Shown: in pieces, positions 1-64,000 of the stretch
How the letters are laid out: every line of letters begins with the position of its first letter
How positions within the stretch are numbered: position 1 is the stretch's first letter
Source of the DNA: Bolinopsis microptera
Lineage: Eukaryota; Ctenophora; Tentaculata; Lobata; Bolinopsidae
Length of the DNA stretch: 64,000 nt
Reading direction: 5' to 3'
Assembly: GCF_026151205.1 (NCBI RefSeq)
Contig: NC_087076.1
Span: 7,106,902-7,170,901 of the forward strand
The notes under the pieces: generated by a model
The model's input: the letters and a program-made list of their open reading frames with translations, nothing else
The model's database searches: none
What the model was told of the DNA's origin: nothing
Translations under genes and position numbers: made by a program

Positions 1-723
1 CCGGCTAAAAAGACAAACAGCAAAGAAACTGAAAAACAAACGGATATCAAAGCCGTCAAGGCGAGGCCCCCAGCAAGGCACACTGTTTCTATCCCATCGC
101 CTGAGAGAGATAGTTCAACAGAGGATGAAACTTCGACTGAGTTAATTTCGACAAAAGAAATAGCTGCTAAGGAGAAACCGTCTACCACAGAGGCTTCTTC
201 TAAGAAAGCTTCCATTGATAAAAATGTGACTGCAAAGTCTATCACCAAGCAAGCATCATCTGAACAAGTCACCAGTGGCAAAGTTTCTAGTAAAGGTGCC
301 CCTTCCGAAAAAGTGGCGACTGAAAAAGCTTCTAAAGACGAGGCAACTGCTAAAGTAGTGTCTGCCGAGAAATCCGCGAGTAAAAAAGTATCAGCCGAAA
401 AAATCGTTAAAGAGAAAGCTTTATCTGAAAAAGAAACGAATCAGAAAGACACTACCGAGAAAATCTCTTCTCAGAAAACTGGGAAAAAATCAACCGTGGA
501 AGAACCTAGTAAAAAAGCTTCAGCTAAAAAGACTACGAAAGAGGAATCCTCAGTTGATAAACCGTCAACAGAAACCGCTCAGAAACCCCTATCCGAAAAA
601 AAACAATCTAGTAATTCAGATGAAATAGATGAAAAATCTGAAACAGATAGCGTTAAATCTATAATGAAAATTAGTCCAGGAACTGATAAATCGGTTTCTT
701 TCTCGAAAAAATCCAAACCATGA
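1..723 (+). CDS. C-terminal part of a Lys/Ser/Glu-rich low-complexity protein (5' partial)
   Basis: Frame 1 is open from the first base to a TGA at 721-723, giving 240 residues with no start inside the window, so this is the 3' part of a gene entering from the left. The protein is almost entirely Lys, Ser, Thr, Glu and Ala, with irregular repeats of the type EKxSxKK and SAEK and a short acidic stretch (SDEIDEKSETDS) before a basic tail. No globular domain, zinc finger or membrane segment is visible. Such composition suggests a disordered charged region, as in neurofilament-like, nucleolar or microtubule-associated proteins, but it does not identify a family. Function is unknown. The codon pattern is consistent with real coding sequence: the frame stays open for 720 bases in AT-rich DNA. 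Confidence 0.7.
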   Translation, partial: PAKKTNSKETEKQTDIKAVKARPPARHTVSIPSPERDSSTEDETSTELISTKEIAAKEKPSTTEASSKKASIDKNVTAKSITKQASSEQVTSGKVSSKGAPSEKVATEKASKDEATAKVVSAEKSASKKVSAEKIVKEKALSEKETNQKDTTEKISSQKTGKKSTVEEPSKKASAKKTTKEESSVDKPSTETAQKPLSEKKQSSNSDEIDEKSETDSVKSIMKISPGTDKSVSFSKKSKP

Positions 724-1992
724 TGATTCTTGGGATTAAGATTTTTACTTTTGTGACACTCAGTAAGTATGAATATGATCGAGTTTGATTACGATGTGTT
801 GTTAACAATTTATTCCAGTGATATTAATTCGATATTATTCGAAAAAAGGCGATACTTTTTATCGCTTTAAAAATATCATTTTGATGAAATTAATTCTACC
901 CAAGAGAAATTGTTTTCTTCATAGATTGTGTCTTACTTATTTTATTCGATTATTCAATTCTGAAGTCTAAACAACATTTATAATAAATGCGTCCTTCATT
1001 AAATTGCACACACTGTTGACGTTGTCCCTCTTTCAAAACTTTCATGTCTGTGGTTTTTATGGAAGTGTACCCAAACGCAACCCTAACCCTAAACAATCTT
1101 ATGAGCGTTCGACTAGCGTGTCACGTGAGCACAACATAACACTTCATCATATATTTACCCTATATATTACCCCTATATATCATGGGGGTGATTTGGAATG
1201 AGATTCCCTAAATATGTTGATCGTAGCTAGTAATAGTACCACTACCATGAAAACCCTAGTTTACAGAATTGTTTAAAGTTTGGCGACTTGGTGACTTCCC
1301 CTGTGCGGCATTCAGCTGTGACCATTCTTAATTCAATTCCCAGATACTAACAATCAACCGTCGTTTTTTGATAAAAATTATTGTGATTTGGTGCGAAAGA
1401 TAACTGAACATAATCATATTATAATATTTGCGAACTTCTATTTGTATTTGATCAGGAAATTAGTCCGGCTCCTTCTAAAGTAATTCCATCAATTTACCGA
1501 GCCCTAGGTCCACGAGAGTGCCACGAGAGTGCCACGAGAGTGCCGTCGGGATTCGGATGTATGACCTGTAGCAGTATTCTTGATAAAAATTGATTCATAC
1601 TGATACAAATTTATTTATACTGATAAAAATATATTTTGATAATAATATAATTTATTTTAAACGAATTATCTGAGATAATTGTCGGTTACGATTATTGGAG
1701 TGAATAGCATAATCGAAAACCAAAAACAAAAAAGAAACGGTATAGAGACTGGAGAGGTTCACCTGATCTCAATCCCCACTGGCCACTATCTGTAGCTTCT
1801 CAAATAACATATTAAGCGTCATATTAACATATTAACTTTAAGCTTCTCATAAACCATTTACATTTTCTGATATCTTACCAATTTCATTTCCTTGCTTGCT
1901 TTTTTGATAACCACTGCTGAACTATGGTCGCAGTCCCAAAACACCGTTACTGAGTGATACTTATTCCTCAACCACCTGTTAAGTGTAAATGA
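724..1992. other. Intergenic sequence
   Basis: No convincing gene. It is AT-rich and contains a short tandem repeat of three 11-bp units (ccacgagagtg) at 1510-1542. Short open frames here resemble no family I recognise. Confidence 0.5.
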
Positions 1993-2823
1993 GAGATCAC
2001 AGAGCTAAAAGACAAGACCTCCACCGAAAATGTTGTCAACATCGTGGCGGCTAAGCCTAAACCAAGCTTCCTTTTTGTGATTCTACTATTCGTCCTGATG
2101 TCTTTCAATATCGTGAGTCTCTGTTTGTGACATATTTTTATCAGCCAAATGTATGTCCAATGTATAAAATGCCGAGATATAGTGTTCGCATATGCCAGTG
2201 CTGCACGCCGCCGCCGCCGTTTTCAAACGGCGTACACGGCGTGAACCTATATGACATTATTTCACCAAAAACTGGGGACTCTGATATGATTAAAGATCTT
2301 AAATATAAAATTATGCTGCAATGGGACAGCAGACTGTTTAGTACTGGACTACATTATCTGGCAGCCTTTCTTGATCCGTTGTTAAAAAAATTGAGGTCGT
2401 TGGAGGACTATTTAAAGACACAGCCCGTTAATTTTACATTTTGTCCTAGCAATTTTCGACGATATACGGATAAATGTTTGGAAACTTCTTCCTCGAGCAA
2501 CAAATACATTTTAGTATATGGTATAAGCCATTTTCTTCTGTGAAAATGAACGCACAGATATGACGAGCCTCGTGTCAAAATTCAAAACTGTTAAAAATTG
2601 CTCTCCACATGGCATTATTCTAGAGGAAAATTTAATCTGCGAAATCACGTGACCTTACGCCGATTACGCCGCCGCCGACGATTTTAACCACGCCGCTGCC
2701 GTTTTGAAAATAAACGGCGGCTTGCAGCACTGCTTGGCTGGTTTGGCAGGGTTTTCTAGTCTTACTCTTAGGCTCCCTGTAACAAAAAGTGTTCCAACAC
2801 TCAGTACCCCAGAGGAGGTTTGA
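1993..2823 (+). pseudogene. Relic of a second SLC22-type transporter gene, interior lost
   Basis: Two pieces match exons of the intact transporter at 4780-9099. Positions 1993-2112 match its first exon: the shared pattern VVNxVAxKP is followed by a hydrophobic helix and SFN[IM], and a GT donor (gtgagt) follows. No in-frame ATG exists, and a TGA lies directly upstream. Positions 2737-2817 match the penultimate exon: the frame reads AGLAGFSSLTLRLPVTKSVP, then TxEEV-like residues, against GLAGLATFRLPDTKGIP in the intact gene, again followed by a GTTTG donor. About ten intervening exons are missing, and a hAT-like element (2196-2732) sits in the gap with its right end inside the second exon piece. 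This is a tandem-duplicate pseudogene. Confidence in the homology is high because both order and splice sites match. Confidence 0.75.
2196..2732. mobile_element. Degenerate non-autonomous hAT-like element
   Basis: The ends are inverted: the left end starts CAGTGCTGCA and the right end finishes TGCAGCACTG. Next to each end is a GC-rich palindromic stretch built of ccgccg and aaacggcg. Between them, around 2315-2420, the + strand reads LHYLAAFLDPLLKKLRSL, which matches the pattern before the hAT transposase dimerisation region (…LDPRFK…). CAGTG ends and this motif together indicate the hAT superfamily. The coding part is only a fragment, so the copy cannot be autonomous. The eight bases on each side (gcatatgc and cttggctg) do not match, so no target duplication remains; deletion of neighbouring DNA is a likely cause. 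Confidence 0.65.
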
Positions 2824-4779
2824 CATTTTGTTTTAATTTTTGGATATTTTTTTGCCGAACAACGTGTGTCATATATTTCAGAAACCAGAAACTGTTATCG
2901 AGAATAAAGCTGCCATTTAAATTTGCCAAGTGCTTTATGGGTGAAGTGTCTTAAAAGCTTAAAAGATTTGACTTTTTGTAACCAAGTTTTTTGTGGTTGA
3001 ATTGCTTGGTAGATCCATATAAGTCAAAATTGTTCAGACGCATTTTATGGTTTTATGAAACAATTGGTGAAATTAATACTTTAACGTTTTGCAAATTTCT
3101 ACATAAAGTTTATTTTTATGAACATTTATATTGTATGTTGTAAGTTAAAATGTTTGATCTTTTTGTTTGATGATAAATGAATTTAGTTGAGTCAAAATTA
3201 TAATCTTTTCGAATGAAGAAGCCAATTTTATGTGAAACACTATAATACGACTGAGAGTACCATAACTTTTTTTAAAATGCGATAAGGAATCTTGCTGCTG
3301 ATTTCGTCCTACTCCTTATAACGTCCTAACCCGGCCTACTTCAGTTTGAAAAATGGCTGTTGAGTCTTGACTTTTAATATCTGTTCAGTCTTAACGTATC
3401 GCCTGCCCCTTTTTGGGTGGTTGGCAGTAACCCGGCTAACCCCGACAATCTTGATATAAAATGTGACTGTAAATGCACAACGTTGCCTTGGAAATCTGGC
3501 AAACAGTCAATTTATAACGAAGTGAATTAGAGTACCTATACTCACAATCTGAAATACTATTTTGCCACCTGTTATGTAATGAAACATGTATGGGCATGGC
3601 TAAATGGATCTTTTTGTGATCATTTTTGTCCTTCTCCTAAAAATATCGTTCAATATTCTGGGGTTTATTGGGCAATAAGCTAAAATATGGGCTTGGCTTT
3701 TTATCTGGACGTATGTCGTATATGGCGAATAGAGTTAAAACTAATTAACACCAGAGTGTGCGATGCAGAAACCTTCTGATGAAATTAAACTGATACTGCG
3801 TGATGAATGGTCCTAATTGATCGGAATTGTGTAAATTAGAAGACAATGATTTATTTTCGAGAAAAACCCTTGATTTGAGGGTGACCTACACCAGCCTGGC
3901 TACCTTTCTTTGAGGGTTCCGCTTTATTTCAGCTTTAGTTCTGTTGAGTGTTGCCATTTCAGGCTTACGTAATTTTTAGGGTATTTTACCCATCTTTTAT
4001 CAATAAACTTCCAAACCCACAAAAAGCCGTCACTGAGTCACTCTCAGCTTTGATCTCAGTTTCTGTTCAACAGTGAATTAACTTTATTAATCTTCACAGC
4101 TGCTGGATGTATGATTTGGAGGTGACCTATACCAACCAGGGTGCCTTTCTTTTATCTCAATTACACAATCCTGAAAGGTTGTTATAATATTAATATCATA
4201 AGTAAGTTCCTACTTGTTCCGCATCAGTAACAGTAAACGAATTATGAAAGCCGTATTTCTATCTCAAACTCACTCTCCCTTGTTTAATTGTACCTTTATC
4301 ATACGAGCGTGCTAAATCACTTTACAATTGATCTTCGAAGGATCCCCGACAGTTGGTACCGACTTCAAGCGATGTATTTTCGAATGCTGATTCCGAATCA
4401 CCCCACATGGCATGAGTAAAATGCTCCCCTGGCGTGATATCGTCGAAAAACTGTCTCAATCACGTGATATGACCAATCCATATAAGGAGGAAAATTGTTA
4501 AACTTTCTTGTTAGTGTTAGGGTAAGGTGTTCAGATTTCCGTTGGTAGATTGCCGAGTTGACGGCCTTTATTATCCTTTTAAGATGCTAGCAGATGTTTT
4601 AATTTTTTAACTGTTTACGTAATTGTAATAGGATCCCGTTATTTCCGAGAACTCGCGAGATAATTTACCGCTTTTACCACGTTAATTACCACTTTATTTT
4701 TGTTCATGTTTTTTTGTTTTTTGTTTTAAAAATACTTCAAGCTTACTGATCAGTGATCACTACCCGAACAATTGAAAGT
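2824..4779. other. Intergenic sequence upstream of the SLC22 gene
   Basis: No gene recognised. It contains two similar stretches, near 3880-3915 and 4120-4155 (both around ggtgacctaYaccarcc…tacctttcttt), and the interspersed repeat at 4371-4470. The promoter of the transporter should lie in the last few hundred bases, but no clear TATA box can be assigned. Confidence 0.5.
4371..4470. repeat. Copy of an interspersed repeat shared with 20516-20620 and the foldback arms
   Basis: The order of blocks gtatttt…cgctgattccgaatc, acccCACAT, gtaaaatgct and TCACGTGA recurs at 20516-20620. A more diverged version lies in the foldback arms, for example 39929-40045. It is probably a fragment of the same ancestral element. 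Confidence 0.5.
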
Positions 4780-7700
4780 ATGGAGCTCGACGAAGAAATC
4801 AACAAAAACGACCATGAGATCTCGAAAACAGAAGATGCCATCTCAAAACAAAAAAGTTCCATCGAGGATGTTGTCAACCAAGTAGCAGTTAAACCAACAT
4901 TGCTGTACATCGCTTTGATGATGGGCTTGGGGTCCTTCAACATGGTAAGAAACATTCATTTTGTCTGTATCTTGCGAACTCTGATTAATGAAATTTATTC
5001 ACATAATCTTCATTATCACTATATTTAATACTGACTAATTCCAACTCAGACGTGTGCAGTTGTAGCTTATTTCCCAAATTTTGGAGGTTACGTGCCCTAC
5101 ACAGATTGGAGATGTATATCAACGAGTGAGAATTGCTATAAAAGAACTACCAAGTTCCTTGACCGAGGTGAGTCTAAATTTTAGTGATTGCCACTTCTTA
5201 TTCCCATTAAAGTAAAACAAAGCTCGCGATCGGTCTCTTGAATTTGCACCAAACTCACGATGATCAATGATTATTGACAGGCTGGGTGACAAGGCCTACA
5301 GATGAACTTGTTTTTATTGACAGTAGATGCGCTATCAAACTTAGACAGGATGACTTAACTGCGGACCTACTGACCTTGGAACTATGGGAGAACGCTACAA
5401 CCCATCTTGGGACCCTAGATTTTGATGCAAGTGGCCAAAAAATTGTGATAAGATCGATGAGATTTTGCAAGAATGAGGCAAGCTCTTGCACAAAAGAATT
5501 TCCCTATGATATGGAGACTGATAAGGAAGGCTTGAATTGCCAAATAACCTTTGCTGGATCGACTTGGTCGCAAAAAGAAACAACTCTTCTTTGCGAATCT
5601 ACCAGTAGCGAAGAGAAATTGAATTTGGCGGATGATGAAGGCGTGCTCACTGTGATTGATCGAGTTAAATACATCAAACTTAACAGAATTGGGAGCTACA
5701 ATCTCCACTGTCCAGGTGACCGGCTTTTATAAGTAACCGGTATTTTCAGGTTAGGTAACCAGTTTTTGGCGATGTTGATGAAACGATTATGAAACCTGAA
5801 TAATTATCGATGCGACTCTGGCCTTTTGTATGTGTGTTTAATCAACTGTATTGGTTTTAAGATTCAAAATTACTAACTGACAAAACCTCCGATTAGATAA
5901 AGAACAATTTAACAGAGATGACCTATGTGGATCGGGAGAAAGTAAATACGAGGGTCAGTTAAATGTCAGTGAGGACTTTAACTGGGACACAAAAGGACGG
6001 ACTTCATTTGCAATTGACTGGGATCTCTATTGTGATAGGGAGTACCTCGGATCTATCATTAAGTCTGTTTACTTCGGTGGAGCTTGGGTTGGGCTATCAG
6101 CAGGCGGGTGGGTTCGTAGTGCTCTAATATCGGCCTTTAAAGGAAATCAATTGGAAGGTTGACTTATAACTTCCTTCTAATTCCTTGTGTAGATCATAGT
6201 CTAGAGTTGATATTGTTATTTTATGTAACTATGTATGTTCTCCCATTTTCGTAAAATGTTAATTGTCGACAATATAGCATACATTTATATTTTTACTCTG
6301 AAATGATTTTAAAATTTTTTTCCAATATTCGGTAAGATCTTATCAGGTGGTTGTATGATGTGATAGGAAGGAAAAAAGGCGCTTTGGTCGGCTACGCTGT
6401 AGTGACAATAGCCTGTTTTGCCAACGCTGCTTCACCTTCAATAGAGTTTTTATTCGTGTGCAGATTTCTTCAAGGTAAATAGTTTCGTTAAGCTACTCAT
6501 GTATTTGAGTCGACTGCTTTTTATTTTGTCTGGGATTTATTGACTCACTTTTCCGTCAATGATCACATGACATTATCTTTGTATCTATTTACCTATTTTC
6601 AAATCTTTGCAGGTTTTGGAGTCTACCTAGGCTTCATGGGCATGTATGTGCTATTACTGGAGTATACGGCATCCGAGTACCGGGCAATTGTTAACACTGT
6701 CACTCTCGTATTTTGGGCAGTAGGGTATCTTGTTGTTACCATGACTGGGTATCTGATATACAGGTTTTAAAGAGAACTCTGTAGGTTATAATACTTGATA
6801 AATGTAACGGGTTTTTTTAAAAGGTTAAGATAAACTTTGAGGTCAGTGATTTTTTTCTGGAATAAAGTAACGGAACAGCAATAACAGAGATAATAATCAC
6901 AGTTGGCACTGGTTAGCAGCTACCCCTGGGTTTTTCTACTTGGCCTTCAATCTGATACCTCTTCTTTTGACACCAGAATCTCCTGGATTCCTTCTTACCA
7001 CTAAAAGTGGGTAATTACAAATGGATGGTCAATTTTTTGATCACGATATGTCTTCTGGATGTTGATAACATAAAATTATAAAAGTGATATACATCTCGCT
7101 CACATCTTAAAAAATTTATGTCCTGCGAGGGTATATAAATTACTTTGATAGTTAGGGATTTTTCACATGTTGGTGTAAAAATTACAGTAAGCTTTCCCAA
7201 ATTAGGATAAATTAATTCACGTGAAACTTTTTCTGCGAGTGATTCAATAAGAGCCCATATTTACCGAGAGATCCCCAGGAGATGTAGAAGGATCCAAGGC
7301 GAGTCTGAAATGGCTGGTAAAGCTGAACAATAGCAGTCTTGATGTAGATAGTTTGACTTTAGAGGACAGCGATGAGAAAACTGAGGAACCGTCATTTATC
7401 AGCACAATGAAAGATTTCTGGAGATACAAGTAAGATTTAATATCATCTATCAGCTTCGATCTCAATGGCAACTGTACAGCTTTAGTACATAGTTATTATA
7501 GTTAGGAATTCCATAATCAAAAGGGGGAGATGTTTTAACCCAGCAGTCTTTTGATAGACTTGCTGGAGCTCAAATCTTCAAATTATTCCTTGATATGTGC
7601 AAGCCAAATAATAATATGCCCAAATCTGGAAGGAAATGGATGCTAGAAATAACTTTTATTCAATTCACTGGGCGATAGTTCAACGGAGAATAAAATAAGA

Positions 7701-9099
7701 TTAACCATTATTAATCCTCTTTAGAGAGATGTTGGTGCAACTAATGGTACAGATGTGGTTGTGGATGGTGTCTGCTTTTATCTACTACGGATTCAGTTTT
7801 AGTTGGGCCTCTCTCGGTAGCAACATCTACATCAGCTATCTCTACGCAGCCATTGGAGAATTTATAGCGTACACTGTTTTAACGTTCCCGCTGGAGTATT
7901 GGGGGAGGAAACCTTCCCACATTATGATGTTCCTTGTTGGTAAGACACAAGCCATTGAAAATATCGAGTTGCTTTCATTTTGCCTATCATCTATTTTCAT
8001 CCACCAGGAACCTTAACAATGATAGATGACTAATCCTCAAATTCAGGCAGTGCTTCCTTCCTGTTTGCAATGATACCTAGCAAGATCAGTGGTTCCTTCA
8101 CGGTGGAGCAACTGAGCTGTCTCATTGGGAGCATGTTCGTCTCAGCAGTCTTTGGTTTTGTTTATCTTTACACTGCAGAACTAGCACCCATCTCTCACCG
8201 AGGAAGGATATGCAGCTATTGCTCGTGTGCTGCCCGTATTGGTATGTTTATTAAACATTTTAACATTGAAAATTTCATTGTCAACGATTTTCGAGGATAC
8301 TTCAAAACTCTTTTGAATAAAGTAGCAAATATTTCACATTTTCAGGTGCTTTCTGTGGACCATATGCGAACCTGATGTTCGCCTGGAGCAAGTAAGTTCA
8401 TTTAATACACATTTAAATCAGTGGAATTTTGAATGATTCATTCTCAGACAAAAAGCATTTTGCCACACGAATGGTTATTTAAGTTTTTTTCAGGCCAGGG
8501 ACATTCATAATTTTTGCGATCTTGTCTGGCTTAGCAGGGTTGGCCACTTTTAGGCTTCCAGATACAAAAGGAATTCCAACCCCCACCTCCGCAGAAGAGG
8601 TTTGTTCAAGAATCAAAATCCATTTGTTGTGATCATACTTTATAAACCTTTTTGATTATTATTAGTTATTTTTGGCGATAACAAAATAAATTATAAGTTT
8701 GGGAGAAAGGAAAAAGCTGCGGTAAATCGGGCGAGGTAAGAAGGGGTTTTACTGTATTGAAAAATCATGAAGGAAATTTTTTTACATAGTGATAATGCAT
8801 AGAATTATACTTTTATTATGATGACTAGTCGGTGAGACTGTCAACCAACACACAACAGCAATCCTGGAATATTACATTTATAATAATTGGATCACTCAAA
8901 AATTATAGTGACTTATCATAATTAGGGTATCTAATTGTTAAATATTAAATATACCAATTATATACAATTTGATACACCTATCAATCAATCAAAGGGGTCA
9001 TTTAGCATTCTATATTCTCAGGTTCAGTCAAGAAGATTACAGAACTTGAATAAAGCAGCCACGGACTCTGTCATCGACAACGAAGCATTTACAAAATAA
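4780..9099 (+). CDS. SLC22-family organic ion transporter (MFS), 13 exons
   Basis: Exons are 4780-4944, 5050-5167, 5281-5715, 5897-6107, 6347-6474, 6613-6763, 6903-7010, about 7271-7429, 7725-7939, 8047-8241, 8346-8391, 8494-8599 and 9022-9099. They sum to 2115 bases (704 residues plus stop) with matching phases and GT-AG borders; only the exon 8 acceptor is uncertain. TM1 lies near residues 45-70. A long extracellular loop follows, larger than usual for the family (members are typically around 550 residues). The MFS loop motif GGWLYDVIGRKK spans exons 4-5 near residues 309-320. Later come TPESPGFLL (family ESPRWL), a second GRK loop (YWGRKPSHIM), YTAELAPISHRG (family YxxELxPTxxR) and RLPDTKGIP (family LPETK). 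These are specific to SLC22 plasma-membrane carriers of organic cations or anions; the substrate cannot be read. No disruption was found. A relic paralogue lies at 1993-2823. Confidence 0.9.
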
Positions 9100-9405
9100 C
9101 ATTAAAAAACGTTTTTCGAATAATTTCTGACAGAATGTTTGTTGAGCTTCTATTCCTTCCTTTGTCAATCATGAACTTGGAGCTATAATTATGATCGCGT
9201 AAAGGTATTGCTTTAGAATAATAACATTCGATTTTTATATACAATTTAAACGAAATTTTAAAAAATCTGAAAAGACATGTTTCTGCTAGTACTAATACTA
9301 TGATAAACGTAAACGGCAGAGCACAACCCCGGGCCGATGACTGGAAAAAGGCCCCGAGTAGATGATGCCCTCGCCTTTTGTAGTGAGTCTTTACAGCGGT
9401 AGTTC

Positions 9406-12382
9406 GGCACTATCCGTCGCGGAGTCGAGTCCGCGGCGGAGCCGCCGGACTCCGAGCGGACTCCGAGCGGACTCCGAGCGGACTCCGGCGGAGCCGCCGG
9501 ACTCCGAGCGGACTCCGGCGGTGCTCCGCCAAAATGTATTTACAGTGGACTCGAGTACATTTTGGCGGACTCCGAGCGGACTTTAAAGTCCGCCGCGGAC
9601 TCCGAGCGGCTCCGCGGCGGCTCGGCGGAGTGTCCGCCGCGGACTAAGCCACTAGGCGGACTCCGGTCCGCCGCGGACTCCGGCGGAGTGCTTGGCGGAC
9701 TCCGCCGGACCTCTCCGCCAGACTTGAATCCGGCGGAGTCCGGCGGAGCTTGGCGGACTCCGCCAGCTCGGCGGACTCCGCTCGGAGTCCGCCGGACTCC
9801 AACAGAGTCCACTGACTTCCGACCTCCGTCTTCCTTGTATCACGTTTCGACCCCCACGGTCGTTTCACTATGTGAAACGTAGTGACGATACGATCGTTCT
9901 GACGATACAGGGGGAGCCGCGCGTGCACGGCGGGTCATACAACGTATGACAACGTCTTCCGACCCTCGGCTAAATTTGTCACGTGACATACAACATAGCA
10001 TTTTGCAATATTGTGGTCAGATGAAAAGGTCGCTAGTGATAAACCTTAACCATTACCCTCACAATGTCAATAGTGTACAACTCTAGTCCTAACTTTGACC
10101 CTATAATGTATAAACGTTGACCCTAACCCTCCACCAAACCGTCCGCAGCGAAATATCAATGTCATTGACTGGTCACGTGACCAAAACAATTTTTGTCATA
10201 TTATCTCATATGGGGAAGCGTTTTTAGTTTTACCCTACACGTTGCATGTGGCGTCATTCGGCCGGATCCCAGCAAGCAAAAATACGTCGACCATCACAGG
10301 ACGACGCCAGCCAGCACTCTCTACGCTCTTCGAGCTCCGATCGTCCTGTGACGAAGTAAGGACGAAGCCTGAGGTCCTCAGGTAACATCGACCACCGATT
10401 GAAAATTCAAAGATTTTTTGACATAAAGGTCAAATGTAAAACTAAAATCTTGATGCTGATTGATTGACGACGTCAATTTTTGGGCACAGCGCGAGCGCAT
10501 GCGGAAAAGGACCGCGTAGCTAGTCTTAAGACACAAACTGATACCAGCACTCGTGGGCAAATAAGTATAATGAATAAATTGTGTAGAAATTAATAAATGT
10601 GACTGTGAGTGTGACATTGTGACATGTACATTTGCATTTGCAATTTGGGTACGTGGGCCGGCTCGATCCACGTGCGCGGCGCCCCCGCGCCCATTATGCT
10701 TATACATTATATCTCCAATTTCAATTGCAGTGTGGTGCTTGCGTGGCGCGGCGGGTCGGGTACTCATGTACTTGATTATTGAGAGTACCCCATCTTATGA
10801 ACGATAGATGAACTAACAATATATTTTGAAGTTTTTTTTGAAGTATATTACATGTATTGATTATTCTGTGGCAAATAAAATTCTCTTTTTCTTAAATTCT
10901 CTTTTTCTTAATTCTTGTTCATTGAAATATTACCGCCAGCGAGGAGCCGCAGCTGCGACTGCAAGCCGTGTTACCCACTTCCCTGTACTGTATTGTGATC
11001 AGCATGAGTTTAATCAAAGTAATGTGTATCACTCGCTTCACTCGATCCGAAATTAAAGTATACAATCCTACAACGCTAAGCTAGCCCTCATTAAATTTGT
11101 GGAGAAAATCGCTCGCAAAAATTTGTTGGACCAGGACGATGTCCTAGCCTGGCAGCTCATTGCGCGGCGCGTCGCAACGAGCTTCGTTGTTCGTCGACGT
11201 GCGACGAGCAACGAGAAAAATTGTGTGGCGCGTCGAGTGGCACATCTTAACGGGGGATACGCGTATAAATTTCGATCGCTGACGTACAGCGAGCAGCACA
11301 GCTGCGAATGGCGTCAGCTAGTAGGATTTCATCCTACAAGGCACATCGCGTTTACCTAGCTAACCAGGTCATTTCCGCCCCCGGCGGTCGCGTGCTACTG
11401 CAAGCGAGAGGGCTATAGTTAGAGCAACACATCGCGCCACAAGCCAAATATTTATCAACATCTTGACTAGCTACGCGGTCCTTTTCCGCATGCGCTCGCG
11501 CTGTGCTCAAAAATTGACGTCGTCAATCAATCAACATTAAGATTTTAGTTTTACATTTGACCTTTATGTCAAAAAATCTTTGAATTTTCAATCGGTGGTC
11601 GATGTTACCTGAGGACCTCAGGCTTCGTCCTTACTTCGTCACAGGACGATCAGAGCTCGAAGAGCGTAGAGAGTGCTGGCTGGCGTCGTCCTGTGATGGT
11701 CGACGTATTTTTGCTTGCTAAAAACGCTTCCCTATATGAGATAATATGACAAAAATTGTTTTGGTCACGTGACCAGTCAATGACATTGATATTTCGCTGC
11801 GGACGGTTTGGTGGAGGGTTAGGGTCAACGTTTATACATTATAGGGTCAAAGTTAGGACTAGAGTTGTACACTATTGACATTGTGAGGGTAATGGTTAAG
11901 GTTTATCACTAGCGACCTTTTCATCTGACCACAATATTGCAAAATGCTATGTTGTATGTCACGTGACAAATTTAGCCGAGGGTCGGAAGACGGAGGTCGG
12001 AAATCAGTGGACTCTGTTGGAGTCCGGCGGACTCCGAGCGGAGTCCGCCGAGCTGGCGGACTCCGCCAAGCTCCGCCGGACTCCGCCGGATTCAAGTCTG
12101 GCGGAGAGGTCCGGCGGAGTCCGCCAAGCACTCCGCCGGAGTCCGCGGCGGACCGGAGTCCGCCTAGTGGCTTAGTCCGCGGCAGACACTCCGCCGAGCC
12201 GCCGCGGAGCCGCTCGGAGTCCGCGGCGGACTTTAAAGTCCGCTCGGAGTCCGCTCGGCTCCACTCGGAGTCCGCCAAAATGTACTCGAGTCCACTGTAA
12301 ATACATTTTGGCGGAGCACCGCCGGAGTCCGCTCGGAGTCCGGCGGCTCCGCCGCGGACTCGACTCCGCGACGGATAGTGCC
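9406..12382. mobile_element. Foldback-type DNA transposon, copy 1 (2977 bp, 8-bp target duplication)
   Basis: The ends are exact inverted copies of GGCACTATCCGTCGCGGAGT. Perfect 8-bp duplications, GGTAGTTC, flank the element at 9398-9405 and 12383-12390. Each arm starts with about 400 bp of GC-rich DNA made of ggactccg/cggagtcc units with nested hairpins, followed by AT-rich arm sequence containing TCACGTGAC and a gaggacctcagg palindrome. The left arm matches the right to about 10536; the inner part of the left arm has been replaced by about 220 bp of unrelated DNA. The centre (about 10760-11090) matches the central spacer of copy 2 in the opposite orientation. The right arm lacks about 43 bp present in the left arm near 10225-10270. 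No transposase frame is visible; long frames over the GC-rich blocks are compositional. The superfamily is unassigned: 8-bp duplications and long arms fit MULE, P/Galileo or hAT foldback types. Confidence 0.9.
9835..9952. mobile_element. 118-bp MITE nested in foldback copy 1
   Basis: The insertion starts TTGTATCACG and ends ACGTATGACAA (imperfect inverted ends). It is flanked by perfect 8-bp duplications CGTCTTCC at 9827-9834 and 9953-9960. The opposite arm (about 11983-11995, reverse strand) has the same sequence with one CGTCTTCC and no insert, which is a direct empty site. A relative lies at 38418-38526. Confidence 0.85.
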
Positions 12383-12495
12383 GGTAGTTCCGTGGAGATG
12401 GCAGTGTTCTTCGCACTTGCATCATTGCAAATAAAAAATAGCAGTTTTACATTAAAATACTGGTTTACAATACTGGTTATCAAATTACATTATAG

Positions 12496-12824
12496 ATTTG
12501 ACCAAAACCCATAATCATGGGTAGAGTGTACCGCTGCCAGTGTCTCTCTTTTCCAAACAAAAGGAAATGATATTAATTTGAGGAACAGTCCGCTAATGCA
12601 AATTGATACCGAGAATGAAATCAGTCGCTCGCTTTTTCAAATCAATAAGCTTTATTACAATTCGTAAGCCGTGATCGAATGGAAAAAGCGAGCGACCGAT
12701 TTCATTCTCGGTATCAATTTGCATTAGCGGACTGTTCCTCAAATTAATATCATTTCCTTTTGTTTGGAAAAGAGAGACACTGGCAGCGGTACACTCTACC
12801 CATGATTATGGGTTTTGGTCAAAT
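12496..12824. repeat. 329-bp palindrome with about 140-bp arms
   Basis: The left arm starts atttgaccaaaacccataat at 12496, and its reverse complement ends at about 12824. The arms are nearly identical and meet in a loop of about 45 bp around 12645-12690. There is no coding content. It is probably a palindromic MITE or foldback remnant; no target duplication could be assigned. Confidence 0.8.
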
Positions 12825-14577
12825 ATCATCTCTTTTTGATTATAATGTCAGGATAATTTACACAGCTAGTCGAAACTTCATTAACAAGGAGGTAATTTCG
12901 ACGATTTCGAAATTCTGCCTTTGAAAACGTTTCCTTGTGTTTAGTTAGGTATTTCTGTCGATAACCGACTGAATATGGCACTTTTTACTCATTCAAGTTG
13001 GCATTAAATTCATATATAATGCCATTTAAATATCGTGGAAAGCAGAATATATTCGAAATCACGAATGAGCAAATTTCTCACCTTTCGCACGTGCAAACTT
13101 TGAGCGGACGTCGCGTGCGCATACAATATTGAATCACCGTAAATTTTTGCATAGTGGTATTTAATATATAGTTTGATAAGCATGCAAAGTTTCAGAAGAT
13201 TTCAAAAAGAACTTGGATCACAGCGGGACTCCAAAGTTGATAAAAATCGTGAAAATCAAAATTTTTAGCGATTTTAGCGATTTTAAATGAATTTGGGCGT
13301 GTCCCCACGTGTGCAACTTTTCGATTTTTAACTTTAAAACTAGCCTATAACACAATTTACACCTTTAAGAAGCAAAATTGAGCTCCACAACCCAAGGGAT
13401 GGCCCAACACCAGAGAATACTAATTCACAACTTTTGTGTTTTTATAAAATTATTCTTCAAAAAAGCACTAACTTCAATAGCAAATATCTTTATGAAGGAG
13501 CAAGGTAGGAAACTTTTCCGGTAGATTTTCGGAATGCTTGAACAATTATCTAAGATGAAAATGTCCTCAGATTTTGAATAAAATTACTCCTTAATAGTGT
13601 AAAATCGATTTAAAAAGTTGTTACTTTGTCAAAAGTCAAGTTTTAAAAACACTTAACTTGATGACGTCATCAAGTGATGATGATGACGTTAAATTATTTT
13701 TCAATACAATGTAAACTAAAGCTTAAACAATTATCTTTAAAACCTGTGGTTCGAAATGACTGTATCGTTTATACTTTTGAATCTACGGACACTTAAATGT
13801 AGGCTACAATTGACTGCAAAAAGCGTCTATACATACATATATATCTTCACGACAATCTGTTGTAAAACAGGGGTTCCAGAAAACCCACTTCCCGATACTC
13901 CTGAAACATGACATTTTTTTTACAGTCGATTTGGACAAGGTCTAGACGCCCTGCAAAGTTTCAGATCTCTAACTCAATTTTAACATGGTTTTTAAGGCAC
14001 CTGAATATGGCGATTTTGGGTTTTTTACCTAATTTCGTATAACATGCTGGCGCGTATTTTGCGCAAATTTCTTAAAAACCTCCATACAACTATTTCTTAT
14101 TCCTGTCATCTTCAACATTGAATTAGAATGTTTTGAACTTAAATGTACCTGCTGAACTACTTTCGATGAGTCTTAATGCCTGGAAAACAATAAAGGGGAT
14201 ATAATCGTATAGGGGGTAGATAGTGTTGTGAATATAAGGGCGACGGTAATGCTTGCCAGCATTGTGATAATCGTAAAGAACTTATATTATTCATATTAAT
14301 CAAATCCAAAATCTTAACACATAAACGCAACAAATTTTACCGGAGACTTTATGCTTCTGATAAATCTAATTTAGTGCCGCGGGAGAATTCTGGGTCAGCT
14401 AAGTTTATTTGCAAATAATTTACTGTTATCAATAAAAATTCTATTCGCACGCCAGTCGGTCTCATATGAGAGAGGAGCATAGATCATGCACAGATATTAT
14501 AAGTTTAACTTTGATATGGCAGCTATAAGAATATAATTTTTACTTCCAATTAACTTCTAAATGCTACACGTGTGCTT
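12825..14577. other. Non-coding, AT-rich stretch
   Basis: No open frame or motif worth calling on either strand. It has runs of short related words (gcgattttagcgatttt) but no clear element borders. Confidence 0.5.
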
Positions 14578-14750
14578 AAATCTGAAATCTGAAATCTGAA
14601 ATCTGAAATCTGAAATCTGAAATCTGAAATCTGAAATCTGAAATCTGAAATCTGAAATCTGAAATCTGAAATCTGAAATCTGAAATCTGAAATCTGAAAT
14701 CTGAAATCTGAAATCTGAAATCTGAAATCTGAAATCTGAAATCTAAAATC
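14578..14750. repeat. Heptanucleotide microsatellite (AAATCTG)n
   Basis: About 24 nearly perfect copies of the 7-bp unit; only the last units carry a change (atctaaaatc). The low divergence suggests recent expansion. Confidence 0.95.
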
Positions 14751-16982
14751 AGCAGCTGCCAGTAGTACTTGTATTATAGTATGGCCTGTCGTGATATCAT
14801 AGATCGCTTAAGTTCCACGAGGATCTGGTAGTCCTCATAATTCTGCGGCCTCTATGCGTATCGTCATCTTGCACAACTCCTTAGTTGTGCAAGGGCATGT
14901 GAAAATTTGCAGCCTTCCAGACATTTATTGAATTAACGAGGTGTCGTACGTCACCTCAATTAAGATCAGGCAACAGGGAGCTGACCAGGCAAGAACCCAG
15001 TTGATCGGGTCGGAGGTCAAGTGATGATGAGCCTGAGGTCACGTGATTATAACGTCACCAGAGCTTCATGTTCTCCGTTTCCCGCTCATTGGACCAGGTG
15101 ATCTCGCATGCTTTTTATTTAAATCTGAGAATGTGAATGTAAGTGTAATTCTAATTACCTCCCATAGAAAGCCAGATTCATTTTCTGAGAGAAAGCTGGA
15201 AATTTAAAAAAATATAATCGACCTTGTTACAAACTCATTTTTATGACCGTTCCTGAACTAAAAGTAAAATAAATATTTCAGAATATTCTAGAAGGTTATG
15301 GATTATTCTATGAGTACAGGGTAGCCAAGCCTGCAGCCTAACAATTATAATGAGTAATTCGTCGCAACTTTATTTTTAGATAAAAATTCCAAGATTTATC
15401 GAATTTGCATTTTTATTGTTGAATATATGTTCATTTTCCACTCTATTATTATTATTGACGGCCCTTGCACAAACTAATCATTGAGGTTAAGACCGAGTTT
15501 GTTTGTCTATTTCTTGCTTCTCCAATTATCAAATTAGATGATAGCGGTGCTTTATTGAAATAATGATTCCTGGAGGTCCAGTATAAATGTCTTGGGTCGC
15601 AGACTGACATTAACCATAAAATCGTTTTCACAAATTCCACCTTATAGATCATTTGGCTTGAAAATACGTAACGTACATGTTTTTTGCAGCTGAATTTTGC
15701 AAAGTCATAATTTGATTTGTATCTGCAATGCAGATCCAGATCAAATTATGACTCTGCAACAGCTGCAAAAAACATGTTAACTAATGAATCATCTACAACT
15801 TTGATCGAAATTGAGAATAAATTTCCACATTCCAGGAAATACCAGGAAAAAGGAAATGCGAACACGTAATGTAAAAATAGCTCGAAGGCTGGTAAGTGGT
15901 AACCTCGTGCCTGATGCTAACCGGGACCCTATACCCAGAATCCGTTGAAAAATGATCATGACCGGAGTTTCCTCTGAACCGCTATAAATCAAAAAACAGA
16001 ATACATGTTTAAAAACAAAACTCAAAGAACCGAGATGGCTCATCATTGTAGGTTTACAATCTACCAGGACGCGCGCCAAGTTGGACTCGTCGACGGTCCA
16101 AATATTTTACGAGTATCACCCGTTATATATTAAGCTCATTATCAAGGGCAAATAATTTCGTCGCGGGTACACCACAAAAACACTCGAACAATTTATGCAT
16201 TATGTGTGTTATTTCTTTTCAGTTTCTTTTTAGGTTTATATTGGTCAAACTCAAGAAATTACACTTACAGGAAAATGAAAATTATTAAAATTTTTCATTT
16301 CACTATTTTTTTATAATTGGTAAAATACAAATTTTGAAATTGTTGGCCAACAATTGTGTTTCGCTAATCCTGCAACATCTTTTTTTGCACCTAAGGACCA
16401 CTTGAAATTTAACCTGTAACTTGAAATTTAACCTGTAACGCTGTATTATGACATTAAGAATTGAAAATTATTTCCTGATGGTCAGAAAAGATCGTAACTG
16501 TAAAAATTGACATAGGAAGAAAAAAAATGCAAATTCAATTAATTTCGGAGTTTTAATCTAAAAATGTAAAAATCAAGTTGTGACGAATATACTTCAGTAT
16601 TGACGAGGAGTGCATATTATCGTCGATAACTCAATTTAGCTTTTACCTGGGGACCTCAGGCTATCATGTTCATTAACATAGAGATTCGGCGGAATGACAG
16701 GCTGGGCGCGCGGGCCCAGTAATTTAGCTTTAGACTTAGTGCTAGGGTAAAAGTAATAAGGAACAACAAACCCGTCTTATTTATAATTATACTCATGGAT
16801 GCGATACGCGTGACGCGTTACGTAACGTGTCACGTCCTGGTATTAAGCCACAGACCCTCGTACAAGTTGCACAACTTTCTCAACCATCAAACATTTTCCA
16901 CTGTTTCCCTTTTATTTTCTGAATCACCCTTCATAGCTGATCTCTGTATGTTTCGTGCGTTGTGTTTTCTCCTACATATATA
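14751..16982. other. Gene-poor stretch between repeats
   Basis: No gene recognised. It holds a small hairpin (ttgcacaactccttagttgtgcaa, about 14870-14892) and the palindrome listed at 15675-15777. Short frames near 15.5 and 15.8 kb have no family features. Confidence 0.45.
15675..15777. repeat. 103-bp imperfect palindrome
   Basis: The outer stem pairs acatgttttttgcagctg with cagctgcaaaaaacatgt. An inner stem pairs agtcataatttgat with atcaaattatgact. The loop is about 20 bp. It is a small MITE-like or hairpin-forming element with no evidence of a mature small RNA. Confidence 0.75.
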
Positions 16983-17659
16983 CAGCAGGGTGTCATAATT
17001 ATTGGCGCGTAGACAATTCTGCGTGAAATTTTAGCTTACCCAAGCTTTTAGAAACGATCATTACTTGACTTCTGAGGGTCAGTTTCCTATGGAGTTTTGA
17101 TCATTCGAGAGATAATCCTTTATACTACAGTTCAGTCTAAAAACGAAGTCCGAAAGAAGTTAAATTTCGTTGATAATCACGACGAAAGAGAAAAATTTGG
17201 ATTATCGGACTTGAAGCCTTCGGCTGCTTCCCCTGAATTCCGGGATGAGTCCGCCCGACTATATTTTATTGGGTCAGTTAGAGGAGAAAGAGAGCTTTTA
17301 TAAAATCTATAGTTTTCGATATGTTTCGCTATCGCCTGAAGAGCTGTGCACTTTAGTCTAAAGAATAATTTTAGAAAAAATTCACCAAAAAAAAAATACA
17401 CATAAATTCCTTACTCCTTCGTAAATCTAACCAAGTATGGAATCGACCCTTTAAATAACGGCCTCAATTATGGGTTTTGAGGTATATCAACACAAAATTT
17501 TGAAATTCTGAAAAATTTCAGACGATTGTCTACAGACCAGTTTTTGAATTTTGTAATTTCAATATTCAGAAGTAAAGTTATGACCCGTCGAAAAATATTG
17601 ATTTCATCATAAAATACACATAAAATTTCAAACACGCCAATAATTCTGACACCCTGCTG
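16983..17659. mobile_element. Non-autonomous Tc1/mariner-like element (677 bp)
   Basis: The left end reads CAGCAGGGTGTCATAATTAT and the right end is its near-exact inverted copy (…ctgacaccctgctg). Both are flanked by TA (16981-16982 and 17660-17661), the usual Tc1/mariner target duplication, and CAGGGTGTC-type ends are common in that superfamily. The interior has no transposase motif; the longest frame (17097-17303) is not recognisable. It is a deletion derivative or MITE. Confidence 0.75.
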
Positions 17660-17821
17660 TACATATTATATATATTAGTGCTTTTCATGCAACAAGTAAA
17701 ACAAATCCTTTATCATTTATGTCATGTTTCCAGGGTTTGGACTGGAATTTCCCGCTTAAAGAACCTCCATCACGTTACATTACATAATTTTCTGAAACAT
17801 ATATTACATTTACAATAAATT

Positions 17822-18919
17822 ATGCAATATCAACATTACACTAATGAGCTGAGTGCTAGAGAAAGAGATCTCTACTTCAGAGAGTTAGTAGGGGTAACAG
17901 TGCAAGGCAGGATGGGCTTGGGATCCAAGAGGAGTGTAGCCAGTGAAAAGGAAAAACTGAAAGAACTGGTATCCCACATCTCAGAGCAGGATATCCTGTT
18001 GACACTGGTAGACAAGGGAGTTCAAGGACAATTCTTAACATGGGAAAACACCATGCAGCTAGACCTAGGTTGGAACAACCTTATTTACAACTACAAGATG
18101 AGCCCTGCTCTTCTTAAGTTCCACCTCAATGCAACCCATGACGTTGCAAATACTCCAGCAAACATGAGCCTGTGGAACTATGCTGACACAGGACACTGTC
18201 CACTTTGCGGATGGAGACACTGCAACATTAAGCACATTTTGGTAGCTTGCAACTTCTCGCTGAACAACAAACGATACAATTGGAGGCATGACAACGTGCT
18301 GCGGGTCATTGCGAAATCCCTACTGGATCAAATCGAGAAGTTCAACAACAAAGATTTTAAACTTGAAGTTCAGGACTGGACAGGCTTCAAGTCATCTAGC
18401 AGCTGTTACCAAAAACCGAAGACGAAGATGAAAAGAGAGAGTCCTTTTGAGAAAGACCAAGATTGGCAGATTATCTGGGACGAAGATGACCTCCCAGCAC
18501 AGTTCCCCCAGCACATCTACGGAACTGCAGAACGTCCCGATATTGTAGTCTGGTCTGATAAAGGAAAGGTGGTCATATTAGTAGAGTTGACAGTTGGTGA
18601 CGAGAGTAACTTTAGTGACCAAGTAGAACGTAAACAAGCACGTTACAACAGAGAGCTTATTCCTGGGCTGCATGGCAGTGGGTGGAAAGCTCAGCTTTTT
18701 ACGGTAGAGGTTGGGTGTAGAGGCTTCTGGCATCATACCTTACCAGCCCTACTAAACTACTTTGGTGTTACAAAGAGAGTAAAGAAAGCAGTGTTCCAAG
18801 AGGCGGCTTTGGTTGCTCTCAGATGTTCCTATGCAATCTGGTTAGCAAGAGAAAACAAGAAGTGGAGTCCCTGCTACAACATCGCACAAAGACCCACTGT
18901 TCTACCATCAACTGAGTGA
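17822..18919 (+). CDS. 3' ORF portion of a non-LTR retrotransposon: CCHC finger plus restriction-like endonuclease
   Basis: An intact 365-residue frame begins at ATG 17822, directly after an in-frame TAA. A zinc-binding motif CPLCG…H…C is formed by C126, C129, H138 and C143. It is followed by a restriction-like endonuclease core, RPDIVVWSDKGKVVILVELT, with D240 and E255 as the likely PD-(D/E)xK acids and KQARYNREL downstream. This order (RT-linked CCHC, then endonuclease) is the C-terminus of R2/NeSL/Hero-type elements. The reverse transcriptase that should precede it is absent, so the copy is 5' truncated, although its remaining frame is unbroken. A 5S rRNA-like segment follows at 18953. Alternatively it could be a host-retained endonuclease gene, but nothing supports that. 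Confidence 0.75.
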   Translation: MQYQHYTNELSARERDLYFRELVGVTVQGRMGLGSKRSVASEKEKLKELVSHISEQDILLTLVDKGVQGQFLTWENTMQLDLGWNNLIYNYKMSPALLKFHLNATHDVANTPANMSLWNYADTGHCPLCGWRHCNIKHILVACNFSLNNKRYNWRHDNVLRVIAKSLLDQIEKFNNKDFKLEVQDWTGFKSSSSCYQKPKTKMKRESPFEKDQDWQIIWDEDDLPAQFPQHIYGTAERPDIVVWSDKGKVVILVELTVGDESNFSDQVERKQARYNRELIPGLHGSGWKAQLFTVEVGCRGFWHHTLPALLNYFGVTKRVKKAVFQEAALVALRCSYAIWLARENKKWSPCYNIAQRPTVLPSTE

Positions 18920-18952
18920 GCTGAGTGTTGGGCCCTTAAAACATTGTTTAAA

Positions 18953-19060
18953 GCCACACCTGGAATCTCAAGTACCAGGATCAGTGATGGAAGCTAAGCA
19001 GATACATAGATGGAGTTGCTATCGAAAGATATAGAACTCAGGTATCCAACATCGTACCTT
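18953..19060 (+). other. 5S rRNA-like segment downstream of the LINE ORF
   Basis: GCCACACC at 18953 resembles the conserved GCCATACC of animal 5S rRNA. GGAAGCTAAGCAG at 18989 equals the 5S internal-promoter core exactly. The spacing is 36 bases, against about 39 in 5S rRNA. GATGGAG follows, but too early. It is a diverged or rearranged 5S-derived piece and not a functional gene. Confidence 0.4.
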
Positions 19061-19376
19061 GATTATATTGTAGTATTTTCTCATTACAATCAACAAAATA
19101 AATTTAATCGCAGAATCTCAAATGCAAATAATCGTAAATTAAACACAAAACACAAATTAAACATGCAATAAATGAATATACGAATGCGCATCTTTTGTCA
19201 ACTTACTCCTTCATAAAATTAATTTTTGACAAAAAAATTTTTTTAGACGGTAAAATAATGGTTACTAATTTATAAGTCACAAATAATAAATCAATACAAA
19301 TTAATCACAAATACTAGAATAATTAATAGATATTAGGTAACTTATATAACTGAAAAACGATATATGTCGATACAAA

Positions 19377-20165
19377 TTACAAAATAATATTAGGTGATTG
19401 AAACATTTCAATAAATTCATCATAAATATCACTACCATATTTACCCCAAATATTTAACCTTGATTTATAAAACTTGACAAACTTGTTGCGCAAAGCAGCT
19501 AACTTAAATCCTTGCGCAACCAATTTACCTAAAAGTTCGGTAACACAATTTTTGAAACCCTTAAGTGTCGAATTAATTCTGGCTAATCGTACTAATTGAG
19601 AAATAAATATTCCATAAGACAAATTATTTGGAACGTTTCCATCCAAAAAAGGATAAGATATAACTTTGAAATTATAATCTTTTCTTTTATCATATAACGT
19701 CACTCTAAACTTTCCTTGATAAATACTAATGTTTAAGTCTAGATAGCAACATTTACGAGCCGAAATATTAGTATTATTTACTATCATTTCCTTAGGATAA
19801 ATATCTTCTAATACATTCTGTAATAAATTGAAATCATTAAAAACTATCAAATCATCTTGATAACGAAATGTGTCTTTTAATCTTTTTAGATTTTCTGTAT
19901 CCCCTTGTTCTATCAAAAGTTTAATATATTTATATTCGTAAACATGTAAATAAACATTAGCTATTTGTGGTGCTGCATTGGTACCCATTGGTATTCCAAT
20001 AACTTGTCTATAAATTTGACCCTGATAAGTAACATAAGAATTATCAATCAAATAATTAAGACATTCCAAAAGTGTATCTTTAGAAAAATGAACTTTATTT
20101 TTACTAACATTATCAGAGAAATAGGCCTTCTTAGTATAAAGATTAGGAATAATATAAGACTTATA
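19377..20165 (-). pseudogene. Reverse transcriptase fragment (GIPMGT…YQDD type)
   Basis: On the minus strand the frame is open from 20165 down to a stop at 19377-19379; the first ATG is at 20069, but the similarity begins before it. IYRQVIGIPMGTNAAPQIAN is the palm motif, and FRYQDDLIVF is the catalytic YxDD motif. After these come YLDLNI, LYDKRKDYNF and YGIFISQLVRLAR, a set seen in Penelope-like and related retroelement RTs common in invertebrate genomes. The N-terminal fingers and any endonuclease are missing, so this is a truncated copy; which clade it belongs to is uncertain. The remaining 260 or so codons have no stop, so it is fairly young. Confidence 0.75.
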
Positions 20166-20291
20166 TTACAGTCATGGTTGCTATGGTAGGACTAGGGGTT
20201 ACATTTTGAACGTTTCAAATCACAAATTGAAATATGTGTTCGTAGAATGATAGGCTGCGCCGGTTAGATGACCTGCTTAATGCTTGTGACA

Positions 20292-21052
20292 AGGTACAGT
20301 AAAAACACACATCACACGTACAGTAAAAACTAAAAACACACGTCACGCACAGTAAACAATCGTCACGTACAGTAATTGTAAACACACGTCACGTACAGTA
20401 AACACACGTCACGTACAGTAAACACACGTCACGTACCGCTCCTACTAAATCGCTCGCCCAAATTTTAAGAAAATTCTTGTGAAAAGGCCATTTGGGTGTG
20501 AAATTGATCTAAATCGGTGTATTTTTGGACGCTGATTCCGAATCACCCCACATGACGTAGGGTAAAAATGCTTCCACGGAGAGTTATGGGCAAAAAACCG
20601 TTTTGGTCACGTGACAGGCTAGTAAACCACGAATTCTATTGTTTAGGGCTCAGGTTAGGGTTATGGTTGTGGTAAAGGTTATGGTTAGCTTCGGGGTTAT
20701 GGTTAGGGTTAGGGTTGGGATTAGGGTAATTATGTAAAACCGTTTTGTACGGCTGCAAAACCATAAAAACCAAAGTCACGAGAAATTTTTGGGCGAGCGA
20801 ATTAGTAAGAGCCGTCACGTACAGTAAAAACACACGTCACGTGCATTAAACGATCGTCACGTATAGTAAACACACGACACGTACAGTAAACGATCGTCCG
20901 CTTCACGTATAGTAAACACACGTCACGTACAGTAAACAATCGTTACGTATAGTAAACACACGACACGTGCAGTAAAAACACACGTCACGTACAGTAAAAA
21001 CACACGTCACGTACAGTTAATAATCGTCACGTGCAATAAACAAACACGTACT
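20292..21052. repeat. Minisatellite in two clusters, unit about 20 bp
   Basis: Degenerate copies of cacgtacagtaaacacacgt fill 20292-20440 and 20816-21052. Between them lies a diverged interspersed repeat (20516-20620) and a stretch rich in gttagggtta at about 20640-20730. No coding content. Confidence 0.8.
20516..20620. repeat. Second copy of the interspersed repeat seen at 4371-4470
   Basis: It shares gctgattccgaatcacccca, CACAT, gtagggtaaaa, gcttcc, and GGTCACGTGAC at the end with 4371-4470. It shares a looser version with the foldback arms (39929-40045, and reverse strand 10174-10290). Confidence 0.55.
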
Positions 21053-21390
21053 GGAAACAGAGGGCACGCCTTCAATACGAGGATAGAAACCCCAGTTTTG
21101 GATAAAATCTGTTTTGGAATTTTACTAGAATTAGAATTAGGATTAATATTATTTTAATCTATTGCATCATTCAAAATTCTGAACAGCGTTCGTTGGGCGC
21201 CGAAATTTTCAGGGCTGACTCTATGCACAGTGTTTGTTACATGCAGAGGAAATATTGTTTTCATTTTATAGTCAGAGGTTAACTTACATAGCTTGTTAAA
21301 GGTTTGTTTACTTTTAGTAATTTTGTCATTCTACAGTCCTTGTTTATAAACACGGTCCACTTTACATAACCAAACCAACTTTTCAGCGAA

Positions 21391-22049
21391 ATGACTGCCA
21401 AGGTTGTGACAATAGCAATTCTCTTCTGTACGCTGATATGCCCAGCTGAAGGATTCTGCAAGGATCCCCCCACGGCTTTAGAGCAATTAATTTTAGACAA
21501 GCACAACGAACTGCGGGCACGGCACGTAGATACCGAACCACTTTGTTTCGGTTTATCGAACCCGGGGGATGATTTTACCTTCAGCACTCAAGAAAGGGTT
21601 ACCGGGTGGAACCCAACAGGAACATTTACATTTGACGTAGACATCGGGGAGAGCTATGTTATTCAAACTTTGAGAAACTTCAATCCCAAACTGAAACTTA
21701 CGAAATGGCACCTCCATTGTTTTGGTATCCAAAATGGATTCACTGGGACTACACCACCAGCGCAAAATCCATTTCTAGTTCTTCAGAAATCCCTGATCAT
21801 GATATTCATGACTTCACAAACATTGTTTGGAGGAGTACCAAAGAGGTGGATTGCAAGTACAGAGAGGCCGGGATTTATTTTATCTTGCTCTGCCAGTACT
21901 ATCCACCCGGAAATGAAGAGGACCCAGAAGCAGCTGCAGCTAATGTCGGACGTCTCAAAAGTGTTTGTGAAAGACCTGAAGTCGCGGTGGAGATCGCAAT
22001 CCTGGAGCCGGACGCAGCAACCTTGATGGAGGGGTCATCTTTCACGTAA
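21391..22049 (+). pseudogene. CAP (SCP/PR-1-like) secreted protein gene, frame disrupted
   Basis: It starts at ATG 21391 with a clear signal peptide (hydrophobic VVTIAILFCTLICPAEGF), then ILDKHNELRARH, the first helix of CAP domains. Further on, in a different frame, come GEL (family GEN), FWY, HDFTNIVWRSTKEV (family HFTQVVW) and LLCQYYPPGN (family CxYxPPGN), ending at TAA 22047-22049 with AATAAA at 22106-22111. The first frame and the second do not join: the switch lies between about 21545 and 21640, where the expected WA-helix is not recognisable and the second frame meets a TGA. CAP proteins are secreted, with many roles. Either this is a pseudogene or a small exon/intron structure is unresolved. 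Confidence 0.6.
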
Positions 22050-22835
22050 TTTTTAGTTTTTAGAGTCGTGTGAGTAAGAAGTTTTTTTATAACATTTTTC
22101 CGTATAATAAACCTTTTTTAATCATTTTTAAGACATTTTTTATTAAACATCATTTATTTGGAATGTAAAAATGTTTTATGAAAATAAACACTTTAAGCGA
22201 AAGTTAAAAATTTAAATAAGTAGTCTCTGTCACTATAGAGTATAAATGACTATTTTTCCATAAATACATTGTACCGTGCTTAATTATAATTCATATTTTG
22301 CAGAACTCTAGTTCATCTGATGTATTACTCGTTATTTTGTATACAATGAAGGTGATTAACCATGTCAGAGCAGCTGACTGTGAGTGATGTGAGCAAATGT
22401 GTAAACTGTAAATGTGAACAAGACTATAACTCATTATAAGGCAAAGACAAAATTAAAATATCTTTAATTATAAAATTAAACCACACTTATATTATCTAGA
22501 AACTGAAATTAACAGCAGAAACCGTACAATTTATTGTAGGTAATATTAAAATGTAGTACAGTGACATGTCAAGACAAAAGCAGATTCTAATAAGTAGAAC
22601 CAATGACATGAAATGACGTACAGGAAAAAAAACCAAGCTGTCTCACTAAAATGAGAACAAATAGAGAAAAAAGATATAAAGGGCTCTTTACTAACACCAG
22701 TACTCAGTAGTTCTGTTTTTGATTTGTTCACCTAAAAACATTCTTTGACTATTTGTATGTAAGTTAGTCGATGGTTGATTTTCACAAAACGTTGTCATTA
22801 CATTTCTCGGAGTCTATTGTTTCTTGTTATATCGT
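22050..22835. other. Intergenic, AT-rich
   Basis: 3' flank of the CAP gene (polyadenylation signal at 22106) and then AT-rich sequence with no gene I can support on either strand. Confidence 0.5.
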
Positions 22836-23843
22836 CTAGACAGGAGATTCAGCGATATCAGCATAAATCACGTCCTTATGGGTGATCACCAACACGTTCG
22901 TCCCCGATGGGGCCCCGGATTCGTTAACATTTGTTTGTTGATGTGATGTTAGTTTTACTTGAGTCTTCTTTACCGTCGCTCCACCGCTAAGTGCTCGTAG
23001 TTTTACTTTTTGGGACGATGCAGCCTGGCTCGCTGTTTGAAGAGTAGATTCATTTGTTTTTGAGAGGGATGATTTCCCGGCATGAGATATTATTAATCCT
23101 TTTTGAGAGACAACACCCTTGGTTTTATTTAAAACTTTAAACCAGATCCTAGAAATAGTTGTGTCAAACAGCAGAGGGTTAATGACGGAGTTGATGGGCA
23201 GCACTACTATTGAGAATAGTGCGTACCACGCGGAGGCATCTACCACTTCAAACGTGTGCACACGTCAAGATGAAGGGGATCTGTGAGGATTATAATTGAA
23301 ATATTTTGGTTCATTTGCTGGTTCCTCCTTGTGACAGTTGAGTTGCGCCTGCCTTTCATACTTACAGCTCTTGAAGATCTCATTGAGAGGAGATTAATAA
23401 CAGTATAGGATGATTTTATGATGCTGAAGCATGTAAAATTTATACCTAGAATTACCAACACATATAGCTTCTGTCGATCGTTTGCCATGACGAAGTATTT
23501 GAAAAGGCAGACAGCATCATTTCCGTAGAAATCTACTTTTTTATAGGCCACTCCTCCATAGATCTTAGTAAACATACCTTTTACCATATCAACAATAACA
23601 TGCCACTTCATAAATTGTTATTTCATTCTCCCAGTCTATATATTATATATTATATCACCTCCATTCGTCATATAGCTCCTGTTCAAGTCCAACCGTATAC
23701 AATCACCACTGTAACGAAGAGACACCCCTTTGTAGTTGTGCAATCTTTCTAAGTCAGTTACAAACTTTGGGGTTATTATTATATTGTTAACAGTCACTTC
23801 GAAATTCTCGTCCGTTACAAGCACAATGATATCGTTCTTTTAA

Positions 23844-25871
23844 AGGACCAGTTAACTGAAAAATTTGTAGTCTCCAATTTGGCTAAGATTTAAATCAGCT
23901 GTGACAAACTGGTAAAGAATCGTATCGCCGAAAGAACCAACTCTCTAGCGTACGTGTAACGCGTGTTATTGCAATAATAAGCTGTGGCCTCGTGACGTCA
24001 TAAAGTCCCTCAGTGCGCGCTTGCATAGCGTAATACATTGCAAATGTTTATCATCGTCAATAAAACACGTGTAACTCACTCAAATTTTAGAATTGTGACT
24101 ATTACCCTAGTTCTCCAAAATCCTTATAGTTTTGGCTATCATCCTAACTAAAGGAATAGCTGATTGGATGTACAGTGCTCACGTCATGATTTTAAACAGT
24201 GACATAATTTCTTGAACAGTGGCGGGTGAATGTACGGTTAGAAAGTTTCTGCTATTACAACTTATGTCATATAATGTGATAATTTTGGATTGTTTTCATT
24301 GCTTAATTACACAAGCAGGGAGACTGTACCGATTATTTTTCCCCAGTCCATGAAACTCTAACGAATTTAGAAAGGATCTAGATAAGTAGGAGTTTGTTCA
24401 ATTCCGAGAGCAATTATACTTATATAATAGCGAAATTTCTAACTTTAATCCGCATGTGTCAGCCAGTACAGGAGACAAGAAGTCTGGCTACTTTACGGCC
24501 GTTCCTCTGGGACCATTTGCATTAGTAGAAGTAGCTTCTATCAGAACAGTGCCGTGGGAACAGAATTCCCGCCAAAATACCCGGTCTACCAAATAGTAAC
24601 ACTGATTGGTGTGTACGGTGTGCGGTGTGTTTTGAATTAGACTTACGGCTTACCTAGTTGTTATCCTAATTGCATTATCATCGGTACATAACATAAATAA
24701 ACTACTGGTAAGTTTAAATACCAAGTGCAAACGTGTTCAGTCAATCGACCCACTGAACAACTATAGAATTTCCAAGACCCTAATATTCTCTGGCCATATA
24801 TTACGGCACGATCGATTGTTAGATGGCTAAACTACCAACGTTAATCTATACAATTCTAAAACTATGAGCTAGCACTTTAATCTAAAAATACACTTTTTAT
24901 ATTACTCCTGATTTTTACATTTCACGTAAAACATTGTCGCCACAGGTTGATTATGGACACTAACAGCTTAATTTGAGATAAATGACATATGAGTTTCTCT
25001 TAAGTTAACTCTAAAGTTGTGTAGTCCAGTCATTTATGGACATTTATGGAAATGAACCTGCAAATGTTAAAATACTCACGAAACTTTGCACAGACCTTCC
25101 TGAAGGTATGAATAAACGATTTTCGTTTGGAGACATTTTTTGACCGTGGAGAAAACCCAGGCGGACCACGCCCATATTGACCCAATTACGTAACCGACCC
25201 CATGCTTCTGAAGGTTGTAGAGACTTCTAAATAGGCTTAAACGAAGTGGCATATGCATGTTTATATAGGAGTTACTGAGCAACACATGGCCTAAAATCCT
25301 TACTTTTCGAGAAATTTGCCAAAAACCATTTTGGGCGTGGTGCTGAGCCCATTTTCGATAGGATCGTGATAGAGTCTTTAGACAGGGTGCAAAAGAACCG
25401 CAATTAGCATATTAATATATGACTTACGAACAAACATATGCCTTAAAGTGCTTACTTTTTCAGTTATTGGCGAAAAACTGATTTTCGGTTCCAGAAATCA
25501 TGCTAAAATATGGGCATCTCGTAAATTGGGCTATGAAGGCCCTACAGATTTTTGGATGAGTGCAAATTGTGCACAATGGCCATGTTTATATACAACTTAT
25601 GAAGCAACATGTATCCTAAAATACTTACTTTTCGAGTTATTTGGGGGAGAAACATTGTATTATGTCCATTTTCTACCTGTAAAATACAGTCTCACGAGCT
25701 ACTCTGTGCGCGCAAGGGACTTCATGACGTCATCGCCAAAATAATACAAACGCTAATTACACGCGTTAGAGAGCAGTTAGAGATTTAGGAATTTCGACTC
25801 GTTGCTTAGTTTGCTATTTGTCACAATCTGTCAAAATATGAGGATAACTTTTTTTTCAGTTAACTGGTCCT
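23844..25871. mobile_element. 2028-bp element with TTAA target duplication
   Basis: The ends are inverted copies of AGGACCAGTTAACTGAAAAA, flanked by TTAA at 23840-23843 and 25872-25875. The inverted similarity continues patchily for about 170 bp: gacgtcat, agtccct and gcgcgc occur near both ends in mirrored order. The interior has no transposase. It contains three diverged repeats of about 165 bp (around 25110, 25290 and 25440-25620, sharing cctaaaatNcttacttttcgag). TTAA targets point to the piggyBac or Kolobok superfamilies; the copy is non-autonomous. It interrupts the galectin-like exon of the receptor pseudogene. Confidence 0.8.
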
Positions 25872-27949
25872 TTAAGGCCAAATCTGGTAAGCTCGATCTC
25901 AGCGGTGGGTATCTGTAGCCCCACTGTCCATTCCATCTGGACGATTGGATAAGTATTCTATAAGCACCTTCATAGTTAAATCAGAAGTCAAGATGGTACA
26001 TGACATCAGTATCGATGATATCAAATGTCATTCCACATCCTTTATCGTAATCTCCCGTGAATATGGCCTTGTATTGAGAAAAAAAGAAAAAAGAAAGAAG
26101 AAAAGTCCATACTAATGTTGGTGTACATGTTCGTCCCATCATCAGCAAAGTCGCTAAACATCTCCTTTCGCTCTGCAATAATTGTGTTATACTTTCAGGA
26201 GATAAAAGGCAGACTTATGGTTCCATAAATTATGAAATTAACCTATATTCTGGGCCGAATTTGGTCATTTCAAAGTGAATTTTTCCACAGCTAATTAAGA
26301 TTTTTCCAGCATTCTAACTTTCAATACCTCAATTGTGTCTTGTGACATCCACAGTGAACTCACTAATTAGTAATTGGTCACTGGACATGAATTCCATTAA
26401 ATTCTATAACTACCAATTAACTCACCTACTGTGATAGGAAAACACACCTGATTTTCTACGTCGTAGGTTGAGGAGTCAAGACATGTAGCAAGGTAGAGGG
26501 TGGTCAACTTGTAGCCGACATCGCAGGAGAAGGTTACTGTTATTCCAGCAGGTATGGGCCCACCAGGTTGAACTGATCCATGACCCAATTGTAAGGGTGG
26601 ACATATAGCTGAAAATTGGACATTATAAATCAAATAAATTGATAAATACAATAGCATTTCTTGTTCGGCCTTTACACTTTACGAATTCAATATACCTATA
26701 GTAGTACCAATACCATTGACCATTGACAAAACAATTAATTAATTTCCTTCAAAGACCGTAATGACTACCTCTGGTCCAGGGCCATCCTCCCCGGCAGTAG
26801 ATGGTGTCCACTTTATCTTCAGTCCAGATCCAACTAGCAAGTGGGCTTATCTGTCCACGATTTTTTCCTATGTTTGTTGCGATTTACCAGTTTTCTGAGG
26901 AAGATTCATAGTATTCCCGTTGCCATCCCTCTTCAAATACTCTAGAACATTTCCATGTGGTATCAGAGAGGAGGACCCGCTCTCCAAGATGATTTTCCAC
27001 AGATGTTATCAACCCTGAATCTCCTCTAATATATTGTCACATTTTATCGCTATGACTTTAAAACCGTTGGGTATCACGACTGTGGACTCAATGTTCCAAG
27101 TATCCAGATTAGCGGCGTATTGCAAATATCCGTCAACATAAACCGTCATTTTGTCGGCACAGTTTGCTTTCAGTATCACAACATTCCCTGGAATTGGATT
27201 ACGTTGAGCTGAAAAGCTTTTGATATAGTACCTTAAACAATAAACATGTTAAATGGTAAAGCGTCTTTAAATGAGGGCTTTTTGAGAAAAATCGATAATT
27301 TTATCAATAATTCCTTTCTATTTTGATTTTTGACCAATCGGAAAGTTTTATTTCTATTTCGAACGACTGTAGTCACCAGGCACTCTGGTTTCAGAAGAAA
27401 GACAGCTAACTTTACCTGCATCAGAGCATCTAGGCAGATCACAGTACTCCCGCTGAGGTACCGTGCCATAGCTGTTGAAACACCAAACTCCTGGCGAGCT
27501 GAGGAGACCATTACCGACCGATCTACTTTATTACTTTTAGTGCTATTAGTATGCAATTAGTATAATTAGTGATTTAATAGTGAATTTGAAGCTCCCAACA
27601 CACCCTTATTTAATGCACCAACATTCTCCCTCGTTAACTTCAACCTGGGGACTAATTCGCATGCTACGTGGCTAGTTTTGTTACACTAAGTGACCAGGTG
27701 GCCCCCGTCGCCTGGTTACCATCATCAAATAACAAATCATCATGCTTGATGAATTAAATGTTTTGACGAACTGAGAGGACTTATACTTTTCAGGATTTCT
27801 GCAAAAGCTCCCGGAAAGTCCCGCGGACGGATAACTACAAGTATTGATGCAATTAATCCTCGGAAACTGTGAAACACAGTACTAAAAGTAATGAATTTAG
27901 TTTTTAACTGTCTAACTTTCTTAGTAAAATTTACTCTAAGTTCTCCGGG

Positions 27950-28014
27950 AACTCTTTTAGTATTCCATCTTGTTATATAAGAGTCCTACAAGATGGAACA
28001 GTACTAAAAGAGTT
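27950..28014. repeat. Hairpin in an intron of the receptor pseudogene
   Basis: aactcttttagtattccatc…ttgt at 27950-27973 pairs with acaagatggaaca…gtactaaaagagtt at 27988-28014, with one small bulge and a loop of about 14 bases. It may be a MITE relic or a chance hairpin; a small-RNA role cannot be judged from the sequence. Confidence 0.6.
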
Positions 28015-29007
28015 ATATTCATCTGCATAAATCATAACACACTTCATAACACACTTCATACACATCATGGAATATATTCTTACTTCTCATTAGTCATTGT
28101 GTGTTCGTTAGGACATTGAGAGTCCCATCTCTGACATTCCCGACCAGACCTGGTCACTAACACTTGGCCTCTGTAACCTGTTAGGTCATCCTCATCAAGA
28201 CACTCCGTGCTTTTCGGACCTAACAATTTCAATAATATGTTAACCTCAGAAAATTTATAAATTGGTTCAGATCTTTTTACATTCAAGTAGCGAAACCTGG
28301 GGTCGACCAAGATTGGCGCCATCTTTCAGGGGATTGAGCTAGATTCTTGTCAATCATTTGCCGGGTCCAGGATAAAATGGTCAATCCCTGATCGTAGCAT
28401 TACCAAACGTTGAGATTAAACGTAAAATGAGGTAAAGTTTGGTGGATGAAAAGGAGAGGTATGGATTATAATAAACTCACCATCAAATTGTATTTTATAG
28501 ACTTGGTTAGCTATCCTCCCCCTTCTCCATCATCCGCACAATTAGTGGACTCTCCATACTTGTCATATGTTTCCTCGGCTGTGGGGGACTGGGAGCTGAA
28601 TCCACCAATCTGCAACGCAAACATCTGGTACCCTGAAGGGTATAGCAGGACATTTTAATGACGAGAGGAAGGGGAAATCATGTGGTAGTTCTATCAGTAT
28701 CATGCTTTTGAGAATGATCAGTTAATCAATAACTAATTTCGATTAATATTACGGAATAGCAAGAAATAACAAACAAAATGTTCATTAACGACATTCAAAC
28801 ACGATCTTAAAAAGCTATCTTCAGATCGGGCTCATTTTTTACCGCAGAGCACCTCTCGGCCATAGACTGAAGCATACTCAGTTTCAAGGTCCAAGCTTAA
28901 TCGGTTTGCTTATTATCTGGAGGAAACTCCTTAATTACAATGGAGAGACCCCGCTAAGAATCTGTTGCGTCATGTATAATCAGATTGCTGCTAACCTGGT
29001 CCGCGTT

Positions 29008-29184
29008 ACCAATAGATCACGCGCGCAGTCACGTGATCACACGCGCAGTCACGTGGGCTAACCTGCACTTTATATTAACCAATGAGAGCGCATTATCTTG
29101 TCAAGTGGCCTTAACTTCGACCAATGTACGGACAGCAATACACTCCATGGTTACGGCAACCGTTGCCAACGCAAACCTATATAA
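29008..29184 (+). promoter_or_regulatory. Probable alpha-tubulin promoter
   Basis: Two direct copies of cgcgcagtcacgtg (centred at 29030 and 29050) carry CACGTG E-boxes. CCAAT occurs at about 29009, 29079 and 29121. TATATAA lies at 29178-29184, about 100 bases before the start codon. The arrangement fits a TATA promoter with CCAAT and E-box elements for the downstream gene. Confidence 0.6.
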
Positions 29185-29284
29185 TGACAGCTAATGTACA
29201 TCAGGCTCATTATAAAATTCTTTTCTCGGAGGTTCCCCGTTACTCTTACTGAGTCTTAGTTTTAACGATTTATTCAGCCTAAAC

Positions 29285-32613
<3,329 letters not shown>

Positions 32614-32657
32614 ATTTTTCTAGAACCTTTAAAGTTTACAGCTAATTTCTCAATAAA

Positions 32658-33084
32658 ATTGTATATCATTATATCGTGTTCTTCTTTTGTTACAGATAGA
32701 AATATTTGAATTTGACTGAAATGCAAAGACTCGTTTTGCTGTTATTATTTCTCCAAAACATTTTAGCTCTAGAACTTGTTTTCCTTGTATGCACAGACTG
32801 GACGTAATTGCAGTATTACTGCATTAAATGGCAATTTGGTTTTTATCCGAGACATATAATTGTCCAAATGAAAAACAGATTTAAAAGTCAGGCCACATTA
32901 TAAGGATCATCCCCTTGGCCTTATTATAGTTGAAATGCAGTTTTTTTTTTCTTACCTAGCTTCATGCTAGTTTACTGCTCGGTTCTTTCACGGATATGCA
33001 AGAAATGTAGGACTGGACAGTGGACTGGTGACTCTATGCAAAAACCAGTCTTGTGTATTGAAAAACATATCGCAGCCCCTTAGG
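32658..33084. other. 3' flank of alpha-tubulin
   Basis: Downstream of the polyadenylation signal; no gene or clear repeat seen before the satellite begins. Confidence 0.5.
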
Positions 33085-33508
33085 CTGGTGTCTGAAGTTG
33101 AATTGGTGCATGAAATTTCAGCTTCAAAAACTAAAAATGGGACAGAGTATGGGACAGTATGATTTTCCAATTTTTTCGAGAATTTTACTTCCAGTACCCC
33201 AATTTGGTTTCATACCATCATCAATTAACAGTCTGACTAATTGGTTTTTGGGCAAAAAATTCATCCAATCTGTCAAATGTGTGATCAGAAATTTTCATTA
33301 TCAGAAAATGGGATTGGGACAGACTTTTGAAAATACAACTTTTCCTTTTGTTAAACTTTCTGCTTTGAACTACATCCGATCCAAATCAAACTTCCAGCAC
33401 CTCAATCGTGTCATTTGCCATTTATAGTTGATTGACTAATTGGCTGTGGGTCAGAAATTTTACTGTTGGTCGATTCTGCAGCTAACTCAACGTGCTGTCA
33501 ACGCGCTT
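33085..33508. repeat. Satellite unit, outlying left copy
   Basis: A slightly more diverged copy of the roughly 365-bp unit found at 34368-37371. It shares aaaatgggacagagtatggg and tttggtttcataccatcatc, and is separated from the main array by the GA-rich tract. Confidence 0.85.
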
Positions 33509-33542
33509 ACATGATTAGCAATGGAAGATGAGTGTATTAATC

Positions 33543-34340
<798 letters not shown>

Positions 34341-34367
34341 CATGATTAGCAATGGAGGATGAGTGTA

Positions 34368-37300
34368 ACTATAGTTGACTAACTAATTGGTTGTGGGTCA
34401 GAAATTCGGTCCAAACTGTAAAATTTCGGCCCATGAAATTTCAGCTTCAAAAACTGAAAATGGGACAGAGTATGGGACAGTATGACTTTCCTTTTTTTCC
34501 CGATAATTTGACTTCCCGTATCCCAATTTGGTTTAATACCATTATCAATAAACTGTCTAATTGGTTTCTGGGCAAAAATTTCATCCAATCTGTCAAATGT
34601 GTGATCAGAAATTTTCATATCAGAAAATGGGACAGACTTTTGAAAATACAACTTTTCCTTTTGTTAAACTTTCTGCTGTGAGCTTCCTCCGATCCAAATC
34701 AAACTTTCAGCACCTCAATCATGTCATTTGCCATCTATAGTTGACTGACTAATTGGTTGTGGGTCAGAAATTCGGTCAAAACTGTAAAATTTCTGCCCAT
34801 GAAATTTCAGCTTCAAAAACTGAAAATGGGACAGAGTATGGGACAGTATGACTTTCCTTTTTTTTTCGAAAAATTTACTTCCAGTACCCCAATTTGGTTT
34901 CATACTATTATCAATTAACTGACTAATTGGTTTCTGGGCAAAAATTTCATCCAATCTGTCAAATGTGTGATCAGAAATTTTCATATCTGAAAATGGGACA
35001 GACTTTTGAAAATACAACTTTTCCTTTTGTAAAACTTTCTGCTGTGAGCTTCCTCCGATCCAAATCAAACTTTCAGCACCTCAATCTTGTCATTTACCAT
35101 CTATAATTGACTGACTAATTGGTTGTGGGTCAGAAATTCGGTCCAAACTGTAAAATTTCGGCCCATGAAATTTCAGCTTCAATAACTGAAAATGGGACAG
35201 ATATGGGACATTATGATTTTCCATTTTTTTCGAGAATTTGACTTACAGCGCCCCAATTTGGTTTCATACCATCATCAATTAACTGACTTATTGGTTTCTG
35301 GGCAAAATTTTATCCAATCTGTCAAATGTGTGATCAGAAATTTTCATATCTGAAAATGGGACAGAATTTTAAAATACAAGTTTTCCTTTTGTTAAATTTT
35401 CTGCTGTGAGCTTCCTCCGATCCAAATCAAACTTTCAGCACCTCAATCGTATCATTTGCCATCTATAGTTGACTGACTAATTGGTTGTGGGTCAGAAATT
35501 CGGTCAAAACTGTAAAATTTCGGCCCATGAAATTTCAGCTTCAAAAACTGAAAATGGGACAGAGTATGGGACAGTATGATTTTCCAATTTTTTCGAGAAT
35601 TTGACTTCCAGTACCCCCTAATTTGGTTCATACCATCATCAATTAACTATTTAATTTGTTTCTGGGCAAAAATTTCATACAATATGTCAAATGTGTGATC
35701 AGAAATTTACATATCTAAAAATGGGACAGACTTTTGAAAATACAACTTTTCCTTTTGTTAAACTTTTTGCTGTGAGCTTCTTCCGATCCAAATCAAACTT
35801 CCAGCAACTCAATCGTGTCATTTGCCATTTATAATAGACTAACTAATTGGTTGTGGGTCAGAAATTTGGTCAAAACTGTAAAATTTCGGCCCATGAAATT
35901 TCAGCTTCAAAAACTGAAAATGGGACAGAGTATGGGACAGTATGACTTTCCTTTTTTTTTCGATAATTTGACTTCCCGTATCCCAATTTGGTTTCATACC
36001 ATTATCAATAAACTGTCTAATTGGTTTCTGGGCAAACATTTCATCCAATCTGTCAAATGTGTGATCGGAATTTTTCATATCTGAAAATGGGACAGACTTT
36101 TGAAAATTCAACTTTTTCTTTTGTTAAATTTTCTGCTGAGAGCTATCTCCGACCCTAATCAAACTTTTAACATTTCAAACTTGTCATTTGCCATCTATAG
36201 TTGACTGACTAATTGGTTGCGGGTCAGAAATTCGGTCAAAACTGTAAAATTTCGGCCCATGAAATTTAAGCTTCAATAACTGAAAATGGGACAAAATATG
36301 GGACAGTATGATTTTCCAATTTTTTCGAAAATTTTTCTTCCAGTACCCCAATTTGGTTTCATACTATTATCAATTAACTGACTAATTGGTTTTTGGGCAA
36401 AAATGTCATCCAATCTGTCAAATGTGTGATCAGAAATTTTCATATCAGAAAATGGGACAGACTTTTGAAAATACAACTTTTCCTTTTGTAAAACTTTCTG
36501 CTGTGAGCTTCCTCCGATCCAAATCAAACTTTCAGCACCTCAATCTTGTCATTTACCATCTATAATTGACTGACTAATTGGTTGTGGGTCAGAAATTCGG
36601 TCCAAACTGTAAAATTTCGGCCCATGAAATTTCAGCTTCAATAACTGAAAATGGGACAGATATGGGACATTATGATTTTCCAATTTTTTCGAGAATTTGA
36701 CTTACAGCGCCCAAATTTGGTTTCATACCATCATCAATTAACTGACTTATTGGTTTCTGGGCAAAATTTTATCCAATCTGTCAAATGTGTGATCAGAAAT
36801 TTTCATATCTGAAAATGGGACAGACTTTTAAAATACAAGTTTTCCTTTTGTTAAATTTTCTGCTGTGAGCTTCCTCCGATCCAAATCAAACTTTCAGCAC
36901 CTCAATCGTATCATTTGCCATCTATAGAAATTCGGTAAAAACTGTAAAATTTCGGCCCATGAAATTTCAGCTTCAAAAACTGAAAATGGGACAGAGTATG
37001 GGACAGTATGATTTTCCATTTATTTCGAGAATTTGACTACCAGTACCCTAATTTGGTTTCATACCATCATCAATTAACTATTTAATTTGTTTCTGGGCAA
37101 AAATTTCATACAATATGTCAAATGTGTGATCAGAAATTTACATATCTAAAAATGGGACAGACTTTTGAAAATACAACATTTCCTTTTGTTAAACTTTCTG
37201 CTGTGAGCTTCCTCCGATTCAAATCAAACTTCCAGCACCTCAATCTTGTCATTTGTCATCTTGATCTATAGTTCAAAAACTGAAAATGGGACAGAGTATG

Positions 37301-37371
37301 GGACATTATGACTTTCCAATTTAATTTGTTTCTGGGCAAAAGTTTCGTCCAATCTGTCAAATGTGTGATCA
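34368..37371. repeat. Main satellite array, left part (about 365-bp units)
   Basis: Units begin near 34371, 34738, 35105, 35467, 35826, 36200, 36565 and, truncated, 36925 and 37268. Each unit has two related halves of about 180 bp: one starts ctaattggttgtgggtcaga, the other ctaattggtttctgggcaaa, and both continue to aaaatgggacag. It is therefore a dimeric higher-order repeat. Frames of 60-115 residues in every unit are by-products. Confidence 0.92.
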
Positions 37372-37379
37372 GAAATTTT

Positions 37380-40300
37380 GGCACTATCCGTCGCGGAGTA
37401 GAGTCCGCGGCGGAGCCGCCGGACTCCGAGCGGAGTCCGGCGGTGCTCCGCCAAAATGTATTTACACTGGACTCGAGTACATTTTGGCGGACTCCGAGCG
37501 GAGCCAAGCGGACTCCGAGCGGACTTTAAAGTCCGCCGCGGACTCCGAGCGGCTCCGCGGCGGCTCGGCGGAGTGTCCGCCGCGGACTAAGCCACTAGGC
37601 GGACTCCGGTCCGCCGCGGACTCCGGCGGAGTGCTTGGCGGACCTCTCCGCCGGACTTGAATCCGGCGGAGTCCGGCGGAGCTTGGACTCCGCTCGGAGT
37701 CCGCCAGACTCCAACAGAGTCCACTGACTTCCGACTTCCGACTTCCGACCCTCGGCTAAATTTATCACGTGACATACAACATAGCATTTTGTGATATTGT
37801 GGTTAGATGAAAAGGTCGCTAGTGATAAACCTTAACCATTACCCTCACAATATCAATAGTGTACAACTCTAGTCCTAACTTTGAGTTTGACCCTATAATG
37901 TATAAACGTTGACCCTAACCCTCCACCAAACCGCCAGCAGCGAAATATCAATGTCATTGACTGGTCACGTGACCAAAACAATTTTTGTCATATTATCTCA
38001 TCACTCATATAGGGAAGCGTTTTTAGTTTTACCCTACACGTTGCATGTGGCGTCATTCGGCTGGATCCCAGTAAGCAAAAATACGTCGACCATCACAGGA
38101 CGACGCCAGCACTTTCTACGCTCGTCGAGCTCCGATCGTCCTGTGACGAAGTAAGAACGAAGCCTGAGGTCCTCAGGTAACATCGACCACCGATTGAAAA
38201 TTCAAAGATTTTTTGACATAAAGGTCAAATGTAAAACTAAAATCTTGATGTTGATTGATTGACGACGTCAATTTTTGAGCACAGCGCATGCGGAAAAGGA
38301 CCGCGTAGCTAGTCAGGATGTTGATAAATATTTGACTTGTAGTTGTGGCGCGATGTGTTGCTCTAACTATAGCCCTTTCGCTTGCAGTAGCGCGCGACCG
38401 CCGGAGGCGGAAATGACTTGTATCACGTTGCGACCCCCACGGTCGTTTCACTATCGTTTTTATCGTCCTGACGATACGAGGGGAGCCGCGCACTTCGTGC
38501 GCGGTGGGTTATACAACGTATGACAAGAAATGACCTGGTTAGCTAGGTAAACGCGATGTGCCTTGTAGGATGAAATCCTACTAGCTGACGCCACTCGCAG
38601 CTGTGCTGCTCGCTGTACGTCAGCGATCGAAATTTATACGCGTATCACCCGTTAAGATGTGCCACCCGACGTGCCACTTAATTTTTTTCGTTGCTCGTCG
38701 CACGTCGACGAACAACGAAGCTCGTTGCGACGCGCAATGATGAATGAGCTGCCAGGCTAGTACATCGTCCTGGTCCAACAAATTTTGGCGAGCGATTTTC
38801 TCCAAAAATTTAATGAGGGCGCCGACTTCCACTTTGGCTAGGTTTCTTGTTACCCAGCGCGCGTTCCTTAATTAGGTAAAATTAGGTAAAAAGAATCCAC
38901 TGACTTGGCCAGAGTGCTTTCATAAAACTGTATTACTAGCTTGGCGTTGTAGGATTATATACTTTAATTTCGGATCGAGTGAAGCGAGTGATACACATTA
39001 CTTTGATTAAACTCATGCTGATCACAATACAGTACAGGGAAGTGGGTAACACGGCTTGCAGTCGCAGCTGCAGCTCCTCGCTGGCGGTAATATTTCAATG
39101 AACAAGAATTAAGAAAAAGAGAATTTAAGAAAAAGAGAATTTTATTTGCCACAGAATAATCAATACATATAATATACTTCAAAAACTTCAAAATATATTG
39201 TAACATATAAGTTCATTTATCGTTCATAAGATGGGGTACTCTCAAAAATCAAGTATATGAGTACCCGACCCGCCGCGCTGGGTAACAAGAATAAAGAAAC
39301 CTAGCCAGAGTGGAAGTCGGCGCCCTCATTAAATTTTTGGAGAAAATCGCTCGCCAAAATTTGTTGGACCAGGACGATGTCCTAGCCTGGCAGCTCATTG
39401 CGCGTCGCAACGAGCTTTGTTGTTCGTCGACGTGCGACGAGCAACGAGAAAAATTAAGTGGCGCGTCGGGTGGCACATCTTAACGGGTGATACGCGTATA
39501 AATTTCGATCGCTGACGTACAGCGAGCAGCACAGCTGCGAGTGGCGTCAGCTAGTAGGATTTCATCCTACAAGGCACATCGCGTTTACCTAGCTAACCAG
39601 GTCATTTCCGCCTCCGGCGGTCGCGCGCTACTGCAAGCGAGAGGGCTATAGTTAGAGCAACACATCGCGCCACAAGTCAAATATTTATCAACATCCTGAC
39701 TAGCTACGCGGTCCTTTTCCGCATGCGCTGTGCTCAAAAATTGACGTCGTCAATCAATCAACATCAAGATTTTAGTTTTACATTTGACCTTTATGTCAAA
39801 AAATCTCTGAATTTTCAATCGGTGGTCGATGTTACCTGAGGACCTCAGGCTTCGTCCTTACTTCGTCACAGGACGATCGGAGCTCGAAGAGCGTAGAGAG
39901 TGCTGGCTGGCGTCGTCCTGTGATGGTCGACGTATTTTTGCTTGCTGGGATCCGGCCGAATGACGCCACATGCAACGTGTAGGGTAAAACTAAAAACGCT
40001 TCCCTATATGAGATAATATGGCAAAAATTGTTTTGGTCACGTGACCAGTCAATGACATTGATATTTCGCTGCTGACGGTTTGGTGGAGGGTTAGGGTCAA
40101 CGTTTATACATTATAGGGTCAAAGTTAGGACTAGAGTTGTACACTATTGACATTGTGAGGGTAATGGTTAAGGTTTATCACTAGCGACCTTTTCATCTGA
40201 CCACAATATTGCAAAATGCTATGTTGTAATTGTATGTCACGTGACAAATTTAGCCGAGGGTCGGAAGTCGGAGGTCGGAAGTCAGTGGACTCTGTTGGAG

Positions 40301-40633
40301 TTCGGCGGACTCCGAGCGGAGTCCGCCGAGCTGGTGGACTCCGCCAAGCTCCGCCGGACTCCGCCGGATTCAAGTCCGCCGGAGAGGTCCGCCGGAGTCC
40401 GCCAAGCACTCCGCCGGAGTCCGCGGCGGACCGGAGTCCGCCTAGTGGCTTAGTCCGCGGCGGACACTCCGCCGAGCCGCCGCTCGGAGTCCGCGGCGGA
40501 CTTTAAAGTCCGCTCGGAGTCCGCTCGGCTCCGCTCGGAGTCCGCCAAAATGTATTCGAGTCCAGTGTAAATACATTTTGGCGGAGCACCGGCGGCTCCG
40601 GGCCGCGGACTCTACTCCGCGACGGATAGTGCC
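37380..40633. mobile_element. Foldback-type DNA transposon, copy 2 (3254 bp, 8-bp target duplication)
   Basis: The ends are identical to copy 1 (GGCACTATCCGTCGCGGAGT and its inverse), with perfect duplications GAAATTTT at 37372-37379 and 40634-40641. The site is a satellite unit, and neighbouring units carry the uninterrupted sequence gtgatcagaaattttcatat, so the insertion is proven by paralogous empty sites. The left arm runs 37380 to about 38863 (including a nested MITE), the right arm about 39274-40633, and the spacer is only about 410 bp; more than four fifths of the element is inverted repeat. GC-rich blocks of ggactccg units lie at 37386-37735 and 40275-40627, with an inner hairpin ccgccaaaatgta…tacattttggcgg. 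The spacer matches copy 1 in reverse orientation. No transposase was found. Confidence 0.93.
38418..38526. mobile_element. 109-bp MITE nested in foldback copy 2
   Basis: Starts TTGTATCACG and ends ACGTATGACAA, related throughout to 9835-9952 (cccccacggtcgtttcacta, ggggagccgcgc). Flanked by GAAATGAC at 38410-38417 and 38527-38534. The right arm at about 39598-39612 and copy 1 at about 11367-11385 show the uninterrupted site. Confidence 0.88.
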
Positions 40634-40641
40634 GAAATTTT

Positions 40642-42262
40642 CATATCTGAAAATGGGACAGACTTTTGAAAATACAAATTTTCCTTTTGTTAAACTTTTT
40701 GCTGTGAGCCTTCTCCGATCCAAATCAAACTTCCAACAACTCAATCGTGTCATTTTCCATTTATAATTGACTAACTAATTGGTTGTAGGTCAGAAATTTG
40801 GTCAAAACTGTAAAATTTCGGCTCATGAAATTTCAGCTTCAAAAACTGAAAATGGGACAGAGTATGGGACAGTATGATTTTCCATTTATTTCGAGAATTT
40901 GACTACCAGTACCCCAATTTGGTTTCATACCATCATCAATTAACTATTTAATTTGTTTCTGGGCAAAAATTTCATCCAATCTTTCAAATGTGTGATCAGA
41001 AATTTACATATCTAAAAATGGGACAGACTTTTGAAAATACAACATTTCCTTTTGTTAAACTTTCTGCTGTGAGCTTCCTCCGACCCAAATCAAACTTTCA
41101 GCACCTCAATCGTGTCATTTTCCATCTATAGTTGACTGACTAATTGGTTGTGGGTCAGAAATTCGTTCAAAACTGTAAAATTTCGGCCCATAAAATTTCA
41201 GCTTCAAAAACTGAAAATGGGACAGAGTATGGGACAGTATGATTTTCCATTTTTTTTCGAGAATTTGACTTCTAGTTCCCCAATTCGGTTTCATACCATC
41301 ATCAATCAACTGACTTATTGGTTACTTCTAGTTCCCCAATTCGGTTTCATACCATCATCAATCAACTGACTTATTGGTTACTGGGCAAAAATTTCATCCA
41401 ATCTGTCAAATAAGTGATCAGAAATTTACATATCTGAAAATGGGACAGACTTTTGAAAATACAACTTTTCCTTTTGTTAAATTTTCTGCTGTGAGCTTCC
41501 TCCGATCTAAATCAAACTTCCAGCACCTCAATCGTGTCATTTGCCATCTATAGTTGACTGACTAATTGGTTGCGGGTCAGAAATTCGGTCAAAACTGTAA
41601 AATTTCGGCCCATGAAATTTCAGCTCAAAAACTGAAAATGGGACAGAGTATAGGACTGTATGATTTTCCATTTTTTTTCGAGAATTTGACTTCCAGTGTC
41701 CCAATTTGGTTTCATACCATCATCAATTAACTGACTAATTGGTTTCTGGGCAAAAATTTCATCCAATCTGTCAAATGTGTGATCAGAAATTTTCATATCT
41801 GAAAATGGGACAGACTTTTGAAAATACAACTATTCCTTTTGTTAAACGTTCTGCTGTGAGCTTCCTCCGATCCAAATCAAACTTCAAGCACCTCAATCGT
41901 GTCATTTGCCATCTATAGTTGACTGACTAATTGGTTGCGGCTCAGAAATTCGGTCAAAACTGTAAAATTTCTGCCCATGAAATTTCAGCTCAGAGACTGA
42001 AAATGGGACAGAGTATAGGACAGTATGATTTTCCTTTTTTTCCCCCGAGAATTTGACTTCCAGTGTCCCAATTTGGTTTCATACTATCATCAATTAACTG
42101 ACTAATTGGTTTCTGGGCAAAAATTTTATCCAATATGTCAAATGTGTGATCAGAAAGTTTCATATCTGAAAATGGGACAGACTTTTGAAAATACAACTAT
42201 TCCTTTTGTTAAACTTTCTGCTGTGAGCTTCTTCGACCCTAATCAAACTTCCCTAAATAACT
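40642..42262. repeat. Main satellite array, right part
   Basis: Continues the array interrupted by foldback copy 2; units begin near 40766, 41130, 41555 and 41917. A 62-bp local duplication (acttctagttccccaattcg…) occurs at about 41267-41390. The array ends near 42262. Confidence 0.9.
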
Positions 42263-42530
42263 CACTACTACTAGCTGAAGTGGCACTAAATTGTCGAATT
42301 AAAACTTGTGAATCTGACCTCCAGCTCGCCATTTTTGAGATTCAAGCAAATCGAGGATGTTCAAAGGGTGCAGAATGTTCAGCTCGTCAAAATACTGGTG
42401 GAAATTATTTGATAGGCCCTAAAATGACTCGTCCAGATCCATTCTTATCCTTAAATTGGACATAACTCACTAGCTGAAGTAGCACTAAATTGTCGGATTA
42501 AAACTTGTGAATCTGACCTCCGTCTGTGAG
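42263..42530. repeat. Direct duplication of about 65 bp
   Basis: ctagctgaagtRgcactaaa…tgaatctgacctcc occurs at about 42271-42325 and again at about 42470-42523. Confidence 0.7.
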
Positions 42531-42716
42531 TGTGTCCTTTACCGTAGATATAACAAATAGTAAGTTCAGAGTAATATTGGATAATACTATTGTACTCATT
42601 AAAGTAAATTCTTCCTGGTTACACGGTGCGACCTATGTCAATTGAACTGAGAACGTTAACTATGGTTCATGGCGAATAGTTAACTTCGCTGAATCATGAG
42701 TCTTCGCGTGCTACGT

Positions 42717-42780
42717 GACGGCGGCGGGCGCTACTGCAAGCGCTAGGGCTCTGGTTGGAGCAAAATAGTCGCCTTCGCTA
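42717..42780. repeat. Isolated fragment related to the foldback arm
   Basis: cgctactgcaagcg, agggct and gagcaa with flanking gcggcg match the arm at 39613-39660 (cgctactgcaagcgagaggg). No element ends nearby. A perfect hairpin follows at 42802-42827 (gcaagtgtgac, 4-base loop, gtcacacttgc). Confidence 0.5.
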
Positions 42781-42904
42781 ATCATCGTTGAGGTAACGCT
42801 TGCAAGTGTGACGTAGGTCACACTTGCTTCACCCTGTGGCCCCATCTCGCAGCAAATAGACACAAATTTTTACCGGGATTCCAATAATAGGGCCAAGATT
42901 TTTG

Positions 42905-43196
42905 GGCCTTTGCGGACGGCATAGCATTAATATGTGAAGACATGGACAAGGCAAACGAGTTCTTGCTCAGAGTAGAATCGGCAGCAGCGAGCGTAGGGAA
43001 ACATATAAACGAAGGCAAGACCAATGTGATGGCACTGAATATGGAGGATCGATCTAACGACCTTCGAAGTCGATCGGGAGAAAGCATAGAAAGTGAGGAT
43101 GATTTCGTGTACCAGCCTCCTGGATTGAAAGCACAGATTACTGATAGGGAGATCAAGGTTAGGAAGGGAAAATCATGGGGTGCATATGGGGTAATA
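42905..43196 (+). pseudogene. LINE reverse transcriptase fragment
   Basis: The frame reads FADGIALICED (family [YF]ADDxALL), then VESAAASVGKHINEGKTNVM (family VGLxINxxKTxxM), then a DF-Y motif and an IKVRKGKSWGA stretch (family DIxxRKxxAW). The catalytic second Asp of YADD is replaced by Gly and the upstream domains are lost, so it is a dead fragment. The frame stays open to about 43337, but the last part has no RT similarity. Confidence 0.65.
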
Positions 43197-43339
43197 TTTG
43201 TCTATCTGTCTATATTACTGAGGGAAGTTGGGAAAAAATCAAAAGAGGAACTAATTTTAACTGCCCTAACTGCTCGAGGACGTCTTCACCGTGGTGTCTG
43301 CACATGCTGCTGCTTCTTCAGAGAGGTTTCACAGTGATC

Positions 43340-43709
43340 CAGGTGATTCGGTAATTTAACGACATAGCGGACACTTTAAGTTTATGCACAGTGGACACTT
43401 AATAATGAACGGATACACACGGGTAAACTAGTTTAACATAAAGCGCTTTTGAAATCCAGTTACAGACATTATGATTAATTCATAAAAAAACTCCCAAAAC
43501 AAATCAAAATTAAGGATAATAAAACGGTGAACAATTGTTTAAAATAAAACCAAAAATGCTCTACAATAGTTCGTACTGCATTACTGTAAACTCAACATCA
43601 TCTTCACAATTTTGACCACCATTACGTTCTACTTCATTGTTGTACCTCATACACCTTTATTTCGGCGAACATTTTGAATTTCACAATGAATTGAATTCCT
43701 ATACGATCA
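43340..43709. other. Intergenic
   Basis: AT-rich sequence between the LINE fragment and the end of TADA3; no feature seen. Confidence 0.5.
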
Positions 43710-46439
43710 TCAAGTGAGAAAGGAATTCTCCATCAACATTTTATTGAGTTCTTCTCTATTTTGCAAAAGTTTGTTAGCTTGCTCCTTTTCCTTCTTGTTG
43801 TACGGTATTTTCTTGTGTTTTTTTAGCATGAAGTTACGATACGTATCACACACCTCCTCATCAATCTCGTCTATCTTGTGCCGGATGTCTTGCTGCTTCA
43901 TATGCTGGGAGGATAGATACAAATTTAAGAAAGGGTATGAAAAGAAAAGGAAATATTTTTGTGAGAAATCAGAAGAGAGTGAACAGACTTTAATTAGAGA
44001 AGACATCAAAACTCAAAAGTTTTAAAAATTCTGTAAAGCCTCGACATATTATGATATTATGGTTTCATTTGGCTACAGGTAATTAGAACATATATTATGC
44101 TTCGAACAGTCCTCCGAGTGTTAAGTTTGACTAAACTATTTAGAATATGTACAAAATTATGCAATTTTGAATTCAAAACTTGTGAAAAATAGCATAAACT
44201 CATAAAATTGCCAAACCATTAGAGCAGTATCATAGAGGAGACCGAGCTGTGTCCGGTTATAATCCACCAGGTCCCTCAGTTCCTGTTGTTTTGATAACAA
44301 CTCCGACAGAACCTGATGGGAAAAAAGTCAGTTCCTTATTTTATCATAGAGTGTGCGGTCGCGGTCGAAACGAAAAAACACAATTTAAAGTTCTGGTTAG
44401 AATTTCAAATTGAGTTCTAATCAGGAAATCAGAAAAGTGAATGAGCTGACCTCGTCCTCGCTTTCTCCCTCGCTGTCATCCAATATTCCTAATTGTATCA
44501 GCTCCTCCCTGACTCTACTCTCGACGTGAGACGTGGTTAAACTGCTAGTACCTGGCTGTTACAAAAGACAAAATTTAGATCCAAGTTTTTTGGGAACGTT
44601 CTATAACGTTGTATAAACAATAACTGTACCAAATGTATGAAATTCAAAATTAGAAATTTCAAAATTCACGAAAACTGAATTTTTCCAACTTTTTTATGAA
44701 TACGATTTAATAAGTAAAGACAAACCGACCTCATTTTTAGGCGAGGTGATTTCTTCTATTTCGTCTAGATCATCGCCACTCCTGGAGCAAACTCCCTCTT
44801 CGATAAGAGCTGAGAGAAGCTTTTCCGTCAACGGACCTAGAGTCCTGAAGAAGATCAAAATCTAGTAAAAATGGCAGTGGCATTTACCTCAAAAACTTGA
44901 TCGGATCCAGTAATCATAATAAAATTAAAATAAAAAACTAACTTGTTTGCATTGCCAGGTTTGTTATCAAGCTGAGCTATTGTAGCTGGTGTAATATTAG
45001 AAATCTCGTTATTTCTCCCATGAGGCTCTGAACCTTCTCTCTGCTCTGCTAACAGGTCCTCCATAGCCCAGCGTTGAGAATAATGGGTACCCAACGCTGG
45101 AACTTTAAAGTACTCGTCATCGTAGTCCTGAGACTTGAGGAGCTCTTGTAAGCTGTCCATGTCGTCTGATGTTATGTCAGAACACCAGGCGTCTAATGAC
45201 TGCCAGAATTGGTGGGGACGATCTGATATGATAGGGGGTGCTTTGTCGACTGGAGGCTGCTGCAGGAAACAAACATTATGTGATTATGGGTTACATGGTA
45301 TTCAGTAGTCTAGTCACAAAATCAAACATTCTTAATAATGAACTAAAAAACATGGTCCACTAGTCTACATCATCTATGATTTACAACTCCAGGCGTGAAC
45401 AACGTTAAATAGCGAATACAGAGACTTACTGCAAAACACCATTGAAAATATCCCCAGCAAGACGATCACCTGCTACACATATGGCCTGGGTCAGGCATAG
45501 ACTCAGGAAACGGGGCTGGAGATACCATTACAACTGACAATAGCTCAATAGTAATACTGCGCTAGAGTAGTATTAATGTCTTGGGGAAAACATTTATGAC
45601 TACAAACCTCGGGTTTCTTGACTTTGTTCTTAAAGAGTCTGCTCGAGAGTTTCATGTTTTTAATTCTATCGTTGACTTGAGGCCTTCCCGGACCCCTCTT
45701 GCAGCCCGCTTTGTGTTTAGGTGAGTTGGAAGAAGTACACTGAGAATCACTGCTGTCGCTACTTATACCCTGAACAAGATTAGTATGGTAACTATTTTTG
45801 TGACAAGGGATTTGAAAACGGAAAGTTGGTAAATTTATCACCATTACTGATAAGTACAATCTGATAATAACTTGATACAAATAGTTTAATGGATATAAAT
45901 TAATTCTAAAAACCTTATCTGAAGAGTCTATGCCTTCGTTTTCTGATTGAAGCCAAGCTAATCTCTTTTCGGCGTCCGCCAACAGCCGTTCCAGGTCACT
46001 CTGAGATACGCAAATATTGTAAATCTTTGTCATCATTGTTCGGCTACTTATTGAAATTGCCAAACCCGTTTTTTGTCATTTCATATCCCGCCGCCAATAA
46101 TTGTGTATAAATAACAAGATTTTTCGAGCCCTCTCCTACTGCAGGATGTAATGTAATATGAGAACGATGCTTGGATGTATTGCACAGCCTTAACGCCTAG
46201 CGGGTAGGCTAAGTGTTGTCCAGTAGTGACTCAACATTGAGGTTCCGTCATCTGTGAACTTTCACTAAAAACTGCATTAAAACTTCAAGAGATTAAAACC
46301 ATGTAAGTGTTCTACACACCTGAAGTTTGGAGATTTCCTCAGTCTTGACGTAAGACTCCCTGTGTCTGGATAATACAGAGGAGAAAGCTTGACACGACTT
46401 GTTATAGTCCAGTAGATTTGGAATAGTGTGTTCTGTCAT
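43710..46439 (-). CDS. TADA3: Transcriptional adaptor 3 (ADA3), SAGA/ATAC subunit, 8 exons
   Basis: Exons (minus) are 46439-46320, 46000-45914, 45769-45608, 45259-44943, 44844-44730, 44555-44451, 44312-44217 and 43904-43710. Phases agree and give about 398 residues (human TADA3 has 432). Diagnostic stretches are LERLLADAEKRLAWL (N-terminal helix), CKRGPGRP, FWQSLDAWCSDITSDDMDSL, PALGTHYSQRWAMEDLL (family PLGKHYSQRWAQEDLL), LLSALIEEG, VESRVREELIQLGIL, LSKQQELRDLVDYNRTQL, and the C-terminal DEIDEEV…KKIPYNKKEKEQA helix with NREELNKML. ADA3 links the GCN5/PCAF acetyltransferase module with ADA2 in nuclear coactivator complexes. The gene appears intact. Introns are 70-310 bases, shorter than those of its neighbours. 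Confidence 0.93.
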
Positions 46440-49400
46440 CCTAGCAATGTAGTAAGATTGCGTGAATGAGTAAGTTTATTCAGCTGAATTCCGTCCCCCT
46501 GGAACTTGGAAGTTGGAAGATTAATCAATATCGTAAGTAGAAAAGTTGCATTTTACCTTCCAAAACAAGGAAAATTAAAATTAAAAACACTCGTGCCCGT
46601 GCTGTTGAAAAGATTTCCACTTTAGTCATGAGAATGGCTCCGCGCGCTACGTCGAGCATGTTTTAGATTGTGACAGCTCATGCACCTTGACCTCTCGGGC
46701 TTGTCTAGGGACATGTTGTTTACAAGGTTAGGTACATGATCACAGTGAACAAGTCAAATATATTGGCAAAATTTTAGAATAGTCCAAATTTTTTCATTAC
46801 TGCCATTTCCAATGTTTCACAGTATTTCAAGCTATGATTTTTATTTTCAGGTTAGGGTTATGGTTTTGAGTTTGGAGTGGCTTTTTCCAGTTTTATTTCT
46901 AAATCCTGTTTCACAGAACGGATGGTTTTACCTGAGCAAAATTTCAGCAGGTCAACACAATAAAACATAAATTAGAGCTATGAAATAACGGGAACTAGAT
47001 ATTGCTAAAACCCAAAATACGTACACTTTTGATCTGGGGTCAGGGGTCGAAGGTCACGTTCCAAATCATGCGGGTTTCGCCTCTTTGGTTATAGCAACAT
47101 CTTTATCTACTGTTAAAATATTTATAGCAGCGTTCTTATTCTCCAAATGGTCGTGTTTGCTACACTCTCAAATACTATCATTTACGATTAGAAAACATCA
47201 CCAAGTCCATGTATATGATCTGGGACATTCTCGTCAGCACTGTATTTCTACAGAACGTTAACGAAAGAATGTGTATATAATATGCAATATGCATAAGTGA
47301 TCATAACTTTGACTCGGTGAGTAGCTAGGTTAGGACTAAGGTTTTATACTTCAACCATTTCCCAACAACAAAAGCAATACTCTATTAATAAAGCCGCGCT
47401 TCACTGCCGTGTTAAACTTGACTCAGAATTCAGAACATTTTTGAAGCCGTGAAGGACTAACTTGGTTCGTAACATTCAGGAATTCTACATTAAAAAGACA
47501 GATTTAGATTTGGAGTTTTTAGCAAATATCACAAATCAGACAATATTAACAGTTTTAATAGATAAGACATCTACCTTCTATTCTATGATTCTGAACCAAG
47601 TTTTCCAGGCAGTAAAGCGCATGTTCAATGTAATAAATTAGATTACAAATTGTGGTACTAATCAAAGTGTCGAAACTTGCATACTTATTGAAAACTAGGT
47701 CAATTTCTTGCCTTCCTGCATGTAATTTGTAAAAGACTTGTCCATGTCTGATCGCCTAAGACCAAAGTATCAGAATACAGCCTTCATTCTTCAAGATAGG
47801 CTTTAAAAAGAAGTTCACAGCCAGGACAAAAATAATAATCTCAAAACCTATGGTATTTTTCATCAGAAGTATCGAATTTCGGTAATAATATGTTAGGTAT
47901 GGAATGGCCTAGTTTACAATAAGTATGCTGTACAAGATATAAGGCCCCCGACGGATCTCTCTGAATTTACGGACAGGATTAAAATATTGGGTTAATTTGG
48001 GGCAAAATGTTAAGCCTCAATAGGATTCAAAATTGAAATCTTAAAATCTTTCCGACTTCAAAATGCAAATTCATATATTTCTTCACAAACGAAAGCTGAC
48101 TGTTTTGAACTTTACACACCAAATGCAACTTATAAATTGAAAAAAATTAAGTCAGAACCATTAAGAAAAATTTAATTTGTGTAGCCTGTTATTTGCAGAG
48201 AGATCTATAAGGTAAATTGGCCGATTCTAAATACTCACTCCGACGCGAGGTGTTCATGCTAGGATTACTTTAGATTTCCTCCGTCTCTAGTTTAAGAAAC
48301 ACTTCCTGACACAATATCTTCATTGTCATTATAATATCTTTCAACATTGTTAAACACCTCAATCAAAGTTTAGCCAAGGATTTATTACAAAATCGTCAGT
48401 AGTTGGTGCAAGAAATTCTCAACATGCCGCCCCTTGGACTTGTTCTCGGACGAGGAAAAGCAAAGTTGGATTTGGGCCTATCAAGAGAAACATAGTAGCA
48501 CAAATTCCTATGAAAGGTCATATTATTATGAGGGCATTAAAAGGAGTTATAATAAATATCCTTAGACAAGTCCAGAAGCAGGCATGTGAACAACTTGGAT
48601 TGAGATAACAGAATTCATTTAAGCTTGCTAATGTTTACATAAGTTGTGCTGTTAAAAGTCAAAGGACAGGCATACATACAGATATGTTTTGAGGATATAT
48701 TTTACTGTGGAAAAGAAGGGGAGAGCGGTAGAAAGGAGACAGTGTAAAGTTTGAAATCTCGAACCCAAGCTGTTCTGTGTTTAAGCCAATATGGTGGTAC
48801 CAGGTCGCACACAAATGAAACTAAACGACGATCACGTGGGTTAGTAAGTCACGTGGTGTGACGTCATGCCACGTGATGTGTCATGTGAGAACGGTCCCAA
48901 GCTCAGAAGCAGTAAGATACTTAGTATTTGGTTACTGACAAACACATAATATAAACAATAAACACGTCCCTTTAGAACTAGATCGTTCCGTTGTCGTATG
49001 TTGAAGCAGCCGAGCGCAGGCAAAGTATGCTATTTTTACTATCTACATCATTCCAATACACTTAAAATGGCCTAATCTATAAGGTGAGGCCGCGAGAGCT
49101 GTGATTCTGGTATAGTCTATAGATTTTTAAAATGTTTGTGATATATACCTAAATTTGGCACAACAAAGGTAAATGGTAACCGCAAGAGAGACTTGGAATG
49201 ACGCAAATAGTTTGCTACGAACGTATACTACAAGGATTTGACTGTTAAGATATGTTTATCATTATTATAGTTAACATGCATTTCCTACTCTAAATTCAAT
49301 AATATACTGCATCGTATAGGATCATGTGAGTGAGATAAAACACAGGGTACAATGAACCAGTGACCACGCAGTCTCCGACACATTTTCCTTCAATCTCGTA

Positions 49401-50708
49401 ACATGAAAGCCATATTATTATGTCAACTGTTAGTCAGTTAGAATCCATGGTTTAACCCTTCTTTGCAGTTTGGTTCCGGTTACCCCGCGTTTTGTTAATA
49501 AAATATTATGGTTGATACTGTATGGCATAATAAAGATAGTTAATCTTACTAATAAAGTGATATCAAGTAATAAAGTTACAATAAAGACCGTACTACCAAA
49601 AGTCTACTTTTTTCTAGTTTCCATTCAGTCATGAACAATGTCTTCATTCAATGTTCAGACTAAAATAGAGCCAAAAGCAGTCTTTATACGAGATAAAAGT
49701 GGTCAGATTTTCAATTGCACGTGTAGAAAATGTATTTCTTGGCATTTAGTTACACTCTTTAACTCTTTAAGTTTTCACTCATGTTGATGCAAGTCAAACC
49801 TTACAGCAATACACAAGATTTTCGTCATTAGCAGACAAAGAATGTCATGTTCAAACGACGTGTCAAACGGCGTGTCGTTTGTTGTCCCCAAACATCATCG
49901 TTGATAAAACGTACGCTTTACCAAACAATAACTTATTCAATTTTAATTCCACGTAATACAATTTCAGGAACTATTTAAGTATTTGAGAGGCAGGGGACAA
50001 CCATTGAACTTTCAAAACATTACAGAATTGAGAAAAATGGTTGAGGCAGTCCTTCTCGAAATGATTCCTGATATTTGCAGGACCATGTTACATTTTACAA
50101 GGTACAAGTTTAGCCCACTTTTACCGTAAATAACACACTAATAATACTACCACACATACCTTCACCTATGAACATAACCTTCCACACTCTACATTCACAA
50201 TTCTTACAGATTGTAACATTTTCTTGCCAAACATTAAATAATTAGAGTTCTTACTTAAAAGATTAATAAGACTTGTAGGAATACTCCCACCTTCTGACTG
50301 TAGTTTTAGAAAGAAAGAGAAAGCCAAAAGCTGATGACTAATTGCTCAACGATCAAGCTATATACTTTAGTTAATAAATAAACCTGGGTATCAATGATTC
50401 AAAAGTCAATAAAATAGGAACATTCTTGGCAAGATGCCGAGACATATAGTTGGGCAAAAAATTAAGAAATCATAAGTGAACCTTTCACTTTCGTTAAAAA
50501 TTTCTGCTGTTTGCACAAACACAGTCATATAAATGTAATATCTCAAATTGCAGAGATTAGAACACGGAACCAAACCATAGGCAGCAATAGTAACTAGTGA
50601 GATAAAACAGGAATTGGCATAGAAAAGGAAGAAGTAAAATAGCTGGGATTCAGTCACGACAGGATGCGATAAAAGGAGTGTAAAGAGATAAATAAATGAG
50701 CCAGTCAG
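46440..50708. other. Intergenic stretch of 4.3 kb
   Basis: No gene recognised on either strand. A cluster of CACGTG/TGACGTCA words occurs at 48830-48890 (cacgtggg, gtcacgtggtgtgacgtcat, cacgtgatgtg). The TADA3 promoter should lie just above 46440. The rest is AT-rich and unique-looking. Confidence 0.5.
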
Positions 50709-53700
50709 TTAGATTCTAGAGTTGGACATGTTAGAGGGGTTGTAAGCAGGTGGGTTTGGGGGAGGTGGGATAAGCAGCACTCGGTGAAGCTGACCAAACG
50801 CAATGCAGCGCAGCGCGTACTGCGCATACTCGGTAATCCTCTCTCTTTGTTGCACCTCCAAGTTGTCGAGCAGACTGGAGGTGGGTGTTTTGGCTTGGTG
50901 CCAGTGAGGAATGATGTCCTCCGTCAGGACGTATCCAGCCGCCAGAAGTTCGAAGAATCTTCGCAGGATCAGTGTTGGGGCCACTGCCTTGATGTGACCA
51001 AATGTCTTGAACGCTATGAAAACTAGCATCTGGAGGGCTTTAATAGATAAATCCTGGAGGGGAGAACAATAAGGGACTAATATTGCAGCGAGTCAATACG
51101 ATCTGTCATATCTTGCAATTAAGTTATATTACACAGCTTGAAATTTGAAGGAGATTAGCTATTCAACCTCTAATAATATATCAATCTAAGCAGCACTGAC
51201 ATATTATACATAACTTAAGACATATTATACATACCTTAAGTTCTGACTCGGGTTCTAGTCTAAGAGAAGCCAGGATTCTGAGTACAATGACTGCTGGAGT
51301 GTTGGGTTTAAAGCGGCTCTTGTACCATCCAGCCTCATTAACATCTGCCATTGTCATCTCACAATGTTTCCTCTCCAACACCTGGTTAGTACGGTCAGAG
51401 CTAATATTTAATGTAATCTGAATGATAGCACGGAGCAGACTTTTACAATATTTAAACTTTTAGTAATACAGAACTGCAAATAGCACCTAAATGTCCAGAT
51501 TACCCACCTTAGCAACAAACTCAGCACGTCGCTCGTCCTCAGAAACAGGAGCATCAAACGCAGGACTCGTCAACTTAACATTGACAGTAAAGCTGGGTCC
51601 CTCCCCTTGGGACACTACAAACATGGCCTTCTCCGCCTGAAGGTCCACCTTACCGTCCTCTGGACACTGGAACAGATCCTTAAACTTAATAAACACAGTG
51701 CTCAGGATTGACAGGGTTGGTTTCTCTGTGCAGAGTACTGCTACGTCAGCTGTTAGGTTCTCGTTTAGCAGGATTGCCTTGATAAGGTCGCCCGTTTTGT
51801 GGATCTAGATAATTGTCTAGTTAGGTTTTGTAGAATCTAAGAGTACATAGAATTAGTATTATTATTATTCAAGTGAGTTTAACCAATAACCACGCGAATG
51901 ACAATAACACACAAAGGACTAAAAGGTGACCGATTGAAGAGTGCTCACATTTTAAATATCGGTCAAACAACATGCAACTATTAATTTACCGAATGATTCT
52001 AGCTAATTAATCCAGCAAATACTTACAGTGCTAATTATCCTGGCAGTAGCAGTAGTGCTGGGCTCTACCCCTTGAGCAGTCATCTGCTCCTTTGCTTCTG
52101 CACACAGGATATCTGAAACCTGTCTGAGCGCCATCTCAACTCCACTCACCAGATCTGAAAGGGAAACATTTAAAATATGGCACTTTCTCGGTTGGAAATT
52201 AAAATAGTATGTATAATATTATATATTATAATATATAATATTATAGAGGGTCTTATCTGTGGTTGTGAAACTGATCTACAAACAACTGCTAAGATAATCA
52301 AATATCGCACAGTATCGCACAGTATCGCACAGTATCGCACAGTATCGCACAGTATCTGGCAGTGTCCCACAGTGTCCCACAGTGACTCACCCTGCAAAGT
52401 GTCGAGATGCTCCTCTTTAGGACTGACCATGCTCTGTTTCTGGATCATCAAGAACTCGTCTACTCCAGGACAGATAAACCGGGCGTTGTTCTGGCGGGGC
52501 GGCGGAGGTGGGATGTGGGGACGGGGTGGTAATGTGGGCTCTGGCAGTCCCATCTGTAATCATGGTAACTGTTAGGTAAATGTGGGTACAACATGATATT
52601 AATCCTGGCGAAAAACCAAAAAGAGGAGTTTATTAAGAATAAAGGAAATTATTAAGGAACTTGGAAGTTATTAAGAATAAAATTTAAATTAACAATAACA
52701 GAAAGTCATTAAGATTTAAGTTATTAACAATTAAGTTTTACCTTTTTACAATGCTCCTTCTCTTTAGTGAACCTCTCCTCGTAATCAGCCGTCTGCTTCT
52801 GTTTCATTGACTCGTACTGATGCCAGCTGCGCGCCTCCGCCCATTCGTGCCACTCTTCCTCCGCGCGCCACCTGCTCTGCTCCCAAATATGCCGTCTACT
52901 TTCCACCATGTTCCTACGTCTCTCTGCTTCTTCTGCTCGGCGCCGCGCTTTTTGCTCGGCTATCTTCTCCCGTTTACTCGGCTGTATTTCTACCTGTGGG
53001 AACATTTTGTTATTGATGTGCTATTTAGTATTAAGATACCCACCAAGTTCAATCTTTCATATTGTTTTTCTTCATCCAGGTTAAAAATAGAACTTGGGTG
53101 GGAAGATTAGGTTCTTAATTTTCAGGAGAGAAAGTAGCTGTTAAGTAGACTTCAACAAAAGACTCATACAATCTTACCTTCAGAGAAGGATCGTAGTTTT
53201 TCTTGTAGTTCAGTCGATGTCGACGTCCTTTCAAATGAAGCTCTTTAGCTAGATCATCATTAAAAGTACAGTCGCACATCTTGCAATGATAGATAACCTG
53301 AGTTAATGTTTGTGTAAGGTTAGATAAATAGATTAGACATAAAAAGAGCAATGCACTTGAAAGTGTTGAATTTTTTGGTCAGGTTGAATCTGGGGTTTTA
53401 ACTTCTCCCTAATTATTAAACTATTAAAGCGAATCCGATAGCAGTACAAGTGGAGGATTTTAATGGTTCATTATTGACACTGAGTCACTATTATAACATA
53501 GCATGATTCAACTTTAAATGTACAATCAAGGTTTATCACACAATTAAAATAAAACAAAACTGAATGTAAAACCTTAGATGATTTGGAAGCGTCGCTCTTG
53601 GTCTCGATGAGTTCTCGTCCTACCACCGGAACTTCTGGTCTGGGTTCTGTATCTCCCGTTATTTCGTGAGGAGGTATTTCTTTACCCAACTCTTTGTACA

Positions 53701-56700
53701 ATTTAGCCGCTTTCTTGTGTTTCATACCTGGTGGAGAATAAGGATGCAGATACCGTGATTATGTGACGAATATGTGTGGTAATCCATTACACTACCTCAT
53801 ATTCCATTTTTATCAGATAAAAACCGCGTAACATATCCTGATATGAGATGATTTTACATCATTAAACCTGTGATGTGCGCATCGAATGTTTCCTTGCCAG
53901 TACAGGTGACATCACACAACACGCACTTGTACGAGGCACCGGTTGTAGGCACTGTCGCCAGCTCTTCGTTCTTCTTCTCCTGCTCCCGCAGCGCTACACG
54001 CTTCTTGTGTCGCTGACCTTCTATGTGATCCTTGTAGGTTTTACTACTGGCACAAGATACCTGAGTGATATTGTAATATGTGATCCTTGTAGGTTTTACT
54101 ACTGGCACAAGATACCTGAGTGGTATTGTAATAGTGATCCTTGTATGTTTTACTACTGGCACAAGATACCTGAGTGGTATTGTAATAGTGATCCTTGTAT
54201 GTTTTACTACTGGCACAAGATACCTTAGTGATATTGTAATAGTGATCCTTGTATGTTTTACAGTTTTACTACTGGCACAAGATACCTTAGTGATATGTGA
54301 TCCTTGTATGTTTACTGGCACCTGAGTGATATTGTAATATTGTTTTGTAACAAATACTCATTAGTTATTACATAATACAAAAAACAGAAATTATAGTTGC
54401 CTTAGAAGCAACAACGCAAGTATCTCGGAAAACACATCGATTTCAAAGTTAGTAGCTCACTTTGCAAGTTTCACAGAGATGATTGTGCATGTGTATTGTC
54501 TTCTGGAAGGGAATCTTACACGTGACCACACTTCTCTTGAACATGTGATGGGATCCTGGTGACATGTCAGAGTGCTTGTTCCTGTGTTCCCTCATGGACA
54601 GGGATGATAGCTTGGTGGTGGGAGGCATGTGAGGGGTGGGTTTGGGAGGCAAGGAGATAGGTGGTGCTACTGGAGGGGGGCACGAGAAGGATGATTGAAG
54701 AGAGTCCAGATCTGCGAAGTTGTTGTTGTCAGTTTTCTTATAATTAGAAAAATAACATTAGATTGATAGACCATAATAAGGAATTGACCACCCACTTAAC
54801 AACCCAATGTACTAACGAGAGTAAGAGACAGAAGCCCGATGTTCAGAGGGAGGGGAGTTAGGTGTGATGTGTGATGAGAGCTGCTGTTTGGAGGAGAGGA
54901 GGTGGTGTGGGGTTTGGTGCGGGATTATCTGCGGGGTAACATTATTAAGGTTTGTACCAACTTTATCTGATTACTTGCTTACATTCAGAGAGCTAAAAAC
55001 TGAATCCTAGAGGAGGTATCTATACCAAAAGTACGAAATTGGTAGTATTTGCAAATTATCATTGTATAGAACCTACACTAGCTTGAAGCCTATTTCCACC
55101 ACCAGCCTGAATGTACCCATCAACAATGTCATGTTTCTGCTGGAACCCAGCGGTAAGAGCTTGTTGTTGCGCTTGAACCTGCTGTTGCTGCGCCTGTTGC
55201 TGTGCTTGTTGCTGTGCTTGTTGCTGCGCTTGTTGCTGCGCTTGTTGCTGCGCTTGCTGTTGTGCTTGTTGTTGCGCAGCTTGTACTTGTGCTGCAGCCA
55301 GCTGCTCGCTGTAAACCTTGCTGTAGAGGGTCTGTTCGTAAGAAGGCTGAACGCTGGTAGCACCGGTGTGTTGTAATGAGCTGTAGTTAGTTGCTGCTCC
55401 GTACGGGGGGGATTGGAATCTGAAGAGGTAAAAACGAGGTTTAACGAAGTGAAACGGACATTAGTCTCCTTAAACATGTGAGTTGCTTTTAAGGAATTAT
55501 AGCCTTAAAAACGAAAACATCGGCGTCTCAACACAGTAATATTTAATAATATGGACAATACATATAATATATATATATCATATACCAATGTCTACATAGC
55601 TGGCGGCAAAGCTGTAAAGCTATTGTACCCATTGAACATTCAGGTTTTTAAGTATTGAGTATTGAAATTTCAGAGCAATACTAATTGCTAAATATTATAC
55701 TAATTAAATAGAAATTACTAAATAATATAACACATGAACTAACCCTCGCAAAGAGGCTGCAGCTAATTGAGCGTGGGCAGCTGTGAGAGAGGTGTTAGCC
55801 TGTAACTGTGACTGGTTTGTGTAGTTGCTGTAAATGCCACTTGTCGTGTGCTGAAAAGTAGTCGACATAAGTAAACATAGTCATAAGTCAACGAAAGTCA
55901 ACATAATTCAACATAATTCAACATAAGTCAACATAAGTCAACATGGATTTCATGGCGAGATGGGTTACATTTTTAACATCTTACTTTCAAACATACAATA
56001 TAACAGAAATATGGTGATGAAAAAGTAAAATGATACTAGTCCAAATCCATACTTAGCCACCCATTTATACTACAGATGCAGATGGATAACATAATTCATA
56101 AATTCTATTAAGTAAAAATAGGTGAACCTTCAAATATGTGCAAGGAATAAGCTGCAGTAACTGGATAAGCTGCAATAAAAACGTGCGATATGAAGGGAAC
56201 AAAGCAGGTAAAGGGACGAAAGAGTCCAGGTTGCTTGACAGATCGTTGTTACCTGACCATAAGCTAGAGATGTGTTAGGCTGGCTGTAGTAAGCAGCAGC
56301 TGCAGAGTACTGGGGAGCAGTGCCGGCTGTGGGGCTGGTGAAGGAGGCTGCCAGCATGGCAGCCCCGCTGAACGGCTTTGAGTTGTCGTAGGAGGAGTAG
56401 GCCGGCTGACTTCCTGGTATACTTCCTGGATAGAGTACATGACGTCATCTTAGTGCTCGATTTGAATGACGTCATCTTAGTGCTCGATTTGAATGACGTC
56501 ATCTTAATGCTCGTTTTGATTGATGATATTGTTTTGGAGAAAGGGTTGTTGAACTATCCAGGATTATGAGTTTCATGCTAGCTGAATGACAAGACAAACG
56601 TGATTTTTGATTTGATTTGAAACTTATTAAAAATATCAATAAACAAATGTACAGCTAATCGAACAAACATATAAAAATAGGCCGAAAGTTAAAGATGCTA

Positions 56701-56875
56701 ATAATATGTGTGGGACAGAGGAAAAGTTCCAAAACAAGTATCTTGTGACTAAAATATGAAAGTATCAAGCAAACTAACCTTGAACACCGAGAGTGCCAGT
56801 GGGGGAGGTGCTGTAACCGGGCTGTATGTTTGTAGGATAGGGTCCGTAATAGGGGGCCGTCACACTGTTCGCCAT
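50709..56875 (-). CDS. ZFR: Zinc-finger RNA-binding protein ZFR, 15 exons
   Basis: Exons (minus) are 56875-56779, 56425-56253, 55850-55744, 55419-55077, 54928-54817, 54711-54461, 54060-53868, 53727-53573, 53297-53178, 52993-52742, 52553-52391, 52154-52027, 51804-51508, 51381-51235 and 51053-50709. They total about 960 residues in phase. The N-terminus is Tyr/Ser/Gln-rich, with a QQQA repeat in exon 4. Three dsRNA-type C2H2 fingers follow: [20 protein letters not shown] split between exons 6 and 7, [20 protein letters not shown], and [20 protein letters not shown]. An Arg/Glu-rich helix (exon 10) leads to a DZF domain: [84 protein letters not shown] is a nuclear/cytoplasmic RNA-binding protein that dimerises with NF90-type DZF proteins and affects splicing. 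A minisatellite lies on the exon 7 acceptor. Confidence 0.93.
52302..52383. repeat. 10-bp tandem repeat in a ZFR intron
   Basis: About five copies of agtatcgcac, then related agtgtcccac units, just upstream (+ coordinates) of the exon 11 donor at 52390. Confidence 0.85.
54026..54344. repeat. 54-55-bp minisatellite across the ZFR exon 7 splice acceptor
   Basis: Six units begin at 54026, 54081, 54135, 54189, 54243 and 54298. Each contains tgatccttgtaKgttttact and cacaagatacc followed by tgag or ttag. Unit 1 is the true intron 6/exon 7 border; units 2-5 are copies of the acceptor and the first 12 or so codons, lying inside the intron. Confidence 0.9.
56440..56520. repeat. 27-bp tandem repeat, three copies, in ZFR intron 1
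   Basis: tgacgtcatcttagtgctcg units start at 56440, 56467 and 56494, just before the exon 2 acceptor. Each carries a TGACGTCA palindrome (CRE-like). Confidence 0.85.
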
Positions 56876-57731
56876 CTTGTCGAGGGGGTACTACTACTAC
56901 TTCTTCTGGTGTTCTTATAAATATAGTATATTCTAAGGGGAAGTAATGAGAGGTTAGCTGTGTTTGGAAGTTTGATGTTATTTATTAGGATTGTTGCTTT
57001 TACAATATCGAATAATATAGTGCGTATTGATTATTGATTGCAGTAATACTGTAGAGTGCAAGAGTAGACTGTAGATACTATGATAATATATGTCGCTGCC
57101 AGGTACCGTTTGGTGCACTGTGCAGAGAGAATATAATGCAAAATTAAAAAACGGATCATACATGGAGATCTTTTCTACAGAGAGAGAGGCAATGCATGAT
57201 ATTCAAACGCAAACGATGATCTTCAATCTCGATAATATCCCCAAATATGCTTTACCAAATTCTTTAAGTGGACATGCTAAGCTGCAAGGAGTACGACACG
57301 TTATCTTCAATATTTCTTTATTTGAGCTAATCCTATTTGTCGTGCTTTGACCGACTATTTAAAAGGGTTTACTCTGCGCGTGATGGCAGTCGTTAGACTC
57401 ACAACAATTCGAAACTTGGAAATCAATTATTAAAGTTGCAACTAGATATCATAATTTTTACAAAATAATACCTGATTTTTCTACGTGATGCATAAAAACA
57501 GCTATCAATAAACAATCACATTGTCGCAACTTAACATATTGTCTAGATATCAAATCTGATTAAATCAAAAACCAAATGCAGAAAAAGTACCAATCTTCGT
57601 TTAAAAAATTAGCAAAACTGTTAGAAGTCTCTGGTTTGTCAATCAGAAATAATGCCACAGGTCCCTATCAAATCGATCTCGGCTTTGCTGCTGTACAAGA
57701 AAACAAAATCCATAATTAATTAATATGAATG
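56876..57731. other. Upstream region of ZFR
   Basis: Contains the likely ZFR promoter. A + strand frame at 57090-57350 has no homology I recognise and no ATG at its stated start; I do not call it. Confidence 0.5.
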
Positions 57732-59927
57732 TCAATCCACAACTAAATTCTTATCACACAGTTTTGAATAAGCAGTTTTATAAGATTCTAACGCTTCCCT
57801 CGGAGTAAAATATTTGCATTTTAACGGAGTTGGCATCTTAACCTTAGTCGTCCGAAGCTCGGATAAAAGACAAAACTTGATGTTTGGTACATCGTCGTAC
57901 TGAAGACGATACACGGATTTGTTCTTCTTGTGGTCTTCCTTGTCCTCATGCCCCAGCACTGTGTTCCCTTCAAAGGTTATCATGAAGAAGTCCCTGCAAA
58001 TAGTGCACCAAACCATTGAGAACCGTGGGAGGTAACCCGGGAGTCTGTGCTTCCATGACCCTTCCATCCAACAATGGAAATCTGAGTTTATGTGCCTTCT
58101 GTATTCATCTGGAGGGAGGTTGAATTTCCGACATAGATCACATGACATAGTACCAGGAATGGGATTGGGTTTAGTGTTAAATGCTCTTCTGACCGATTTT
58201 ACAGTCTCAAGGGCACTATCTTCGTCATCGTTCTCAGACTGTTTCTTTATGCGGAGTGGAAGATTATCAGCAACAACTCTGAGACCTCGAGTCCTAAACT
58301 TCAAGTATTTTGCTAGCAAGTTTACTTGGGATTCATTTACATCATCCAAATCAACTTCAAGACTTCCCGAAAGCTTTATGACCCTCTCCCCACCTTCTGC
58401 ATCGTTGGATCCGGACGCTTTGGGTTCTTCTTTCTCTGGAGTTTTAACCCAATTAGATTTGTACGCGTTTGCAGTTTTAGAGAACATGCTTGTGTAGTCA
58501 GGACCCTTCTTAGCAGGTGTCCGTGGTTTAGGAGGTGGTGAAGGTTCCTTGTAAGATACAGCTACTGAGGAGTAGTTTGAGTCACCTAATCGAGGGGGTA
58601 GATCACTTTCATCTACAGGTCCAGCTTCCTCGGTAGCAGGTTTAGGTGGTAACAAAGTCGTTATCATTTCTTTTGTGCTCTCTAAATTCTTTGAAGCACT
58701 TTCCTTCAAGCCTTTCATAATTTGTGCAACATCAGAAATGTCAGGTAATTTTTGTGGAGGTGGCCGATGATCATGACTGCGCGGAGCTCCTCGGAGAGGA
58801 CCAAACCTATCTCTAGGGTGGTGTTGATCGTGATAATCTGGGATGCTCGGAGGCGGAGGTCTACTTCTGTCCCAATGAGGGTAGGGCTCAGGCTGGTGTT
58901 CAGGCTTTTGTAGCCTGTGTTCAATATGAGGAGGAATTAACCTATCTGGAGGAGGTTGCTCAGAAGCAGCGTGGAGGTATGGTGGTCGGGATCGTTGGTC
59001 AATATAGGATTGTGCAGGTAGGACCTGTGGGTATGGGGCCGTTTGGCGATGTGGGTAGTGATTCACTTCATGGGGTTCTGGTCTATCGTAAAGCCTCTCT
59101 GAATGGTGATGAGGATGCTCGTCCAGGTAAGAAGGTGCAGGATGTGGACGAGGAGGAGGAGGAGGAGGAGGAGGAGCATATTGTCTATCCCAGTGTTCTC
59201 TGTTTGGATAGGGTTCATGTCTACGAGGATCAGGATGTGGTGGTGGTTGTCGATGATCTTCCCTGTGGGGGTCTCTAGAAAGACTTACTGGTTCTACTGG
59301 AGGAGCTTCCTCCACCTGCTGCCGAAAAGCTGGAACCTTTCGAAACTCATTAACGTCTATATGGGGCTTGGGTTCAATTGGACCCTTTTCTCTTCTGTCC
59401 TCTCTCGAGCCAGGGTTCCTACTGTGGTCACTATCACGACGTTGTCTATCATCTCTGTGATCACTATTCCTCCTATCATCATATCTTCGTTCATCATATC
59501 TGTGATCGGGTCTCTGACTGCGATCATTGTTTCTATCATGGCTTTTATGACTTCTCGAATGGTGACGATCATCTCTTCTGTCTCGAGGTCTATCTGCATG
59601 ACGAGATCTATTATGTTCACGAGATCTTTCGTGCTGCTTGACTTCAATTCGTAGATCATCTCTTTCTCTACTGTTGCTCCGTGTTACTCGTCTCATTTTT
59701 GAGGGAACTTCGTCGTGTCTTTTCCGAATAGGGACACTTATTGTTATGTTGGGCCTTTCAGATGGAGAACTGCAAATCTCAGATGATTTCTTTGCATTAT
59801 AAGATGCAAATGGATCATCGTCAGATGTCTTGCTCGCATTGTAACTAGAAAATGGATCATCTGAATTCCCGCTGGTTCGCTGCTGAAGGTCGGAAAATGT
59901 AGGAATTTCTTGACCCTTTCCAGCCAT
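57732..59927 (-). CDS. Single-exon protein with Arg/Asp-rich and Pro/His-rich regions and two C-terminal zinc fingers
   Basis: 731 residues in one uninterrupted frame from ATG 59927. The N-terminus has a duplicated DDPF[SA]SYNA[SK]K motif (about residues 23-47). Residues about 85-190 are rich in Arg, Asp, Ser and His, like RS/RD domains of splicing factors; about 200-400 is Pro/His/Arg-rich. A Lys/Glu-rich linker leads to CDLC…H…H (C596, C599, H612, H618) and WCTIC…H…H (C641, C644, H660, H666), both U1/matrin-like C2H2 spacing. The WCxIC finger resembles the last finger of the next gene (residue 287 on). A nuclear RNA-related role is an inference from composition. I do not recognise a named orthologue. 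The lack of introns contrasts with ZFR and TADA3. Confidence 0.85.
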   Translation of the reverse strand: MAGKGQEIPTFSDLQQRTSGNSDDPFSSYNASKTSDDDPFASYNAKKSSEICSSPSERPNITISVPIRKRHDEVPSKMRRVTRSNSRERDDLRIEVKQHERSREHNRSRHADRPRDRRDDRHHSRSHKSHDRNNDRSQRPDHRYDERRYDDRRNSDHRDDRQRRDSDHSRNPGSREDRREKGPIEPKPHIDVNEFRKVPAFRQQVEEAPPVEPVSLSRDPHREDHRQPPPHPDPRRHEPYPNREHWDRQYAPPPPPPPPRPHPAPSYLDEHPHHHSERLYDRPEPHEVNHYPHRQTAPYPQVLPAQSYIDQRSRPPYLHAASEQPPPDRLIPPHIEHRLQKPEHQPEPYPHWDRSRPPPPSIPDYHDQHHPRDRFGPLRGAPRSHDHRPPPQKLPDISDVAQIMKGLKESASKNLESTKEMITTLLPPKPATEEAGPVDESDLPPRLGDSNYSSVAVSYKEPSPPPKPRTPAKKGPDYTSMFSKTANAYKSNWVKTPEKEEPKASGSNDAEGGERVIKLSGSLEVDLDDVNESQVNLLAKYLKFRTRGLRVVADNLPLRIKKQSENDDEDSALETVKSVRRAFNTKPNPIPGTMSCDLCRKFNLPPDEYRRHINSDFHCWMEGSWKHRLPGYLPRFSMVWCTICRDFFMITFEGNTVLGHEDKEDHKKNKSVYRLQYDDVPNIKFCLLSELRTTKVKMPTPLKCKYFTPREALESYKTAYSKLCDKNLVVD

Positions 59928-60337
59928 ACAATCCTAAAAGAAAGCTTTAAAAAACAGAAATTAGAAAACGAGTGAAACATCTTTTTTTACAGTGAATGTA
60001 AATATTAAACCATTAAACTGAGAATTTCATTGATGATACAATTGAAGTCGTAAGCGTTACTGAATGAGAAGCAATGATACAACAGGTGGAGTTTTTTTAA
60101 ATGCCATAAATTATTTTCAGGGAAATTTTGATTTGTAGCCATAAGGCGCGATTGTTATGGAATTTCATTATTTTATAATTTCATCACAAACTTGCAGTTC
60201 TATTCAAACAAAAAGCTGTCTATTTCAAGTACGAATAAAATCGGCATTCCGCTCAAAACAGTGAAAACATTGGAACAGCAAAATACCCAAAATATAAACA
60301 AGGATACAAATTTCACAGATCATGCTTCAAAAATGTG
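59928..60337. other. Intergenic gap between two minus-strand genes
   Basis: About 400 bases of AT-rich DNA: downstream flank of the 60338 gene and upstream flank of the 59927 start. No separate feature seen. Confidence 0.5.
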
Positions 60338-61384
60338 TCACCTTCTGGAAGAAGAGACAGACTCAATAAACTGTCCCTGTTTCTTGAACATGGCATTAAA
60401 ACCGGGTATAAAACCATGCTGTACAACATAAGAACAAACATTTTTGTAGTGCTCAGTTGATTTAACATGCTCGCTCCCAACTTCAATATTGGTCCAACTA
60501 ACATTACTCTCACATATGTTACACCAAACTGCAGATCCATCGGGGAACTTGTTTATCATGGATTTGTGGAAACCGCAAAACTGACAAGCAAGATCTCTGC
60601 AACAGCACGAGCTCTGCAGCTCATGAGGGTGGAACAGCCCTGTTATTTCATACTTCATGTTTGTAATCCGGAGAAACTTCATGGGAAGACGCTTCTTTTG
60701 GATGACAAATTCCTTCACTTTCTCGATGTGACGAGCTGATTTAGCATGGAAGTCAAAATTGAAAATATCAGGAGCATATGGAAATTGAACGTCACAAAGA
60801 GTGCACAAAAGTGCAGCACTTGAATCATTTACAATACCACGCCCTTTTATATCACATACAGTGACCATCCAATTATACGTTTTGTGACCCATATACTTGG
60901 CATGAAATGAATTGTAATGATTTTTCCAGTGGTCTTGGTCGAGAAAGTGCTGGCTGCTACACATGGAGCAACACCAAAGAGCTGTACTGTTCTGGACGGC
61001 GGGCGCTGGAGCAGCGGTGAAGCGGGAGTCGATTGGATGCTGGAGAAGCATGTGATTGTTCCGTTCCTGCCAGTCAGTGAAGCTTGTGTTACAAATATTA
61101 CAAATCCGGGGATCTCCAACTTCATTCTCGTGGTGGGTGCTGTTGTGTGACTCTATCTCACTCCAGCTGCTGAACTGAGTGCTGCACTGCCCACACTTCA
61201 TCTGTCTTTTGCAGTTAAAGTTTTCTATAATGTTCTTGTCCGGGTCCAGTTCGAAGTCGTCTTCAATCTCTTTCAGCTGATCGAGTTTATTGAAAAGAGA
61301 GGTAACAAGGCTCCTTAGTTCGTCTCGAGCTGCATTTAAGTCTTCGGTAGCATGGTTAAGACTTCGATCACCTCCGATATCCAT
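60338..61384 (-). CDS. Single-exon zinc-finger protein, paralogue of the 61586-62644 product
   Basis: 348 residues from ATG 61384 with no intron. After an N-terminal helical region (residues about 10-45, heptad-like DELRSLVTSLFNKLDQL) there are C2H2-like fingers at C64/C67/H80/H85, C95/C98/H111/H116, C139/C142/H156/H161, C194/C197/H213/H219 and C288/C291/H305/H312. Between the last two lies HPHELQSSCCCRDLACQFCG (252-271), a Cys-rich motif that also occurs in the next gene as HPHVFLMGCCCRMAACRFCE. Family unknown. Long finger-to-finger spacing and the H-x5/6-H pattern are like RNA-binding (dsRBP-type) fingers rather than DNA-binding arrays, but this is inference. Confidence 0.87.
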   Translation of the reverse strand: MDIGGDRSLNHATEDLNAARDELRSLVTSLFNKLDQLKEIEDDFELDPDKNIIENFNCKRQMKCGQCSTQFSSWSEIESHNSTHHENEVGDPRICNICNTSFTDWQERNNHMLLQHPIDSRFTAAPAPAVQNSTALWCCSMCSSQHFLDQDHWKNHYNSFHAKYMGHKTYNWMVTVCDIKGRGIVNDSSAALLCTLCDVQFPYAPDIFNFDFHAKSARHIEKVKEFVIQKKRLPMKFLRITNMKYEITGLFHPHELQSSCCCRDLACQFCGFHKSMINKFPDGSAVWCNICESNVSWTNIEVGSEHVKSTEHYKNVCSYVVQHGFIPGFNAMFKKQGQFIESVSSSRR

Positions 61385-61585
61385 CTAGCGTTAATTAATA
61401 TCTCTCAGGAGACTATGATTGTAACAATTTACCTACACAAGATCAAGAATACCTGTAAGTTAAGCAACACAATTAAATAAATAGAATATTATTTGAATTT
61501 GAAATATTACTAATCAGTGATTACATAACATTATCATCTACAAGATAAACAACAAGCCTGGATGAATTAATTTTCATAAAATGTC

Positions 61586-62644
61586 TTACAATTTACAATT
61601 AGCAACCTTGAATATCTTCGTGTCTTGAGGAATGTAACCGTTTTTCATAAAAGCATCTCTTCTACTTAAACAGTGTGATCGTGATCTCACATGTGTCCCA
61701 ATATCCATAAAGTGAGTTCCAAAAGTAGAAGGAAAGGATATTTTGCAAATCGTACAATTAATGAATTTCAAGTCAGATGACATGGCAGACTCAAAGATAT
61801 ACGGAGGTGTTTCGCAAAACCTACAAGCTGCCATCCGACAACAACAACCCATTAGAAAGACATGAGGGTGGTATTTATTAGTAGGATGAGGGGCCTTTAC
61901 ATCATCACCCGGTTTAATAGGCCCCTTAATAAGTTGTAGAAACTTTGGTGGATTACACTGTGTCACTGTACTCTTAAAATACTGTTTTACAGCGGAGGTA
62001 TGTTGGGAAGATCTCAAATGTTGATCTAGAGAGAAACTAAACAAACCATCTTGATGGCTGGAAGTACTCAAATGCTTGAAATTGATTGAAAATGCTTTTT
62101 CCACCGGGCTGAAACAAAGTCTGCAATACAGGGTAAACTCAAAGTTATAAACCTTCTTGATGATTTCAGAAGACATTGGTCTAAACTTGGGAGTAAGGGC
62201 ATTTGAGTGATCCATTTCGAGAACGGGTACATAGTGATAATTCTTAATATTATCGCCACAAATTTGTCTATGATGACGGTGATGTTTGAAAAGGTTTTGG
62301 TCACCTGAAATGTGGGCAAAACATTCAATGCAGCATTTTGGAAGGACTGACGTATCGATATCCTCTGCTAATTTTTCCTTGTATGCATCAGCAGATATCA
62401 TTTCGTTTTCATTGTACTCAACACCTTTTGGGTGATCATATGTCTCAATGAGGTTCAACTGTCTCCACAAGCTGTAGACCTGGTACTTGAGCTCAGTTTG
62501 TAATGAAGAGAGTAGCAAACTATCAACTCCCTTGACAGTATTCTGTTTCTCTGCTAGACTAGAAACAGTTCCTTCCCCCTCAGTTAGGTTATCAGTTTTG
62601 ACTCTCTTGTTGCTAATCTTCTCCGCTGAATCCAACTCAGCCAT
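61586..62644 (-). CDS. Single-exon zinc-finger protein, paralogue of the 60338-61384 product
   Basis: 352 residues from ATG 62644 with no intron. It has the same layout as its neighbour: a helical N-terminal region (SLLLSSLQTELKYQVYSLW), a finger at C105/C108 with an HHRHH cluster, a middle finger at C174/C177 with histidines near 209-215, then HPHVFLMGCCCRMAACRFCE (259-278), and a last finger CTICKISFPSTFGTHFMDIG with H318 and H324. The gene ends 201 bases from the start of the next one on the same strand, which suggests tandem duplication. The second finger of the neighbour has no clear counterpart here. No family name can be given. Confidence 0.87.
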   Translation of the reverse strand: MAELDSAEKISNKRVKTDNLTEGEGTVSSLAEKQNTVKGVDSLLLSSLQTELKYQVYSLWRQLNLIETYDHPKGVEYNENEMISADAYKEKLAEDIDTSVLPKCCIECFAHISGDQNLFKHHRHHRQICGDNIKNYHYVPVLEMDHSNALTPKFRPMSSEIIKKVYNFEFTLYCRLCFSPVEKAFSINFKHLSTSSHQDGLFSFSLDQHLRSSQHTSAVKQYFKSTVTQCNPPKFLQLIKGPIKPGDDVKAPHPTNKYHPHVFLMGCCCRMAACRFCETPPYIFESAMSSDLKFINCTICKISFPSTFGTHFMDIGTHVRSRSHCLSRRDAFMKNGYIPQDTKIFKVANCKL

Positions 62645-63118
62645 CTAAGTGAAAAATGTCATCAAAATGGACAAATAGTAAGGTTATAACGCATATAAAT
62701 ATAGAAATTTCCGATGAAAATTATTAGAATTCCTGGACAAATACTTTTAAACAAATGTACAGTGATATCAATCCATATGACTAAACGAGCAGTCCAAGTA
62801 CCTCAGTATTAATCAGTAATCACTTTCTTAAATTGCATTACAAAAATAATAAAAACGGAAGCTTTCAAAAGTTATCACAAATATTAAATTCAATTTTAGT
62901 GAAACCTATTCTAACATCCTAGACGTGACCAGAATTTATATAACTATATAAGGTTTATAAATAGCAGAACAGAGTTGAATTAACCCAATTATGCGATAGA
63001 ATACTGTACTTAAATCTGTAATGTATAAACTTACAACGTCTACAACCTTAAAGCTAACTTTAAATAACTGAACTTTGGACACAATATGATGTACCTAAAA
63101 AAGCACACCTAATCTACG
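62645..63118. other. Intergenic gap
   Basis: AT-rich; presumably the promoter of the 62644 gene and the 3' flank of the protease gene. Nothing else recognised. Confidence 0.5.
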
Positions 63119-63622
63119 TTAACTCCACAAAGTAAACAAAACCCGCCCCTTAATAAGACCGAGAGGGAGGGGCCCATACTCTCTAGAATCTACAGAGTTA
63201 TACTTGTTATCTCCCTCTAACCAGCAGTAACCTGTGGGAACTGTTAGTTTGCCCTGGTACGCATGTTTACGCGCATAAGTCCCCTGGTTGTCCTCATCAA
63301 CATCAACCAGCTGACCAGCCAACGCTTTTACCCTCTTAACAATGTAGGCATCACACTCTTCAGGGTCATGTGCCAGGATGATGTCATTCTCTTTAACCTT
63401 GGTGACTGGAGTCATGAGGTCGATCAGGACACGTGATTTTGGGGATCTCTCGTTGAAGGTAGGGGCCATGCTTTTACCGGTGACAACTGCCGTGGTGGCT
63501 ATTCTGGAGGTGATGAAGAAGGTTGCTAGACTCGTGCCAACAACTGTGTATGTTATCTGCCGTTTGTGGTGGTTGAGAAACTGTACAACTCTCTTCCCAT
63601 GTGCTACTGCAGCAGACTGCAT
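63119..63622 (-). CDS. IMMP2L: Mitochondrial inner membrane protease subunit (IMMP2L-like)
   Basis: 167 residues, single exon, ATG 63622. A basic N-terminus (HGKRVVQFLNHHKRQ) precedes a hydrophobic segment at about 23-48, as in an inner-membrane anchor. The signal peptidase I signature follows: GKSMAPTF with catalytic Ser51, YIVKRVKAL with catalytic Lys96, and the late box GDNKYNSVDSREYGPLPLGL (137-156). Length matches IMMP subunits (about 165-175). The insertion after the serine box and GYCWLEGDN favour subunit 2, but the GDN…DSRxYGP box also resembles subunit 1, so the subunit call is moderate. The enzyme removes intermembrane-space sorting signals from mitochondrial proteins. No damage seen. 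Confidence 0.88.
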   Translation of the reverse strand: MQSAAVAHGKRVVQFLNHHKRQITYTVVGTSLATFFITSRIATTAVVTGKSMAPTFNERSPKSRVLIDLMTPVTKVKENDIILAHDPEECDAYIVKRVKALAGQLVDVDEDNQGTYARKHAYQGKLTVPTGYCWLEGDNKYNSVDSREYGPLPLGLIKGRVLFTLWS

Positions 63623-64000
63623 GCTTCCTGGGTGTCATTTGTTAAATTAACGGTAATTGTGGAGACAAAATAACAGTTAGATCAGTGAATAGTGAATAAC
63701 CGCTCAACACTTTCTTTATGTTATGACGGTTAAAATGCTCGATGGGGGAACAAAAAGAGCATAACGTGAAACGTGATATTATAATCGTTTCAAAATATTA
63801 TAGTAAGTTACATGCAATTAGAAAATGTTTCACTTATTCTTTTATTTACTACGAAGTAAGAACAGCACAAGTGTATACAATTTTTAATGAAATGAAATTG
63901 AAATCGAGAAATTTGGGGAATCTTTAAGGAATCTACAAAATATATAATATAGATCTGTTCTTATAAAAAGGTATTCAAAAATACTTCTTATGAAGAGGGA
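63623..64000. other. Upstream of the protease gene; window end
   Basis: No feature supported; AT-rich with a short + frame lacking similarity. Confidence 0.45.

Follow-up and report, generated by a model that had tools for sequence, protein, structure and literature searches.

Two foldback copies in the window

The window, a 64,000-nucleotide stretch of the Bolinopsis microptera assembly (C5:7106902-7170901), contains the exons of a tubulin gene at 29333-30639 (Pfam Tubulin and Tubulin_C), 24.7 copies of the 7-mer AAATCTG at 14578-14750 (99% match), and possible remnants of reverse-transcriptase elements at 17819-18919 and 19377-20165 (zf-RVT and RVT_1, both below cut-off). An approximately 800-bp GA-type microsatellite at 33545-34340 lies immediately ahead of a 366-bp satellite. 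The 20-bp sequence GGCACTATCCGTCGCGGAGT has only four occurrences in the window, starting at 9406 and 37380 on the forward strand and ending at 12382 and 40633 on the reverse strand, and these four ends form two facing pairs that bound two foldback copies. The features are listed below (strand given where one applies).

9398..9405, 8-bp target duplication to the left of copy 1, GGTAGTTC
9406..12382, foldback copy 1, 2,977 bp, 61-65% inverted repeat, loop of about 0.9 kb
12383..12390, 8-bp target duplication to the right of copy 1, GGTAGTTC
34369..42251, 366/365-bp satellite, the target of copy 2, with tandem arrays at 34369-37261 and 41324-42251
37372..37379, 8-bp target duplication to the left of copy 2, GAAATTTT, present uninterrupted in adjacent satellite units
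37380..40633, foldback copy 2, 3,254 bp, 84% (84.1%) inverted repeat
37380..38861, + strand, left arm of copy 2, with a G+C-rich outer part followed by the inner part
38862..39273, 412-bp loop (spacer) of copy 2, containing no frame of at least 120 aa
39274..40633, - strand, right arm of copy 2
40634..40641, 8-bp target duplication to the right of copy 2, GAAATTTT

The ends are of the GGCACTATCC type, with GGCAC as their first letters. Copy 1 is less palindromic than copy 2 (61-65% versus 84.1% paired), and within copy 2 positions 1-1041 pair with 3254-2219 and positions 1148-1482 with 2229-1895 (copy coordinates). The G+C-rich outer portion of the left arm of copy 2 takes up about 0.4 kb and carries CGGACTCCG-type repeats, and all 45 occurrences of CGGACTCCG in the window lie inside the two foldback copies. 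The observed/expected ratio of CpG is 1.34 in both copies versus 0.72 outside them, which fits a recent arrival of the two elements. Five frames of at least 120 aa lie inside or overlap copies 1 and 2, four of them in the arms and a fifth (138 aa) extending into the copy 1 loop, and none of the five has a Pfam match above the cut-off.

An earlier note, made from the letters of the window alone, had ascribed to copy 2 exact 20-bp inverted ends, a perfect GAAATTTT duplication, and an inverted repeat covering more than four fifths of its length around a 410-bp spacer; the ends and the duplication were both recovered, and the measured values are 84.1% and 412 bp. Its description of copy 1 as having the same ends and a perfect duplication of its own also holds, with GGCACTATCCGTCGCGGAGT at the termini and GGTAGTTC on both sides, and its statement that the spacer of copy 2 holds no transposase agrees with the five frames of the two copies, in which none was recognised. 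When the flanks of copy 2 were joined by script, 13 satellite units aligned across the junction at 87-94% identity, in alignments spanning 150-216 bp, so that the uninterrupted target that the note had seen in neighbouring satellite units is indeed present. Units related to this satellite also occur near 33.1-33.5 kb and 40.8-41.3 kb of the window. For copy 1, no second empty site was found within the window.

Genome-wide census and target duplications

Searching the assembly (264,652,675 bases in 232 contigs) for the 20-bp end with at most one mismatch returned 121 forward and 116 reverse matches, or 237 in 264.65 Mb, whereas the reversed-pattern control returned 0 and 0 in the whole assembly. 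Exact ends number 197 (95 and 102), of which 195 entered the pairing analysis, where a pair was defined as a forward end with a reverse end after it at a distance of up to 60 kb. Under this definition 162 ends fall into 81 facing pairs (69 shorter than 6 kb; median 2,981 bp) and 33 are single, and among the 195 exact ends no neighbours within 6 kb were misordered or shared a strand.

Perfect 8-bp duplications flank 31 of the 40 copies examined, comprising 25 of 31 copies fetched with flanks (the two window copies, nine picked by length and 20 short ones), the single C6 copy with variant ends, and five of eight further long pairs. Two more copies carry a duplication with one mismatch (L067 and the copy at C12:3104158), and the remaining seven have none at up to one mismatch (C7:5864465, C6:19776853, L056, L064, L065, L074 and C7:10565035). 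None of the 25 perfect duplications checked reaches 9 bp, and 2,000 shuffles of partners among the 31 fetched copies produced zero matches to foreign partners. Chance is thus excluded, both by the 237 ends against none in the control and by the 25 of 31 duplications against none in the shuffles. Base composition at the 25 target sites is A+T-rich, and there is a weak symmetric preference, in which only A at position 2 (T at position 7) rises above the 99% level of random windows. The earlier note had taken two insertions to define a mobile family and had proposed a search with the 20-bp end and a count of copies and duplications; carried out across the genome, this yields 237 ends, 81 exact pairs and 31 perfect 8-bp duplications in 40 copies, which supports the reading as a mobile foldback family.

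A 13-mer of the family terminus occurs 241 times in the genome, with 0 and 1 occurrences in the reversed control. Among 100 listed places, 19 are not exact 20-mers, and three of these were read: two proved to be ends of another copy of the family and one lies in an unrelated repeat. Hence, a second family with the same terminal 13 bp was not seen at the three sites read among the 100 listed of 241.

The palindrome as the unit that multiplies

The family displays the long inverted arms with a variable loop, and the dispersed copies with target duplications, that characterize the foldback class. In 22 copies shorter than 4 kb a median of 80% of the sequence is paired (range 5-100%), loop length differs between copies, and in four of the 31 fetched copies the self-pairing runs from end to end, at 83-93% identity. 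Ten of the 31 copies share, to within five mismatches, an inner junction of 80 bp that was initially found in L067; eight of these ten also carry their own perfect duplication, and the other 21 copies differ from the junction at 24 or more positions. This common junction is not tied to one size, being present in three of the five fetched copies of 2.6-2.7 kb (L055 and L073 are without it), in copies of 2.2, 3.3 and 3.5 kb, and in two long copies. Gap-free identity among six hand-picked copies of 2.6-2.75 kb is 98.6-99.3%, and it is 89-97.5% when gaps are counted. Since one inner junction is common to 10 of 31 copies, the palindrome itself is the unit that spread, and its multiplication is shown for at least about one third of the sampled copies. 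The variable loop lengths and the 21 copies without the common junction would also fit a scenario in which palindromes are not mobile as such but arise anew at each site through hairpin repair of a one-armed element; however, the occurrence of the same junction (at most five mismatches in 80) at ten separate loci, eight of them perfectly duplicated, makes such repeated formation almost certainly the wrong account.

The arms have a median identity to the arms of other copies (gaps excluded) of 0.95-0.99 in 22 of the 31 copies; in the other nine, where truncation, interruption or poor alignment affects the arms, it is 0.66-0.84. Hairpin gene conversion homogenising the two arms of a copy was considered and is unsupported: the two arms of one copy are identical at a mean of 0.908 versus 0.907 over all pairs, and they are reciprocal best matches in only one of the 31 copies. 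Own-arm pairs lie slightly above the median of the others in 19 of the 31, making weak homogenisation within copies possible.

Search for a transposase inside the copies

The interiors of 31 of the 81 pairs were read, including nine long copies fetched in full; the other 50 pairs, of which seven or more measure 4.5-27 kb, and the 33 single ends lie outside this reading. The scan covered open frames of at least 95 aa, so that spliced or decayed genes could be missed. Within the 33 frames obtained, 28 from fetched copies and five from the window copies, no transposase scored above the Pfam cut-off, and the matches that did were RVT_1 and Exo_endo_phos_2, domains of retroelements. An autonomous partner was likewise not found among the 31 of 81 pairs whose interiors were read. 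Other elements make up part of the additional sequence in the longest copies: reverse transcriptases are present in the 17.9-kb and 22-kb copies, and the 25-kb copy contains a tandem array with units of about 0.35 kb (judged by eye). The 25-kb and 11-kb copies were considered as autonomous forms on account of their large frames and perfect duplications and were rejected, as these frames belong to other elements.

Two large frames, of 1341 aa (L052:2145-6167) and 1267 aa (L043:1672-5472), both lie within copies bearing perfect 8-bp duplications, and one of them could in principle be the transposase of an autonomous long form. Their distribution makes this very unlikely. The 1341-aa gene has copies on C12 and C13 that are 99-100% identical in DNA with no exact foldback end nearby, and these two versions extend jointly past the stop of the version in the foldback copy. 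The element begins with TAGGGGGTGCAC, and in all three gene copies this left end follows unrelated flanks, with one base different on C13; the C12 copy contains one in-frame stop, and C13 also holds an open relative at 36%. The 1341-aa gene within the foldback copy is thus part of a nested, truncated element, and its protein may be an undescribed transposase. Likewise, the 1267-aa gene has copies of 100% identity (rounded) on C11 and C7, away from any of the 195 listed exact ends, and more distant relatives at 28-36%; it is another gene of low copy number that was copied recently. Neither protein has a Pfam match above the cut-off or a meaningful PDB match.

Candidate sources of the transposase

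The enzyme would be supplied in trans, with a Merlin-type or a MULE transposase as the most likely source; many of the genome's matches to both domains lie in open frames. Merlin elements are described as having 5'-GG ends and duplications of 8 or 9 bp (PMC8101967), and the foldback family, with ends that start with GG and 8-bp duplications, fits both published traits. The genome contains 58 matches to DDE_Tnp_IS1595, several of them in open frames of 318-337 aa, but all 58 lie outside the paired exact ends and over 12 kb away from the listed ends; mobilisation by a Merlin-type (IS1595-like) transposase is put forward tentatively. The Mutator-type (MULE) alternative, which has been proposed for most foldback families, can draw on 88 domain matches in the genome, one of which (C7:10589183) is located within a 27-kb copy that bears a perfect duplication (87 of the 88 positions were compared); about 0.14 would be expected inside pairs by chance. 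However, nine other MULE matches outside paired ends, in frames 165-207 aa long, likewise cover profile positions 13-98, a kinship judged by profile coordinates only, so that the match at C7:10589183 may itself be a nested insertion. MULE duplications range from 8 to 11 bp and are mostly of 9 bp; those of Tm1 are mostly 9 bp and those of Tetris 8-10 bp, whereas none of the 25 checked here reaches 9 bp. The accounts of Tetris (PMC4079207) and Tm1 (PMC3169594) assign these elements to Mutator or its vicinity, and a MULE source is possible, if somewhat doubtful. The GG ends and 8-bp duplications lean to Merlin and the precedent of other foldback elements leans to Mutator, and the family is filed under neither, in line with the view of the earlier note that no superfamily is evident.

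Other suppliers, of the P, KDZ or another type, are possible. Ends of hAT elements are of the C/T-A-x-x-G type, a pattern that the GGCAC start of the foldback ends does not follow. P elements are reported to create 8-bp duplications (PMC4168063), and the P-type domain PF21787 has zero matches in the genome, with zero also in the control genomes. Zisupton/KDZ elements are described with an 8-bp duplication, as in the foldback family (PMC12730594). Galileo itself is an unlikely identity for the family, as its targets are mostly 7 bp with GTANTAC, against 8 bp and only a weak A2/T7 preference here. Of the likeness to Galileo/Foldback or MULE elements that the earlier note had drawn, the part concerning Galileo is therefore unlikely to hold (8 bp, no GTANTAC), while the placement in the foldback class and the lack of a superfamily match stand.

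Family identity and relation to known foldback systems

With high confidence, these copies represent a young, apparently non-autonomous family of foldback DNA transposons that would move by cut-and-paste with a transposase acting in trans and multiplies from palindromic source copies. The ends, the duplications, the empty sites, the common inner junction and the near-identity of the copies are observed directly; the cut-and-paste movement and the supply in trans are inferred. In the proposed mechanism, a transposase encoded elsewhere would recognise the identical outer ends of both arms, and the whole palindrome would be cut out and inserted through an 8-bp staggered cut, giving rise to the 8-bp duplications. 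The multiplying units would be source copies that are already palindromic, among them one that is nearly loopless.

The family is new, and is compared here with known systems by the features described for them. Sea urchin TU elements have long inverted arms with a repetitive outer domain, 8-bp duplications and no autonomous function. Compared by features alone, the Bolinopsis family resembles them in all these respects, and differs in that its outer part consists of degenerate CGGACTCCG-type repeats and that a near-loopless form multiplies. A sea urchin foldback is cited in an account of Tetris (PMC4079207), an element of Drosophila virilis that, like the present family, is described with modular arms (up to 1.7 kb), no autonomous copy found and a link to satellite DNA. 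In contrast, Tetris has duplications of 8-10 bp and gave a satellite its building blocks, whereas here the element inserted into a satellite (PMC4079207). Tm1 of root-knot nematodes (Mutator/Foldback) likewise has composite long arms, internal repeats, many non-autonomous forms and nested insertions, but its duplications are given as 8-10 bp (mostly 9), its ends carry asymmetric 7-bp motifs, and some of its members have a putative transposase (PMC3169594). Galileo, of the P superfamily, shares very long arms, many rearranged copies and nested insertions, and is distinguished by mostly 7-bp duplications, a GTANTAC consensus and a P-type transposase, with 8-bp duplications reported for three D. 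willistoni copies (PMC4168063). Merlin elements share GG ends and duplications of 8 or 9 bp, but their published arms measure 24-462 bp (PMC8101967), and no Merlin domain was found between paired exact foldback ends. No published account of a ctenophore foldback element or of a Bolinopsis inverted-repeat transposon was found among the open-access papers searched.

Possible roles in rearrangement and genome folding

At C7:5864265-5869760 (L040), a foldback copy that lacks a target duplication occupies the middle of an inverted duplication formed by the flanking DNA. The mirror flanks are 95% identical over 190 bp by global alignment and 98% identical over 195 bp by genome search, and elsewhere in the genome their sequence is matched only once, at 73%. 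Such flanks occur in one of the 31 flank-fetched copies, the others showing 44-55% identity. In addition, at C6:19776853-19822683 (L002, L092 and L093) facing ends lie 45.8 kb apart with their outer 12 bases as mirror images. The natural reading of the sequence at both loci would be an inverted duplication centred on the foldback element, and the main alternative is an assembly error from palindromic reads, against which the 2-5% divergence of the C7 flanks counts to some degree. A wider proposal, that besides hopping the palindromes act as break or fold points which turn flanking unique DNA into inverted duplications, we consider rather unlikely at present. In the ctenophore Mnemiopsis, loop anchors are reported to contain a G+C-rich motif that has two CpGs and serves as a binding site for CTEP1 and CTEP2, and more than 90% of looping promoter regions to carry a DNA-transposon insertion (PMC12221973). 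By analogy, the G+C- and CpG-rich outer repeats of the foldback family could be putative sites for ctenophore loop-anchor proteins.

A chromosome-scale assembly seldom reveals foldback elements whose ends are intact, together with empty sites and numerous near-identical copies, and this family shows that an almost loopless palindrome is able to multiply as a unit, providing a defined substrate for finding a transposase that tolerates such palindromes. It also offers loci at which inverted duplication driven by foldback elements can be tested, and the family may occasionally rearrange the genome of the animal.
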